DNA from: Neisseria sp.
GTDB taxonomy: Bacteria; Pseudomonadota; Gammaproteobacteria; Burkholderiales; Neisseriaceae
Assembly (NCBI RefSeq): GCF_030523955.1
Contig: NZ_JAUNHL010000012.1
Location: forward strand, 1-58,439
Length of the DNA: 58,439 nucleotides
Direction of reading: 5' to 3'
Part shown: positions 1 to 58,439 of the stretch, piece after piece
Numbering within the stretch: position 1 is the first letter of the stretch
How the letters are laid out: the number at the start of each line of letters is the position of its first letter
Made by a program: the position numbers and the translations under genes
Notes under the pieces: generated by a model
What the model was told of the DNA's origin: nothing
Databases searched by the model: none
The model's input: only the letters and a program-made list of their open reading frames with translations

Positions 1-155
1 CGACCGCGGTGGTCGCGGATGTAACGGGTCTTTTGCCGGTTGAGCAGTTGTTCGATGGGCTGCCAATCGAGTAGCCGGTTAATTTTGAGCAACGGGTAGC
101 TGTCGATATGTTTGCTCATCATTATTTGGGCTTGTTGGTGGAAGAAGCTGCTCAT
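1..155 (-). CDS. IS5-family transposase, N-terminal part
   Basis: Partial gene of about 51 codons starting at ATG 155 and running off the left edge. It would catalyse cut-and-paste movement of its IS. Recognition rests on the N-terminal pattern (MSSFF...KHIDSYPLLKINRLLDWQPI...LNRQKTRYIRDHRGR) typical of IS1106-like Neisseria transposases. The catalytic DDE domain is not in the window. The stretch from 220 to 427 between this IS end and the next gene is AT-rich and shows nothing recognisable. Confidence 0.7.
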   Translation of the reverse strand, partial: MSSFFHQQAQIMMSKHIDSYPLLKINRLLDWQPIEQLLNRQKTRYIRDHRG

Positions 156-219
156 AAAAAAACTCCTCTGAATTCTTTAGGAGAATTTAGAGGAGTTTTG
201 GTTTTTTTGCAAAGGTCTC
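1..219 (-). mobile_element. IS5-type (IS1106-like) element, 5' end only, cut by window edge
   Basis: Reading leftward, the element begins at 219 with the terminal repeat GAGACCTTTGCAAAA and a short leader, followed by the transposase start codon at 155. The translation from 155 to base 1 (MSSFFHQQAQIMMSKHIDSY...) resembles the N-terminus of IS5-group transposases common in Neisseria. The rest lies outside the window, so intactness cannot be judged. A 13-bp imperfect hairpin around AGGAGTTTT (162-200) sits between terminus and start codon. The same terminal sequence recurs at 45164 and 58066. Confidence 0.75.
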
Positions 220-427
220 AGCCTGAATGTCTAATAAATTGATAGCTGAACGTACCGTTACTTGGGGTGCAAAAAAATCAAGCACTTTTTGAGTCTAATC
301 CCATTGCTAATCTACGTCAGTCTCTAATATTAAAGAAGCATCTTCGGATAAAATGTATAAATAGTTATTTTTTACAAAAAATAACTTATTGATGAATCAA
401 GAGGTAACTTAAGTTTTTTGTAAATGT

Positions 428-1120
428 CTAAAAATTATATCGCATTTCCAACGCTGTTGTGTAAGCTTTGTAACGTGTTCTGATGTTGTCTGGTGGTAAT
501 AATGGTAAACCATTATTTTTGTATTCTGCAGAAGAGGTTTTTACATAGCGATAATTTAATGATGCGCTATATTTTCTTTTATAGTTCATAGTAATGCCAG
601 TACCTAATTGCCATGCATTAACGTTATCCTTGAATGTTTCTCCGAAAGGAACACCCCCAGCTTTTAAATTTTCAATTGTTAAACGTCCATGGCCGACTCC
701 GGCGCCAATATATGGCTTAATATTAACTTTTTCACTAACTTGTAAATTAATGGGAATATCGTACCAAAGATTGGCAAAAAAACCTGAAAATGATTCGCTT
801 CCTAGACCTTCAATGGCGGTGTTACCTTCATAGTGCCTTTCATCAAAGCTACTCAAAGAATTTTTCCGATGACTCAACTCAATTTCTGGACGAAAGCCTG
901 AAGCTAAGTTCCAGCCCGAGACTATCCCTAAAGTATATCCGCTTTTGGTAGGCTCTTTAAAATTCATCCTTACAAAATTAATATTTTGTTGCTTAAGATA
1001 TTGAGATGACACCCAATTTCCCCCTCCTTGGAGTCCAATATAAGGTCCACTTTCGGTTGATTGAGCAATACTGAAGCTAGGAAATAAAATGATTGGCGAT
1101 AATAAAAGTTTCATATTCAT
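428..1120 (-). CDS. small outer-membrane beta-barrel protein
   Basis: Predicted 8-stranded outer-membrane barrel of the OmpA/Opa-like porin-fold class, about 230 residues. A signal peptide is visible (MKLLLSPIILFPSFSIAQS). It is followed by alternating amphipathic strands rich in Gly, Tyr and Trp (GPYIGLQGG, YIGAGVGHG, NYRYVK), and the chain ends ALEMRYNF, the C-terminal aromatic signature recognised by the BAM machinery. The start is ATG 1120 (or 1114), with GGAG nine bases upstream; an in-frame TTG at 1138 lacks a site. It lies downstream of the biosynthetic cluster in the same orientation and shares its low GC, so it may be its last gene. Function (adhesin, exporter pore or immune target) is unknown. 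Confidence 0.7.
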   Translation of the reverse strand: MNMKLLLSPIILFPSFSIAQSTESGPYIGLQGGGNWVSSQYLKQQNINFVRMNFKEPTKSGYTLGIVSGWNLASGFRPEIELSHRKNSLSSFDERHYEGNTAIEGLGSESFSGFFANLWYDIPINLQVSEKVNIKPYIGAGVGHGRLTIENLKAGGVPFGETFKDNVNAWQLGTGITMNYKRKYSASLNYRYVKTSSAEYKNNGLPLLPPDNIRTRYKAYTTALEMRYNF

Positions 1121-1251
1121 AATACATGTCTCCGACAATTACCACTACAAGTTGATTGGTATGTTGATATTTAAAAAGTGCTCAATTTAGAAAAATTTTT
1201 AAGTACCTGCTTTTGAACATTCAAGATGATTAATAAAAGAGTGATCTTGTA

Positions 1252-1686
1252 TTATGAATAAGGTTGCCACTTTTTATTAGCAAGATTTTTCATGTTTTCT
1301 AGTGAATCAGTAAGCGATTTTTTTAGCATAGTTTGAAGAATTCTTCTGAGAGGCCAAAAATTTACTGAGCTTACATCGCATTGATGTGTTACTTGACATG
1401 ACCGTGAAGATGTAATATCTAACCAGTGATGAAATTTTAAAGTTAGGCCAAATATTTCTGCGGTATTACTCCAACTTTTTTCAAAAATTACTTGGTCAAG
1501 AGTTATTTTCATTTTAAGGCCATTTTTTAATTCGCAAACTCCTGTTGTTCCTTCGGTAAATTCACCATTAATCTGACAAATCTTAACATCCTTATCCCAA
1601 TTTGGGGAGTTCTTCAAATCAGACCAAATTAACCAGATTATAGATGCAGGTACATCCATATCTAAACTAACAGTTACTGTTTTCAT
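1252..1686 (-). CDS. SRPBCC-superfamily protein (polyketide cyclase/START-like)
   Basis: A 144-residue protein with the helix-grip START/SRPBCC pattern. It opens with a beta-strand and the 'DVPASIIWLIWSDLKNSPNWD' segment typical of polyketide cyclase/dehydrase-like members, and has a long C-terminal helix (MLKKSLTDSLENMKNLA). These folds bind hydrophobic ligands; in polyketide clusters some act as cyclases or aromatases, which is the likely link here. An AGGA site lies eight bases before ATG 1686. It follows the large ketosynthase gene after a 183-base gap and could be in the same transcript. A catalytic role is inferred from context only. Confidence 0.65.
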   Translation of the reverse strand: MKTVTVSLDMDVPASIIWLIWSDLKNSPNWDKDVKICQINGEFTEGTTGVCELKNGLKMKITLDQVIFEKSWSNTAEIFGLTLKFHHWLDITSSRSCQVTHQCDVSSVNFWPLRRILQTMLKKSLTDSLENMKNLANKKWQPYS

Positions 1687-1869
1687 TTGTTAAATCCTAA
1701 TAGTTGCCATGTTAATTGTGTGTAAAATTAACAAATATGATGTATGGCCTCGCAAGTTACTTTATTCATAGTGAACCCATTAAAGGCTACCACAGTATTA
1801 TCGGCGGTAAATTATCAGTTATTTTAGATTCCTCTATAAATAATAGGTTATATGGGTGTCGGATGCTTT

Positions 1870-4800
1870 TTATTTTTTTAAAACTTGAGCAATTATTTTT
1901 ACTGATCCTATTCTTTTGTTGCTAGAGAAAAGTGATAATTTAATAATATTGTTTAAACTGCTAGTTTTAGGTAAGTTTTCTTTGGTTGCGGTTACGCGTA
2001 GAGTGCCCTCTCGTGATATTGGAGCTTCCAATGAAAAATCTAATATAACTAGATTCATTGGTATTCCTAAAGGAACTTTTAGTATTTCATGGGCAATTTG
2101 CATATAACATTGGCGTGCAATTTCTAAAAAGTAGACTATAGAGAGATATTCGGTAGATCCTGAATGTTGAAAAAAATGATTATCAGGTATTGGTGTGGTA
2201 AAAACAGAATAGATATCTTCCTGAACAAACAGGTCACTAACCAAAACATTGTCCTCGTTATGTTTATGTAGCAATTCCATACGAGTACAAGGCTTAAATC
2301 TATTAGTGTTTTTGGGATAATCAGCTAAACTTATATGGCTGTATGTAAATTTAAGGCTACATACAACCTTTTGGTGCTGCTCAATAATAACAGTCCAATC
2401 TTGCTTTTTACTTTTGTATAGTTTTAAATTAATTTTTGAATTTAGGTTAACATAATTCATAAATCGGATATTTATACTGCTGATAAATTCAGATTTTTTA
2501 ATAATTTTCGCATAATCAATTAGTTGTAAAGCTCCTGCGATTAGTAAAATTCCAGGAACGTGGTCTAGTGGATGATCAAAAAAGTAAGGATGCTCTTGAT
2601 TGACATTTAGTATGGCGCCCCAGCCATATTCTGTTAGCTGAATATTAGTTATTAAATTAGATAAATTTTTTTCTAAATCATTTTGTTCAATATCTCCCGT
2701 CGATAAATTTTGCATAATTAAATTTCTAGTACTTAATCCCGCCAACACAGTTTCTGATACCTGTTGGCTAATTAATTGTAAACATGTATTTGATTTGTCA
2801 ATATTACTCTCTATAGTTTGAATATGTTGTATACCATTTACTGTAGTTTGCGTGGAACCCGAAAATTTTAAAACGTAAGGAAGTTTATTGTTATGATTAG
2901 CTGAATCTGAATGATTTTTTAATCGTTCACTAAAAAGCCACATTACAGGATTCCCTTGGTTATGAACCTCAATGACTCCTTTTCCTTTTAAAGACACAAC
3001 TTGTCGTAATAGATATTCAATTCCACAAGCTTCAGATAACCAACCAGTTGATTGGTATAAATTTTGGGTATTTTCTTGATGAAAAGCATCTAATTCACAA
3101 ATGCTTATTTCAGTTATTTCACTTTGGTCTATTCCTGAAATATCACATGCATCACTAAGTTGACTCGCATGTGTTGCGAACACTGCGCAGTGTAATAATA
3201 CTAATGATTGATCATCGTTTTTATCCCAAGGTTTTATTAATAGTACGCCAGCACCCTCACCATGAAGTATTTTCGTGGCATCATCGCAGTGGCGTAATTC
3301 GCTATAGCTACTTATATAACGACCAGCTCCTAAAATAATTTGATCAAATCCACGATTAAACCAAGTAGGTAAAGTTAATAATGCTTGCCATAATAGCCCT
3401 GGTTTTCCAGCTAACGTTTGATGAAATCCTTGTAAATTAAAAATTTTTGCAACATATCCAGAAAGCATAGATGGTAGCATAGACGCTACATCTGCAACTG
3501 TTACATTGGGAGGGTTCCCTTGTCCTGACTTAAAGTATTCGCATCTAGAGTATGCATTTGAAAAGCTTTCCCCTCCTGTATTACAACATATCATGACAGC
3601 TGTTTTTGTGTTATTCGCAACTGATGGATGGCGATTAATTATCCGACCAGCTAATGAGGAGAGCAACAATTTATATGGGTCTATATGATTTAAAGCTTTC
3701 GGCCCCATCGAATAACCATTCACATCTATTTCATAGTCTTTGTTAAGATAATGACCATGTTTTAGATTGTTACAATTATTATTTTCAAATCTCTCTATCG
3801 GAAATGCTCCAATGGGATTAGGACATTTCAAAGCGTCCCTCCATTCTGCCAAATGAAAGGCACCCCCTAAAGCTGCTTCTGCATCTATTATTGATAAATT
3901 TAATCGTAAGAGACCATTATTTTTAATTGGCTCTTCAATCTCTTCTTTTGAATAGGTGAGAGGTTTATCAATAATCATGTGTGCATTGGAACCACCGAAA
4001 CCAAAACTTGAGATACCTATACGACGTACTTTCTTCCCATCTACTTTATTAGATGTTGCTAATTCAATTCCTATTTTAGAGAGGGAAGGGGTAACTTGGT
4101 AATCAGGTTGTGGTGGGATATACTGATTCTTCAGAATCATCAATGCTTTTGCTAATGATGGCCCACCTGCAGCAGCTAAGGTGTGTCCTAACATTGCTTT
4201 AATTGATCCCAATAGCAAGGGGCTTTGATTTGTTCTGTTTTTAACAAAAAACTGATGTATTGATTGCAATTCAGTTTTATCACCCAATGGTGTGCCTGTG
4301 CCGTGAGTTTCCAAATAATCAATACTTTTAGGATCCAAATTCTTCCAAGCTCTTTGATATGCAGCTATTTGTGCATTTTCACTAGGAGAAAAGGTTGAAC
4401 CTTCATTGCCATCTGATGATAAACCAATGGCTTTTAATAAGCCTAAAGGGGTGCGTCTAGATATTAATGCACTATTTAAAGGTTCGAGTAAAAAAGCGCA
4501 AGCGCACTCGGCGGGAACAATCCCATTTGCTTGAGAGCCGAAAGCACGTAGGCATGCATCTTCAGAGAATGCAGTTAATTGTGAAAAACCTAAGTAAAGA
4601 GGTAGGGCTAAGACAGTATTAATCGTCATAATTACAACTTGGTCAGCCTGTCCGCTGATTACCAAACTACGTCCCATTTCTAGTGCATAGTGAAGGGAGC
4701 TGCATGCAGTATCCACTGACAATGCAGGCCCCCCTAATTGCATTCTATCAGCTAAAGTTTGAACTTGTTCACCAGCAGACAAACCATTATCTGAAGCAAA

Positions 4801-5190
4801 ATAACTTTCATCACTCCAAGAAGTGGCTAGAATTAAGCCTATTCTACTCCTCTGCAAAGAATTAGAGTTTAATTGAGGTTCTTTAAATAGTTGCTGTAAT
4901 ACTCTTGTACCTATAGTAAGTTGACGAGATAAATCACCTATAGGTTCATCTAAGGTGAATGCTTTATCTAGATAAACTTTGTTAAGAGTGCCTGGGTGAG
5001 CATTAAAAATAGATTTAGATTCTACATCCCAACGTGGTAATAAAGAATTAGTTGCTGCTGGCTTTCTTTTATTTAAAAAATCCCATAATTCTTCTATTGA
5101 TTTAGCTCCAGGAAATTCACCAGCCATCGCGCTAAAACAAAAAAGTAATTCATCCATATTATTTTGTGAATCCATAAAATTGTGCGTCAT
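1870..5190 (-). CDS. KS-CLF-AfsA trifunctional polyketide/fatty-acid synthase protein
   Basis: A 1106-residue fusion. Residues about 10-410 are a beta-ketoacyl synthase with a complete triad: Cys163 in DTACSS, His296 in ETHGTGTPLGD and His336 after Lys331 in KAMLGH. Residues about 430-760 repeat the thiolase fold, but the nucleophile position reads QTLAGKPG (near 595), so this half has no cysteine and looks like a chain-length factor. Residues about 850-1100 are a double hotdog with the AfsA signature: YFFDHPLDHVPG at 869-880 and a second half with E1023-x2-RQ. AfsA proteins join beta-ketoacyl chains to dihydroxyacetone phosphate. KS-CLF-hotdog-hotdog also mirrors PUFA synthase PfaC, so a dehydratase role is the main alternative. 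It starts five bases after the ACP gene stop and is translationally close-coupled. No acyltransferase or ketoreductase is present in the protein. Confidence 0.8.
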   Translation of the reverse strand: MTHNFMDSQNNMDELLFCFSAMAGEFPGAKSIEELWDFLNKRKPAATNSLLPRWDVESKSIFNAHPGTLNKVYLDKAFTLDEPIGDLSRQLTIGTRVLQQLFKEPQLNSNSLQRSRIGLILATSWSDESYFASDNGLSAGEQVQTLADRMQLGGPALSVDTACSSLHYALEMGRSLVISGQADQVVIMTINTVLALPLYLGFSQLTAFSEDACLRAFGSQANGIVPAECACAFLLEPLNSALISRRTPLGLLKAIGLSSDGNEGSTFSPSENAQIAAYQRAWKNLDPKSIDYLETHGTGTPLGDKTELQSIHQFFVKNRTNQSPLLLGSIKAMLGHTLAAAGGPSLAKALMILKNQYIPPQPDYQVTPSLSKIGIELATSNKVDGKKVRRIGISSFGFGGSNAHMIIDKPLTYSKEEIEEPIKNNGLLRLNLSIIDAEAALGGAFHLAEWRDALKCPNPIGAFPIERFENNNCNNLKHGHYLNKDYEIDVNGYSMGPKALNHIDPYKLLLSSLAGRIINRHPSVANNTKTAVMICCNTGGESFSNAYSRCEYFKSGQGNPPNVTVADVASMLPSMLSGYVAKIFNLQGFHQTLAGKPGLLWQALLTLPTWFNRGFDQIILGAGRYISSYSELRHCDDATKILHGEGAGVLLIKPWDKNDDQSLVLLHCAVFATHASQLSDACDISGIDQSEITEISICELDAFHQENTQNLYQSTGWLSEACGIEYLLRQVVSLKGKGVIEVHNQGNPVMWLFSERLKNHSDSANHNNKLPYVLKFSGSTQTTVNGIQHIQTIESNIDKSNTCLQLISQQVSETVLAGLSTRNLIMQNLSTGDIEQNDLEKNLSNLITNIQLTEYGWGAILNVNQEHPYFFDHPLDHVPGILLIAGALQLIDYAKIIKKSEFISSINIRFMNYVNLNSKINLKLYKSKKQDWTVIIEQHQKVVCSLKFTYSHISLADYPKNTNRFKPCTRMELLHKHNEDNVLVSDLFVQEDIYSVFTTPIPDNHFFQHSGSTEYLSIVYFLEIARQCYMQIAHEILKVPLGIPMNLVILDFSLEAPISREGTLRVTATKENLPKTSSLNNIIKLSLFSSNKRIGSVKIIAQVLKK

Positions 5191-5195
5191 ATTTT

Positions 5196-6251
5196 TTAGC
5201 TTTCCAAGTCTGTTAATAATGCTAAAGCCTCTTTTGCATTTCTACGGGACATCAAAGCTTCTCCAGCAAATTTACAATGACTAAATTGATTACCCATTTC
5301 CTCCCAAATCTGTGCGCGAATAAATCCATCTGCTAAGTATTCAGAAAAAGGTGTTTCCTCATTAAAATTATCAATAGCACTGTGTTTTTCTAACAGTAAA
5401 AACAATGACTCTTTGAGCTTTGAGGTAGGACTAGGCTTATTTTCGTTAAAAAATTTTTTTAAAGTATTTGAAATTTCTTTAGGAGACAGTTCTAGTAAAT
5501 CCATTATATTACCGTCGTATTTTTTTACTGAAGGACATTTTAATTGTAAAGCCTCTAAAAAATCTAAACGCCCCAAAGAGTCTAAACCCAATTCATCAAA
5601 ACTAACCGTCATATCGATATTGTCCTCAGAAAAGCCAGTTAAATCTGAAATGATATTAGAAATGACTTCTTCTATGTCTACTGTATAAAGTTCATTTTTT
5701 TTTGGGTTTTCCGAGAAAGAATAGATTATGTTTAGTAGTTTTTGAGGGGTGTCGACTTCATCGTATTGATAAAATTTATTTATCAACGGGTACTGTTGGT
5801 TTAGAGCTTCATGTAAATCTAAAATACTAAGTGAATCAAGACCAAGGCTAAAAAAGTCCAAGGATAAATTGATGTGATCAGTTTCATAACCAGTCATTTC
5901 GGCTAATGTATTTCTTAACCATTCTTGCGGATCAAGTTGATTATCATGAATTTTTTGATGTATATTTTTAGGTTCATGATTTTGTTGATTTTCACTTATA
6001 CTTGCTTTGACTAAATTCTCGTCAAATTCCTCAAGAATAATTGATTGATTAGAGCTAAACGATAATAACTGTTGATTTGTTTCTAGGAATTTATTTGTTA
6101 TTTCCTCTGTTTGAGAAAGAAGTCGTTCAAGAATTTCTCGTTTTTGAGGGGTTTCATGCAATAAGTCAAGAATTCGATCTACAAATGTAAAATAATTTTG
6201 TGTTATTTTGCTATTTGCACAAATATATTCTTGTATCACTAAGTTGTTCAT
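5196..6251 (-). CDS. tandem acyl-carrier-protein protein
   Basis: A 351-residue protein with two acyl-carrier domains. Each carries the phosphopantetheine site: GLDSLS with Ser140 and GLDSLG with Ser225, both preceded by FxxLGLDS. The first 100 residues are helical, Glu/Gln-rich and unlike an ACP. The last ~80 residues (LKESLFLLLEKH...GEALMSRRNAKEALALLTDLES) are also outside the ACPs and may dock to the synthase. AAGGAG six bases before ATG 6251 is the strongest ribosome-binding site in the cluster, fitting a protein needed in excess. It presumably carries the growing chain for the KS-CLF-AfsA protein encoded immediately downstream. Tandem ACPs are a feature of PUFA-type and some polyketide synthases. 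Confidence 0.85.
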   Translation of the reverse strand: MNNLVIQEYICANSKITQNYFTFVDRILDLLHETPQKREILERLLSQTEEITNKFLETNQQLLSFSSNQSIILEEFDENLVKASISENQQNHEPKNIHQKIHDNQLDPQEWLRNTLAEMTGYETDHINLSLDFFSLGLDSLSILDLHEALNQQYPLINKFYQYDEVDTPQKLLNIIYSFSENPKKNELYTVDIEEVISNIISDLTGFSEDNIDMTVSFDELGLDSLGRLDFLEALQLKCPSVKKYDGNIMDLLELSPKEISNTLKKFFNENKPSPTSKLKESLFLLLEKHSAIDNFNEETPFSEYLADGFIRAQIWEEMGNQFSHCKFAGEALMSRRNAKEALALLTDLES

Positions 6252-6289
6252 TTGATTCTCCTTGGAATATGGTTTAATGCTTATTAAAT

Positions 6290-7990
6290 TTATACTCGCT
6301 CAAGAAATGATAATTTATCTTTCATAAAAGATATTAATTTATCTGGGTCTGTACCTTGAAAAGCAATGTATCCATCAGGTCTTATTAGGACTAGATTGCC
6401 TCTTTTTGCATGATATCGAGAATGGAGCCTCCAATCTGGATCTGCGATCACGTTAAGATTTTCAATATCTATAGTATCTACAACACAGCGAGCTTCTATA
6501 CCTTGATAGTTCATTGTTATTGCTTGAGCCATTGCTAAATATGAGTCTACATATAACGATCCTATATCTGTGGCCGTAAAGATTAGTAGCAAATAGTTGT
6601 GATAATAGAAAGAACTTAACAGCAGCTCTTGAGAGGTTACATTTGGTAACATCCACAGTTTAATGTCAGGTGCTAATTCGCCAGCTTTAGGTATGGGGTG
6701 TCGAGGGTAATCTTTTTTAAATTTTTGCCTCCACGACAGGTGTTCATTACTTTTCAGCATATTAAGAACCCAACTACTTTGCTTGTAGTTGTAGGAGTGC
6801 CCTGAAATCATTGAGGGTAATTTATTTTGAATTTTTCTTCGATTACTAATAAGGGAGAGCAAATTATTTCGAAAATAAACTATTATGGGGTTTTTTGTAG
6901 TAATTAGTTTAGTCAAACGATGTGCTGTCTTTTCTGCTTCTTGTGCTACTAGGGATCGTTCATCATGATAACTGTCTAGAAGTTTGCTATTTGCATAACC
7001 TTTATAGACGAAAGCTAGTTTCCATCCTAAATTGTATGCTTCAGACAAACCTAAATTCATCCATTGCCCCCCAATTGGGCTGCCTATATGTGCCGCATCA
7101 CCAACTAAGAAAATAGAACCATGCTTTAATTGATTAATTTGCCTATGTTGAAAAGAAGCTATCGTCATAGAGGATAAGTTAGATAATGTCATTTTTTTTC
7201 CACGTTCATTACACAGCTTTTGAAAAGTGGGCAAATCTAATGCAGGTTGTTCATTTTCAGGTGGCAATACATGTGGAATCTCAAAGAACAATCTATATCG
7301 TCCTTTACCATCAATTGGAGCTACTGCAACATAGCCTTCTTTAGAGCCAAGAAAAAAAGCCCCCTCATCTAAGGGTTCATCCCACTTAATATCTGCATCG
7401 GTAAGCATGAAGTAAGAATCATAAGACGAGCCTGAAAAATCTAATTTTAGTTTTTTACGCACTAAGCTTCGAGCTCCATCACACGCACATAACCAACGGT
7501 ATGATGACCATTCCGCATTTTCTTGGTCATCAAGTTTTTGTATTAAAGCGTGGATGTCATGATCAGGTGTTTGTTCAATATCAAGTAAGGTTGTATTCCA
7601 TTCGACCGTCCCTCCCAAACTTTCAAGCCGTTGTAACATTAGCTTCTCGACATCTGGCTGAGGTAAGCTAAGCAGAATTGGCCAATTGGTTTCTAATCGT
7701 GAAAAATCATAATTAAGTATACGTTTCTTCTCCGATTGTATAGAGAAAGTTTTAATATGAAATCCTTGATTTGTTGCCTCATCGACAATACCTAACTCGC
7801 GAAAAATTTCTAAGGTTCTAGCGTGTATAGCCATGGCTTTAGTAGTATTAGATGGCCCATTATTTTTTTCTATAATCCTAAATGGAACATCATATTGTTT
7901 AAGTAAAATTGCTAATGTTAAACCTACGGGGCCAGCTCCAACGATCAATATTTCAGAGTTTTTGTTTGAGATTTTTTTATCAGTCATCAT
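6290..7990 (-). CDS. FAD-dependent aromatic/polyketide monooxygenase
   Basis: A 566-residue class A flavoprotein hydroxylase of the PheA/TfdB/UbiH group. The N-terminal dinucleotide fold (ILIVGAGPVGLTLA) is followed by a middle substrate region and the second FAD motif GDAAHIGSPIGGQWMNLG. The C-terminal ~150 residues form the thioredoxin-like extension (LVLIRPDGYIAFQG) seen in polyketide hydroxylases and phenol hydroxylases. It would hydroxylate or oxidatively open the cluster's intermediate using NAD(P)H and O2. ATG 7990 (or 7987) is chosen because the upstream in-frame codon is only TTG. The start lies two bases after the stop of the phosphatase gene, so translation is probably coupled. Confidence 0.85.
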   Translation of the reverse strand: MMTDKKISNKNSEILIVGAGPVGLTLAILLKQYDVPFRIIEKNNGPSNTTKAMAIHARTLEIFRELGIVDEATNQGFHIKTFSIQSEKKRILNYDFSRLETNWPILLSLPQPDVEKLMLQRLESLGGTVEWNTTLLDIEQTPDHDIHALIQKLDDQENAEWSSYRWLCACDGARSLVRKKLKLDFSGSSYDSYFMLTDADIKWDEPLDEGAFFLGSKEGYVAVAPIDGKGRYRLFFEIPHVLPPENEQPALDLPTFQKLCNERGKKMTLSNLSSMTIASFQHRQINQLKHGSIFLVGDAAHIGSPIGGQWMNLGLSEAYNLGWKLAFVYKGYANSKLLDSYHDERSLVAQEAEKTAHRLTKLITTKNPIIVYFRNNLLSLISNRRKIQNKLPSMISGHSYNYKQSSWVLNMLKSNEHLSWRQKFKKDYPRHPIPKAGELAPDIKLWMLPNVTSQELLLSSFYYHNYLLLIFTATDIGSLYVDSYLAMAQAITMNYQGIEARCVVDTIDIENLNVIADPDWRLHSRYHAKRGNLVLIRPDGYIAFQGTDPDKLISFMKDKLSFLERV

Positions 7991-7992
7991 AT

Positions 7993-8640
7993 TTAATACC
8001 AATTTCTATAAAAAGGGATTGTTGCAATATCTAAGATTTGAGTATCACCTGATGAGTCCCCATATACATAAATTTGATACTCATCTAAATTAGGTACAGC
8101 TTCTCGTAAACGTCGAACTTTTTCATCGCCAACACAATCATTTCCCATAATGAATCCATTGAATTTTTTTCCATCGGAGGCTAATCTAGTTCCGCATACA
8201 ATATCCAAGTTGTTTTTTTCTCCCCATATTTTCAAATAGTTTTCTGGCGAGTTACTCACTAGAGCAACAAGATGTCCTTGAGATTGGTGCCAATGTAAAC
8301 GCCGGATTGCTTCGGGTCGTAAACAATGAGGTAGATATTCCTCAACATAATGTTTAGCTATGGTATTTTCCATGCGAACATCAAGATTTGAAAAAAAATA
8401 ATAGATAAACTTTCTCCTAGCCTTCATTACTGGTGTTATTTTTAATAGAACAGCAATAATCTGAGGAAGTGATAATAAGACTTTTCTCCAGAAGAAACAG
8501 GAGCCGTGAATAAATCTTATATAACGCCAAAATGTATGCCTATCAGTTAATGTCCCATCAAAGTCAAAAACTACCAATACAGGCCTAATAATATTATTTT
8601 GCACTTGTAAACTCTCCAAATTATGTTTATTTAGAAACAT
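7993..8640 (-). CDS. HAD-superfamily phosphatase (IB type)
   Basis: A 215-residue haloacid-dehalogenase phosphatase. Motif I is VVFDFDGTLTD with the DxD nucleophile and acid, motif II is ALVSNSP, and motif III/IV is YVYGDSSGD. The helical cap between motifs I and II is that of SerB/CicA-like subclass IB enzymes. The gene overlaps the end of the ligase gene by 14 bases and abuts the monooxygenase gene. If the neighbouring AfsA domain makes a phosphorylated butenolide, as in A-factor synthesis, this enzyme would remove the phosphate. That role is inferred from gene context; the actual substrate is unknown. Confidence 0.85.
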   Translation of the reverse strand: MFLNKHNLESLQVQNNIIRPVLVVFDFDGTLTDRHTFWRYIRFIHGSCFFWRKVLLSLPQIIAVLLKITPVMKARRKFIYYFFSNLDVRMENTIAKHYVEEYLPHCLRPEAIRRLHWHQSQGHLVALVSNSPENYLKIWGEKNNLDIVCGTRLASDGKKFNGFIMGNDCVGDEKVRRLREAVPNLDEYQIYVYGDSSGDTQILDIATIPFYRNWY

Positions 8641-10135
8641 TTAATAATTGTATTTGGCGGGGTAATTTAAAGTTAGATAGATAATTGCCCATGAAAGATA
8701 AGAGCTTTGGTTCTGTTAAGGACTCATCTGTTACTTTGACACTTAAGAAAATTGTATTAGCTTGCTTTGGGTCTGGAACTACCCATGCACGTGCATCCTG
8801 AACAGAGTTATGTCTTAATGCAGCAATTTCTATATCACGAAAATCAATCATTTGTGCACGTACTTTAGAAATACGTAGACGTTGGCAAACAAAGTATAGA
8901 TGATCATTGTCATCACTCCATACCAAATCTCCCGTATGGAACCATTCGTCTTTAAAAAACAATAGGGTCCCTTCTTCATCTTCATAGTAACCTTTTGAAA
9001 TCATAGGAGCTTTAACTATTAACTCTCCAATATGACCTTTCTCTACTTCTTTTCCATCAGCATTTATTACTCGTGCTTCTACACCGGAAATTATCTGTCC
9101 CATTGCTCCCCTATGTTGTTCTCCTAATGTATTTTGAACAATAATTGGTAAGGTTTCGGTTAATCCATACCCCTGTAGCACAGGCGCGCAACCTAATAGT
9201 GAGCTAAGTCGTTCGCCATCATTTGCTGGTAAATGCCCTCCACCCGAATAAATCATCAATTGAGGGTGCAATTCCGTTGGGGCTTGTTTTCTTTTTGCTA
9301 ATCGAGTATTAAAGTAACGAATTACATCGGGAACTAGGCATGCAAAAGTAACTTGATAGGTTGACAGGACGTCAGCTAAGTCTCGTTTAAGAATGGTGTT
9401 GGTAATTAGTAAAGTAGCTCCTACGCTAAGAGGGAAGACTAACATGACAGATAGGCCGAAGATTGCATATAGCGGTAAAGTAACAAGGTGAACACTACCA
9501 ATACCTTGTGTATGGAAATTTTTATGTAAGCCATCAGTAGAATAAGTCATATCCAAATAGTGATGAGCAACAGCTAAAGGTCGCCCCAAACCACGCCAAG
9601 TAAATTGTAAAGATATAATTGGATTACCTTCAGGGGCTTTTAATGTTTCTTGGTGATTGTTTGCTGTTTTTTTAACTAAATCATCTAGGTTGTAATGGTT
9701 TTCTTCATTGTTGTTGAGAGTGTTATTTCCACACAGGAGCACACGGTGGAAAGGTTCGGTAATAGCGCCAAGCTTATCTTTATAGAATTCTTCATCTGTA
9801 ATAATATAATCCAGCTTGATTGTGTTAAGAATTTGATTGATTTCGCAAGAAGTTAGGCTATTATTGATAATGACGGGTAGCGCTTTTTTGCTAATTAAAG
9901 CCAAGTAGTATGAGATGAAATCAATTCCATTGGGCAATATTAAGGCTACCTTATTTCCCTTCTTGATTCCGGCGGCTGTCAGTGCATTTTGCCGCTTTTC
10001 TGCTAATTGTTTTAATTCTTTGTAACTTAAAATTTTATCGTTATCTATGTCATTAATAGCTATACTGTCTGGGTGGCTTTCCGTAATTTTCAAAAATCTA
10101 TGCATAAATCCGTAATTATTGGTTACTGTAGGCAT
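8627..10135 (-). CDS. divergent AMP-dependent acyl/aryl synthetase
   Basis: A 502-residue member of the ANL adenylating superfamily, first gene of the cluster. The fold is clear from GYGLTET (322-328), GVEARVIN, GELIVKAPMISKGYY and HTGDLVW (around 400-405). Two core signatures are damaged. The A3 phosphate loop, normally rich in Ser/Thr/Gly, reads FTWRGLGRPLAVAH (about 178-190). The protein also ends at QIQLLNVSK, before the usual A10 catalytic lysine. Either it adenylates by an altered mechanism or it works only as a loader or thioester-forming partner of the ACP protein. GGAAGG about ten bases before ATG 10135 is a good ribosome-binding site. The 130 AT-rich bases upstream should hold the cluster promoter, but I could not pick one reliably. 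Confidence 0.75.
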   Translation of the reverse strand: MPTVTNNYGFMHRFLKITESHPDSIAINDIDNDKILSYKELKQLAEKRQNALTAAGIKKGNKVALILPNGIDFISYYLALISKKALPVIINNSLTSCEINQILNTIKLDYIITDEEFYKDKLGAITEPFHRVLLCGNNTLNNNEENHYNLDDLVKKTANNHQETLKAPEGNPIISLQFTWRGLGRPLAVAHHYLDMTYSTDGLHKNFHTQGIGSVHLVTLPLYAIFGLSVMLVFPLSVGATLLITNTILKRDLADVLSTYQVTFACLVPDVIRYFNTRLAKRKQAPTELHPQLMIYSGGGHLPANDGERLSSLLGCAPVLQGYGLTETLPIIVQNTLGEQHRGAMGQIISGVEARVINADGKEVEKGHIGELIVKAPMISKGYYEDEEGTLLFFKDEWFHTGDLVWSDDNDHLYFVCQRLRISKVRAQMIDFRDIEIAALRHNSVQDARAWVVPDPKQANTIFLSVKVTDESLTEPKLLSFMGNYLSNFKLPRQIQLLNVSK

Positions 10136-10344
10136 GTTTTACACCTTCCTTTTGAAAGTCGTTTTAAGATACTAAAATACTTGAAAAATTAAAATTTTTG
10201 CTATTTTTAGGTGATTTTAATGTTTAAAGGGGTTTGAATTGATAATTTAATATGAATAAAAATGATTTTAGGTTAAGATGGGGTTGGGTAAATTAAAAAA
10301 TGATGCTGTTTTATTTGCGCTACTATATGTTTTTGTCAGAGGTT

Positions 10345-10583
10345 GTTGCGAAATAAAAGCTACAGCATGAAGCAAGCTGTCACGCTCAGTCAACTTAGCA
10401 CGATAGCTCTTCGGATGGCATAAATCGCCCTCGTCCCAGTTTAATGACACATCCAGAAATTACTGTACAATTTTTTTCTGTGCTGTGTGCCAGAGCCGTT
10501 ACCTCAATATTATTTGTAAATAAAGCGCGTACCAGATTATTGCCCAGCAAGCTGGTGGTACCGATAACAAAAGTGTATTTCAT
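10345..10583 (-). pseudogene. decayed copy of the SDR reductase gene (5' fragment)
   Basis: Remnant of the first ~80 codons of the intact reductase gene at 12181, in the opposite orientation. The start matches (MKYTFVIGTTSLLGNNLVRAL versus MKHAFVTGATGLLGNNLVRAL). A small insertion/deletion near 10450 then moves the match into another frame (SLNWDEGDLCHPKSYRAKL), and similarity fades by about 10345. No catalytic YxxxK is left, so it cannot encode an enzyme. It lies back to back with the intact lysR gene at 10699, reproducing the original divergent arrangement. Confidence 0.8.
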
Positions 10584-10698
10584 CTATTTTGTTCTCCAAA
10601 AAATTAAATATTAAATTTGAATATTTATAATAGCCTGTATATTTGTTTCAAGTAAGCCCCTACTTATTGAATAGTTTGTTGCACAGGAGACATCAATC

Positions 10699-11595
10699 AT
10701 GCGTAGTACCGAATTGGGAGAGCTGGTAGCCTTTGTTAGCATTGTTCAACAAGGTAATTTCCGTCGTGCCGCAACCAGCCTGAACATCAAGCCATCAACG
10801 CTATCACACAGCATGCGGGCACTAGAGGAACGGCTCGGGATTCGCCTGCTCAACCGAACCACCCGCAAGCTTTCGCTCACAGAAGCCGGGCAAGTCCTAT
10901 TTGATCAGGTTGCTCCAGCATTGGGCAATATTGAAAATGCTGTTGAAACACTGAATCGCTTCCGCACCACCCCTGCTGGTACCGTACGCCTCAATATGCC
11001 GCGCGTTATTGCCGCGCATTTATTGTTGCCCAAGCTGAAAGCTTTTCAACAACGCTATCCCGATATCAAACTGGAAATTGCTGCGGAAAACCGCTTTACC
11101 GATATTGTTGGTGAAGCATTTGATGCCGGCATCCGTCTTGGCAAACATCTTGAGCAGGATATGGTAGCCGTACGGATTACGCCTGATATCAAGATCGCCG
11201 TAGTCGGCTCCCCCGATTATTTTGCCCGCCATCCAGTCCCACAAACACCACAAGATTTGCATCAGCATCAATGTATCAATCGCCGCACCATCACCACTGG
11301 CGGATTGGAAGGCTGGATTTTTGAACAAAGCGGCCAAACCTCCAACATCACCGCCTCCGGGAACCTGATTCTGGACGATTCCGACTTAATCGTAGATGCT
11401 GCCACTCATGGCTTGGGATTGGCCTATTCTGCTGAAGAGCTAGTCATGCCGCAGATAAAAGCAGGAAAACTGATACAAGTGCTCTCAGAATACAGCCCAA
11501 TCGTCCCCGGTTTTTTTCTCTACTACCCCGATCGTAGAATTTCATCAGCATTGCGCGTATTGGTAGGTGCTCTACGAATTGGTGAGTCTAATTAA
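10699..11595 (+). CDS. LysR-family transcriptional regulator
   Basis: Full-length LysR regulator of 298 residues. The N-terminal winged helix-turn-helix is standard (GNFRRAATSLNIKPSTLSHSMRALEERLGIRLLNRTTRKLSLTEAG). Residues about 90-290 form the periplasmic-binding-like effector domain. AGGAG lies upstream of ATG 10699. It is divergent from the decayed reductase fragment. In the parallel copy its homologue is divergent from the intact SDR gene, so regulation of that reductase is likely. It also lies about 560 bases upstream of the biosynthetic cluster's first gene on the other strand, so control of the cluster is possible but unproven. The effector is unknown. Confidence 0.9.
   Translation: MRSTELGELVAFVSIVQQGNFRRAATSLNIKPSTLSHSMRALEERLGIRLLNRTTRKLSLTEAGQVLFDQVAPALGNIENAVETLNRFRTTPAGTVRLNMPRVIAAHLLLPKLKAFQQRYPDIKLEIAAENRFTDIVGEAFDAGIRLGKHLEQDMVAVRITPDIKIAVVGSPDYFARHPVPQTPQDLHQHQCINRRTITTGGLEGWIFEQSGQTSNITASGNLILDDSDLIVDAATHGLGLAYSAEELVMPQIKAGKLIQVLSEYSPIVPGFFLYYPDRRISSALRVLVGALRIGESN
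10756..10989 (+). repeat. inverted duplicate, copy A (234 bp, identical to copy B)
   Basis: Comparing lysR codons ~20-97 with the reverse complement of 11788-12021 shows 234 consecutive identical bases. The first 57 bases of the two genes and their shared promoter regions differ at many positions. A sharp identity boundary inside a diverged duplication suggests recent gene conversion. Confidence 0.85.
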
Positions 11596-11679
11596 TCAAT
11601 GGTTGGCACATCAATCAATCATTTCATTGCCATCACGATATTACAGAAGGAGCTGCCCTAGACAACTAGGCCTGCACCA

Positions 11680-12078
11680 CCAACAATATCGGTAAAGCGG
11701 TTTTCCGCAGCAATCTCCAGTTTGATATCGGGATAGCGTTGTTGAAAAGCTTTCAGCTTGGGCAACAATAAATGCGCGGCATATTGAGCGTACGGTACCA
11801 GCAGGGGTGGTGCGGAAGCGATTCAGTGTTTCAACAGCATTTTCAATATTGCCCAATGCTGGAGCAACCTGATCAAATAGGACTTGCCCGGCTTCTGTGA
11901 GCGAAAGCTTGCGGGTGGTTCGGTTGAGCAGGCGAATCCCGAGCCGTTCCTCTAGTGCCCGCATGCTGTGTGATAGCGTTGATGGCTTGATGTTCAGGCT
12001 GGTTGCGGCACGACGGAAATTGCCTTGTTGAACAATACTAATAAATGCCGCCAATTCTCCTAATTCGGTACTTCGCAT
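11680..12078 (-). pseudogene. truncated second lysR copy
   Basis: Starts MRSTELGELAAFISIVQQGN at ATG 12078 and keeps the DNA-binding domain to ...RTTPAGTVR. A one-base loss and a nearby ~12-13-base deletion (about 11775-11788) then shift the frame, and homology to the intact lysR stops near 11680. It might still yield a short DNA-binding domain but lacks the effector domain. It is divergent from the intact reductase gene at 12181, which therefore has lost its own full-length regulator unless the 10699 copy acts in trans. Confidence 0.85.
11788..12021 (-). repeat. inverted duplicate, copy B (234 bp)
   Basis: Reverse-complement partner of 10756-10989, identical over all 234 bases that I compared. 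The broader, less similar duplication runs from about 10345 to 11130 and from about 11680 to 12420. Confidence 0.85.
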
Positions 12079-12180
12079 GATTGGTGATTCCTGTGCAACA
12101 AAGTATTCAATAAATGGTGTCTTATTTGAAACAATTGTACAGGCTATCATAAAGCATGACCGAAATTTTGGAGAAAATAG

Positions 12181-13191
12181 ATGAAACACGCTTTTGTTAC
12201 CGGCGCTACCGGTTTGCTGGGCAATAATCTGGTACGCGCTTTGTTGGCAAAGAATATTGAGGTAACAGCTTTGGTGCGCAGCGCAGAAAAAGCTGCACGG
12301 CAATTTCCGGATGTGTCGTTAAACTGGGTAGAGGGCGATTTATGCCGACCGGAGAGCTATCGTACGAAGTTGGCCGAGTGCGACTGCTTGTTTCATACCG
12401 CGGCCTATTTTCGTGATAGCCTCAAAGGCGGTAAGCACTGGCAGGCTTTGTATGATACCAATGTCAAGGGCACTGAAGATTTGCTTCAGGCAGCTTATGA
12501 AGCAGGTATCCGGCGGATGGTTCATACTTCTTCCATTGCCGTATTGCATGGTGAACAAAATCAATTAATTGACGAAACTATGTCCCGCCCCAGAGAGGAT
12601 GCCGATGATTATTACCGTAGCAAAATCATGAGCGAAGAAGTGGTAAATCATTTTCTGGATAAGCATTCCGATATGTTCGCCTGTTTTGTTTTACCTGGTT
12701 GGATGTTTGGGCCGGGCGATATTGGCCCGACTTCGTCCGGCCAATTCGTAATGGATTATATGCAGAAAAAACTGCCGGGCGTTTTACCGGCGAGCTTTAG
12801 TGCGGTGGATGCGCGTGATGTGGCCGAACATCTGATTTTAGCTATGGAAAAAGGCCGTCGGAGCGAGCGCTATCTTGCAGCAGGGCAACATGTGACCATG
12901 GGCGATTTAATGAGCGAACTGGCACAAGTCAGCCATGTACCTGCGCCAACCAAACCGATTCCGCTTTTTATGCTGCGCTTGATTGCACAAATTCAGGAAA
13001 TTTATCACTGGCTGACTAAAAAGCCGATATTGCTGAGTCGATCCAGTGTTAATCTGATTGCCCGCGAATACCTGCGTACCCATTTTAGTCACGAAAAAAG
13101 CAAACGAGAACTGGGGGCTACGTTTCGGCCATTGAAGGAAACATTAAACGATGTATTGCAATGGTATCGGCAGCATGGTTTTTTGAAATAG
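12181..13191 (+). CDS. extended SDR NAD(P)-dependent reductase/epimerase
   Basis: A 336-residue extended short-chain dehydrogenase of the dihydroflavonol-4-reductase-like group. The Rossmann motif is at the N-terminus (VTGATGLLGNNL), VHTSSIAVLHG is the strand-4 Ser motif, and the catalytic pair is in DDYYRSK. GGAG lies eight bases before ATG 12181. It would reduce a ketone or aldehyde on a small molecule; the substrate is unknown. It is divergent from the truncated lysR copy. Its duplicate fragment lies at the border of the biosynthetic cluster, so a tailoring role in that pathway is conceivable but speculative. Confidence 0.85.
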   Translation: MKHAFVTGATGLLGNNLVRALLAKNIEVTALVRSAEKAARQFPDVSLNWVEGDLCRPESYRTKLAECDCLFHTAAYFRDSLKGGKHWQALYDTNVKGTEDLLQAAYEAGIRRMVHTSSIAVLHGEQNQLIDETMSRPREDADDYYRSKIMSEEVVNHFLDKHSDMFACFVLPGWMFGPGDIGPTSSGQFVMDYMQKKLPGVLPASFSAVDARDVAEHLILAMEKGRRSERYLAAGQHVTMGDLMSELAQVSHVPAPTKPIPLFMLRLIAQIQEIYHWLTKKPILLSRSSVNLIAREYLRTHFSHEKSKRELGATFRPLKETLNDVLQWYRQHGFLK

Positions 13192-13220
13192 GGGTGATTG
13201 GATTTAAGTTGTAAGAAAAG

Positions 13221-13270
13221 CTCAATAAAATGCCTGTCTGAAAGAATTTTCAGACAGGCATTTTATTGAG
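13221..13270. terminator. extended inverted DUS terminator
   Basis: Perfect 23-bp stem built around an inverted DUS pair (TGCCTGTCTGAAA / TTTCAGACAGGCA) with a three-base loop and flanking CTCAATAAAA/TTTTATTGAG. It separates the convergent SDR and glmS genes and can terminate both. It is the first DUS met from the left. Confidence 0.85.
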
Positions 13271-13280
13271 CAAATTTCGC

Positions 13281-15119
13281 TTATTCTACGGTAACCGATT
13301 TGGCCAAGTTACGCGGTTTGTCTACATCGGTGCCGCGTGCCAGAGCTGCGTGGTAAGACAGCAGCTGCACGGGAATGGTGTGGACGATCGGTGACAGGAT
13401 GCCGACATGGCGCGGAGTGCGGATCACGTGTACGCCTTCGCCTTCGTTGAAATTGCTGTCCAGATCGGTGAACACAAACAATTCGCCGCCGCGGGCGCCG
13501 ACTTCCTGCATATTGGCTTTCACTTTGTCGAGCAGGTTGTCGTTCGGTGCAATCACGACTACCGGCATGTTTTCGTCTACCAGTGCCAATGGGCCGTGTT
13601 TCAGTTCACCGGCCGGATAGGCTTCGGCGTGGATGTAGGTGATTTCTTTCAGTTTCAATGCACCTTCGAGGGCGATTGGGTAGTGGATACCGCGGCCGAG
13701 GAACAGCGAGCTGTTTTTCTTGGCAAATTTTTGCGCCCAAGCGGCGATTTGCGGTTCCAGATTCAATACGTGCTGGATGCTGCCCGGCAATTGGCGCAAT
13801 TCTTCGATGTAGGCGTGTGCCTGCTCATCGCTGACATGGCCGCGCATTTTGCCGATGGTTACCGCCAAGCCGAACAATACGACAAGCTGAGTGGTGAAGG
13901 CTTTGGTAGAAGCTACGCCGATTTCGGCACCGGCGCGGGTGTAGAGCACCAGCTCGCTTTCGCGCGGCAGGGCGGATTCCATGACGTTACAAATGGAAAG
14001 GCTGTGTTTGTGGCCCAATGATTGGGCGTATTTCAGCGCTTCCATGGTGTCCAGCGTTTCACCGGATTGGGAAATGGTGATAATCAGCTGTTTGGGGTTG
14101 GCGATAACGTCGCGGTAGCGGTATTCGCTGGCGATTTCCACGTCGGTCGGCACTTTGGCAATGCTTTCCAGCCAATATTTACTGGTGAGTGCGGAATAAT
14201 AGGAGGTGCCGCAAGCGAGGATTTTGATGCTGTCGATATTATTGAATACTTCGCGGGCATTTTCACCGAAGTTTTCCGGCTCGAAACCGCCTTCAAGGAA
14301 TACTTCTGCGGTATCCGCGATGGCCTTGGGCTGTTCGTGGATTTCTTTTTGCATGAAGTGGCTGTACGGGCCCAACTCCAGTGAAGCAAGCGACAATTCG
14401 GAAACTTTCACTTGGCGTTCGGGGCTGTTGCCGGTTTTATCAATCAGTTTTTCAATACCGTTGGCTTTCAAAATGGCAATGTCGCCATCTTCCAGATAAA
14501 CAATGCGACGGGTAAAGGCGATGACGGCGGATACGTCGGATGCGATAAAGGTTTCTTGGTCACCCAGGGCAACCAGCAGCGGGCAGCCCATGCGTGCGAC
14601 AACCATTTCTTCTGGGTTGTCTTGTGCAATCACGGCAATGGCGTAAGCACCGTGGAAGTTTTTGGTGGCCGATTTGACAGCTTCAAACAGGTTGCCGCCG
14701 TTTTGGCTGTATTCGTGTTTGACGCTGTGCGCGATCACTTCGGTGTCGGTTTGGGATTCGAATTCGTAACCCAGACCTTGCAGGCGGGTGCGTTCTTCTT
14801 CGAAGTTTTCGATGATGCCGTTGTGTACCACGGCAATCAGGCCGCCCGAAATATGCGGGTGGGCATTGGGCTCGGTAACACCGCCGTGTGTGGCCCAGCG
14901 GGTGTGGCCGATGCCGATGTGGCCGAACAGGCCTTTTTCTTTTGCTGCGTCTTCCATCAATTGTACGCGGCCGACACGGCGCACGCGTTTGATTTTTTCG
15001 CCGTTGAACACGGCGATGCCTGATGAATCGTAACCGCGGTATTCAAGACGTTTGAGGCCGTCGGTTAAAAAGTCTACTACATTATGGTTGGCGCGGATGG
15101 CGCCGACGATACCGCACAT
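13281..15119 (-). CDS. glmS: glutamine--fructose-6-phosphate aminotransferase
   Basis: Makes glucosamine-6-phosphate from fructose-6-phosphate and glutamine, the entry step to UDP-GlcNAc for peptidoglycan and lipo-oligosaccharide. The 612-residue length is usual. The N-terminal glutaminase starts with the nucleophile MCGIVGA and contains GHTRWATHG. Two SIS domains follow ([18 protein letters not shown]), and the C-terminus [13 protein letters not shown] is the conserved sugar-site tail. glmU, next in the pathway, lies directly upstream in the same orientation, with an 80-base gap holding an imperfect single DUS. Confidence 0.98.
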
Positions 15120-15199
15120 AAAAGTTCCTTAGTACCAAGGTTTATCAATAAAATTCAGGCCGCTGACTTTCAGACAGGCCTGAAGGGGAAAGCGTAAAC

Positions 15200-16573
15200 T
15201 CAAGCGTTGTTTTTATCTTCTTTTTTGGGGCGCACCCAGCCTTCGATGATGGTCTGGCGGGCACGGGCCAGTACCAGCGTATCTTCGGGGCAGTCTTTGG
15301 TAATCACGCTGCCGGCACCGGTAGTGGCGCCAGTGTTGATGGCGACCGGGGCAACAATCATGCTGCCGGAGCCAATGAAGACATCGTCGCCGATTGAGGT
15401 TTTGTGTTTGTTGACGCCGTCGTAATTACAGGTGATGGTACCGGCGCCGATATTGGTTTTGCTGCCGATTTCGGCGTCGCCCAGATAGGTGAGGTGGTTG
15501 GCTTTGCTGCCGACCCCCATCACGGTGTTTTTTACTTCGACGAAGTTGCCGATGTGCACTTCGTCGCTTAAGCGGGCATTCGGGCGCAAACGGGCGAACG
15601 GACCGATGGCGGCGTTTTTACCGACTTCGCAGCCTTCGAAATGGGAGAAAGGCTGCACCACAGTACCCTCGGCAATGGTGGCGTTTTTAATCACGCAGTT
15701 GGCGCCGATTTGTACGTTGTCGCCCAAGACTACGGTACCTTCGAATACGCAGTTCACATCGATGACAACGTCTTGACCGTGTTGCAGGCTGCCGCGCAAA
15801 TCGAAGCGTGCGGGGTCGCGCAGGGTAACGCCGGCTTTTAACAGCGCTTCGGCTTGGTTGTTTTGGAAAATGCGTTCCAGCTCGGCCAGTTGCAGCTTAT
15901 TGTTAACGCCGGCGGCCATGTAGCTGGCGGCAACTTGCACCGGATGTACGTTGATGCCGTCGGCATTGGCCAAGGCAATCAAATCGGTTAAGTAATATTC
16001 GCCTTGTGCGTTGTTGCTGGAGAGGCTGTTCAGCCAGCCTTCCAGTTTGGCATTGGGTAAAACCAGAATACCGGTGTTGATTTCGCGCACTGCTTTTTGC
16101 TCGGCATCGGCATCTTTTTCTTCGACAATCGCCACCACTTTGCCGTCTTTGCGGATAATGCGGCCCAAACCGGTGGGATCTTCCGGAACATCGGTTAACA
16201 GGCCGACTTCGTTACCGGCTGCTTCCAGCAGTGCTTCCAGAGTTGCTTTATCAATCAAGGGAACATCACCGTAAAGTACCAGCGTACCGCCTTCTGCGGG
16301 CAGGTGCGGCAATGCCATTTTAACGGCGTGACCAGTGCCTAACTGTTCGGTTTGTTCTACCCAGTTTACATTGCGCTTGACTTGTTCCAGCACCATTTCT
16401 TTACCGTGGCCGATGATGACGCTGATGCCGGCCGGGTTCAGGCTCTGCGCGGTATCGATGACGCGCTCGACCATGGGTTGGCCGCCGATTTGGTGCAATA
16501 CTTTAGGCAGTTTGGAATACATGCGCGTGCCTTTGCCCGCGGCAAGAATAACGATATGCAGATTGGTATTCAT
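15200..16573 (-). CDS. glmU: bifunctional GlcNAc-1-P uridyltransferase / GlcN-1-P acetyltransferase
   Basis: Last two steps to UDP-GlcNAc. The N-terminal pyrophosphorylase has VILAAGKGTRMYSKLPKVLH, and the C-terminal left-handed beta-helix acetyltransferase has many hexapeptide repeats (IGANCVIKNATIAEG...IGSGSMIVAPV). I start it at ATG 16573 (MNTNLHIVILAAGKG, 457 residues), which fits the family. The in-frame TTG 24 bases upstream is unlikely. It precedes glmS on the same strand. Confidence 0.97.
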   Translation of the reverse strand: MNTNLHIVILAAGKGTRMYSKLPKVLHQIGGQPMVERVIDTAQSLNPAGISVIIGHGKEMVLEQVKRNVNWVEQTEQLGTGHAVKMALPHLPAEGGTLVLYGDVPLIDKATLEALLEAAGNEVGLLTDVPEDPTGLGRIIRKDGKVVAIVEEKDADAEQKAVREINTGILVLPNAKLEGWLNSLSSNNAQGEYYLTDLIALANADGINVHPVQVAASYMAAGVNNKLQLAELERIFQNNQAEALLKAGVTLRDPARFDLRGSLQHGQDVVIDVNCVFEGTVVLGDNVQIGANCVIKNATIAEGTVVQPFSHFEGCEVGKNAAIGPFARLRPNARLSDEVHIGNFVEVKNTVMGVGSKANHLTYLGDAEIGSKTNIGAGTITCNYDGVNKHKTSIGDDVFIGSGSMIVAPVAINTGATTGAGSVITKDCPEDTLVLARARQTIIEGWVRPKKEDKNNA

Positions 16574-16621
16574 AGTTAAAGAGAATTCCGTTTTCAAATG
16601 AGATGAACGATGTTGTTTGTT

Positions 16622-16891
16622 TTATTGTCCGGTACTATCCGGGTTTGCCGGTTGTTCCCAGTAGGTGCCGCGTACGTTTTCCGGCTGCCCTTGCGGCAAA
16701 ACGGCGTGTTGTTCCGGGCGGAATTGGTTGTTGCGCATATTGCGGGAATAGGTGCCGTCTTCATAGTACACGCGTGTACCTTGCGGATATTTTTGGCGCA
16801 ATGAAGTGCGGCCTTCGGCATTCTGATAGGTTTCCCACGAACAACCGCTGATGGCAGTGGCGGCCAGCAGAACAAAGACGAAATGGCGCAT
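16622..16891 (-). CDS. small predicted lipoprotein
   Basis: An 89-residue protein with a type II signal peptide (MRHFVFVLLAATAISGC; lipobox ISGC) and a short hydrophilic remainder rich in Tyr, Asn and Gln. AAGGAT precedes ATG 16891. No enzymatic motif is visible. It lies just upstream of glmU in the same direction, 48 bases away, and may be co-transcribed with it. Function is not recognised. Confidence 0.75.
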   Translation of the reverse strand: MRHFVFVLLAATAISGCSWETYQNAEGRTSLRQKYPQGTRVYYEDGTYSRNMRNNQFRPEQHAVLPQGQPENVRGTYWEQPANPDSTGQ

Positions 16892-16958
16892 AAAAATCCT
16901 TTACAATAATAACAATGTTGATTTGCTGGGGTATAATAACGCAAGATATTGACTGCTG

Positions 16959-17633
16959 TTAAGAATGTGCAGATTCTTTGCGGGTTAAACCGTGTTCTTG
17001 AGCCCAGTGCTGCAGTGCGGCGAAATCTTTTGCGGCGAAATCAACGAACGGCAAATCGTGGCTTTGCTGGCCGAACCAGACAGTGCGCATACCCAGCTTT
17101 TGGGCGGTATGCAGATTGTCGGCGCTGTCGTCAATCATAATGCAGTCGGCGGGTTGGGTTTGCAGTAAGCGACAAACGGTTAAATAGGCTTGGTCGGCGG
17201 GTTTATAGTGCAGGCCGAAATTGTCGGTTCCCAAAAGGGCATCGAAGTAAACACCCAATCGCATGGCCGAGGTGAGTGCGGCGACATAAAAAGAAGGTGC
17301 GTTTGAGAACACGGCTTTTCGACCATGCAAATTAGCTAAGGTTTCCGAAACCTTTTCCATTGGTTGCAGTGCGGCGAGTATTGGTTCCAAAGGATGGCTT
17401 TGCAGCAGGAAGTCGTGTATGTCAATTTCCGGGTGATGTAATTGTAAACCGGCTAAAGTAGCACCGTAGCGGTGCCAATAGTCTTGGCGCAGGTGTGAGG
17501 CTTCATCGTGGCTTAATTGTAGTTTTCGTGCCATGTAGCCTGTCATATGACGGTTGATTAGTTGGAAGATTCTGGCATCTGCGTGGTGCAGGGTGTTATC
17601 TAAATCGAATAACCAAACGGGTGATGTGGACAT
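16959..17633 (-). CDS. HAD-family pyrimidine 5'-nucleotidase-like phosphatase
   Basis: About 224 residues with HAD motif I WLFDLDNTLHHAD, motif II VFSNAP and motif III/IV in KPADQAYLTV...CIMIDDSADNL. The long helical cap and the DLDNTLH form match SDT1/PPM1-type pyrimidine 5'-nucleotidases in proteobacteria. Start at ATG 17633 (MSTSPVWLFDLDNT) fits relatives better than the ATG ten codons upstream. It is divergent from the thiamine-binding protein gene. A nucleotide-salvage or house-cleaning role is the usual assignment; the substrate is not certain. Confidence 0.8.
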   Translation of the reverse strand: MSTSPVWLFDLDNTLHHADARIFQLINRHMTGYMARKLQLSHDEASHLRQDYWHRYGATLAGLQLHHPEIDIHDFLLQSHPLEPILAALQPMEKVSETLANLHGRKAVFSNAPSFYVAALTSAMRLGVYFDALLGTDNFGLHYKPADQAYLTVCRLLQTQPADCIMIDDSADNLHTAQKLGMRTVWFGQQSHDLPFVDFAAKDFAALQHWAQEHGLTRKESAHS

Positions 17634-17704
17634 AGAAATTTTGCCGCAAGAGCGGGCTTGCATTATAGAATGTTACATCTTACAAAATGGTGGAGAAAAC
17701 AACA

Positions 17705-18745
17705 ATGAAGCGACGGCTGTTTTTAGCAATAGGTGCAATAGGTATGGGCGTATTGGCGGCGGCGTGTTCGCCGGAGAAAAAGGCGGAGCAGAAAGCGCCG
17801 CCTACGGAGGTGCGTTTGGCAGTGCACAAGTCGTTTGATTTGCCGCAGCCTTTGATTGCCAAGTTCGAGCAGGAAAATCATGCCAAAGTGAACGTGATTA
17901 AAGTGGGCGGCGGCGGCGAGTTGGTGAACAAGCTGATTTTAAGCCGTGCCAAGCCGGTAGCGGATGCGGTATTCGGTTTGGACAACACCACCTCGGCCAA
18001 GGCGCGCGAAGCGGGGGTGTTGGCCGACAACCAGCCGGCGAGCGCCGAAACCGATACGCCTTTGTACGGCGCGTTGGCAGTGGATTACGGCTATGTAACA
18101 CTCAATTACGATAAGGCTTGGTTTGAGAAGCATCGGGTGCCTTTGCCAAAATCCTTGGATGATTTGGCCACGCCTGCTTATAAAAATTTGCTGGCGGTAC
18201 CCAGCCCGGCTACTTCCGGCGCGGGCTTAGGGTTTCTTTTGGCGAACATTCAGGCGATGGGGGAAGAAAAAGCGCTGGCCTGGTGGGGCAAAATGCGTGC
18301 CAACGGCGTGAAGGTTACGCCCGACTGGAATGCGGCTTATTACACTGAGTTCAGCCAAAACGGCGGTGCACGGCCTTTGGTGGTGAGCTATGCCACGAGC
18401 CCGGCGGCGGAAGTGTTTTTCAGCAAGGGCAAATATACGGAACCGCCTACCGGTAATCTCTTTTTGCAAGGCGGGGTGTTCCGCCAAGTAGAGGGCGCGG
18501 CGGTATTGCGCGGGGCGGAACAGCCGGAGTTGGCGGCCAAATTGGTGCAATACCTGCAAAACGGCGACGTGCAAAAAGCGATTCCGGAGTCGATGTGGGT
18601 ATATCCTGCGGTGAAAGGCACGCCCTTGCCGCCGTCGTTTAAATCCGCCGAGCAGCCGAAATTCAGCAACAATCCGAGCGAGGTCGATATTCAGGCGAAC
18701 CGCCAGCGCTGGGTAGAGGGCTGGCTGCGGGTAGTGGAAAAATAA
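17705..18745 (+). CDS. thiB: thiamine ABC transporter substrate-binding lipoprotein
   Basis: A 346-residue periplasmic thiamine (or thiamine phosphate) receptor. The start MKRRLFLAIGAIGMGVLAAAC gives a signal peptide with a lipobox-like LAAAC, so it is probably membrane-anchored. Family landmarks follow: ADAVFGLDNTT, DYGYVTLNYDK, PSPATSGAGLGFLL, VVSYATSPA and IPESMWVYPAV. GGAG nine bases before ATG 17705 fixes this start over an upstream in-frame ATG. No thiP or thiQ gene is adjacent, so the permease and ATPase must be elsewhere. Confidence 0.88.
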   Translation: MKRRLFLAIGAIGMGVLAAACSPEKKAEQKAPPTEVRLAVHKSFDLPQPLIAKFEQENHAKVNVIKVGGGGELVNKLILSRAKPVADAVFGLDNTTSAKAREAGVLADNQPASAETDTPLYGALAVDYGYVTLNYDKAWFEKHRVPLPKSLDDLATPAYKNLLAVPSPATSGAGLGFLLANIQAMGEEKALAWWGKMRANGVKVTPDWNAAYYTEFSQNGGARPLVVSYATSPAAEVFFSKGKYTEPPTGNLFLQGGVFRQVEGAAVLRGAEQPELAAKLVQYLQNGDVQKAIPESMWVYPAVKGTPLPPSFKSAEQPKFSNNPSEVDIQANRQRWVEGWLRVVEK

Positions 18746-18881
18746 GCGCCGCTTTGCGGTAAAGGCAAAACGGGATGGGCGAGTGTTATTCGAAAAGATG
18801 GCACGCGACATCCCGTTTTTTATCAAAATCGGGGATGAAATGCGGGAAAATGACCCTATCTGCCGTTTAAATCGAATGATA

Positions 18882-18971
18882 ATGCCTGTCTGAAAAGACT
18901 CCTATAGGCAAACTCAATCCGTAAACCGCTATCCTTTATGATAGGATGACATTCATCTTTTCAGACAGGCA
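18882..18971. other. widely spaced inverted DUS pair
   Basis: DUS at 18882-18895 and its inverse at 18958-18971, 62 bases apart, between thiB and prlC. The spacing is long for a simple terminator. The loop contains a small hairpin (ATCCTTTATGATAGGAT). Confidence 0.7.
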
Positions 18972-19008
18972 TTTGCTGTATTCAACCCACACCCCAGCGA
19001 GAAGACTT

Positions 19009-21054
19009 ATGCAAAACTCCGTATTACTCAATCTGGCCGACGAGCCGCGTTACCATGAAATCGCCACCGCCGACATCAAGCCTGCCATGCAAACGGCGAT
19101 GGAAGAAGCCCGCCGGGCGATTGCCGAAATCAAACAACAGCCGCAAGCAACTTGGCTCAATACCGTTGAGCGCCTGACCGACATTACCGAGCGGGTAGGC
19201 CGCATCTGGGGCGTAGTGTCGCACCTCAATTCGGTGGTCGATACGCCCGAATTGCGTACCGAATACAATGCGCTGATGCCGGAGGTAACCGTCTTTTTCA
19301 CCGAAATCGGCCAAGATATCGAGCTTTACGAGCGTTTTAAAGCGATTAAAGCCTCGCCTGAGTTTGACAAACTCGATGACGCACGCCGAACCAAGCTGCA
19401 ACACGATTTGCGCGATTTCGTATTGAGCGGCGCCGAATTGCCGCCCGCCGAGCAGGAAAAATTTGCCCAACTGCAAACCGAAGGCGCGCAACTGGCCGCC
19501 CGCTTCAGCCAAAACGTATTGGATGCCACCGATGCCTTCGCCATCTATCTGGACAACGACAGCCGTTTGGCCGGCATTCCCGACGATGCCAAAGCCATGT
19601 TTGCTGCTGCTGCCCAAGCCGAGGGCAAAAGCGGTTATAAAATCGGCTTGCAGATGCCGCACTATCTTGCGGTGATGCAATATGCGGACGACCGCGAGCT
19701 GCGTTCCGACGTGTACCGCGCTTATGTTACCCGCGCCAGCGAGTTCGGCAATGCAGATTGGGACAACACCGGCAACATCACCCGCCGATTGGAAATCGCC
19801 TTGGAAGAAGCCCGCCTGCTCGGCTTTGCCAACTATGCCGAGCTCTCGCTCTATACCAAAATGGCCGAATCACCCGCACAAGTGCTCGATTTTCTGCGCG
19901 ATTTGTCCAAACGCGCCAAGCCGTTTGCCGAAAAAGATTTGGCCGAAGTGCAGGCCTTCGCCCGCGAAACGCTGGGTATTGAAGAGCCGCAGGCTTGGGA
20001 TTTGACTTACGCCGGCGAAAAACTGCGCGAAGCCAAATACGCCTTCTCCGAAACCGAAGTGAAAAAATATTTTCCGGCAGGCAAAGTGTTGGCCGGATTG
20101 TTTGCGCAAATCCACCGTTTGTACGGCGTGAACTTTATCGAGAAAACCGTACCCGTTTGGCATCACGACGTGCGCTATTTCGAATTGGAAAAAGGCGGTG
20201 CCATCATCGGCGGCGTCTACATGGATTTATACGCCCGCGAAGGCAAGCGCGGCGGCGCGTGGATGAACGACTACCGCGGCAGACGCCGCTTCCTCGCCGA
20301 AGATAAAGCCGGCCGTATCCAAACACCGGTGGCCTATCTGGTGTGCAACTTCACCCCGCCGGTAAACGGCAAAGAAGCGCGCCTCTCGCACGACGAAATC
20401 ATCACCCTGTTCCACGAAGCCGGCCACGGCCTGCACCACCTGCTGACACGCGTCGACGAATTGGGCGTATCCGGCATCAACGGCGTGGAATGGGACGCGG
20501 TGGAATTGCCCAGCCAGTTTATGGAAAACTTTGTGTGGGAATACGAGGTGTTGGCCGAAATGTCGGCGCACGAAGAAAGCGGCCGCCCGCTGCCGCGCGA
20601 GTTGTTCGACAAAATGATAGCCGCCAAAAACTTCCAGCGCGGCATGTTTATCATGCGCCAGATGGAGTTCGGCCTGTTCGATATGCTGATTTACAGCGAA
20701 AGCGATCCGGCCAAGCTTGCCGGTTGGGCCGAAACCCTGCAACAGGTGCGCCGCGAAGTGGCGGTGGTGCAGCCGCCGGCCTTCAACCGTTTTGCCAACA
20801 GCTTCGGCCATATTTTCGCCGGCGGTTACGCCGCAGGCTATTACAGCTACGCTTGGGCCGAAGTATTGAGCGCCGATGCCTACGCCGCCTTCGAAGAGAG
20901 CGATGATGTGAAAGCCACCGGCGCGCGTTTCTGGAACGAAATCTTGGCGATGGGCGGCTCGCGCAGCGCGATGGAATCGTTCAAAGCCTTCCGCGGCCGC
21001 GAACCGCAAATCGATGCGCTGCTGCGCCACAGCGGTTTTGATGACGCGGCCTGA
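19009..21054 (+). CDS. prlC: oligopeptidase A (M3 metallopeptidase)
   Basis: Cytoplasmic zinc endopeptidase that degrades short peptides and cleaved signal peptides. The M3 zinc motif is LFHEAGHGLHHLL, with the downstream glutamate region GVEWDAVELPSQFMENF. About 681 residues from ATG 19009 (MQNSVLLNLADEPRY) matches the family length; GAGAAG lies upstream. In-frame codons further upstream run through the DUS and are not part of the gene. It is not obviously in an operon. Confidence 0.95.
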   Translation: MQNSVLLNLADEPRYHEIATADIKPAMQTAMEEARRAIAEIKQQPQATWLNTVERLTDITERVGRIWGVVSHLNSVVDTPELRTEYNALMPEVTVFFTEIGQDIELYERFKAIKASPEFDKLDDARRTKLQHDLRDFVLSGAELPPAEQEKFAQLQTEGAQLAARFSQNVLDATDAFAIYLDNDSRLAGIPDDAKAMFAAAAQAEGKSGYKIGLQMPHYLAVMQYADDRELRSDVYRAYVTRASEFGNADWDNTGNITRRLEIALEEARLLGFANYAELSLYTKMAESPAQVLDFLRDLSKRAKPFAEKDLAEVQAFARETLGIEEPQAWDLTYAGEKLREAKYAFSETEVKKYFPAGKVLAGLFAQIHRLYGVNFIEKTVPVWHHDVRYFELEKGGAIIGGVYMDLYAREGKRGGAWMNDYRGRRRFLAEDKAGRIQTPVAYLVCNFTPPVNGKEARLSHDEIITLFHEAGHGLHHLLTRVDELGVSGINGVEWDAVELPSQFMENFVWEYEVLAEMSAHEESGRPLPRELFDKMIAAKNFQRGMFIMRQMEFGLFDMLIYSESDPAKLAGWAETLQQVRREVAVVQPPAFNRFANSFGHIFAGGYAAGYYSYAWAEVLSADAYAAFEESDDVKATGARFWNEILAMGGSRSAMESFKAFRGREPQIDALLRHSGFDDAA

Positions 21055-21090
21055 TGCCGGATTAAGCAGTCAAATGCTGAAACTTTTGAA

Positions 21091-21135
21091 AAATGTCCAT
21101 CTGCAATGCTTCAAATGCGCCGCAGATGGACATTT
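21091..21135 (+). terminator. prlC terminator hairpin
   Basis: 14-bp perfect stem AAATGTCCATCTGC / GCAGATGGACATTT with a 17-base loop, 37 bases after the prlC stop. Confidence 0.7.
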
Positions 21136-21147
21136 TGCAAAGTTCTC

Positions 21148-21181
21148 TGCCTGTCTGAACACTTTTTCAGACAGGCATTTT
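21148..21181. terminator. inverted DUS pair
   Basis: TGCCTGTCTGAAC and TTTCAGACAGGCA a few bases apart, followed by a T run. It is a second transcription stop behind prlC. The remaining gap to 21386 holds only the repeat at 21256. Confidence 0.8.
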
Positions 21182-21255
21182 TTGAGATAAGCAGTTTAAT
21201 TGTCAGATACGGTCGGAGACCTTACGAGTCATTTCGGCAGCTTAAAAATCTACGT

Positions 21256-21280
21256 GATACTCGGGCTTGACCCGAGTATC
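21256..21280. repeat. small neisserial hairpin repeat (dRS3-like)
   Basis: GATACTCGGG/CCCGAGTATC stem with a five-base loop, followed by TTTTT. Relatives are at 43691-43717 and 45210-45240. It resembles the dispersed dRS3-type short repeats of Neisseria, and here could also act as a terminator. Confidence 0.6.
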
Positions 21281-21386
21281 TTTTTGCTTTCAATCACTCT
21301 CAACAAGACGGGATAGTCGGGCCGCCAAGCCCGGGAAGGGCGGAACGGTTATTGAACAAGCGGTTTAACTATAGGCTCTGCCCGAA

Positions 21387-21695
21387 TTACTCCGCAGCCA
21401 AGCGCAGGGCTTGTTGCCACAAGCTTTGTTTGTCGGCGGTTTTCAATTTTTTCACTGCGGCTTCCTGTTTGCTGGCGTCCGAGCGGTTGAGGTGTTGGTG
21501 CAACAGACGCATTTCCAGCGGTTTGCGGATGCGGGTGTATTTGGCGCCTTTGCCGCTACGGTGGGCGGCAAAGCGCTCGGCGGGGCGGTTGCTGATGCCG
21601 CAATAGAGCGAGCCGCCTTCGCACAAAATCAAATAAACGCTCCAGCCACCGGATTCGTCGGTATCGGCAGGAGCGGTGTCGGCGCAATGGTACAT
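21387..21695 (-). CDS. GIY-YIG domain protein (UPF0213/YhbQ-like)
   Basis: A 102-residue single-domain GIY-YIG nuclease fold. The signature is SVYLILCEGGSLYCGIS near residue 19, followed by the conserved Arg (RPAERFAAH) and KYTR. Such stand-alone proteins are widespread; their nucleic-acid target is poorly defined. It lies downstream of the lysR gene on the same strand, 23 bases away, so co-transcription is possible. Confidence 0.85.
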   Translation of the reverse strand: MYHCADTAPADTDESGGWSVYLILCEGGSLYCGISNRPAERFAAHRSGKGAKYTRIRKPLEMRLLHQHLNRSDASKQEAAVKKLKTADKQSLWQQALRLAAE

Positions 21696-21718
21696 AGCTT
21701 GAAATACATATTAAAAAG

Positions 21719-22615
21719 TTACGGGGCAATGGTTTGGGCGGCGGCAAAACTCTGTTGCAGCACGCGTAAAACGGCTTCGGTTTTGGCGGATTGTACGCGG
21801 TAAGAGGTAACGGCGTACAGGCTGACGGTAGGCAGCGTCCACTCGGGCAATACGGTTTGCAGGCTGCCTTCGGCGAGGGCGGTGCTGATTTCGCCGGCCA
21901 GTTGCAGCGAAAGGCCGAAGCCGCCCAAGGTGAGGGTGTGGACGGCGCAAAGTTGGTTGCAATAGAGGCTGTTGTCGATATGCAGCGGGTAGGTTTCCGT
22001 GCCGCGGCGCATTAGATGGTGTATCGGCAGGCGGTTGATCCAGCGGTGGCGGTGCAGCGCTTCGGGTTCGGTGATGGGCTCGTGCGCATCGAGGTAGGCG
22101 GGGGCGGCGCAAATCCGCCACGGCCAAACGGCCAGCGGCCGGGCGATTAAATCGGGGGCGTCCAGCGCGGTATCGCCGCCGCGCAGGGCGATGTCGAAGC
22201 TTTCCTGTTGCAGGTCGGCCAGATGGTCGTTCAAATATAAAACCGGGCGGATGGCGGGAAATTCGTGTTGCAGCCGTTTGAAAGCGTTTTGCCAGGCCGG
22301 GGCGTGGATCAGGGAGGAGGTTAGGGTGATGCGGACTTCGCCGGCGGCTTCGGTTTTGAGGTTGTCGAGCGCTTGCTGGGTGTCGGCCAGCGTTTGTTGC
22401 AGGCGGCGGCAATAGCTGCCGATGCTCAGGCCGGCGTCGGTGGGTATTAGGCGGCGGGTGCTGCGTTGCAGCAGTTTCACCCCGTGCAACGCTTCCAGCC
22501 GCGAGATGTGCTGGCTGACGGCGGACGGGGTCATGCCGAGTGCGGCGGCGGCGGCATGCATGCTGCCGTGTTCGAGTACGGCGGAAAAGACCAGCAGTGG
22601 TTTGATGTCTTGCAT
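21719..22615 (-). CDS. LysR-family transcriptional regulator
   Basis: A 298-residue regulator. Start at ATG 22615 (MQDIKPLLVFSAVLEHGS) is the normal LysR N-terminus; the winged helix is HAAAAALGMTPSAVSQHISRLEALHGVKLLQRSTRRLIPTDAG. The effector-binding domain follows. It is divergent from the NAD(P)-binding protein gene at 22750 over a 134-base promoter region with a palindromic TTAAGTTCGACTTAA at 22632-22646, a plausible operator (T-N11-A type). It probably controls that gene. Confidence 0.92.
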   Translation of the reverse strand: MQDIKPLLVFSAVLEHGSMHAAAAALGMTPSAVSQHISRLEALHGVKLLQRSTRRLIPTDAGLSIGSYCRRLQQTLADTQQALDNLKTEAAGEVRITLTSSLIHAPAWQNAFKRLQHEFPAIRPVLYLNDHLADLQQESFDIALRGGDTALDAPDLIARPLAVWPWRICAAPAYLDAHEPITEPEALHRHRWINRLPIHHLMRRGTETYPLHIDNSLYCNQLCAVHTLTLGGFGLSLQLAGEISTALAEGSLQTVLPEWTLPTVSLYAVTSYRVQSAKTEAVLRVLQQSFAAAQTIAP

Positions 22616-22631
22616 AATATCGGCGGATTTT

Positions 22632-22646
22632 ATTAAGTTCGACTTA
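22632..22646. promoter_or_regulatory. candidate LysR-type operator
   Basis: Nearly perfect palindrome TTAAGTTCGACTTAA (T-N11-A form) in the divergent promoter region between the lysR gene and the NAD(P)-binding gene. It was identified by symmetry and position only. Confidence 0.5.
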
Positions 22647-22749
22647 ATAATATATACAGTGAAACGGGGATTATCAAGGGTTTCAGACAGGCATATACTG
22701 CATCCATCGAAATCAAACGCATCCATTAAACATCTTGAAAGGAAATATC

Positions 22750-23406
22750 ATGAAATTCGCAGTAATCGGTGCAACAGGTTATGTCGGCAGCGCAGTGGTG
22801 AAAGAATTGGCCGGCCGCGGCCACGAGGTAACGGCGTTTGCCCGCAATACCGATAAAGTTTGGCAAAACGAAAACGTCAAAGCAGTGGCCGCCGATGTAT
22901 TGTCGGATGGGTTCGCCAAAGAGTTGCAAGGCTTCGATGCGGTGATCAGTGCTTTTAATCCGGGCTGGAGCAATCCGAATATCGGCGCGGACTATAGCCG
23001 CGGCGCGGCGGCGATTGTGGAAGCGGCCAAAGCGGCGGCGGTGCCTTATCTGTTGGTGGTCGGCGGCGCCGGCAGCCTGTATGTGGCGCCCGGCCTGCAA
23101 GTGATCGACACCCCGGATTTCCCGCGCGAGATTTACGACGGAGCCGATGCCGCCCGCCGCCATCTGGCTGATTTACTGCCGCGGCGTGATGTGAACTGGG
23201 CTTTTGTATCGCCGCCCGCCCGTTTGGGTGCGGATGCCGGCTTCAGCGAAGAGAAAACCGGCCGTTACCGCTTGGGACAAGACGATTTGCTGCTGGACGG
23301 CGATGGCGCCGCCGGCATCAGCGTGGCCGATTTGGCGGTGGCGATTGCTGATGATGTAGAGCAAAAAGCGCATCTGCACAGCCGGTTTACCGTGGCTTCG
23401 GCATAA
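22750..23406 (+). CDS. NAD(P)H-binding SDR-like protein (YwnB/NmrA-type)
   Basis: A 218-residue atypical short-chain reductase. The start is MKFAVIGATGYVGSAVVKELAGRGHEV with the GxxGxxG nucleotide motif, then VVGGAGSLYVAPG. The classical YxxxK is not evident, as in the YwnB/azoreductase-like group. AAGGA seven bases before ATG 22750 sets the start. It is divergent from lysR; such pairs often respond to electrophile or oxidative stress. The substrate is unknown. Confidence 0.8.
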   Translation: MKFAVIGATGYVGSAVVKELAGRGHEVTAFARNTDKVWQNENVKAVAADVLSDGFAKELQGFDAVISAFNPGWSNPNIGADYSRGAAAIVEAAKAAAVPYLLVVGGAGSLYVAPGLQVIDTPDFPREIYDGADAARRHLADLLPRRDVNWAFVSPPARLGADAGFSEEKTGRYRLGQDDLLLDGDGAAGISVADLAVAIADDVEQKAHLHSRFTVASA

Positions 23407-23426
23407 ATTCCGGTTTCAAATACTTT

Positions 23427-23471
23427 AAATGCCTGTCTGAAAACGCAGCTTACGTTTTCAGACAGGCATTT
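23427..23471. terminator. inverted DUS terminator
   Basis: 19-bp stem AAATGCCTGTCTGAAAACG with a seven-base loop, between the convergent NAD(P)-binding and lipoprotein genes. Confidence 0.85.
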
Positions 23472-23537
23472 GGCTTTTATAGACTGTTCAGTCAGTACAA
23501 GTCGGGCGGATAACCCTGTTTTATGTTTAATAGTAGC

Positions 23538-23873
23538 TTAACAGCGGCCGGCTGCTTTCAGCAAAGCATTGCACTGTCCTGCTCCTTTGTGTGCGCCGCC
23601 TCCTGAACAAATAGCATCAGAAGTAACCACGCCAATCACAGATGGTGTACTGGTGACATAGCACTGGCTTGTACGTTTGCCTGTAGTGGCGGTAAAGTTG
23701 ATACGTAGACCTTCGTTACTGCGGTTGCTGATGGTAATCGCCTCTGCATTCGTTCCTAAGGCAAAAGCGGCACGTTCTTTCAGTTTCTGATCGGAAACGG
23801 TTGCGTTATTGATGGTGCTGCAACCAGCAAGTGTCAGACCGATGGCAACCAAGGCTGTTAAACGGATATTCAT
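23538..23873 (-). CDS. predicted lipoprotein, function unknown
   Basis: A 111-residue protein with a clear type II signal peptide (MNIRLTALVAIGLTLAGC; lipobox LAGC). The mature part has a small beta-rich domain with four further cysteines (CYVTS, ICSGGG, QCNAL, GRC) that could form disulfides in the periplasm. GAAGGA precedes ATG 23873. No known family is recognised. It stands alone between an inverted DUS and a repeat-bearing intergenic region. Confidence 0.75.
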   Translation of the reverse strand: MNIRLTALVAIGLTLAGCSTINNATVSDQKLKERAAFALGTNAEAITISNRSNEGLRINFTATTGKRTSQCYVTSTPSVIGVVTSDAICSGGGAHKGAGQCNALLKAAGRC

Positions 23874-24042
23874 AAGTTTTCCTTCTTAATTTGATGAAAT
23901 CAATAGTCTGAAAATCTTAGCATTCAAATGTTAAAGTTTCAACTGATTGAGTTAAAAATATCAAAGCAGGGGTGTTGTGATGGGGACAAAATGCCCGGAT
24001 TGACAATTTTGAAAGAAATGGAAAGTGTGGGATTTAAAGGCC

Positions 24043-24107
24043 ATACTTTCGCTAAGGCTCTGCCACGCCTTAGCTCAAAAAGAACGATTTTGCCAGCCGC
24101 TTAACCG
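24043..24107. repeat. partial Correia element
   Basis: Half-element matching the middle of the full CREEs in this window (ACTTTCGCTAAGGCTCTG and CTTAGCTCAAAAAGAACGAT). It lacks recognisable TATAG ends. It lies in the 345-base gap before hmp. Confidence 0.7.
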
Positions 24108-24114
24108 TGTCACA

Positions 24115-24154
24115 CAATGCCTGTCTGAAAAAATCTTTTCAGACAGGCATTTGG
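24115..24154. terminator. inverted DUS pair upstream of hmp
   Basis: AATGCCTGTCTGAAAA and TTTTCAGACAGGCATT separated by a short loop, about 65 bases before the hmp start. It may shield hmp from upstream transcription. Confidence 0.75.
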
Positions 24155-24218
24155 CTTTTATAATATTCAGAAAAAATGATTCTTTTATTTTATTCCATGT
24201 TACAACCGAAGGAACAGA

Positions 24219-25376
24219 ATGATGTTAAGCGAAGCAAGCCGTGAGATTGTTAAAGCCACCGTACCGGTACTGGAGGCGCACGGAACCGAGATTACCCGGG
24301 TGTTTTACCGCAATATGTTTGCCGATCATCCGGAGTTGCTGGATATTTTTAATCAGGCCAACCAAAGCCAAGGACGGCAGCAAACGGCGCTGGCGGCTAC
24401 GGTATTGGCGGCGGCCAAACATATCGACCGCTTGGAGGATTTGTTGCCCGAAGTGGTTCACATCGCTCACAAACACCGTGCTTTGCAGGTGAAGCCGGAA
24501 CATTATCCGATCGTCGGCGAATACTTGTTGGGTGCCATCAAAGAAGTGCTGGGCGAGGCGGCGACGCCTGAGATTCTGGCGGCTTGGGGCGAGGCTTACG
24601 GCGCAATTGCCGGCGTTTTTACCGGCGTGGAAAAAGAAATGTACCAACAGGCAGCCTGGCCGGATTTTGCCGAATTTACCGTAACCGGCAAACGGCAAAC
24701 CGGCAGTGATATTGTCGAATTCACCGTATCGCCCTTGGCGGTAAAATTGCCCGAAATCCAAGCAGGACAATACATTACGGTGCAGGTAAGGCCCCAGCCG
24801 GGTGCTCATTTGGCGCTGCGCCATTATTCCATCTGCTCGACGGATACCGCGGGCGGTTTGAAATTTGCGGTGAAGCGCGACAATGGCAACGGCCATTGTG
24901 GGGTGGTGTCGAATTATCTGCACGACCGGATTGCGGTGGGCGACGTACTCAAACTTTCTGCGCCCGCTGGCGACTTTCTCTGGCAAAACGGGCAAAATCC
25001 GGTGGTGTTTCTCAGCGCGGGCGTCGGTATTACCCCGATTCTTGCGATGTTGCAGGCCCAGTTGGCGGCCGATGATGCCCGTGAAATCATCTGGGTACAC
25101 GCCGCTGCCGATGAAGCGGCGCAGGCCTTTAAAGAAGAGAGTGCCGCTTTGCTGGATCAAGCCCGGCATGCCGTGAGCCACGTGTTTTACAGCCGTAAGG
25201 GCGAACGGATAACGCAGGAGTGGCTGAAAGAAAATACGCCTGAAAACGCGACGGTTTATTTGTGCGGCTCGATGGCTTTTATGGATAGCATGGCCGGTAT
25301 TTTCGAATCGTTCGCCCGGCCGCAGCAAACGGTTTGTTTCGAACCGTTCGGCCCGAAAATGAGCGTAGCGGTATAA
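24219..25376 (+). CDS. hmp: flavohaemoprotein, nitric oxide dioxygenase
   Basis: Oxidises NO to nitrate with NAD(P)H and O2, protecting respiration. The N-terminal globin (about 1-140) carries the proximal haem ligand His86 in HKHRAL and VKPEHYPIVGEYLL. The reductase part has the FAD motif RHYSIC and the NAD motif GVGITP, and ends CFEPFGPKMSV. Length 385 residues is normal. GAAGGA precedes ATG 24219. In proteobacteria such genes usually answer to NsrR or FNR; I found no convincing box here. Confidence 0.95.
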   Translation: MMLSEASREIVKATVPVLEAHGTEITRVFYRNMFADHPELLDIFNQANQSQGRQQTALAATVLAAAKHIDRLEDLLPEVVHIAHKHRALQVKPEHYPIVGEYLLGAIKEVLGEAATPEILAAWGEAYGAIAGVFTGVEKEMYQQAAWPDFAEFTVTGKRQTGSDIVEFTVSPLAVKLPEIQAGQYITVQVRPQPGAHLALRHYSICSTDTAGGLKFAVKRDNGNGHCGVVSNYLHDRIAVGDVLKLSAPAGDFLWQNGQNPVVFLSAGVGITPILAMLQAQLAADDAREIIWVHAAADEAAQAFKEESAALLDQARHAVSHVFYSRKGERITQEWLKENTPENATVYLCGSMAFMDSMAGIFESFARPQQTVCFEPFGPKMSVAV

Positions 25377-25393
25377 ATACAGCGAAAAAACCG

Positions 25394-25428
25394 AATGCCT
25401 GTCTGAAAACATTTTCAGACAGGCATTT
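25394..25428 (+). terminator. inverted DUS terminator of hmp
   Basis: AATGCCTGTCTGAAAA and TTTTCAGACAGGCATT pair, 18 bases after the hmp stop, followed by TT. Confidence 0.85.
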
Positions 25429-25563
25429 TATCGTTTGTTTGATAACAGCTTAATGTTTTGATTGATTGTCCGTTATCAAAAAAACTGCTGCGGAAAGTGT
25501 TTAGAATAAAGCTTCTAGATTATGTTTCGCCATAAAACACCTCAAACAGCAGAAAGCAAAAAA

Positions 25564-27336
25564 ATGGACATCATTCAAACCGATGTGGCGATAGTGGGCG
25601 CCGGCGGCGCCGGTTTGCGTGCGGCGATTGAAATCGCACACACCGCACCCGACAAAACCGTACACCTGATTTCCAAAGTTTATCCGATGCGCAGCCACAC
25701 CGTGGCGGCGGAGGGCGGTTCGGCCGGCGTGGTGCGCGACGACGACTCGCTCGAAAACCACTTCAACGACACCGTTTCGGGCGGCGACTGGCTGTGCGAA
25801 CAGGATGTGGTGCAGTATTTCGTCGAGCACGCCACCGAAGAAATGATTCAAATGGAACACTGGGGCTGCCCGTGGTCGCGCCTGCCCGACGGCCGCGCCA
25901 ATGTACGCCGTTTCGGCGGCATGAAGATTCCGCGCACTTGGTTTGCTGCCGACAAAACCGGCTTCCATATGCTGCACACTTTGTTCCAAACTTCGATGCA
26001 GTATCCCAACATCAAACGCTTGGATGAACATTTCGCGCTTGATTTGTTAATTAATAACGGCGAATTGGCCGGTGTGTTGTGCTACGGCCTGCAAGAAGGC
26101 GTGGTGCGCGCGGTGCAGGCGAAAAGCGTGATTATCGCCACCGGCGGCGCGGGGCGCGTGTTTGCTTTCAACACCAACGGCGGCATCGTTACCGGCGACG
26201 GCATGGCGATGGCCTACCGCCACGGTGTGCCGCTGCGCGATATGGAGTTTGTTCAATACCACCCCACCGGCCTGCCCGGTTCGGGCATTCTGATGACCGA
26301 AGGCTGCCGCGGCGAAGGCGGTATTCTGGTGAACAAAGACGGCTACCGCTATTTGCAGGATTACGGCTTGGGCCCGGAAACGCCCATCGGCGAGCCGAAA
26401 AACAAATATATGGAGCTGGGGCCGCGCGACCGCCTGTCGCAGGCGTTCTACCACGAATGGAAAGCCGGCCGCACCATCAGCACGCCGCGCGGCGATGCGG
26501 TGTATTTGGATTTGCGCCATCTGGGCGAAGACTTCATCAACGAGCGGCTGCCGTTTATCCGCTCGCTGGCGCAGAAATTCGTCGGTGTCGATCCCGTGCA
26601 CGAGCCGATTCCGGTGCGCCCGACCGCGCACTACACCATGGGCGGCATCGAAACCAACCAGCGTTGCGAAACCCGCATCAAAGGGCTGTTTGCCGTAGGC
26701 GAATGCTCTTCGGTGGGCCTGCACGGTGCCAACCGTTTGGGCTCCAATTCGCTGGCCGAGCTGTGCGTATTCGGCAAAGTGGCGGGTGAAGATGCGCTGA
26801 AACACGCGCAAACCGCCGGCAGCGGCTTGAGCCGCGAAGCGTTCGCCGCATTGGCGGAGGAGGCCTACCAACCGTTTGCCGAGTTGAAAAACCGCACCGG
26901 AGGCACCGAGAAACCGGCCGACATTCGCCGCGAACTGGGCGCGATGATGGAGGCAGAAGTGGGCATTTACCGCAGCGCCGAAAACGGTGCGCGTGCCAAA
27001 GCCGCCATCCGCGATTTGAAAGCACGCTATCAGAATGTGCGCGTAACCGACCATTCCGATACTTATAACACCGACTGGATGACCACGGTTGAGTTGGGCT
27101 ACCTGCTGGATGTGGCCGAGGCGATGATTTATTCGGCCGATGCGCGCACCGAATCGCGCGGCGCACACCAGCGTTTGGATTTCCCCGAGCGCGACGATGA
27201 AAACTTCCTCAAACACACCCTGAGTTTCTACCGTGGCGCGCAAGAGCCACCGCAGATTGAATACAGCAGCGTGTTGATCACCCAATCGCAGCCCGCCAAA
27301 CGGGTTTACGGTGCCGAAGGGGAGAAAAAATCATGA
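25564..27336 (+). CDS. frdA: fumarate reductase flavoprotein subunit
   Basis: Catalytic subunit that reduces fumarate to succinate at the inner face of the membrane. The FAD fold is VAIVGAGGAGLRAAIE. The covalent-FAD histidine is in RSHTVAAEGGS. Active-site stretches TGLPGSG, RPTAHYTMGG and GLHGANRLGSNSLAEL are intact. ATG 25564 (MDIIQTDVAIVG) matches E. coli FrdA; an ATG 14 codons upstream is less likely. FrdA is favoured over SdhA because FrdB, FrdC and FrdD follow. The stop overlaps the frdB start (ATGA). Confidence 0.95.
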   Translation: MDIIQTDVAIVGAGGAGLRAAIEIAHTAPDKTVHLISKVYPMRSHTVAAEGGSAGVVRDDDSLENHFNDTVSGGDWLCEQDVVQYFVEHATEEMIQMEHWGCPWSRLPDGRANVRRFGGMKIPRTWFAADKTGFHMLHTLFQTSMQYPNIKRLDEHFALDLLINNGELAGVLCYGLQEGVVRAVQAKSVIIATGGAGRVFAFNTNGGIVTGDGMAMAYRHGVPLRDMEFVQYHPTGLPGSGILMTEGCRGEGGILVNKDGYRYLQDYGLGPETPIGEPKNKYMELGPRDRLSQAFYHEWKAGRTISTPRGDAVYLDLRHLGEDFINERLPFIRSLAQKFVGVDPVHEPIPVRPTAHYTMGGIETNQRCETRIKGLFAVGECSSVGLHGANRLGSNSLAELCVFGKVAGEDALKHAQTAGSGLSREAFAALAEEAYQPFAELKNRTGGTEKPADIRRELGAMMEAEVGIYRSAENGARAKAAIRDLKARYQNVRVTDHSDTYNTDWMTTVELGYLLDVAEAMIYSADARTESRGAHQRLDFPERDDENFLKHTLSFYRGAQEPPQIEYSSVLITQSQPAKRVYGAEGEKKS

Positions 27337-28082
27337 GCCATACCATCAAACTGGAAGTGATGCGCTACCGCCCGGGTGTCGACGAAAGACCGTGGCCGCA
27401 GGCATTTGAAATCGAGTGGACGCAGGACATGTCGATTCTGGATGCACTCGCCCTGATTAAAGACGATTTCGAACCGGAGCTGGCCTACCGCTGGTCGTGC
27501 CGCATGGAAGTGTGCGGCTCGTGCGGCATGGTGGTCAACGGCGAACCGAAACTTGCCTGCTCCACCTTTGTGCGCGATTACGCCGCAGTGGGCAAAATCA
27601 CTGTCGGCGCGCTTGATCAGTTCCCCATCGAAAAAGATTTGATTGTGGATGCCGATCCGTTTATCGCAAAACTCGAGTCGGTCAAACCCTATATCATCAA
27701 TAAAAAACCGCGCGCGCTGGCTGATAAGGAATACCGACAAACACCCGCCGAGCTGGCCAAATTCAAGCAATACACCATGTGTATCAATTGTATGCTGTGT
27801 TATCAGGCCTGCCCGCAGGTGGGTTTGAACGCCGATTTTCTCGGCCCGGCCGCCACCGCGCTGGCGCACCGCTACAACCTCGACAACCGCGACACCGGCA
27901 AGGCCGAACGCTTTAAAGTGATGAACGACGAAAACGGCATCTGGCCATGCACGTTTGTGGGTTACTGCTCGGAAGTATGCCCGAAACACGTCGATCCCGC
28001 CGGCGCCATCCAGCAGGCCAAAGCCGCCGCCGTACCTTCTTGGGCCTTGTCTTTGCTGAAAAAAGAGGGAGAATCACGATGA
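27333..28082 (+). CDS. frdB: fumarate reductase iron-sulfur subunit
   Basis: A 249-residue electron-transfer subunit. The [2Fe-2S] domain has SCRMEVCGSCGM and a distal Cys (LACSTF). The C-terminal ferredoxin-type domain has CINCMLCYQACPQ and CSEVCPKHVDP for the [4Fe-4S] and [3Fe-4S] clusters. It passes electrons from the FrdCD quinol site to FAD in FrdA. ATGA overlaps occur at both ends. Confidence 0.96.
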   Translation: MSHTIKLEVMRYRPGVDERPWPQAFEIEWTQDMSILDALALIKDDFEPELAYRWSCRMEVCGSCGMVVNGEPKLACSTFVRDYAAVGKITVGALDQFPIEKDLIVDADPFIAKLESVKPYIINKKPRALADKEYRQTPAELAKFKQYTMCINCMLCYQACPQVGLNADFLGPAATALAHRYNLDNRDTGKAERFKVMNDENGIWPCTFVGYCSEVCPKHVDPAGAIQQAKAAAVPSWALSLLKKEGESR

Positions 28083-28471
28083 GCCGCAAACCGTATACCG
28101 CCAAACAGCCGGCCGGTTGGTACCGGCAAAACCGCTTTTTCAAGCTTTATATGCTGCGCGAATTAACCAGCGTGCCGGTGGCGCTGGCGGCGCTGAATCT
28201 GTTTGCGGGTTTGGCCTGCCTATCCGGCAGTTCGGATGCTTGGGCCGCTTGGATTAATGTGCAGAAACATCCGCTGATGCTGATATTCAACCTGTTTGCC
28301 ATCGCCGCCGCTGGTTTCAACAGCAAAACCTGGTTTGAAGCCGTACCCAAGGCAATGCCGATACAGAAAGGCGAGAAATTCGTGCCTGCGCAAAAATTGG
28401 TGCGCGCCGCTTGGTATGTTTTTGCCGGCGTGTTCCTATTATTGGTGCTGATGACCCTGATCGCTTCGTAA
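28079..28471 (+). CDS. frdC: fumarate reductase membrane anchor C
   Basis: 130 residues, three transmembrane helices. It begins MSRKPYTAKQPAGWYRQNRFFKLYMLRELTSVP, closely following the E. coli FrdC pattern (RKPY...FYRFYMLREGTAVP), and has KTWFEAVPKAM near the cytoplasmic loop. With FrdD it forms the quinol site. No haem-ligand pattern is evident, as in the E. coli-type enzyme. The start overlaps frdB by four bases. Confidence 0.93.
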   Translation: MSRKPYTAKQPAGWYRQNRFFKLYMLRELTSVPVALAALNLFAGLACLSGSSDAWAAWINVQKHPLMLIFNLFAIAAAGFNSKTWFEAVPKAMPIQKGEKFVPAQKLVRAAWYVFAGVFLLLVLMTLIAS

Positions 28472-28485
28472 AACGGGAGAAAAAT

Positions 28486-28833
28486 ATGAGCAATAAACAC
28501 ATGAAACCTTTGTATTGGGGCATTTTCTCTGCCGGCGGTACGGTGGCGGCACTGGTGTTGGCGCCCTTGATTGCCGTATTGTGCATCCTGCTGCCGTTCG
28601 GCGTACTCGGCAATGCCGGTGAGTTTTACCGCAGCCTGCACGGCATCATCAGCGATAAATTCGTGTATTTCATCGCGGCTGCGCTGTTGTTTGCCATTTT
28701 GTGGCACGGCGTACACCGTTTTTACTACATCCTGCATGATATGCATTTTCACGTCGGCAACCGTACCCGTTGGGGATTTTACGGTTTTGCGACGGCGGTG
28801 TTTCTGTTGATGGTATTAATCGGCTGGTTTTAA
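28486..28833 (+). CDS. frdD: fumarate reductase membrane anchor D
   Basis: 115 residues with three hydrophobic helices. FrdD landmarks include the opening KPLYWGIFSAGG, the HGVHRFYYILHDMHFHV segment near helix III and a short C-terminal helix. GGGAGA precedes ATG 28486, 14 bases after frdC. Last gene of the frd operon. Confidence 0.92.
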   Translation: MSNKHMKPLYWGIFSAGGTVAALVLAPLIAVLCILLPFGVLGNAGEFYRSLHGIISDKFVYFIAAALLFAILWHGVHRFYYILHDMHFHVGNRTRWGFYGFATAVFLLMVLIGWF

Positions 28834-28841
28834 CCCGCTAT

Positions 28842-28904
28842 AGATTGCCAAACCCCATGCCTGTCTGAAAAATTTTTTCAGACAGGCATGGGGTTTGGCA
28901 ATCT
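28842..28904 (+). terminator. very long inverted DUS terminator of frd operon
   Basis: 31-bp perfect stem. The inverted DUS pair is extended by a further 15 bases of perfect symmetry (AGATTGCCAAACCCC) with a one-base centre. It starts eight bases after the frdD stop. Confidence 0.85.
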
Positions 28905-28952
28905 GCTGCTTACGGTATAATTACACGTTCTTCCTTTCATTTTTTCTTTCCT

Positions 28953-29516
28953 ATGCCCCGCACCGCTTCTTCGGCTTTTTTGCGCCGCCTCTCGTACCAC
29001 TTGCGCCAAGGCGGCTTGTTGGCGTATCCGACCGAGTCTTGCTACGGCATCGGCTGCCTGCCGCGCAACAACCGGGCGCTGCGCCGTTTGGTGCGTCTGA
29101 AAAAACGGCCACAGGATAAAGGCATGATTGTCATCGGCGACACAGTGGAACAGTTGCAGCCTTTGCTGCGCCCGTTGGACAAACCGACGCTGGCGGAACT
29201 CAAACGGCAATGGCCGGCGCGCAAAACCTTCCTGCTGCCGGCCGATAGCCGCCTGCCGCCCTTATTGCGCGGCCGCGGACGCAGCAAGTTGGCGGTGCGG
29301 GTGCCGGATCACGCTGTCGCACGCAGCTTGTGCCGCCAACTGAATACGCCGCTGGTGTCGACTTCCTGCAACCTTGCCGGACGCCAGCCGGTTAAAACCG
29401 AGCGGGAAGCACGCCGCCTCTTCGGTCGGCGTTTGATGATAGTCGGCGGCCGCATCGGCAATGCCCGCACCCCCAGCCAGATTATCGATTGGGCGAGCGG
29501 CCGCCGTTTGCGCTGA
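28953..29516 (+). CDS. tsaC: threonylcarbamoyl-AMP synthase (YrdC/Sua5 family)
   Basis: Makes threonylcarbamoyl-AMP for the t6A modification at position 37 of ANN-decoding tRNAs. 187 residues, the length of single-domain TsaC. The substrate pocket motifs are present: YPTESCYGIGC, KKRPQDKGMIVI and LVSTSCNLAG. It is highly Arg-rich. Little spacer separates it from the frd terminator, and no strong ribosome-binding site is seen. The 290 bases after it hold a single DUS at 29726-29739. Confidence 0.92.
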   Translation: MPRTASSAFLRRLSYHLRQGGLLAYPTESCYGIGCLPRNNRALRRLVRLKKRPQDKGMIVIGDTVEQLQPLLRPLDKPTLAELKRQWPARKTFLLPADSRLPPLLRGRGRSKLAVRVPDHAVARSLCRQLNTPLVSTSCNLAGRQPVKTEREARRLFGRRLMIVGGRIGNARTPSQIIDWASGRRLR

Positions 29517-29808
29517 TGCTGTTTTGTAAGTTACCGCCACCGGTCGAGCGTTTCGGCGGGCTTTTTTGCCACACTGTCGTATACAGCGTTATCCGGCAGC
29601 GAAGTCGGTAATTTTCCGTAAAACACTACTTTTATCCGATAAATCCGCCGATTACCTTGCGGCTTACCGTTGGTAGCGTTTGCAGGCCTAAAAGAAAAAC
29701 ATACATGAATGTATTTAAACGTAAATGCCTGTCTGAAACATTGCTACAAAGTGTCGTAATTTAATAAAATGTAATCATTTGAATTTAAGCGCCCGGCTTT
29801 TTACGCCC

Positions 29809-30612
29809 ATGACCACCCCGTTTATCGAAATGCAGGACGTTGCGTTTGCCTATGGCGAACGCACCATCCTCAACAATGTGAATCTCAGTATCCGCCAAGG
29901 TACGTTTGCCGCCATTATGGGCGGCTCCGGCAGCGGCAAAACCACGCTGATGCGCCTGATTACCGGCCAGATTCATCCGCAACAGGGAAGGGTATTGGTA
30001 GACGGCCGCGATCTGGCCGCTTTGTCGCACGGAGAATTGTACGAACACCGGCGCCGTATGGGCGTGTTGTTCCAACAAGGCGCGCTGTTTACCGATCTTT
30101 CGGTTTACGACAACATCGCGTTTCCGATGCGCGAATTAACCAAACTGCCCGAGCGGGTGATTCGTGATTTGGTGATTTTAAAATTGAACGCAGTCGGCCT
30201 GCGCGGGGTCGAACATTTAATGCCTGCCGAACTTTCCGGCGGAATGTCGCGCCGCGTGGCGCTGGCGCGCACCATCGCGCTTGATCCCGAGCTGATGCTG
30301 TATGACGAGCCGTTTACCGGCCTTGATCCGATCTCGCTGGGCGTGATTGCCCATTTGATCAGCCGCATCAACAGCGCTTTGCGCTCCACCAGCGTGATGG
30401 TTACCCATGATATCGAGCAATCGTTGAAGATTGTCGATCAGGTGATTTTTCTCGCACACGGTGAAATTGTGTTTTCCGGTTCGCCTGCTCAGATGCGCGA
30501 GTTGGATTCGCCTTGGGTGCGCCAGTTTGTCGGCGGGGAGCCGAACGGGCCGGTAGCTTTCCGCTATCCGGCACCGACTACTTTGCAACAGGATTTGTTG
30601 GATAAACCATGA
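29809..30612 (+). CDS. mlaF: phospholipid transport ATPase MlaF
   Basis: ATPase of the Mla system that moves phospholipids between outer and inner membranes and keeps the outer leaflet asymmetric. Walker A GGSGSGKTT, signature LSGGMSRR and Walker B LYDEPFTGLDP are intact; 267 residues. ATG 29809 (MTTPFIEMQDVAFAYG) is chosen because the upstream in-frame codon is only TTG. First gene of the mla operon, with a lone DUS about 70 bases upstream. Confidence 0.95.
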   Translation: MTTPFIEMQDVAFAYGERTILNNVNLSIRQGTFAAIMGGSGSGKTTLMRLITGQIHPQQGRVLVDGRDLAALSHGELYEHRRRMGVLFQQGALFTDLSVYDNIAFPMRELTKLPERVIRDLVILKLNAVGLRGVEHLMPAELSGGMSRRVALARTIALDPELMLYDEPFTGLDPISLGVIAHLISRINSALRSTSVMVTHDIEQSLKIVDQVIFLAHGEIVFSGSPAQMRELDSPWVRQFVGGEPNGPVAFRYPAPTTLQQDLLDKP

Positions 30613-30917
30613 GTAACCCGATTTACCGGTGGGATACCGTTTGCTTTGCCGCCGAACATGAAGACCCGGATGATTTGCATGAAAAACTGCATCAGTGGAT
30701 TGCGAAAAACTTCAAATTGTCCCATCGCGGTATTCCGTTGCATGTAATGTGCATGGCCGCGCACGCTTGCGGCTTCGAGTGGCATGTTACCGATTACCGC
30801 TTGGGCGACACTGCGATTTTACTGTTCCAAGGCCGCGGCAACGGCGGCAGCCTGAGCTTGGCTGCCGAAGAATATAAAAGCGATATTTTGCGCATTGTGC
30901 GCGAGCAAATAAGTTAA
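30609..30917 (+). CDS. conserved-looking small protein in mla operon, unknown function
   Basis: 102 residues, overlapping the mlaF stop by four bases (ATGA), so it is surely translated with it. No signal peptide or membrane segment. It begins MSNPIYRWDTVCFAAEHEDPDDL and is rich in His, Cys and Asp (HVMCMAAHACGFEWHVTDY), hinting at metal binding or a compact alpha/beta domain. The usual mlaF-mlaE order is interrupted by this gene. No family is recognised; a cytoplasmic partner of the MlaF ATPase is a guess. Confidence 0.75.
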   Translation: MSNPIYRWDTVCFAAEHEDPDDLHEKLHQWIAKNFKLSHRGIPLHVMCMAAHACGFEWHVTDYRLGDTAILLFQGRGNGGSLSLAAEEYKSDILRIVREQIS

Positions 30918-30919
30918 AC

Positions 30920-30962
30920 CCTTTTCAGACAGGCATATAGGGTCGCAATGCCTGCCTGAAAT
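30920..30962. other. DUS plus variant DUS between operon genes
   Basis: TTTTCAGACAGGCAT at 30922 and, 13 bases on, ATGCCTGCCTGAAA with one substitution. The pair faces outward (DUS cores at the outside), so the strong inward hairpin of other pairs is altered. Transcription probably reads through to mlaE. Confidence 0.6.
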
Positions 30963-31019
30963 AACCGCATAACCGCACGGTGCAGTTTCTGTGGGGCGGG
31001 CATTTACTTCGAACGATAT

Positions 31020-31796
31020 ATGAATTTTTTTCGTACTCTCGGCGCCAAAATTTTGAATTTTCTGCAAGCATTAGGCAGCGTTTGCCTGTTTTTGCTACAG
31101 ATTCTGGCCCATTCCGGTACCGCCGTTACCCGTTTCCGTTTGAGCATACGCCAGATTTATTTTGCCGGCGTGTTATCGGTGCTGATTATTGCCGTTTCCG
31201 GCTTATTTGTCGGCATGGTATTGGGTTTGCAGGGCTATACCCAGCTTGTGAAATTCAAGTCGGCCGATATGTTGGGCTTTATGGTGGCCGCATCGCTGTT
31301 GCGCGAATTGGGGCCGGTGCTGGCAGCCATTTTGTTTGCCAGCAGTGCCGGCGGGGCGATGACCAGCGAAATCGGCCTGATGAAAACCACCGAACAGCTG
31401 GAAGCAATGAATGTGATGGCAGTCAATCCGGTGGCGCGTGTGGTGGCGCCGCGGTTTTGGGCGGGCGTATTCTCCATGCCCCTACTGGCCTCGATTTTCA
31501 ATGTGGCCGGTATTTATGGCGCCTGGTTGGTCGGCGTGCAGTGGCTGGGCTTGGACAGCGGCATTTTTTGGTCGAATATGCAGAACAATATTTCGTTCGG
31601 TTACGATATCCTCAACGGCCTGATTAAATCCGTCTGCTTCGGCGTAGCGGTGACCCTGATTGCCGTACATCAAGGCTTTCACAGTGTACCGACTTCCGAG
31701 GGCATCTTGCGCGCCAGTACCCGTACCGTAGTTTCCAGTGCGTTAACCGTATTGGCGATTGATTTTATTTTAACCGCATTTATGTTTACCGAGTGA
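31020..31796 (+). CDS. mlaE: phospholipid transport permease MlaE
   Basis: 258-residue integral inner-membrane protein of the MlaE/TTG2B permease family, with five to six hydrophobic helices. Family landmarks include LRELGPVLAAILFASSAGGAMTSEIGLM and VVAPRFWAGVFSMPLL. It forms the channel above the MlaF dimer and below the MlaD hexamer. mlaD follows four bases after the stop. Confidence 0.95.
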   Translation: MNFFRTLGAKILNFLQALGSVCLFLLQILAHSGTAVTRFRLSIRQIYFAGVLSVLIIAVSGLFVGMVLGLQGYTQLVKFKSADMLGFMVAASLLRELGPVLAAILFASSAGGAMTSEIGLMKTTEQLEAMNVMAVNPVARVVAPRFWAGVFSMPLLASIFNVAGIYGAWLVGVQWLGLDSGIFWSNMQNNISFGYDILNGLIKSVCFGVAVTLIAVHQGFHSVPTSEGILRASTRTVVSSALTVLAIDFILTAFMFTE

Positions 31797-31800
31797 CGAC

Positions 31801-32313
31801 ATGAAAAGAAGTACTTTAGAAATCTGGGTCGGCCTGTTTGTGGCACTGGGCATTGCTGCCATCGCCTTCCTCTCGTTGCGCGTCGCCCAAGGAATGCCGT
31901 GGGGCAGCTCCGCCCAACAAACTTATACCGTTTATGCCGATTTCTCCGACATCGGCGGCTTGAAAGTGAAGGCGCCGGTGCGTACCGCCGGCGTGTTGGT
32001 CGGCCGGGTTTCCGATATACAGCTTGATCCTAAAAGCTATCAGGCCAAAGTCAGCCTGGCGTTGGACGGACAATATAAGTTCAGCAGCGATGTGAGCGCG
32101 CAAATCCTGACTTCCGGCCTATTGGGCGAGCAATACATCGGTCTTGTCCAAGGCGGCGATACCGAGGATTTGAAAGCCGGCGATACCATTACCTTAACCA
32201 GCTCCGCGATGGTATTGGAAAACCTGATCGGCAAGTTTATGACCAGTTTTACCGAGAAAAACGCCCAATCTTCGCCCGGCGAGGCAGCCGCCAGCGATGC
32301 CGGGCAGCAATAA
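31801..32313 (+). CDS. mlaD: MCE-domain phospholipid-binding protein MlaD
   Basis: 170 residues. One N-terminal transmembrane helix (LEIWVGLFVALGIAAIAFLSLRVA) is followed by a single MCE domain (YTVYADFSDIGGLKVKAPVRTAGVLVGRVSDI) and a hydrophobic core-forming helix. The hexamer forms a lipid-conducting ring in the periplasm attached to MlaE. The C-terminal tail is short and polar. Confidence 0.95.
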   Translation: MKRSTLEIWVGLFVALGIAAIAFLSLRVAQGMPWGSSAQQTYTVYADFSDIGGLKVKAPVRTAGVLVGRVSDIQLDPKSYQAKVSLALDGQYKFSSDVSAQILTSGLLGEQYIGLVQGGDTEDLKAGDTITLTSSAMVLENLIGKFMTSFTEKNAQSSPGEAAASDAGQQ

Positions 32314-32363
32314 ATCCAACATTTTTAAGAATTGAAATTCGATAACACACAAGGAATCCGTAA

Positions 32364-32960
32364 ATGAAAAAATCAGCATTGATTTCCGCTTTGAGCATCG
32401 GCGTGATGAGCATCAGCATGGCGTTTGCCGCGCCGCAGGACGCAGTTAACCAGGTGCGCGGTAACGCCACCGAAGTATTGAATATTTTGTCTAAAGCCAA
32501 CGGCAGCAACAATGCCACCGTGCGCAAACAAGCCGAAAATTATGCGGTGCCGTATTTCGATTTCGAACGCATGACCGCACTGGCCGTCGGCAACCCTTGG
32601 CGTACCGCCACACCGGTGCAACGCAAGGCGCTGACCGAGCAATTCAAAACCCTGTTGATCCGCACTTATTCCGGCACCATGCTGCAATACAAAAACGCCA
32701 AAGTAAATGTATTGAACAACCCGCAAGTGAATAAAGGCGGCCAAGAAGTCGTGGTGCGCGCCGAGATTCAGCAGCCTGGCGGCCAAAAAGTGGGCATGGA
32801 CTTTACCACTTACCAAAGCGGCAACAAATACCGTGTTTATAACGTAGCGGTGGAGGGCGCAAGCTTGGTAACCGTTTACCGCAACCAGTTTGGCGAAACC
32901 ATCCGCAACAAAGGCATAGACGGCCTGATTGCCGATTTGAAAGCAAAAAACAGCAAATAA
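32364..32960 (+). CDS. mlaC: periplasmic phospholipid shuttle MlaC
   Basis: 198 residues with a cleavable signal peptide (MKKSALISALSIGVMSISMAFAAPQ). It has the MlaC/Ttg2 fold, with AVPYFDFERMTALAVGNPWRTATPVQRKALTEQFKTLL as landmark. Carries a phospholipid between MlaA in the outer membrane and MlaD. AAGGA precedes ATG 32364. Confidence 0.95.
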   Translation: MKKSALISALSIGVMSISMAFAAPQDAVNQVRGNATEVLNILSKANGSNNATVRKQAENYAVPYFDFERMTALAVGNPWRTATPVQRKALTEQFKTLLIRTYSGTMLQYKNAKVNVLNNPQVNKGGQEVVVRAEIQQPGGQKVGMDFTTYQSGNKYRVYNVAVEGASLVTVYRNQFGETIRNKGIDGLIADLKAKNSK

Positions 32961-32962
32961 AT

Positions 32963-33238
32963 ATGCAAATAGAAATCCGTGACGGCATTTTGCTGCTTGG
33001 CGGCGATATCACCGTCAGCACGCTGAACGACAGTGATCTGCAAAGGTTTGAGCGAGCCTGCGCCGATCCTGCCGTCACGCAAATCGATTTATCGGGTATC
33101 GGCCGCGCCGATTCGGCCTGTTTGGCACTGTTGCTGATTGCGCGCCGCCGCCAACCGCCGGTCAGCTTTTTGCAGCTGCCCGCTTCGGTACGCGCGCTGG
33201 CTGAACTTTACGAAATCAACGATTGGATCAGCACATGA
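32963..33238 (+). CDS. mlaB: STAS-domain protein MlaB
   Basis: 91-residue cytoplasmic STAS domain that stabilises the MlaFE complex. Pattern: ILLLGGDITVSTLNDSDL...IDLSGIGRADSACLALLLIARRR with the conserved Asp-Ser pair. It starts two bases after mlaC and overlaps mlaA by four. Confidence 0.9.
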   Translation: MQIEIRDGILLLGGDITVSTLNDSDLQRFERACADPAVTQIDLSGIGRADSACLALLLIARRRQPPVSFLQLPASVRALAELYEINDWIST

Positions 33239-34113
33239 AAAATACCACTGCCGGCGTTTTGACCGCGCTGATGCTGGCTGCACCGTTAGCCGCATGGGCC
33301 GAAAGCAATCCGCAAGACCCTTATGAGGGTTACAACCGTTTTATGTTTAAAATAAACGATACCGCCGACCGTTATGTTTTGACGCCGGTGGTTCGCGGCT
33401 ACCGTTATGTGACCCCGAAGCCGGTGCGCACTGGTGTAAGCAATTTTTATAACAACCTGCGCGATGTGGTCAGCTTCGGCAGCAATGTATTGCGGTTGGA
33501 TGTGAAACGCGCCAGTGAAGATTTGGTGCGCGTGGGCATCAACACCACTTTTGGTATAGGCGGTTTGATCAATATTGCCGATGCCGGCGGTATTCCGAAC
33601 AACAAAAATACCTTAGGCGATACTTTTGCCAGCTGGGGTTGGAAAAACAGCAATTATTTTGTTTATCCCCTAAGCGGCCCCTCTACCGTACGCGATGCCG
33701 TCGGTACCACCATTATCAGCGTTTACCCGGTTGACAACGCGATTTTCCAAAGCAGTGCAAGCCGTATTACTGCCAAAGCGCTCAATGCGGTGAACCGTCG
33801 CGAAGAGTTATTGGATTTAACTGATAACCTCGACGATGCGGTATTGGATCCTTATACTGCTACCCGCGATTTATATATGCAGATGCGTACCCGTCAAGTC
33901 GGCGGTAAATTACCCCAGGCAAGCAATGATGATGTGGATATCGATGAATTGGTGGCTCCGGATAGCAGTGGGGACAGTTCCATAGATATGGGCACGGATA
34001 ATGCCAATGCAGCACAAGCAGCTGCTCCTTCCGTTCCGGCAGACGATTACACCCGTAATCCCGATGGTTGGGTACCGGTTGCACCATCGGCTGAAACAAC
34101 TTCTTCGCAATAA
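33235..34113 (+). CDS. mlaA: outer-membrane phospholipid-removal protein MlaA (VacJ)
   Basis: 292 residues. The MlaA domain is clear: DPYEGYNRFMFKINDTADRYVLTPVVRGYRYV, then NNLRDVV, NTTFGIGGLINIADAGG and GPSTVRDAVG. It extracts mislocated phospholipids from the outer leaflet. The signal peptide (MKNTTAGVLTALMLAAPLAAWAE) has no lipobox cysteine, unlike the E. coli lipoprotein; it looks like a signal-peptidase-I substrate. The last ~70 residues are an acidic, low-complexity extension (DDVDIDELVAPDSSGDSS). The start ATG 33235 overlaps mlaB. Confidence 0.94.
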   Translation: MKNTTAGVLTALMLAAPLAAWAESNPQDPYEGYNRFMFKINDTADRYVLTPVVRGYRYVTPKPVRTGVSNFYNNLRDVVSFGSNVLRLDVKRASEDLVRVGINTTFGIGGLINIADAGGIPNNKNTLGDTFASWGWKNSNYFVYPLSGPSTVRDAVGTTIISVYPVDNAIFQSSASRITAKALNAVNRREELLDLTDNLDDAVLDPYTATRDLYMQMRTRQVGGKLPQASNDDVDIDELVAPDSSGDSSIDMGTDNANAAQAAAPSVPADDYTRNPDGWVPVAPSAETTSSQ

Positions 34114-34125
34114 AAACGATCTAAA

Positions 34126-34163
34126 GCAAATGCCTGTCTGAAAACTTTTCAGACAGGCATTTC
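34126..34163 (+). terminator. inverted DUS terminator of mla operon
   Basis: AAATGCCTGTCTGAAAA / TTTTCAGACAGGCATTT pair 13 bases after the mlaA stop. Confidence 0.85.
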
Positions 34164-34179
34164 TTTTAAAATAAAAGAA

Positions 34180-34209
34180 AAAAGCCATCCGCTTTAACGG
34201 ATGGCTTTT
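34180..34209. terminator. second hairpin terminator
   Basis: AAGCCATCCG/CGGATGGCTT stem flanked by A and T runs, so it can work from either side for convergent mlaA and gdhA. Confidence 0.8.
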
Positions 34210-34227
34210 TCTACCGGCTTTGCCCGG

Positions 34228-34383
34228 TATAGCGGATTTAATTACTTCGATACAAGGCAGCAAGCCGAAGACAGTACAAGTAGTACGGAACCGATTCTGT
34301 TGCCGCTTTAGCGGCTTACAAAATCGTTCTCTTTGAGCTAAGGCGCAGCAGAGCCTTCGCGAAAGTTAAGTTAATCCGCTATA
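34228..34383. repeat. full-length Correia element (CREE), 156 bp
   Basis: TATAGCGGATTTAATTAC at one end and TTAAGTTAATCCGCTATA at the other, with the conserved interior (GACAGTACAAGTAGTACGG, CTCTTTGAGCTAAGGCG). Length 156 bp is the canonical full form. It lies between the mla and gdhA 3' ends and needs no coding function; CREEs can carry IHF sites and be cut by RNase III in transcripts. Confidence 0.9.
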
Positions 34384-34406
34384 AAAGGTTGAAACGCTTT
34401 GCGGCC

Positions 34407-35744
<1,338 letters not shown>

Positions 35745-36026
35745 TTATATTTCCTTGTGTAGAAAAAAGACATCGGAGTCAGAATGTTGAATAACTGTGA
35801 AAACCGTTTTGAAGAGGGGGGTGCGGTAAGCAGGCAATCGTGTGCAGAAAGGTTTTCGATAGAATATGATTTTGCGTTGTAAAAAAGGATAGTGAGTCTA
35901 GCAAGTATCTACTTATCTTGGCTAGAAAAAATTGTATTTTTAGGCAACATTTTTCTATATCGACCGTCGGGCAGAATGCTGGCTTGCAAAGCGCGATATA
36001 AGTAACATCATATCTTTACATGACAT

Positions 36027-36040
36027 TTGATTTAAATCAA
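36027..36040. promoter_or_regulatory. perfect FNR box
   Basis: TTGATTTAAATCAA matches the FNR consensus TTGATNNNNATCAA at every specified base and is fully palindromic. It lies in the gdhA/hemerythrin divergent region, centred about 155 bases before the hemerythrin start. A TAAAAT at 36081-36086 could be the -10 element, placing the box near -60, a class I activation position. Confidence 0.75.
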
Positions 36041-36188
36041 CCAATCGAATTAAAAGTCAAAAATTTCATTGTTCGATGATTAAAATAAGTTAATCTAACA
36101 ATAAAATTGTGATGAAAATAATTTTTTGGCCGATTCACTGGATAAAAAGTGAAATCACAAACCAAACCTCATAACGGAGCAATAAAAT

Positions 36189-36593
36189 ATGACACTCTTA
36201 CATTGGACCGCTGATTTGGAGTTGGGTATTGAAGAGATCGATCGGCAGCACCAACAACTGGTGGAGTGCATCAATGATTTGCATGAGGCTCATCATAACC
36301 ACAACCGCGAAGCAGTGGGCTCGGCGCTGGATGCTTTAATCCAATACACTGTCGAGCATTTTGCTTACGAAGAAGAAATTTTGCGCCAGAGTGACTACCC
36401 TTTGTTGACTGCGCATGCGCGGGTTCATCAACATTTTGTCGATAAGGTTAATACATTCAAGGGCCGCTTCAATAATGGCGACGACATCGGGCAGGAATTG
36501 CTGGATTTGATGGAAGGTTGGCTATTTATGCACATCCGTCGCAATGATCACGGCTATGCAGAGCATGTGAAAAGATCGATTCTGGATTCATAA
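36189..36593 (+). CDS. bacteriohemerythrin
   Basis: 134-residue four-helix di-iron oxygen-binding protein. All ligands are visible: His21 (DRQHQQ), His57 and Glu61 (EHFAYEEE), His76 and His80 (HARVHQH), His115 and Asp120 (HIRRNDHGY). It can bind O2 reversibly for storage, delivery or sensing. The upstream perfect FNR box suggests induction when oxygen is low. ACGGAGC precedes ATG 36189. Single-gene unit with its own terminator. Confidence 0.93.
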   Translation: MTLLHWTADLELGIEEIDRQHQQLVECINDLHEAHHNHNREAVGSALDALIQYTVEHFAYEEEILRQSDYPLLTAHARVHQHFVDKVNTFKGRFNNGDDIGQELLDLMEGWLFMHIRRNDHGYAEHVKRSILDS

Positions 36594-36669
36594 AGACTAA
36601 ATAAGTTTTCAGACAGGCATTTCGTTGTTGGTGTTGCTCGCCATGAAGCTAATGATCATTCCTACCCAT

Positions 36670-36713
36670 AATGCCCCTGCCGTATGTCGAATACGGCGGG
36701 GCATGGTTTTTTT
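36670..36713 (+). terminator. rho-independent terminator of hemerythrin gene
   Basis: ATGCCCCTGCCGTAT / ATACGGCGGGGCAT stem with one mismatch and a short loop, followed by TTTTTTT. A lone DUS (36606-36619) precedes it. The rest of the gap to 37083 is AT-rich leader of the citrate transporter with nothing else recognised. Confidence 0.85.
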
Positions 36714-37083
36714 ATGTATGAAGGATATGAAATTCAGCCGGCCCGGAAGTTGATTTGCTCCGCAGCGATAAATAACGGAAAAGTTTTTGATAACTTAATA
36801 ATAAATGCTATCAAATAGACATAATAAGTTTAACAGGCTATTTTGATTGGCAATCATTAATATCATCAATTTGAAATCCGGCGGGTTTCTGAGAAATTAT
36901 CTAGATGCTTTTTCAAGAAATTTGATATTTAATTTTGACAAACGCTTAAAAAAATTCAACAATATCGGCGCGTAAACGTACCGATAACAGAGCGTTACAC
37001 AAACTGACAATTTACAAATAGCAAGCGAAGCATGGGTTTGCGCAATCGTTTGCAGAAAACCTCATAAATAATAGGAGAACTAC

Positions 37084-38445
37084 ATGTTAGCCATTTTCGG
37101 CCTGCTGATCGTTACCGGTTTTATGGTATTGATCATGACCAAAAAAGCCCCGCCGTTTACCTCGCTGGTGTTGGTGCCGCTGGTTATCGGCACGGTAACC
37201 GGCCTGATGAACCAATATGGTTACACCGCCTTAGAGATTCCCAAATTCGCCATTGCCGGCATGATCAGCAATGCCGATCTGAAAATCAACGGGGTGGCGG
37301 GCACGGCGATTATGTTGTTGTTTGCCATCCTCTATTTCGGCCTGATGCTCAGCGCCGGGCTGTTTACGCCGGTGGTGAATTTTATCCTGCGTACCATTAA
37401 GGGCGACCCGCTCAAAGTGATGTTGGGTACCGCTTTGCTGGCACTGGCGGTATCGGTGGACGGCGACGGCTCGACCACTACCTTGGTGGTGTGTTCCGCC
37501 ATGATTCCGGTATACCGCAAGTTGAATATGAAAATGATGGACTTGGCGGTGATTCTGATTTTGTCCAATTCCATTATGAACCTGCTTCCTTGGGGCGGCC
37601 CGACCGCACGTATTATCGCGGCCTTGAAAGTAGACGAGGGTGAATTGCTGCGCCTGATTATCCCGGGCATGATTCTGGCATCGATTTGGGTGCTCATCAT
37701 CGCGGTGATTCGCGGCTTGGCCGAGCGTAAACGCTTAGGCATCCAAAACCTCAGCAAAGAAGATATTGAAGCGGTGATTGCCGAGCAATATCAGGAAGAT
37801 GCCGATTTGGCACGCCCGAAACTGGTATGGTTCAATTTCCTGCTGACGGCCGTTATCATGATCCAGCTGATTTTCGGCGGCACTTGGATTTTCCCGAAAG
37901 TACACGCCGCTCTGATTTTTGCGGTCGGCTTGGCGATTGCTTTGACGGTGAACTACCACCGTCCGGCAGACCAGCGCCGTATTATTGAGAAATATGGTTC
38001 TTCTGCCGTGCAAGTGATTTTCATGGTATTGGCCGCCGGTGTGTTTATGGGTATTCTCGCCGGTACCGGTATGAGCGAGGCGATGGGGCATGCACTGGCC
38101 ACTTGGGTACCGGAAAGTTTCGGTTCGCACTGGCCCTTGGTGGTGGCGCTGGTGTCGGTTCCGGGTACTTTCGTGTTGAGCAACGATGCTTTCTATCTGG
38201 GCGTATTGCCGGTGTTGAACCAAGTCGGCATCCAACAAGGCTTCAGTGCGATGGATATTGCGGTGGCCTCCACCGCCGGCCAGGCTTTCCACCTGCTCAG
38301 CCCGCTGGTCGGCTTTATCTATCTGCTGCTTAACCTGACAGGTGTTGATATGGGCAGATGGCAGATTCAGTCGGCCAAATGGGGCATCGGTGTGTTTCTG
38401 ATGTTTTTGGTCGGCATGTTTGCAATCAGCGGCGTGCCTTTGTAA
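37084..38445 (+). CDS. citrate transporter, CitMHS family
   Basis: 453 residues, about 12 hydrophobic helices. CitMHS/TRAP-like ion-transporter landmarks include the paired re-entrant motifs SVDGDGSTTTLVVCSAMIPVYRKL and LSNSIMNLLPWGGPTARI in the first half, and LSNDAFYLGVLPVLNQVG and STAGQAFHLLSPLVGFIYLL in the second. Imports citrate, often as a metal complex, with protons. AGGAG precedes ATG 37084. No two-component system or citrate lyase gene is adjacent. A long AT-rich leader precedes it. Confidence 0.9.
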   Translation: MLAIFGLLIVTGFMVLIMTKKAPPFTSLVLVPLVIGTVTGLMNQYGYTALEIPKFAIAGMISNADLKINGVAGTAIMLLFAILYFGLMLSAGLFTPVVNFILRTIKGDPLKVMLGTALLALAVSVDGDGSTTTLVVCSAMIPVYRKLNMKMMDLAVILILSNSIMNLLPWGGPTARIIAALKVDEGELLRLIIPGMILASIWVLIIAVIRGLAERKRLGIQNLSKEDIEAVIAEQYQEDADLARPKLVWFNFLLTAVIMIQLIFGGTWIFPKVHAALIFAVGLAIALTVNYHRPADQRRIIEKYGSSAVQVIFMVLAAGVFMGILAGTGMSEAMGHALATWVPESFGSHWPLVVALVSVPGTFVLSNDAFYLGVLPVLNQVGIQQGFSAMDIAVASTAGQAFHLLSPLVGFIYLLLNLTGVDMGRWQIQSAKWGIGVFLMFLVGMFAISGVPL

Positions 38446-38457
38446 GCGCTTGATAAA

Positions 38458-38504
38458 ATGAACAATGCCTGTCTGAAAATATTTTTCAGACAGGCATTGT
38501 TCAT
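38458..38504 (+). terminator. extended inverted DUS terminator
   Basis: 22-bp stem around an inverted DUS pair (ATGAACAATGCCTGTCTGAA arm) right after the citrate transporter. Confidence 0.85.
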
Positions 38505-38673
38505 AGTGGATTTGATTACTTTGATACAAGGCAGCAGAGCCGTAGCGAAAGTTATAGCGGATTAACTTAACTTTCGCGAAGGCTCTGTTGCGCCTTGCCG
38601 TACTACTTGTACTGTCTGCGGCTTGCTGCCTTGTACTGAAGTAATTAAATCCGCTATAAGTTAATCCTTTATA
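38503..38673. repeat. outer, internally deleted Correia element split by another
   Basis: Left part ATAGTGGATTTGATTAC...GCCGTAGCGAAAGT (38503-38552) and right part AGTTAATCCTTTATA (38659-38673) form a short CREE when joined. Joined across one TA they read CGAAAGTTAAGTTAATCC, exactly the sequence in the intact CREE at 34364. The inner element therefore inserted at TA. Confidence 0.75.
38553..38658. repeat. inner Correia element, 106-bp short form
   Basis: TATAGCGGATTAACTTAAC to GTAATTAAATCCGCTATA with the short CREE interior. It is flanked by a duplicated TA inside the outer CREE. Confidence 0.9.
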
Positions 38674-38745
38674 GATTGTTGAAATTCAAAGACACCTGGA
38701 TCATGCTTGAATAAAATGTTTTTTATTAAACAAATACTGAAACTG

Positions 38746-38786
38746 AAAAAAAGCCTGTCTGAAAAGTTTTCAGACAGGCTTTTTTC
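38746..38786 (-). terminator. terminator of the moa operon
   Basis: AAAAAAGCCTGTCTGAAAA / TTTTCAGACAGGCTTTTTT. This inverted DUS pair has one substitution (AGCCTG instead of TGCCTG), and the symmetrical change keeps the stem. It lies 55 bases beyond moaE on the leftward strand. Confidence 0.8.
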
Positions 38787-38840
38787 ACAGCAGTTATCTT
38801 GGTCGGAAACTTATGTTGCTCATAAGAGAGAACACCTTGG

Positions 38841-39281
38841 CTATGGCTGAGTTGGCGGCAGGCCTTCCGGATTGGCCAGCCAGCCGGCCGGTTCGCCGTC
38901 GCTGTAAAATTCCTGTTTCCAAATCGGTACTTCGGCTTTTACGGTATCGATGATAAAGCGGCAGGCAGCGAATGCGGCGTCGCGGTGGCCGGCCGTTACG
39001 CCCACCCATACCGCCATATCGCCGATTTCCAGCCGGCCGTAACGGTGTACGCAAACGGCTTCTTCAATCGCAAATTGCCGTTTGGCGGCGGCAATCACAG
39101 CGGCCCCTTGCTTCAATGCCAGCTCGGGATAGGTGCTGTAGATCAAATAATCGACGCGGCGTCCTTCGTTCTGGCGGCGTACCCAGCCTTCAAACGAAGC
39201 GTAAGCGCCGCATTGTTCGTTGTTCAGCAGCGACTGGCGCAGCAGGGCGGAATCAATGGCTTGTTCGGTGATGTCAAACAC
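38841..39281 (-). CDS. moaE: molybdopterin synthase catalytic subunit
   Basis: 146 residues. MoaE transfers the MoaD thiocarboxylate sulfur to cyclic pyranopterin to make the dithiolene. Motifs: GAYASFEGWVRRQNEGR, HRYGRLEIGDMAVWVGVTAGHRDAAF and PIWKQEFYSDG with the catalytic Lys. It starts with GTG at 39281, supported by GGAGG seven bases upstream. Last gene of the operon. Confidence 0.95.
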   Translation of the reverse strand: MFDITEQAIDSALLRQSLLNNEQCGAYASFEGWVRRQNEGRRVDYLIYSTYPELALKQGAAVIAAAKRQFAIEEAVCVHRYGRLEIGDMAVWVGVTAGHRDAAFAACRFIIDTVKAEVPIWKQEFYSDGEPAGWLANPEGLPPTQP

Positions 39282-39284
39282 GGT

Positions 39285-39539
39285 TCAACCTCCGGCAACG
39301 GGCGGAATAAAAGCCACAATGTCTTGATCGGCCAGCGGCGTGTCCCACGGGCAAAAGCTGTGGTTAACGGCGGCGCGCAAACGGCTTTGCGGCAGGGTGA
39401 GGGCATGGCGTTCGGCCAAAAGGGCATACAGTGCGGCGGCATCCAAGGGCGCCGCCAGCTCGATTTCTTCTTGCTCGCGGCCGGCCTGTTCGCGCAGGGC
39501 GGCGAAGTAAAGTACGGTCAGTTTAACGGTTGAACTCAT
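39285..39539 (-). CDS. moaD: molybdopterin synthase sulfur-carrier subunit
   Basis: 84-residue ubiquitin-like sulfur carrier with the obligatory C-terminal Gly-Gly (IPPVAGG). VKLTVLYFAALREQAG opens the fold. It overlaps the moaC end by 17 bases and is followed by moaE three bases after the stop. Confidence 0.95.
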   Translation of the reverse strand: MSSTVKLTVLYFAALREQAGREQEEIELAAPLDAAALYALLAERHALTLPQSRLRAAVNHSFCPWDTPLADQDIVAFIPPVAGG

Positions 39540-39996
39540 GCTTGCCTCCAGATTTGTGCGAAAGTTCGATGTCGGTGATGCGGATGTCGTGGCTGAGCGC
39601 CTTGGTCATGTCGTATACCGTCAGCGCGGCCACCGAAACGGCGCTCAAGGCTTCCATTTCCACGCCGGTTTTGTGGCTGACGGCGACTTCGGCGCGGATG
39701 GCGAGGCTGTGGTCCTCGTCGCGGTATTCGAAATCGAGCTTGCAGCGCTCCAACATCATCGGATGGCACAAGGGAATCATCTGTGCGGTGTTTTTGGCGG
39801 CCATGATGCCGGCCAACCGCGCCACCTCGGTGATGGTGCCTTTGGCGGTTTGCCCGTGGCTTTGCTGGATAGCGGCGTAAACGTCGGCCGGAAAACGCAC
39901 GCGGCCGGTTGCGACGGCCACGCGGCGGGTGGTTTCTTTTTCTCCGACATCAACCATGCTGCTGCGGCCGGATTCGTCTAAATGACTGAGTGACAT
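39523..39996 (-). CDS. moaC: cyclic pyranopterin monophosphate synthase
   Basis: 157 residues. Second half-reaction of GTP to cPMP. Motifs: AGIMAAKNTAQMIPLCHPMML, KTGVEMEALSAVSVAALTVYDMTKA and LSHKSGGKHEF. GGGAG five bases before ATG 39996 sets the start, inside the mobA end. Confidence 0.96.
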   Translation of the reverse strand: MSLSHLDESGRSSMVDVGEKETTRRVAVATGRVRFPADVYAAIQQSHGQTAKGTITEVARLAGIMAAKNTAQMIPLCHPMMLERCKLDFEYRDEDHSLAIRAEVAVSHKTGVEMEALSAVSVAALTVYDMTKALSHDIRITDIELSHKSGGKHEFNR

Positions 39997-40616
39997 CGTC
40001 GCTCCCATTCGGTTAGCGCCCGTTGGAATTCTTCGGGCGTATTGAAGTTGGTGAAATACTGCCAGTCGGCCGGCATGGCTACGCTTTGCTGCGCTTCACC
40101 TGCCAGAAACGGCATCACCCGCCGGTGGCCGGCAGCCAGATAATCGTGCAAACGGCAAGCCAAACCTGCCGACCAGTGCGCCAGCAGAGGGTGGCTGCGC
40201 ATCTTGCCGTCAGCATCTTCCGCATCGGCCAATGCCACCCAACCCTGTTGCCAAGCGCGGGTGTGTTCGGCGGTTTTCAGACAGGCAATCAATTGCAGCG
40301 GCGGAATCAGGGTGTCGCACGACATGACGTAAATGCCGTCATAGCCTTCTGCGGCGGCCAGCTGCAGCGCCGGCAGAATGGCGCTTAATGCGCCTTCACG
40401 CCCGGCCAGAGCGTCATCCAGATAACGTACGCTATCCGTTTGCGGATAACGGTTGCCGGCGGCGGCCAGCCACACCGGACGATGAGGCTGCACTGCCGCC
40501 ACTTGGCGGGCAATCAGGCTGAGGCCGCGGCAGTTCAGCAGCGGCTTCGGGCTGCCCATTCTGCTGCTGAGCCCGCCGCACAGAATCAGCAGCGGCTCGG
40601 GTGGCTTGGGCTTCAA
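39978..40616 (-). CDS. mobA: molybdenum cofactor guanylyltransferase
   Basis: 212 residues. Adds GMP to molybdopterin to form MGD, the cofactor form used by DMSO-reductase-family enzymes. The N-terminal nucleotide loop is ILCGGLSSRMGSPKPLL and MSCDTLIPP is the metal site. The frame begins with TTG overlapping the moaB stop (TTGA), an unusual coupled start. An internal DUS (40274-40287) lies in the coding region. Confidence 0.85.
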   Translation of the reverse strand: MKPKPPEPLLILCGGLSSRMGSPKPLLNCRGLSLIARQVAAVQPHRPVWLAAAGNRYPQTDSVRYLDDALAGREGALSAILPALQLAAAEGYDGIYVMSCDTLIPPLQLIACLKTAEHTRAWQQGWVALADAEDADGKMRSHPLLAHWSAGLACRLHDYLAAGHRRVMPFLAGEAQQSVAMPADWQYFTNFNTPEEFQRALTEWERRCHSVI

Positions 40617-41134
40617 ACGGCAGACCAGCTGTTAAAAACGCGGGTAAATCCGCAGGAATTGATGCGCGGGTCGAGCTGGGGCGCGATGATTTTGCTCCAA
40701 GCGGTGCGGCAGGCGCCGGTGGATCCGGGCAGACAGAATACCAGCGTGCGGTTGGAAATACCGGCGATCGCACGCGACTGGATGGTGGACATGCCGATTT
40801 CTTCATAGGAAATGGCGCGGAACAGTTCGCCGAAGCCGGGAATATCGCGGTCGAACAGCACGCTTACCGCATCGGGGGTGACGTCGCGCGGAAACATGCC
40901 GGTACCACCGGTAATCAGCACCACGTCAATCGCCGGATCGGCAATGGCGGTGGCGACGCGGGCGCGGATATCGTACAGCTCGTCGCGGCACAAATCGCGC
41001 GAGGCGAGGCGGTGTTCACCCTCAACCACGGCTTGCGCAAGGTAATCGCCGCTGCCGTCTTCGCGGCTGCTGCGGGTATCGGTAACGGTTAGGATATGGA
41101 TGTTGAGCGGACGGAAGTCCGGAGCTTGGGACAT
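40613..41134 (-). CDS. moaB: molybdenum cofactor protein MoaB
   Basis: 173 residues, MoaB/Mog fold that adenylylates molybdopterin before metal insertion. Motifs: LTVTDTRSSREDGSGDYLAQ, LITGGTGMFPRDVTPDAV and GSTGACRTAW. GGAGG precedes ATG 41134, three bases after moaA. Confidence 0.95.
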   Translation of the reverse strand: MSQAPDFRPLNIHILTVTDTRSSREDGSGDYLAQAVVEGEHRLASRDLCRDELYDIRARVATAIADPAIDVVLITGGTGMFPRDVTPDAVSVLFDRDIPGFGELFRAISYEEIGMSTIQSRAIAGISNRTLVFCLPGSTGACRTAWSKIIAPQLDPRINSCGFTRVFNSWSAV

Positions 41135-41137
41135 GGG

Positions 41138-42121
41138 TTAACCTCCAATCATGGACAGATCGCGGATCAGTCCGACGTTTTTCTGATGCAGGAAATGGTG
41201 TTCGGGTTTGTCGGCGATTACGCTGAACAGGTATTGGCGTAAGCCTTCGCGATCGCCCTGAGCCAAGTAGGGGCGCAGGTTGTAAGCGATGCCGCCGAAT
41301 AAGCATAAATGCATATTGCCTTGCGCGCTCACCCGCAGGCGGTTGCAGCTGTTGCAGAAATCTTTGCTGTACGGTGCGATAAAACCGATGCTGCCGGCAA
41401 AATCGGGATGACGGTATTCACGGGCGGGGCCGGCATAGGCTTCGCGCGGCAGCAGCTGCCAACCTTGGGCGGCCAGCTCGGCTTCGATGGCTGTGGCGGA
41501 GAGGTGCTGCTGTTGGAAATACCCCAGATTGTTGCCGGTTTGCATCAATTCGATGAAACGCAAGGTTACCGGACGCTCGCGTACGAAGCGCATGGCATCG
41601 GGTACGGTGCGGTCGGCATAACGGCCCAGTAGCAGGGTATTGATTTTTACCGAGGAAAAACCGCTTGCCAGTATGCCGTCGATCGCGCGGATGATGTTGT
41701 GGTATTCGCGTTTGCCGGTGATTTCGAAAAAGGTATCGGCGTTGAAACTGTCGATGCTGATGTTGAGTTTGTCCAACCCGGCGGCGCGGTAGGCGGGAAA
41801 CAGCTTGGCCAGTTTGAAGGCATTGGTGGTCAATGCTACATGCTCGATGCCGGGCTGTGCTTTGCACACGGCAATGATGTCGGCCAAATCGCGGCGCAGT
41901 GTGGCTTCGCCGCCGGTTACGCGGATTTTGCGGGTGCCGGCGGCGGCGAATACCGATACCAGCGTTTCGATTTCAGACAGGCTCAGTTCGTCGGGTTTGG
42001 CTTTGCCCTGATAACCGTCGGGCAGGCAGTAGCTGCAACGGTAATTGCACAAATCGGTTACCGACAGGCGCAGATAACTGAGCCGGCGGCCGAAAGGATC
42101 GGTTAACGGCGCGCTATTCAT
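41138..42121 (-). CDS. moaA: GTP 3',8-cyclase
   Basis: 327-residue radical-SAM enzyme, first step of Moco synthesis. N-terminal cluster motif CNYRCSYC, C-terminal second cluster CNSCNRLRVSAQGNMHLCLFG, and the C-terminal Gly-Gly tail (MIGG) needed for activity. The start overlaps moeA by four bases. Confidence 0.97.
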   Translation of the reverse strand: MNSAPLTDPFGRRLSYLRLSVTDLCNYRCSYCLPDGYQGKAKPDELSLSEIETLVSVFAAAGTRKIRVTGGEATLRRDLADIIAVCKAQPGIEHVALTTNAFKLAKLFPAYRAAGLDKLNISIDSFNADTFFEITGKREYHNIIRAIDGILASGFSSVKINTLLLGRYADRTVPDAMRFVRERPVTLRFIELMQTGNNLGYFQQQHLSATAIEAELAAQGWQLLPREAYAGPAREYRHPDFAGSIGFIAPYSKDFCNSCNRLRVSAQGNMHLCLFGGIAYNLRPYLAQGDREGLRQYLFSVIADKPEHHFLHQKNVGLIRDLSMIGG

Positions 42122-43347
42122 AGGAAGGCCTCGGTAAACGGTTGCACCAACACGGTTGCTCCGGCGGGCAGCGGGCCGCTTTCTGATGGCAACACCAGAT
42201 AGGCGTTGGCACGGCTGACGCCTAATACGCGGTGCGAATCTTGTTCGCCGGCGGGTTCGGCCAACCAGTTGCCCGCTTCGTCGCGGCGGATGAGGGCGCG
42301 CTGCATATCGGCGCGGCCCGGCGATTTTTTCACCGGCTGGGTGAGAATGGCGCTAAAGCGCAGCGGTTCGGGAACAGGGTCGGCTCCTGCCAGCGACCAC
42401 AACGCAGGTTTCAGAAAGATGTCGAAGCCGGCGAAACCGGATACTGGGTTACCGGGCAAACCGAAATACCAGCAGCTTTCAGACAGGCTGCCGAATACGA
42501 AAGGCTTGCCCGGTTTCATGGCGACTTTGTAATGATGGATGGTGCCGATATGGTCGACCGCGTCGCGCAGATAGTCGTAATCGCCGACCGAAACGCCGCC
42601 GGAGGTGATGATAACGTCGGCTTGCGCCGCAGCTTGGGTGAGCAGCGCTTCGAGTTGGCCGGGATCGTCGGGGGCCTGCCCCAGATCAATGGTATCTACC
42701 GGGAGGCGGGATAAGCGCGCCAGCAAGGTGTGGCGGTTGCTGTCGTAGATTTGTTCGGGGGAGGTAAGCGGGGTACCCGGTTCGCGTAATTCGTCGCCGG
42801 TGGAAAGCACGGCGACTGTTATTTTGCGCCATACCGGTATGGCGTGAAAGCCCAGTGCGGCCAACAACATGATATCCGCATCACGCAAAATGCGTCCGGC
42901 GGATAAAACGGTATCGCCGGATGCGACTTCTTCGCCGGCACGGCGGATGTTGCTGCCCTCGGCGGTGTCTTGGGTAACGGTGAGTATGCCCTCGCCGGAT
43001 TCGGTGTTTTCCTGCATCACCACGCAGCGGCAGCCGTCGGGCACCACGGCGCCGGTCATGATGCGTATGCAGCCGTCGGCGGGGATATCGCCGCTGAAAG
43101 CGTGTCCGGCGGCGGATTCGCCGATGATGCGCCAGCGGCTGCCGGCGCGGGCGGCTGCCGGCAGGGCGTAGCCGTCCATTGCAGAGACATCGGCGGCGGG
43201 AATGTTGATGCCGGCTTGAATATCTCGAGCCAGTACACGGTTGTTTGCCTGTAATAGCGCGATATTTTCGCGCTCGGGTGTGCGGCGGCGGGCAGACAGG
43301 GTGTCGGCAATCAGCTGTTGCAGCTCGGTAACGGAGATAAGCGCCAT
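42118..43347 (-). CDS. moeA: molybdopterin molybdenumtransferase
   Basis: 409 residues. Inserts molybdate into adenylylated molybdopterin. Motifs: AMDGYALPA, GAVVPDGCRCVVMQE, TSGGVSVGDYDYLRD and AMKPGKPFVFG. AAGGAGG precedes ATG 43347. First gene of the seven-gene operon; a single DUS lies 30-43 bases upstream. Confidence 0.96.
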   Translation of the reverse strand: MALISVTELQQLIADTLSARRRTPERENIALLQANNRVLARDIQAGINIPAADVSAMDGYALPAAARAGSRWRIIGESAAGHAFSGDIPADGCIRIMTGAVVPDGCRCVVMQENTESGEGILTVTQDTAEGSNIRRAGEEVASGDTVLSAGRILRDADIMLLAALGFHAIPVWRKITVAVLSTGDELREPGTPLTSPEQIYDSNRHTLLARLSRLPVDTIDLGQAPDDPGQLEALLTQAAAQADVIITSGGVSVGDYDYLRDAVDHIGTIHHYKVAMKPGKPFVFGSLSESCWYFGLPGNPVSGFAGFDIFLKPALWSLAGADPVPEPLRFSAILTQPVKKSPGRADMQRALIRRDEAGNWLAEPAGEQDSHRVLGVSRANAYLVLPSESGPLPAGATVLVQPFTEAFL

Positions 43348-44113
43348 GACGCCTCCTTCTTCAAGATGTGTACGCTTTCAGACAGGCATTTGAAAAACGT
43401 AACAAACGGGGTTGGTGTGTGTAAAGTTGGTTTTTGTTGTGTTGTGGCAATCAAAACAGTCGTAACTTGCCTGTACGGTTTTCGGCCTTGCCGCTTGTTT
43501 TGTTCTTATTTTGGGTAGTATTGATTAAGCGGTTTTGGCTCGTTATGCCATTATAGGGATGCGGCGGGGGGTGTGCAATGCTGCAAAAGCAGGTCGGCAG
43601 GGGTGGAAAGTATCAATCGGTCTAGTACTTTTGACGGAAGTTGGTGGGTGGATGGAAAAGGGGTTCGGGGATGCAGTGGAAGAAAAAGCAGATACTCGAG
43701 CCAAGCCCGAGTATGACGGAATAGGGCGCATTAACTTAACTTTCGCGAAGGCTCTGCTGCGCCAAAGCTCAAAGAGGATGATTTTGTCAGCCGCTAAAGT
43801 GGCAACAGAATCAGCTCCGTACTACTTGCACTGTTCTGCGGCTGCCTCGTGTCGAAAATGTGTGAATCCGTTATATAAGTAAGTTTCGGATTAAAAACAT
43901 TTTTTTTCGTATTTCTAAAACAGATAAGGTTGGTGTGCGCTTATCTGGCTGCGGTTTTGTATGTTTAACACTTGCTTGGTGATGATTTGGAGCCTTTGCA
44001 AAAACCTCCTTGCTCCCGAGTATGCAACAGGTTTGAAAATGCCGAAGGCAAGGTTGCCAAGGCTTCGGTTTATGGCATGCCCCGATTTGCTCTAGCCGCT
44101 TTGCGCTAAAGCA
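43348..44113. other. long intergenic region with repeats, no gene
   Basis: 766 bases between moeA and the dioxygenase gene. It holds the moeA promoter with one DUS (43377-43390), a TACTCG hairpin repeat (43691-43717), a degraded Correia element (43721-43877), and at about 43990 a weak match to the GAGNCCTTTGCAAAAACC type of IS end. I see no supported coding sequence. Confidence 0.7.
43721..43877. repeat. degraded Correia element
   Basis: ATAGGGCGCATTAACTTAAC through CTTTCGCGAAGGCTCTGC to AATGTGTGAATCCGTTATAT. Interior blocks match the full CREEs, with several substitutions; the ends are diverged. Confidence 0.75.
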
Positions 44114-44923
44114 TTACAGGCCAAGTGTTACGTTGGTCATGCTCAGCGATTTTCCGACGATTTCGTCGCTGGAAAAAGCGGGGGTTTCTTCCGCCGATTG
44201 TACGCCGGCGATATACAGCAGCGGCCAGAAATGCTCGGGTGTGGGCGCGGCTTGATGCAAAAACGGCGGATAGGCGGCATCGTTGGTGAGCGCCGCGCTA
44301 TCGCCTTCGGCTAGCCAACGGTTAACTAATGAGCGTGTTTGTTCGGCCCATTCGTAAGCGTTTTTCGAGTTTTCGGCATGCCGCCGGTCGAACGCGCGCA
44401 GGTTGTGCACGATGTTGCCGCTGGCAACAATCAATACGCCTTGCTCCCGCAACGGGGCGAGTGATTGGCCCAGCTTGAAATGCTCGCGGGCGTTAAAACG
44501 GGCGTTTAAGCTCAGCTGCACCACCGGAATGTCGGCTTGGGGGAACAGATGTTTCAATACGCCCCAAGTGCCGTGATCCAATCCCCAAGCCTGATCGGCC
44601 GCAATCCGGTATTGCGGCAGCATGGCTTGGATTTCGGCGGCCAATTCGGGATTGCCGGGCGCGGGATATTGGACGTCAAACAATGCTTGCGGAAAGCCGC
44701 CGAAATCGTGAAGGGTGCGTGGCTGTTCCATGGCGGTAACGGCTACGCCGTCGGTTACCCAGTGGGCGGAAACGGCGAGGATGGCGCGGATTTGCCGGCC
44801 GTATTCTGCACGCAATTGCTTGCCGATAGCCTGCCAAGTGCGGCTGTAGGGCGTATCTTCAATAGCGTTCATCGGGCTGCCGTGGCCGAGAAAAAGGGCG
44901 GGGAGTTTCATGAGTGATTTCAT
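44114..44923 (-). CDS. extradiol ring-cleavage dioxygenase (YgiD/DODA-like)
   Basis: About 269 residues of the LigB/4,5-DOPA dioxygenase group. Zinc/iron site residues appear in LFLGHGSPMNAIED, VSAHWVTDG, LDHGTWGVLKHLFP and ASGNIVHNLRAFD. Close to E. coli YgiD, a zinc-dependent 4,5-DOPA dioxygenase; physiological substrate unknown. ATG 44923 (MKSLMKLPALF) is preferred; ATG 44911 is also possible. Confidence 0.88.
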   Translation of the reverse strand: MKSLMKLPALFLGHGSPMNAIEDTPYSRTWQAIGKQLRAEYGRQIRAILAVSAHWVTDGVAVTAMEQPRTLHDFGGFPQALFDVQYPAPGNPELAAEIQAMLPQYRIAADQAWGLDHGTWGVLKHLFPQADIPVVQLSLNARFNAREHFKLGQSLAPLREQGVLIVASGNIVHNLRAFDRRHAENSKNAYEWAEQTRSLVNRWLAEGDSAALTNDAAYPPFLHQAAPTPEHFWPLLYIAGVQSAEETPAFSSDEIVGKSLSMTNVTLGL

Positions 44924-45163
44924 CGCCGGGATTAACCTGGTAAGACTGCCGGCGCTGCCTTTCTGTTTTCGAATATCCATGGCGGCAGTATATTCGTGTA
45001 TTTAATGGGCAATAAAGATGTGTTTTATGGATTGTATGTTTCTTTATGGGAAACTTAATGGTTGCGGGCTGCCGGTAATGCTTGTCTGAAAAAAGCCGGG
45101 TAACTTGGGGGCTTGGCAAAATTCCGTCTACATTTTAAAGATTCGGCGCCATACTTAGGGTCT

Positions 45164-45280
45164 GAGACCTTTGCAAAAAAACTTTTTAATCCTGAATTTA
45201 TTGATATCTCGTCATACTCGGGCTTGACCCGAGTATGACGAAACGCAAACTGCCGGTAATGTTTTTGAATTTTGCAAAGG
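45164..45280. mobile_element. MITE-like element with IS5-type ends
   Basis: GAGACCTTTGCAAAAAAAC at the left and GAATTTTGCAAAGG at the right enclose about 117 bases with no transposase. The centre is the palindrome GTCATACTCGGG/CCCGAGTATGAC (45210-45240). The right terminus has lost its outer bases where the adjoining Correia element begins. Confidence 0.6.
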
Positions 45281-45438
45281 TATAGCAGATTAACTTAACT
45301 TTCGCTACGGCGTTGCTGCACCTTAGCTCAAAGAGAACGATTTTGTAAGCCGCTAAAGCGGCAACAGAATCGGTTCCGTACTACTTGTACTGTCTGCGGC
45401 TTGCTGCCTTGTATCGAAAATTAATTAAATCTGCTATA
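45281..45438. repeat. full-length Correia element
   Basis: TATAGCAGATTAACTTAAC to TTAATTAAATCTGCTATA, about 158 bp, with the standard interior (GCTCAAAGAGAACGATT; TACTACTTGTACTGTCTG). It directly abuts the MITE-like element. Confidence 0.88.
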
Positions 45439-45460
45439 GAGATTGGTTGGGGCAACAGAT

Positions 45461-45524
45461 TTTTCAGACAGGCATCCGAAATAATGAAATGCCTGTCTGA
45501 AAATGTTTTTCAGACAGGCATGTT
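45461..45524 (-). terminator. single DUS plus inverted DUS pair
   Basis: TTTTCAGACAGGCAT at 45461, then AATGCCTGTCTGAAAA / TTTTTCAGACAGGCAT at 45488-45523. The pair lies just beyond the dnaJ stop and should terminate it. Confidence 0.8.
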
Positions 45525-45540
45525 TTTTGCTTGTTTGGGT

Positions 45541-46665
45541 TTAATCAAACAGATCGCGCAATTTGTCGGTAAACGATTTGTCGCGCGATTTGCCGCTTGG
45601 GCGGGAGGAGCCGGTGGAGATGCGCTCGAACTCTTCCAGCAATTCTTTCTGGCGGTCGGTGAGGTTCACCGGGGTTTCGACCAGTACGTGGCAATATAAA
45701 TCGCCGGTGGCGCTGGAGCGCAATGATTTGATTCCCTTGCCTTTTATCCGCATGCGGCGGCCGGTTTGGGTTTCTTTCGGAATGGTGAGCTTAACTTTGC
45801 CTTCCAAGGTCGGCACTTCGACTTCGCCGCCCAGCGCTGCGGTGGCAAAGCTGATCGGCAGTTCGCAATGCAGGTCTAAACCGTTTCGCTCGAAGGTTTT
45901 GTGCGCTTTAACGTGTACCACAACATACAAGTCGCCGCTGGGTGCGCCGTGTTGGCCCGGCTCGCCTTCGCCGGAAAGGCGGATGCGTTGGCCGTCGTCG
46001 ATACCGGCGGGGATGTTGACTTCCACCGTTTTGGTGGTTTTTACCCGGCCTTCGCCGCGGCAGGAAGTGCAAGGTTCTTTGATTTCTTTGCCGCTGCCGT
46101 GGCAGGTCGGGCAGGTTTGTTGCAGTTGGAAAATCGCTTGGCGCACGTGGATGGTACCGGAGCCGCCGCAAGTGTGACAGGTGGAGACGGAAGTGCCGGG
46201 TTTGGCGCCGGAGCCGTGGCAGACATCGCATTCTTTGTAAGTGGGAATGGTAATGCGCTTTTTCAGGCCGGCCGCCGCTTCTTCCAGCGTAATTTCCACT
46301 GCATATTGCAAATCGGCACCTTGGTAGCTTTGTTGACGGCCGCCGCCGGCGGCTCCGCCGAACATCTGGCTGAAAATATCGCTGAAATCGAAGCCGGCGC
46401 CGCCGCCGAAACCACCGCCGAAGCCGCCGCCCATGTTGGGATCGACACCGGCGTGGCCGTATTGGTCGTAAGCGGCTTTTTTCTGCGGATCGGAAAGAAT
46501 GGCGTAGGCGTTTTGGATTTCTTTGAATTTTTCCACCGCCTCTTCGTTATTGGGATTGCGGTCGGGGTGGTATTTCATGGCCAGTTTGCGAAAGGCTTTT
46601 TTGATTTCGTCTTCGCTGGCGCTGCGGGGAACGCCGAGGATTTCGTAAAAATCTTTATTGCTCAT
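45541..46665 (-). CDS. dnaJ: chaperone DnaJ
   Basis: 374-residue type I J-protein, co-chaperone of DnaK. J-domain with HPDRNPN, a Gly/Phe-rich linker ([16 protein letters not shown]), four CxxCxGxG zinc motifs ([32 protein letters not shown]) and the C-terminal substrate domains. No dnaK or grpE is adjacent in the window. Confidence 0.98.
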
Positions 46666-46789
46666 GGTATCGGAATAATGTGGTTTGAATAAAATGAAGA
46701 ATGCGGCTGAAGTATGGGCGGATGGCGGAAATTAAAAGAGGGGAGACGTAAAATTATACGGGGGGCGATAATGGGTGGAAATTTTTATG

Positions 46790-46842
46790 ATATGCCTGTC
46801 TGAAAAGGTTTTAAGTTGAAAAAATGTTTTCAGACAGGCAAA
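46790..46842. terminator. spaced inverted DUS pair
   Basis: ATGCCTGTCTGAAAA at 46792 and TTTTCAGACAGGCA at 46827-46840, between the Sel1-repeat gene and dnaJ on the leftward strand. Confidence 0.7.
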
Positions 46843-46850
46843 GTGAATCA

Positions 46851-48377
46851 TTAATGGCCTAATGATGAGAGCGGAGGGGGCTTGGTTACCGCCGCCGGCA
46901 AGCGGGAGGCTGCCGTATCGGTTGTTTTGGGTTCCGCCGGCCCGGCTGCGGGTTGTTGCCAGTTAAGTAGCAGTTGCTGTAAGGCTTGCGGGTCTTCATG
47001 TCCGTTATCGATGGCGGCTTGCAGCCAGCGGCAGGCAGTATCATTATTCTGTTGGACGCCGTATCCGTGATGGTAGAGACAGGCGAGATTGTATTGTGCT
47101 TTGGTGTCGCCTTGCTGCGCTGCTTGTTCAAACCAGTGGGCGGCACGCGCGGGATCTTTTTTGACGCCTTGGCCATTGTAATACATGATGCCAAGATTGG
47201 TTTGTGCCTTGGCGTGGTGGTGTACGGCGGCTTGTTGGTAGAGGCGTAGTGCTTCGGCGTAGTCTTGACGGCAGCCCAAGCCGTAATGGCGGGCGAATGC
47301 AGATTGGTATAGCTCTTCGTTGCGTTTGTGATAGGCGATGGTGGCGGCGCTGTGTTGGCTGTCAACGGCTTTGGAGGGTTTAAGTGCATCGGCCAGCAGC
47401 AATTTCTGGCGTGAGGCAATATCGCCGTGCTTGGCGGCGCGCCGGTAGTAACTCTGCGCCAGATCGGTATCGGCTTCTACACCCATGCCGTATTGATAAA
47501 TGTCGCCGAGCAGGCGTAAAGCTTCGGGATGGTTGTGGCGTGCGGCGGAGCTGGCGTGGTTGAGAGCCGCTGCCTGGTTGCGTTCCATGTATTTCCCGGT
47601 CAGGTAGAACTTGGCCAGCATGGCATGTGCTTCGGTGTTGTGTTGTTGGGCGGCGTGTTGCAACCAACGGATGGCTTCGGCAATCTGCTGGTTATCAGCC
47701 AAGGGATCTTCCAACAACAATCGGGCGTATTCGCTTTGTGCGCCGGTAATGCCTCCTTTGGCGGCAATTTGAAAGTGGTAACGGGCCTTGATATGGCTGG
47801 CTTCTACGCCTTGCCCGTAAAGGTATTGGTTGGCCAGTTGCCAGTGGGCGGCCGTAAGTCCTTGCTCGGCTGCTTGGCGGTATAGCTCGTGCGCCGCCAA
47901 TAGGTTCGGATGCGGGCTGTTTTGGTGATAATGCGCCAGAAAATATTGTGCGTGAGGGTGTTGTTGGGCGGCGGCTTTTTTGGCCCAATACAGTGCTTGC
48001 TTGGTATCGTTCTGATGGGAGAAGTGATTCATCAGGCGGATCTGGGCGGCCAAAAAACCCGCTTCACCCAGTTCCCGGTAGTGTGGCAGCAACTCTGCTA
48101 ATGCAATATCGTTGTTGCCTTCGCGCAGCAGCAGTAAATTATAACGCGCGGCCAGATGCCCTGAGTCGGCCGCCTGTTTGAGCCAATATGTTGCTTGGCT
48201 GATTTGAGTGGGCGTGCCTAGACCGTAAACATAGCAGCCGCCAAGTTGGAAGGCTGCCTCGGCATATCCGGCCTGGGCAGCTTCTTGTAACAGGGGGATG
48301 GCTTCCTTGTATTTGGGCGGTTTGCTGCGGAGAAGGTTTAATGCCTGTCTGAAAGCAAGAAGAGCGGATTCGTTCAT
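46851..48377 (-). CDS. Sel1-repeat (TPR-like) protein
   Basis: 508 residues made almost entirely of about ten Sel1 repeats (pattern A...LG.MYYNGQGVKKDPARAAHWFEQAAQQG). No signal peptide or membrane helix, so probably cytoplasmic. The C-terminal 40 residues are a Pro/Ala/Thr-rich tail. Such solenoids act as protein scaffolds; the partner is unknown. A DUS lies inside the N-terminal coding region (48341-48354). It is downstream of kdsA on the same strand, 90 bases away. Confidence 0.85.
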   Translation of the reverse strand: MNESALLAFRQALNLLRSKPPKYKEAIPLLQEAAQAGYAEAAFQLGGCYVYGLGTPTQISQATYWLKQAADSGHLAARYNLLLLREGNNDIALAELLPHYRELGEAGFLAAQIRLMNHFSHQNDTKQALYWAKKAAAQQHPHAQYFLAHYHQNSPHPNLLAAHELYRQAAEQGLTAAHWQLANQYLYGQGVEASHIKARYHFQIAAKGGITGAQSEYARLLLEDPLADNQQIAEAIRWLQHAAQQHNTEAHAMLAKFYLTGKYMERNQAAALNHASSAARHNHPEALRLLGDIYQYGMGVEADTDLAQSYYRRAAKHGDIASRQKLLLADALKPSKAVDSQHSAATIAYHKRNEELYQSAFARHYGLGCRQDYAEALRLYQQAAVHHHAKAQTNLGIMYYNGQGVKKDPARAAHWFEQAAQQGDTKAQYNLACLYHHGYGVQQNNDTACRWLQAAIDNGHEDPQALQQLLLNWQQPAAGPAEPKTTDTAASRLPAAVTKPPPLSSLGH

Positions 48378-48467
48378 GATGTAATGTTTAAAGTTCGTTA
48401 TGTTAATGTTATTAATAACCGGAAGTTATGTAATAGAGCCGGCCGCCGGTTTCGGCCGGTTATTTGA

Positions 48468-49355
<888 letters not shown>

Positions 49356-49599
49356 CTAACCAACCTGTAATGATAATTGACGACAATGGAATAACGAAGG
49401 ATTTAACCATCCTTTACGCAGTATTGCGATAAAAATGGTTAGCAAAAGTAACAAAAACCTGCGGGTTATTTTAAGTTAGATTGTGTTGGCGAAATGAAGA
49501 TAAGACAATCCATTTTCGCTGCTGATGTTGCTTGAGTGATATTTCCGCTAAATTAATTAAGCGATGCCAAGTCACCGAGCGATGCACAGCCAAAAAAGC

Positions 49600-49690
49600 T
49601 TTTCAGACAGGCATCAGAGCTTGCTATAATCCGAATTTGATTTTGCAAACATAACTGTATACAAGCAGACATTGAATGCCTGTCTGAAAA
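49600..49690. other. two DUS copies upstream of parB
   Basis: TTTTCAGACAGGCATC at 49599-49614 and AATGCCTGTCTGAAAA at 49675-49690, the latter ending 12 bases before the parB start, so a DUS sits in the parB leader. Confidence 0.75.
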
Positions 49691-49702
49691 AGGATTTTAC
49701 CC

Positions 49703-50560
49703 ATGGCAAAACCCAAAGGCGGCCTTGGCCGCGGACTCGATTCCCTTATTTCCAACAATATCGGTGACAGCGCCAACGATCGTTTGACCATGGTAGCAGT
49801 AAACGACATCCAACCCGGGCGTTACCAGCCGCGGGTACAGATGGACGATGCAGCGTTGCAGGAATTGGCCGAATCCATTAAAGCACAAGGCGTTATCCAA
49901 CCGGTGATCGTGCGCGAACGCGGTTTGTCGCAGTATGAGCTGATTGCCGGCGAGCGCCGCTGGCGGGCCAGCCAATTGGCCGGGCTAAGCGAAATTCCGG
50001 TGGTGATTAAAAGTATCAGCGACGAAACCGCGTTGGCCATGGGTTTGATAGAAAACCTGCAGCGCGAAAACCTTAACCCGATTGAAGAAGCACGGGGCCT
50101 GAAACGTTTGGCTGACGAGTTTAGCCTCACCCATGAAACCATTGCCAAGGCCGTCGGCAAAAGCCGCAGTGCCATTTCCAACAGCCTGCGCCTGCTGGGT
50201 TTGCCCGAACCCGTGCAGGATATGCTCTATCAGCGCCGATTGGAAATGGGGCATGCCCGTGCTTTGTTAACGCTGCCGGTAGTTGATCAACTGATGCTGG
50301 CTCAAAAAGCAGTCAAAAACGGTTGGTCGGTGCGAGAAGTGGAGCGTCGCAGCCAAATGTTGAACCAAGGCAAACCCTCCCGTGCCATTAAGCCTATCAA
50401 TTCCGATATCCGGCGCTTGAACGACGCGCTCACCGATAAATTGGGCGTGAATGCCGAAGTACAAACCCGTAATCAGAAAAAGGGTAGAATCATTTTACAT
50501 TTCGATAGCCCGGAAACGCTGGAAAACTTATTGCAACAATTGGGCGTAGAACTTGATTGA
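49703..50560 (+). CDS. parB: chromosome-partitioning protein ParB
   Basis: 285 residues. N-terminal basic LGRGLDSLIS, the CTPase/ParB boxes YELIAGERRWRASQLAG and MGLIENLQRENLNPIEEA, a helix-turn-helix (LTHETIAKAVGKSRSAISNSLRLLGLP) for parS binding and a C-terminal dimer domain. AGGA precedes ATG 49703. No parA gene is next to it in this window and no parS site was noticed. Confidence 0.95.
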   Translation: MAKPKGGLGRGLDSLISNNIGDSANDRLTMVAVNDIQPGRYQPRVQMDDAALQELAESIKAQGVIQPVIVRERGLSQYELIAGERRWRASQLAGLSEIPVVIKSISDETALAMGLIENLQRENLNPIEEARGLKRLADEFSLTHETIAKAVGKSRSAISNSLRLLGLPEPVQDMLYQRRLEMGHARALLTLPVVDQLMLAQKAVKNGWSVREVERRSQMLNQGKPSRAIKPINSDIRRLNDALTDKLGVNAEVQTRNQKKGRIILHFDSPETLENLLQQLGVELD

Positions 50561-50578
50561 GTTGCTTAGATATTTAAG

Positions 50579-50614
50579 CGATGCCTGTCTGAAAGCTTTT
50601 CAGACAGGCATTTT
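50579..50614 (+). terminator. inverted DUS terminator of parB
   Basis: ATGCCTGTCTGAAAG / CTTTTCAGACAGGCAT pair with a very short loop, then TTTT, 20 bases after the parB stop. Confidence 0.85.
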
Positions 50615-50783
50615 CCTTTACCGTAGAGAAAAAGGCAGATTGTGCGGTAAATTTCCTCAAACCGGCTGTTTCATTCTTAATGTGTTGTAGTATCATGTAG
50701 TCATTATGTGGAAATCAAAGCAAGGCATGGTAAAATAAAACAAAAAGAGACAGTTGTTTGATTCACAAAGGTTAACATTTGTC

Positions 50784-50812
50784 TTGACGCTTACGCGCAT
50801 CTTGATTATAGT
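50784..50812 (+). promoter_or_regulatory. sigma-70 promoter of the atp operon
   Basis: TTGACG (-35), 17-base spacer, TATAGT (-10), placing transcription start about 35 bases before the atpI ATG. It is the only strong promoter seen before the nine atp genes. Confidence 0.75.
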
Positions 50813-50856
50813 AGCCCCGCTTAATCCTGTCTTTGGCCAAAAACCGGCATGAATGT

Positions 50857-52066
<1,210 letters not shown>

Positions 52067-52132
52067 AAAATTAAGTAGTTTGATTTAATCCGTAGTTTTT
52101 TTAAACGTAGTTTTGACCTTTGTTTTCTTTAA

Positions 52133-52378
<246 letters not shown>

Positions 52379-52451
52379 TCCGAACAGAAACTGTTTCGAT
52401 ACAAATGAAACACCGTTTGTCTGATTAACCCTAATACGAAGGTTAAGTAAA

Positions 52452-52922
52452 GTGAATATTAATGCAACCTTATTTGCGCAGTTAATCGTCTTTTTCGGTT
52501 TGGTATGGTTTACCATGAAGTTCGTGTGGCCTCCAATCGCAAAAGCGTTAGACGAGCGTGCCGACAAAATCGCTGAGGGTTTGGCAGCAGCTGAACGTGG
52601 CAAAAGTGATTTTGAGCAGGCAGAAAAGAAAGTTGCAGAACTCTTGTCTGAAGGCCGCAATCAAGTATCAGAAATGATTACCAATGCGGAAAAACGTGCA
52701 GCACAGATTGTCGAAGAGGCTAAAGACCAGGCAACTACCGAGGCTGCTCGTATCACAGCACAAGCCAAAGCAGATGTGGAACAAGAAGCTAATCGCGCCC
52801 GCGAAGCTTTGCGTGAACAAGTCGCTGTTTTGGCAGTAAAAGGTGCGGAAGCAATTTTGCGTCGCGAAGTGAATGAAGCGCAACACGCCCAATTGTTAAG
52901 TAACCTGAAACAGGAGCTGTAA
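52452..52922 (+). CDS. atpF: ATP synthase F0 subunit b
   Basis: 156 residues. One N-terminal membrane helix ([23 protein letters not shown]) and a long charged coiled coil forming the peripheral stalk. GTG start at 52452 with GAAGGTT upstream. Confidence 0.96.
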
Positions 52923-52926
52923 TCTT

Positions 52927-53475
52927 ATGGCAGAGTTCGCAACCATTGCCAGACCGTATGCGAAAGCATTATTCGAACTGGCAGAAGAGAAAAATCACAT
53001 TAAATCTTGGTTGGGCGGACTGAAAGAGTTAGCATGGTCTGTGCAGCAGCCCCAAGTTGCCGCATTGGTTGAAAACACTGAAACCGACAGCAAGTACAAA
53101 GCCGATGCTTTGATCGGCTTGCTGGGTGATTCTGAAGCCATGAAGAGCGAAACGTTCCGTAATTTCGTTTATGTGGTAGCGGAAGGAAAGCGATTGCAGG
53201 TGTTACCTGAAATCTATGCTCAATACCAAGATTTAGCTTTATCACGCGATAACGCCAAAAAAGCGGTTATTTACAGTGCTTACGAATTTGCCGGAGAAGG
53301 GCAAAAAGCCAAAATCGTTAGTGATTTGGAGCAGCACTTCAATAGTCGTTTAGATGCTACTTTTAAAGTGGATCCGTCCTTAATCGGCGGTTTCAAGGTG
53401 GAAGTGGGTGATCAAGTATTGGATCTGTCTGTACAGGCTAAATTACAAAAGCTGTACACGGCAATGACAAATTAG
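52927..53475 (+). CDS. atpH: ATP synthase F1 subunit delta
   Basis: 182 residues. OSCP/delta landmarks: [13 protein letters not shown] near the N-terminus, and [20 protein letters not shown] near the C-terminus. Links the b stalk to the alpha subunits. Starts four bases after atpF. Confidence 0.96.
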
Positions 53476-53485
53476 GAGAGTTTTC

Positions 53486-55033
53486 ATGCAGCTTAATCCT
53501 GCTGAAATCAGCGATTTGCTGAAAGCCAAAATCGAGAGCTTGAATACCAAACAGGAATTGCGTACCCGCGGTACTGTGATTTCTGTAACCGATGGTATCG
53601 TTCGCGTACACGGCTTATCAGATGTAATGCAAGGTGAGATGCTCGAATTCCCCGGTAACACATTCGGTTTGGCCATGAACTTGGAGCGTGACTCCGTGGG
53701 CGCCGTTGTGTTAGGTGAATACGAACATATTAAAGAAGGCGATGAAGTCAAATGTACTGGTCGTATTCTGGAAGTACCTGTTGGTCGAGAACTGGTTGGC
53801 CGCGTAGTAAACGCCTTGGGCCAGCCGATTGACGGAAAAGGTCCGATTCATACTGCCAATACTGCACCGATTGAAAAAATTGCCCCGGGCGTAATTGCCC
53901 GTCAATCTGTTGACCAGCCGATGCAAACCGGTTTGAAAGCGATTGACTCTATGGTGCCAATTGGCCGTGGTCAGCGTGAATTGATCATTGGCGACCGCCA
54001 AACCGGTAAAACAGCAGTAGCATTGGATGCTATTGTTAACCAAAAAGGTACTGGTGTAGTTTGTATTTATGTGGCAGTTGGTCAAAAAGCTTCTTCTATT
54101 GCCAACGTAGTACGTAAATTGGAAGAGCACGGCGCATTGGAGCACACTATTGTAGTAGCTGCTACTGCTTCTGAAGCTGCTGCATTGCAATTTATTGCAC
54201 CGTATTCAGGTTGCACTATGGGAGAATTCTTCCGTGACCGTGGCGAAGATGCTTTGATTGTCTATGATGATTTGTCTAAACAGGCAGTTGCTTACCGTCA
54301 GATTTCTTTGTTGCTGCGCCGCCCTCCTGGCCGCGAAGCTTATCCTGGCGACGTATTCTATCTGCACTCTCGTTTGTTGGAACGCGCTGCGCGCATCAAT
54401 GCCGATGAAGTAGCTAAGTTAACAAATGGTGAAGTAACCGGCAAAACCGGCTCGTTGACTGCATTGCCGATTATCGAAACTCAAGCAGGCGACGTATCAG
54501 CTTTCGTACCGACTAACGTTATTTCGATTACTGACGGTCAGATTTTCTTGGAAACCGATTTGTTCAACTCCGGTATCCGTCCTGCAATTAACGCCGGTAT
54601 TTCGGTATCGCGTGTAGGTGGTGCGGCTCAGACTAAGGTTATCAAGAAACTTGGTGGTGGTATTCGTTTGGCACTGGCTCAATACCGTGAACTTGCTGCG
54701 TTCTCGCAATTTGCTTCTGATTTGGACGAAGCTACCCGTAAGCAATTGCAGCATGGTGAAGTGGTAACTGAGTTGATGAAACAGAAACAATTCAGCACTT
54801 TGAATACTGCTGAAATGGCTCTCACCCTGTGGGCGATTAATAACGGCTCTTATAGTGATGTGCCTGTTTCTAAAGCTTTGGAGTTTGAAACTGAATTCCG
54901 CAACTATGTACGCATTCAGCATGCGAACGTGTTGGCAGAAATTAATGCTTCAGGTGCCATGTCTGATGAAAACGAGCAAACATTAACTGCAGCCATGAAG
55001 TCTTTCAAAGCTTCTTACAATTACGCTGCGTAA
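53486..55033 (+). CDS. atpA: ATP synthase F1 subunit alpha
   Basis: 515 residues. P-loop [30 protein letters not shown], and arginine-finger region VSRVGGAAQ. Regulatory/non-catalytic nucleotide site. AGGAGAG precedes ATG 53486. Confidence 0.99.
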
Positions 55034-55056
55034 GAGCGAGATGAAAGGAGTCTGAA

Positions 55057-55929
55057 ATGGCAGTAGGAAAAGAGATTCTCACCAAAATCCGTAGTGTTCA
55101 AAATACCCAAAAGATCACTAAAGCGATGCAAATGGTGTCAACCTCTAAAATGCGGAAGACTCAAGATCGGATGCGTTTGGCGCGTCCGTATGCCGACAAA
55201 GTGCGTTTGGTTATGCACCACCTGTCGCAAACCCAAGAGACCCACGGCATTCCTTTATTGGAAGAGCATCGCGAGGTGCGCCGTGCAGGTTTTATCTTAA
55301 TCACTACCGATAAGGGCCTATGTGGCGGTCTGAATGCTAATGTGTTGAAGAAGTTTCTTGCACAGGTTCAGGAATACCAAAATCAAGGTATCGAAGTGGA
55401 AGTGGTTTGTTTGGGAAGCAAAGGGTTGGCAGCATGCCAGCGTATCGGTTTGAACGTGATTGGAAGCGTGACTAATTTGGGGGATACCCCGAAAATGGAA
55501 ATGCTGATCGGTCCATTAACCGAATTGTTCCAGCGCTATAGCAAGCATGAATTGGATATTATCCATTTAGTGTACTCAGGCTTCGTTAATACCATGCGCC
55601 AAGAACCGCGTATGGAAGTATTGTTACCGATAGGCCAGACTGTGCTGGATGACAATCAATACGGAGATTACAATTGGGATTATAAATATGAGCCCAATAG
55701 TACCGCAGTGTTGGAATATTTGGTCCGCCGTTATTTAGAGTCTGTGGTTTATCAGGCATTATCTGACAATATGGCTTCCGAACAAGCTGCCCGTATGGTA
55801 GCGATGAAGGCTGCTACAGATAATGCTGGTAACGCAATCAAAGAGTTGCGTTTGGTATACAACAAATCGCGTCAAGCAGCGATTACCACAGAGTTGTCAG
55901 AAATCGTGGCGGGTGCAGCTGCCGTTTAA
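55057..55929 (+). CDS. atpG: ATP synthase F1 subunit gamma
   Basis: 290 residues, central rotor shaft. KEILTKIRSVQNTQKITKAMQMVSTSKM at the N-terminus and ASEQAARMVAMKAATDNAG at the C-terminal helix are diagnostic. GAAAGGAG precedes ATG 55057. Confidence 0.98.
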   Translation: MAVGKEILTKIRSVQNTQKITKAMQMVSTSKMRKTQDRMRLARPYADKVRLVMHHLSQTQETHGIPLLEEHREVRRAGFILITTDKGLCGGLNANVLKKFLAQVQEYQNQGIEVEVVCLGSKGLAACQRIGLNVIGSVTNLGDTPKMEMLIGPLTELFQRYSKHELDIIHLVYSGFVNTMRQEPRMEVLLPIGQTVLDDNQYGDYNWDYKYEPNSTAVLEYLVRRYLESVVYQALSDNMASEQAARMVAMKAATDNAGNAIKELRLVYNKSRQAAITTELSEIVAGAAAV

Positions 55930-55954
55930 GGCACTGACCGCCATCACAAAATAG

Positions 55955-57361
<1,407 letters not shown>

Positions 57362-57373
57362 TAGGAGGCCGGC

Positions 57374-57799
57374 ATGAGTGTCATGCAAGTTGAAGTGGTA
57401 AGTAACGAACAACAGATTTTTTCAGGAGAGGCCAGCTTTGTCGTGGTACCGACCCTGTCTGGTGAGCTCGGTATTTATCCGCTACACGAGCCTATTATGA
57501 GTTTGGTTCGCCCGGGTGCATTGCGTTTGACTGTGCCCGGGTCTGCAGAAGAAGTATTGGTGGCGATTTCCGGTGGTATTTTAGAGGTTTTGCCTCATAA
57601 AATTACCATCTTGGCCGACGTGGCAGTGCGAAGCGCCGAGATGGATGCCGCACGGGCAGAGGAAGCCAAGAAAGCAGCCGAAGCCAGGATTTCCCAAGCA
57701 ACCGACAAAGAGTCGTTAGCTAAAGCACATGCGGCTTTGGCAGCGGCGATTGCACAGCTTAAAACGCTGGACTATATTCGCGCTCACAAAAACAAATAA
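57374..57799 (+). CDS. atpC: ATP synthase F1 subunit epsilon
   Basis: 141 residues. N-terminal beta sandwich (MQVEVVSNEQQIFSGEASFVVVPTLSGELGIYPLHEPIMS) and C-terminal helical hairpin that inhibits hydrolysis. GGAGG precedes ATG 57374. Last atp gene. Confidence 0.97.
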   Translation: MSVMQVEVVSNEQQIFSGEASFVVVPTLSGELGIYPLHEPIMSLVRPGALRLTVPGSAEEVLVAISGGILEVLPHKITILADVAVRSAEMDAARAEEAKKAAEARISQATDKESLAKAHAALAAAIAQLKTLDYIRAHKNK

Positions 57800-57815
57800 T
57801 CTTTTCAAGATTAAT

Positions 57816-57844
57816 AAAAGCACGGTCTAAGCCGTGCTTTTTTG
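57816..57844 (+). terminator. rho-independent terminator of atp operon
   Basis: AAAAGCACGG / CCGTGCTTTT stem with a short TCTAAG-type loop and a following T run, 17 bases after the atpC stop. Confidence 0.9.
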
Positions 57845-58024
57845 TTGGTGAAATTCTTGTAAGTATTGTGTTATGAATGATTGGCTTAACTTTGGCGAAA
57901 AATCTGCTGCGCCTTAGCTCAAAGAGAGGGATTTTGTAAGTCACTAAAGCGGCAACAGAATCGGTTGGGTACTAACTTGTACTGTCTGTGGCTTGTTGCC
58001 TTGTATCGAAAATGTGTGAATTCG

Positions 58025-58336
58025 GGCGTAAGGGACAAAATGGGTGCTAAAAATCCTTGAAAGCCTTTTTTGCAAAGGTCTCAGCCTGAAACGGAATTTG
58101 GATTACCTGTTTACTTTCGAGCAGTTTGCCGAATTGAATATTCCTCAAACAAGCAATTTGCTTGAGGGTCGCTTTAGCGATATGAAGCGGAAATTGCGCT
58201 GCCATCAAGGCATGAAAAAAGATAATAAGATTAGATTTATTAAAGATTATTTCTCTATTCGGCAGCCTGAATAGCACCCAAAATGTCCCTTAGAGAGATG
58301 CTACTCCAAAATAGCACTCATTTTGTCCCTTACGCC
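58025..58336 (+). mobile_element. 312-bp IS remnant with intact ends and 8-bp target duplication
   Basis: Terminal inverted repeats start GGCGTAAGGGACAAAATG on both sides and match at 24 of about 25 positions (left continues GGTGCTA, right AGTGCTA). Direct repeats TGAATTCG flank it (58017-58024 and 58337-58344). A third, subterminal copy of the end sequence is at 58272-58292. Inside lies a foreign IS5-type end (58066-58082) and a transposase C-terminus. The 8-bp duplication fits IS256-, ISL3- or IS1595-like elements; family not assigned. Confidence 0.75.
58083..58274 (+). pseudogene. transposase C-terminal remnant
   Basis: About 63 codons (SLKRNLDYLFTFEQFAEL...LLEGRFSDMKRKLRCH...) ending with a stop inside the element. 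The NLLEG...LKRKLRxHxGM pattern is typical of the end of DDE transposases of MULE/IS256-like groups. The 5' part is missing, replaced by the IS5-type end directly before codon 1 of the remnant. The bases from 58350 to the window end show no supported gene. Confidence 0.65.
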
Positions 58337-58439
58337 TGAATTCGCTATAAAGCGTGTAGTCAGAAAGCATTACGGCGGTATTTGGGCTTGAATTGACAAT
58401 CTAAGTGCAACAAATGCGAAGAGGTGCCCATAAAGCAGT

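Follow-up and report, generated by a model that had tools for sequence, protein, structure and literature searches.

Gene organization of the operon

The window analysed here is the whole stretch of 58,439 nucleotides from a Neisseria sp. contig. Seven intact ORFs, all on the minus strand, occupy positions 428–10135, and an ORF check placed them where the original prediction had them. In gene order, they encode an adenylate-forming fold protein termed LIG (8627–10135), a HAD-IB phosphatase (7993–8640), a class A FAD monooxygenase (6290–8002), a protein with two acyl carrier domains (5196–6251), a ketosynthase (KS)/KS-like (chain length factor (CLF)-like)/AfsA fusion of 1106 residues (1870–5190), an SRPBCC (Polyketide_cyc2-like) protein (1252–1686), and an outer-membrane beta-barrel (428–1138). 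The phosphatase matched TIGR01490 above the cut-off as well as Pfam HAD, and carries DxD and YGD motifs. The monooxygenase matched PF01494 (FAD_binding_3; 7.4e-69) and has the GxGxxG, DG, and GD motifs. Two PP-binding stretches, with LDSL at residues 138 and 223, were found in the carrier protein, and the fusion protein matched the Pfam ketoacyl-synthase N- and C-terminal and AfsA models. The barrel matched PF13505 (OMP_b-brl; 5.8e-9), and the match of the SRPBCC protein (3.7e-5) was below the Pfam cut-off. LIG and HAD genes overlap by 14 nt and HAD and FAD genes by 10 nt; the gaps after the FAD gene are, in gene order, 38, 5, 183, and 113 nt. The ORFs, the Pfam domains, and the gene order in Serratia all agree with the predicted five adjacent or overlapping leftward genes followed by SRPBCC and outer-membrane genes.

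The seven-gene stretch is AT-rich (G+C 35% vs 52%) and no DNA uptake sequence was found in it. This foreign-looking composition suggested that the operon was probably acquired horizontally. The first base of the contig limits the view on the left, leaving that edge of the operon open. At its head lies an SDR gene remnant (10349–10583, minus strand), followed by a divergent LysR-type gene (10699–11595, plus strand), a candidate regulator, of which a partial inverted copy is present at about 11673–12153. An intact extended SDR (3beta-HSD/HpnA-like; 12181–13191, plus strand) is probably the reductase of the pathway; LysR and SDR genes were both recognized by Pfam/profile matches. No Rfam model matched the window at gathering scores, and seven sub-threshold miRNA-model matches on a palindrome (13212–13283) were taken as chance.

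Counterpart in Serratia rubidaea

All seven genes were identified in identical order in S. rubidaea NCTC12971, with protein identities of 38–71%: 62% for LIG, 66% for HAD, 65–71% for FAD, and 38% for the carrier protein, and 43% and 50% for the SRPBCC protein and the barrel, both in the same places. The shared order speaks against a chance grouping, and the genes are syntenic in this one relative rather than scattered and unlinked, the finding that the original prediction had named as its refutation. Third-position G+C was 23–29% in the operon genes of the window and 67–76% in those of Serratia (Serratia FAD gene left out); that the protein identity was kept despite this contrast argues for selection on protein function. 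The Serratia operon is headed by an SDR gene at the place of the remnant, and stretches of the intact SDR of the window are 74–96% identical to it, suggesting that an SDR probably belongs to the gene set of the operon. In the other genomes of the genus, identity to the window SDR was at most 36%, and the best-scoring matches were at 28–30%. The S. rubidaea copy is the only complete homologous operon found, and in this assembly the frames of the SDR, FAD, and KS-AfsA genes are broken. A TetR gene lies just past the operon in Serratia; the matching place is out of view in the window since the contig ends there. The suggestion that the product is perhaps a signal was not sustained, as the neighbouring regulator is of the LysR type and TetR was seen only beyond the operon in Serratia. 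Neither the FAD gene of the window, searched by blastn against E. coli genomes, nor the Serratia LIG-HAD DNA, searched against E. coli genomes and plasmids, gave a match.

Domain structure of the fusion protein

Residues 1–420 form the KS. Its C163, H296, and H336 were invariant in the four aligned fused proteins, giving the Cys-His-His set that a type II KS requires. The middle part (about residues 430–780) matched Pfam ketoacyl-synt at E = 0.0057, below the cut-off, and hhalign found no significant match between it and the KS alignment. A purpose-built KS/FabF profile gave E = 4e-4 with the delta relative and 0.13 with the window protein, and no active-site Cys was present at the position expected by eye. 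The label CLF in the predicted KS-CLF-AfsA fusion depends on weak matches for this middle part.

The AfsA double hotdog spans about residues 860–1106. A structure model of residues 800–1106 had a pLDDT of 80.1 and a pTM of 0.76; the full-length model (pLDDT 44.8) was too poor for use. The N-type and C-type halves matched NF041195, the ScbA/BarX profile, at E = 3.2e-8 and 1.1e-11, respectively, and both exceeded the PF03756 cut-off; the whole protein scored 67.9 bits, under the equivalog cut-off of 200 bits. The C-type half precedes the N-type half, an order swapped relative to ScbA, in the window, in Serratia, at loci L129, L131, and L132, and at the Streptomyces locus L044, whereas L037 and L053 have the canonical order with the N-type half first. 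LEIARQ, an ExxRQ-type motif, is kept in the N-type half of the window protein. In the C-type half, AGALQ stands in this place and both E and R, presumably important in ScbA, are lost, being A and L in the window and Serratia. E is still present in this half of the delta and Oligoflexia proteins, and R was lost in all four sequences. A DHxLDHxPG motif was present in the C-type half of all ten fused sequences searched. AfsA chemistry is plausible for the fused domain. The fusion protein, as the central enzyme of the operon, appears to represent a family not described before.

Ligase-like protein

LIG has the fold of the predicted divergent AMP ligase (Pfam AMP-binding, 2.4e-53), but its role as a ligase is doubtful. 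The A3 P-loop SGTTGxPKG is absent, QFTWRGLGRP standing there, and LIG ends before the position of the A10 lysine. The P-loop was degenerate at nine of ten KS-AfsA loci, with L102 as the one that keeps it, and was kept in all four controls; the lysine was missing at the same nine loci, including L129, whose ligase nevertheless matched AMP-binding_C over the cut-off. Without the P-loop and the C-terminal lysine, acyl transfer is more likely than adenylation, and LIG probably acts as an acyl transferase/loader. AuaE, which we take to be akin to ligases, offers a precedent for such loading. It is described as an acyl-CoA:ACP acyltransferase that charges an ACP, with a KS pair alongside (PMC10295502). 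A tblastn search of plasmids with LIG gave 24–27% identity among the best 15 of 94 records.

Distribution of related proteins

Among 45 other genomes of the genus Neisseria, nothing matched the large protein outside its KS part. Peptides of the whole protein hit 14 pattern stretches in a species-genome collection, none of which was confirmed. By tblastn against plasmids, none of 1204 records covered 80% of the query, and the best 40 rows all fell within residues 1–488; with the C-terminal 676 aa, none of 29 plasmid records covered 80%, and a phylum search returned only the genome itself (1/398). Genomes related to Oligoflexia and Deltaproteobacteria also carry KS-AfsA fusions, with an adjoining ligase-like gene. 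Apart from the Serratia protein, the eight fused relatives adjoin an AT-ACP-KR protein (Pfam-checked in four of the eight), which is fused to the ligase in L102; BLAST matched no HAD or FAD homologue near these eight in the stretches fetched. A DNA pattern search yielded nine stretches: three with fusions (L058–L060), five with AfsA outside a KS fusion, and one (L062) in which BLAST matched none of the proteins from the window. HAD-like genes adjoin stand-alone AfsA genes in L035, L036, L039, and L041, none was seen beside AfsA in L040 and L042, and the Streptomyces ScbA operon L053 contains an annotated HAD-IB gene. The window HAD aligned to those of L035, L036, L041, and L053 (E = 1e-6 to 4e-13).

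Proposed pathway

Here, we propose, at slightly better than an even chance, that this operon was acquired horizontally and makes a butenolide, furan, or butyrolactone of polyketide origin. LIG would move an acyl group, from a CoA thioester or an acyl-AMP made elsewhere, to one ACP, and the KS with its KS-like partner would extend the chain with malonyl units, presumably loaded in trans because none of the seven genes codes for an AT. As Pfam found no KR domain in them either, a beta-keto thioester is the expected product of the KS. The AfsA double hotdog may then condense it with dihydroxyacetone phosphate (DHAP), releasing a phosphorylated butenolide. One PKS-fused AfsA-like domain is described as condensing 3-keto thioesters with DHAP in vitro (PMC7756379), and an internal deletion in another abolished the product (PMC7756420). 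HAD would take off the phosphate, the SDR would reduce and the FAD monooxygenase oxidize the ring or chain, and the SRPBCC protein and the barrel may handle or export the hydrophobic product. Phosphatase and reductase are the partners assigned to butenolide-type pathways (PMC7756379, PMC7037778), and such a pair is present as HAD-IB and SDR, the intact SDR lying outside the operon in the window. The predicted butenolide or furan thus gains from the co-occurrence of AfsA-type, HAD-IB, and reductase genes, but its AfsA chemistry is only plausible, one ExxRQ-type motif being lost. Observed are the domains, the KS, HAD, FAD, and ACP motifs, the synteny, the swapped AfsA halves, the missing ligase motifs, and the foreign composition; every substrate, the succession of reactions, and the identity and role of the product are inferred. 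Loss of E and R in the C-type half, the weak assignment of the middle domain, and the broken frames in Serratia count against a butenolide.

The main rival to this proposal concerns the role of the AfsA-like part. PfaC of PUFA synthase has the domain order KS-CLF-DH-DH, and the fusion protein likewise has KS, KS-like, and two hotdog domains in succession. The double hotdog could accordingly be a dehydratase pair, with the SDR as ketoreductase and a polyene or unsaturated acyl product oxidized by the flavoprotein. The AT-ACP-KR neighbours of the eight fused relatives and the unmatched HAD and FAD homologues near them make such a role possible; the window SDR barely exceeds the Pfam KR cut-off (22.7 vs 22.6 bits), and the sole PDB match of a profile of the AfsA part was a FabZ dehydratase (E = 0.22). 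However, unlike those of PfaC, the hotdogs match AfsA/ScbA rather than FabA, with no match to the FabA, FabZ, and PS-DH Pfam models and, in the first half, a MaoC hit below the cut-off (E = 0.19), the seven genes lack a KR domain, and a polyene route needs no HAD phosphatase. We regard a dehydratase pair as unlikely.

Less probable still is a short aromatic or pyrone polyketide made by the KS pair, LIG, and SRPBCC and hydroxylated by the FAD enzyme as in type II PKS, AfsA being structural or a cyclase. Around the plasmid homologues closest to the FAD monooxygenase (28–31% identity), six neighbourhoods were examined: three were Streptomyces clusters with KS, CLF or a second KS, ACP, an adenylate-forming enzyme, and an aromatase/cyclase, one had the latter two, and two had neither KS nor ligase. 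The operon also contains an SRPBCC gene. Against this, DHxLDHxPG was kept in the C-type half of all ten fused sequences searched, and HAD would be left without a role. That the operon is a non-functional import is the least probable reading; in its favour are the remnant SDR at the head, the rearranged region, and the broken frames of the sampled Serratia copy, and against it are the seven open ORFs, the KS, HAD, FAD, and ACP motifs, and the intact SDR nearby.

Returning to the butenolide-type proposal, we suggest tentatively that the KS/KS-like/AfsA (swapped) fusions could constitute a separate family of compact iterative PKSs with phosphorylated-butenolide release and a P-loop-less ligase-fold protein loading them by acyl transfer, spread over Neisseria, Serratia, and lineages related to Oligoflexia and Deltaproteobacteria. 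These results give Neisseria a defined operon whose product can be tested for, with S. rubidaea as a second host, and the wider enzyme family has two unusual parts, a swapped AfsA as an apparent release domain and a ligase fold without ATP-binding motifs.

Comparison with known systems

The original prediction recognised the gene set from no characterised neisserial system, and the searches made here brought up no characterised cluster closely matching it, the other outcome named beforehand as a refutation. According to a 2021 survey, MIBiG at the time had no Neisseria cluster and NPAtlas no compound from this genus; the survey also described 14 butyrolactone-type clusters from aerodigestive-tract and environmental bacteria, which may or may not include the present operon (PMC8549736); the same holds for one NRPS-butyrolactone cluster reported among 77 Serratia genomes (PMC10526024). 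An aryl polyene cluster, judged from its known parts, and a link to the AfsA killing cluster of Ruegeria pomeroyi, judged from its description (PMC7426152), were considered and set aside.

Aurachin biosynthesis, by its description, resembles the window in combining a KS pair and flavin monooxygenases with an ACP loaded by AuaE, whereas the aurachin gene table lists neither AfsA nor HAD (PMC10295502). The Streptomyces cassettes of the MmfL/MmfH/MmfP type, again by description, and of the ScbA type share AfsA, a hydrolase/phosphatase, and a flavoprotein/oxidoreductase with the window (PMC7037778, PMC6335953). Unlike the window, the Streptomyces butenolide/GBL cassettes have a free-standing AfsA of canonical order and TetR-type receptor genes; in L053, KS and ACP were not seen beside AfsA, and the flavoprotein is annotated as acyl-CoA dehydrogenase family rather than class A monooxygenase. 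The gladiostatin/gladiofungin trans-AT PKSs are described as having a C-terminal AfsA-family (phosphorylated butenolide synthase) domain on a PKS protein and phosphatase-type genes in the cluster, as in the window (PMC7756379, PMC7756420). They are multimodular lines, whereas the window has one KS and a KS-like domain with separate ACPs, and adds LIG, the SDR, the class A FAD monooxygenase, and AfsA halves swapped relative to ScbA.

Structure and relatives of the seven-gene operon

The window is the whole of contig C22 of a 2.81-Mb genome, with the contig end at base 1. As originally predicted, a leftward set of adjacent or overlapping genes was present: seven intact genes at 428–10135 encode a ligase-like AMP-binding protein (LIG, 8627–10135), a HAD hydrolase (7993–8640), an FAD monooxygenase (6290–8002), an ACP protein with two PP-binding stretches (5196–6251), a ketosynthase with AfsA (KS-AfsA, 1870–5190), an SRPBCC-like protein (1252–1686), and an outer-membrane barrel (428–1138). 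These assignments were made with Pfam, the SRPBCC match being under the cut-off. LIG overlaps HAD by 14 nt and HAD overlaps FAD by 10 nt; the following gaps measure 38, 5, 183, and 113 nt. In addition, an open frame at 1–155 (−) runs off the contig end and resembles the start of a transposase by eye; its first 40 residues gave no match in NCBIfam. No description of the operon or the KS-AfsA family was recognised among the papers listed in searches of open-licence PMC literature.

When the collection of species genomes was scanned with a sequence pattern, nine stretches were obtained, one of them from Serratia rubidaea NCTC12971. The genes are not scattered in this relative: it carries the operon in the same order, with an SDR gene at its head. 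Identities to the window were 62% (LIG), 66% (HAD), 65–71% (FAD), 38% (ACP), 58% (KS-middle), 45% (AfsA), 43% (SRPBCC), and 50% (outer-membrane protein), and the gene overlaps were similar (−14/−10 nt in the window, −11/−10 nt in Serratia). Third-position G+C was 23–29% in the seven window genes versus 67–76% in the Serratia genes (computed for all but FAD). From this contrast, we infer that the operon is old and common to both lineages rather than recently exchanged between them. The frames of SDR, FAD, and KS-AfsA are broken in the NCTC12971 assembly, possibly through sequencing error or decay. A close FAD homologue was not found in the other Serratia-genus genome. Among 392 genomes of the Serratia family, the fused protein occurred in one; 11 had any match, which in the remaining ten was confined to AfsA.

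Probable foreign origin of the operon stretch

The stretch carrying the operon is probably of foreign origin. Its G+C content is 35% (1–10600) versus 52% in 13281–58439. The 12-mer TGCCTGTCTGAA, taken here as wadDUS, occurs 34 times in 10651–58439 and zero times in 1–10650 (Poisson chance of zero, ~5e-4). For the large protein, matches to KS came from all 46 genus genomes, and a match beyond KS came only from the window's own genome. Likewise, its C-terminal 676 residues matched only that genome among 398 phylum genomes. With the own genome counted, PF03756 (AfsA) was detected in 7 of 83 genomes of the family and 5 of 369 of the class; 6 and 4 of these, respectively, exceeded the cut-off.

According to a published report, wadDUS of N. 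wadsworthii is AT-DUS plus an inserted T (PMC3630211); the host of the window is therefore probably N. wadsworthii or a near relative. Past the end of glmS, a palindrome at 13222–13269 contains two copies of the uptake sequence and has a T-rich tail behind it, which makes the site terminator-like. Stand-alone AfsA proteins (~250 aa) with an adjoining HAD-like gene were seen in L035, L036, L039, and L041, stretches from three other genomes of the family and one from another family of the class.

At the head of the operon, where Serratia has its SDR gene, the window retains an SDR remnant (10349–10583), 56–70% identical to the intact window SDR (12181–13191). An inverted duplication, with arms at ~10352–11118 and ~11673–12411, spans parts of the divergent LysR and SDR genes; the arms are complementary at 94–97% on the LysR side and 78–85% on the SDR side. 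The intact SDR has stretches 74–96% identical to the Serratia SDR. Since it has 48% G+C and resembles its Serratia counterpart more closely than the operon genes resemble theirs, its history may differ from that of the operon. Any SDR match was found in 17 of 46 genus genomes; excluding the window copies, identity was at most 36%, with best-scoring matches at 28–30%.

The AfsA part has swapped halves

The originally predicted AfsA domain was recovered as two AfsA-type halves, in swapped order relative to the ScbA/BarX model. Residues 861–946 match model positions 198–287 and residues 971–1056 match positions 4–89; thus, the C-type half comes first. The N-type half retains LEIARQ, and the C-type half has AGALQ. 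The same order was found in three fused relatives (L129, L131, and L132) when the halves were scanned separately, and Serratia and a stand-alone Streptomyces protein (L044) agree with the window. A structure model of residues 800–1106 built with eight sequences (pLDDT 80.1, pTM 0.76) predicts two units of helix plus strands, consistent with a pair of hotdogs; a model of the whole KS-AfsA protein was too poor for use.

Another cluster, from Rhodobacterales and two Serratia-family genomes (L051, L052, L055, L057, L061, L103, and L104), contains an AfsA-like protein that is not fused to KS and has swapped halves in an alignment of L051, L055, L057, L061, L103, and L104. Its neighbours include a TrpA-annotated protein (L051 and L052), an oxidoreductase, and transporters, and further proteins show TrpA, TrpF, or TrpC likeness by eye.

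The wider KS-AfsA family

The fusion was also found in one Oligoflexia MAG and one Deltaproteobacteria MAG. The phylum of the former (309 genomes) yielded five more fusions and any match in 10 genomes, and that of the latter (302 genomes) one more and any match in 16, each MAG counted; the non-fusion matches were short. In a tree of ten KS-middle sequences, the window and Serratia joined at 100/100, and L102, a fused relative, formed a long branch.

An AT-ACP-KR protein, called by Pfam in L101, L102, L129, and L131 and by length and place in the other four, adjoins the fused protein in all eight non-Serratia relatives and is fused with the ligase in L102. No HAD or FAD homologues were found by BLAST in the fetched stretches of these eight loci. 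With the window and Serratia counted, an SDR-like gene was present in 9 of 10 loci, the contig ending in L102. It was recognised by BLAST to the window SDR (Serratia, L131, L132, and L134), by Pfam (L101 and L131), or by eye (L129, L130, and L133). All seven non-Serratia relatives tested lack, at the expected place, the YxxxK motif found in the window SDR, so that an equal function of their SDR-like genes is putative. The clusters of L129–L133 also contain a P450, called by Pfam in L131 and by eye in the remaining loci, and a ~900-aa protein, for which the L131 copy gave matches to PEP synthase and PigC/RedH-type models.

Putative functions

A ligase-like match was present in all ten loci. The fold of the predicted AMP ligase was borne out, without its adenylation motifs: in 9 of 10 loci, [HQ]xT[WYF][KR]GxxxP replaces the P-loop and the C-terminal lysine is absent, whereas both are retained in L102 and 4 of 4 control ligases. 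ATP-driven activation by LIG is unlikely because these elements are lost. Acyl transfer in the manner of AuaE, a precedent described in PMC10295502, is likelier.

For the pathway as a whole, KS would extend the chain, AfsA would condense it with DHAP, and HAD, SDR, and FAD would complete a butenolide or furan, a reading toward which the balance leans slightly. Two reports favour it: in one, the chemistry of an AfsA domain fused to a PKS was reconstituted (PMC7756379), and in the other, deletion within another such domain abolished the product (PMC7756420). HAD-like genes adjoin AfsA genes in five stretches from other genomes (L035, L036, L039, L041, and L053), and none was seen beside AfsA in L040 and L042. 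Against butenolide formation, motif residues are lost in one AfsA half, a KR lies beside the fused protein in the distant relatives, and the window SDR is a marginal Pfam KR match.
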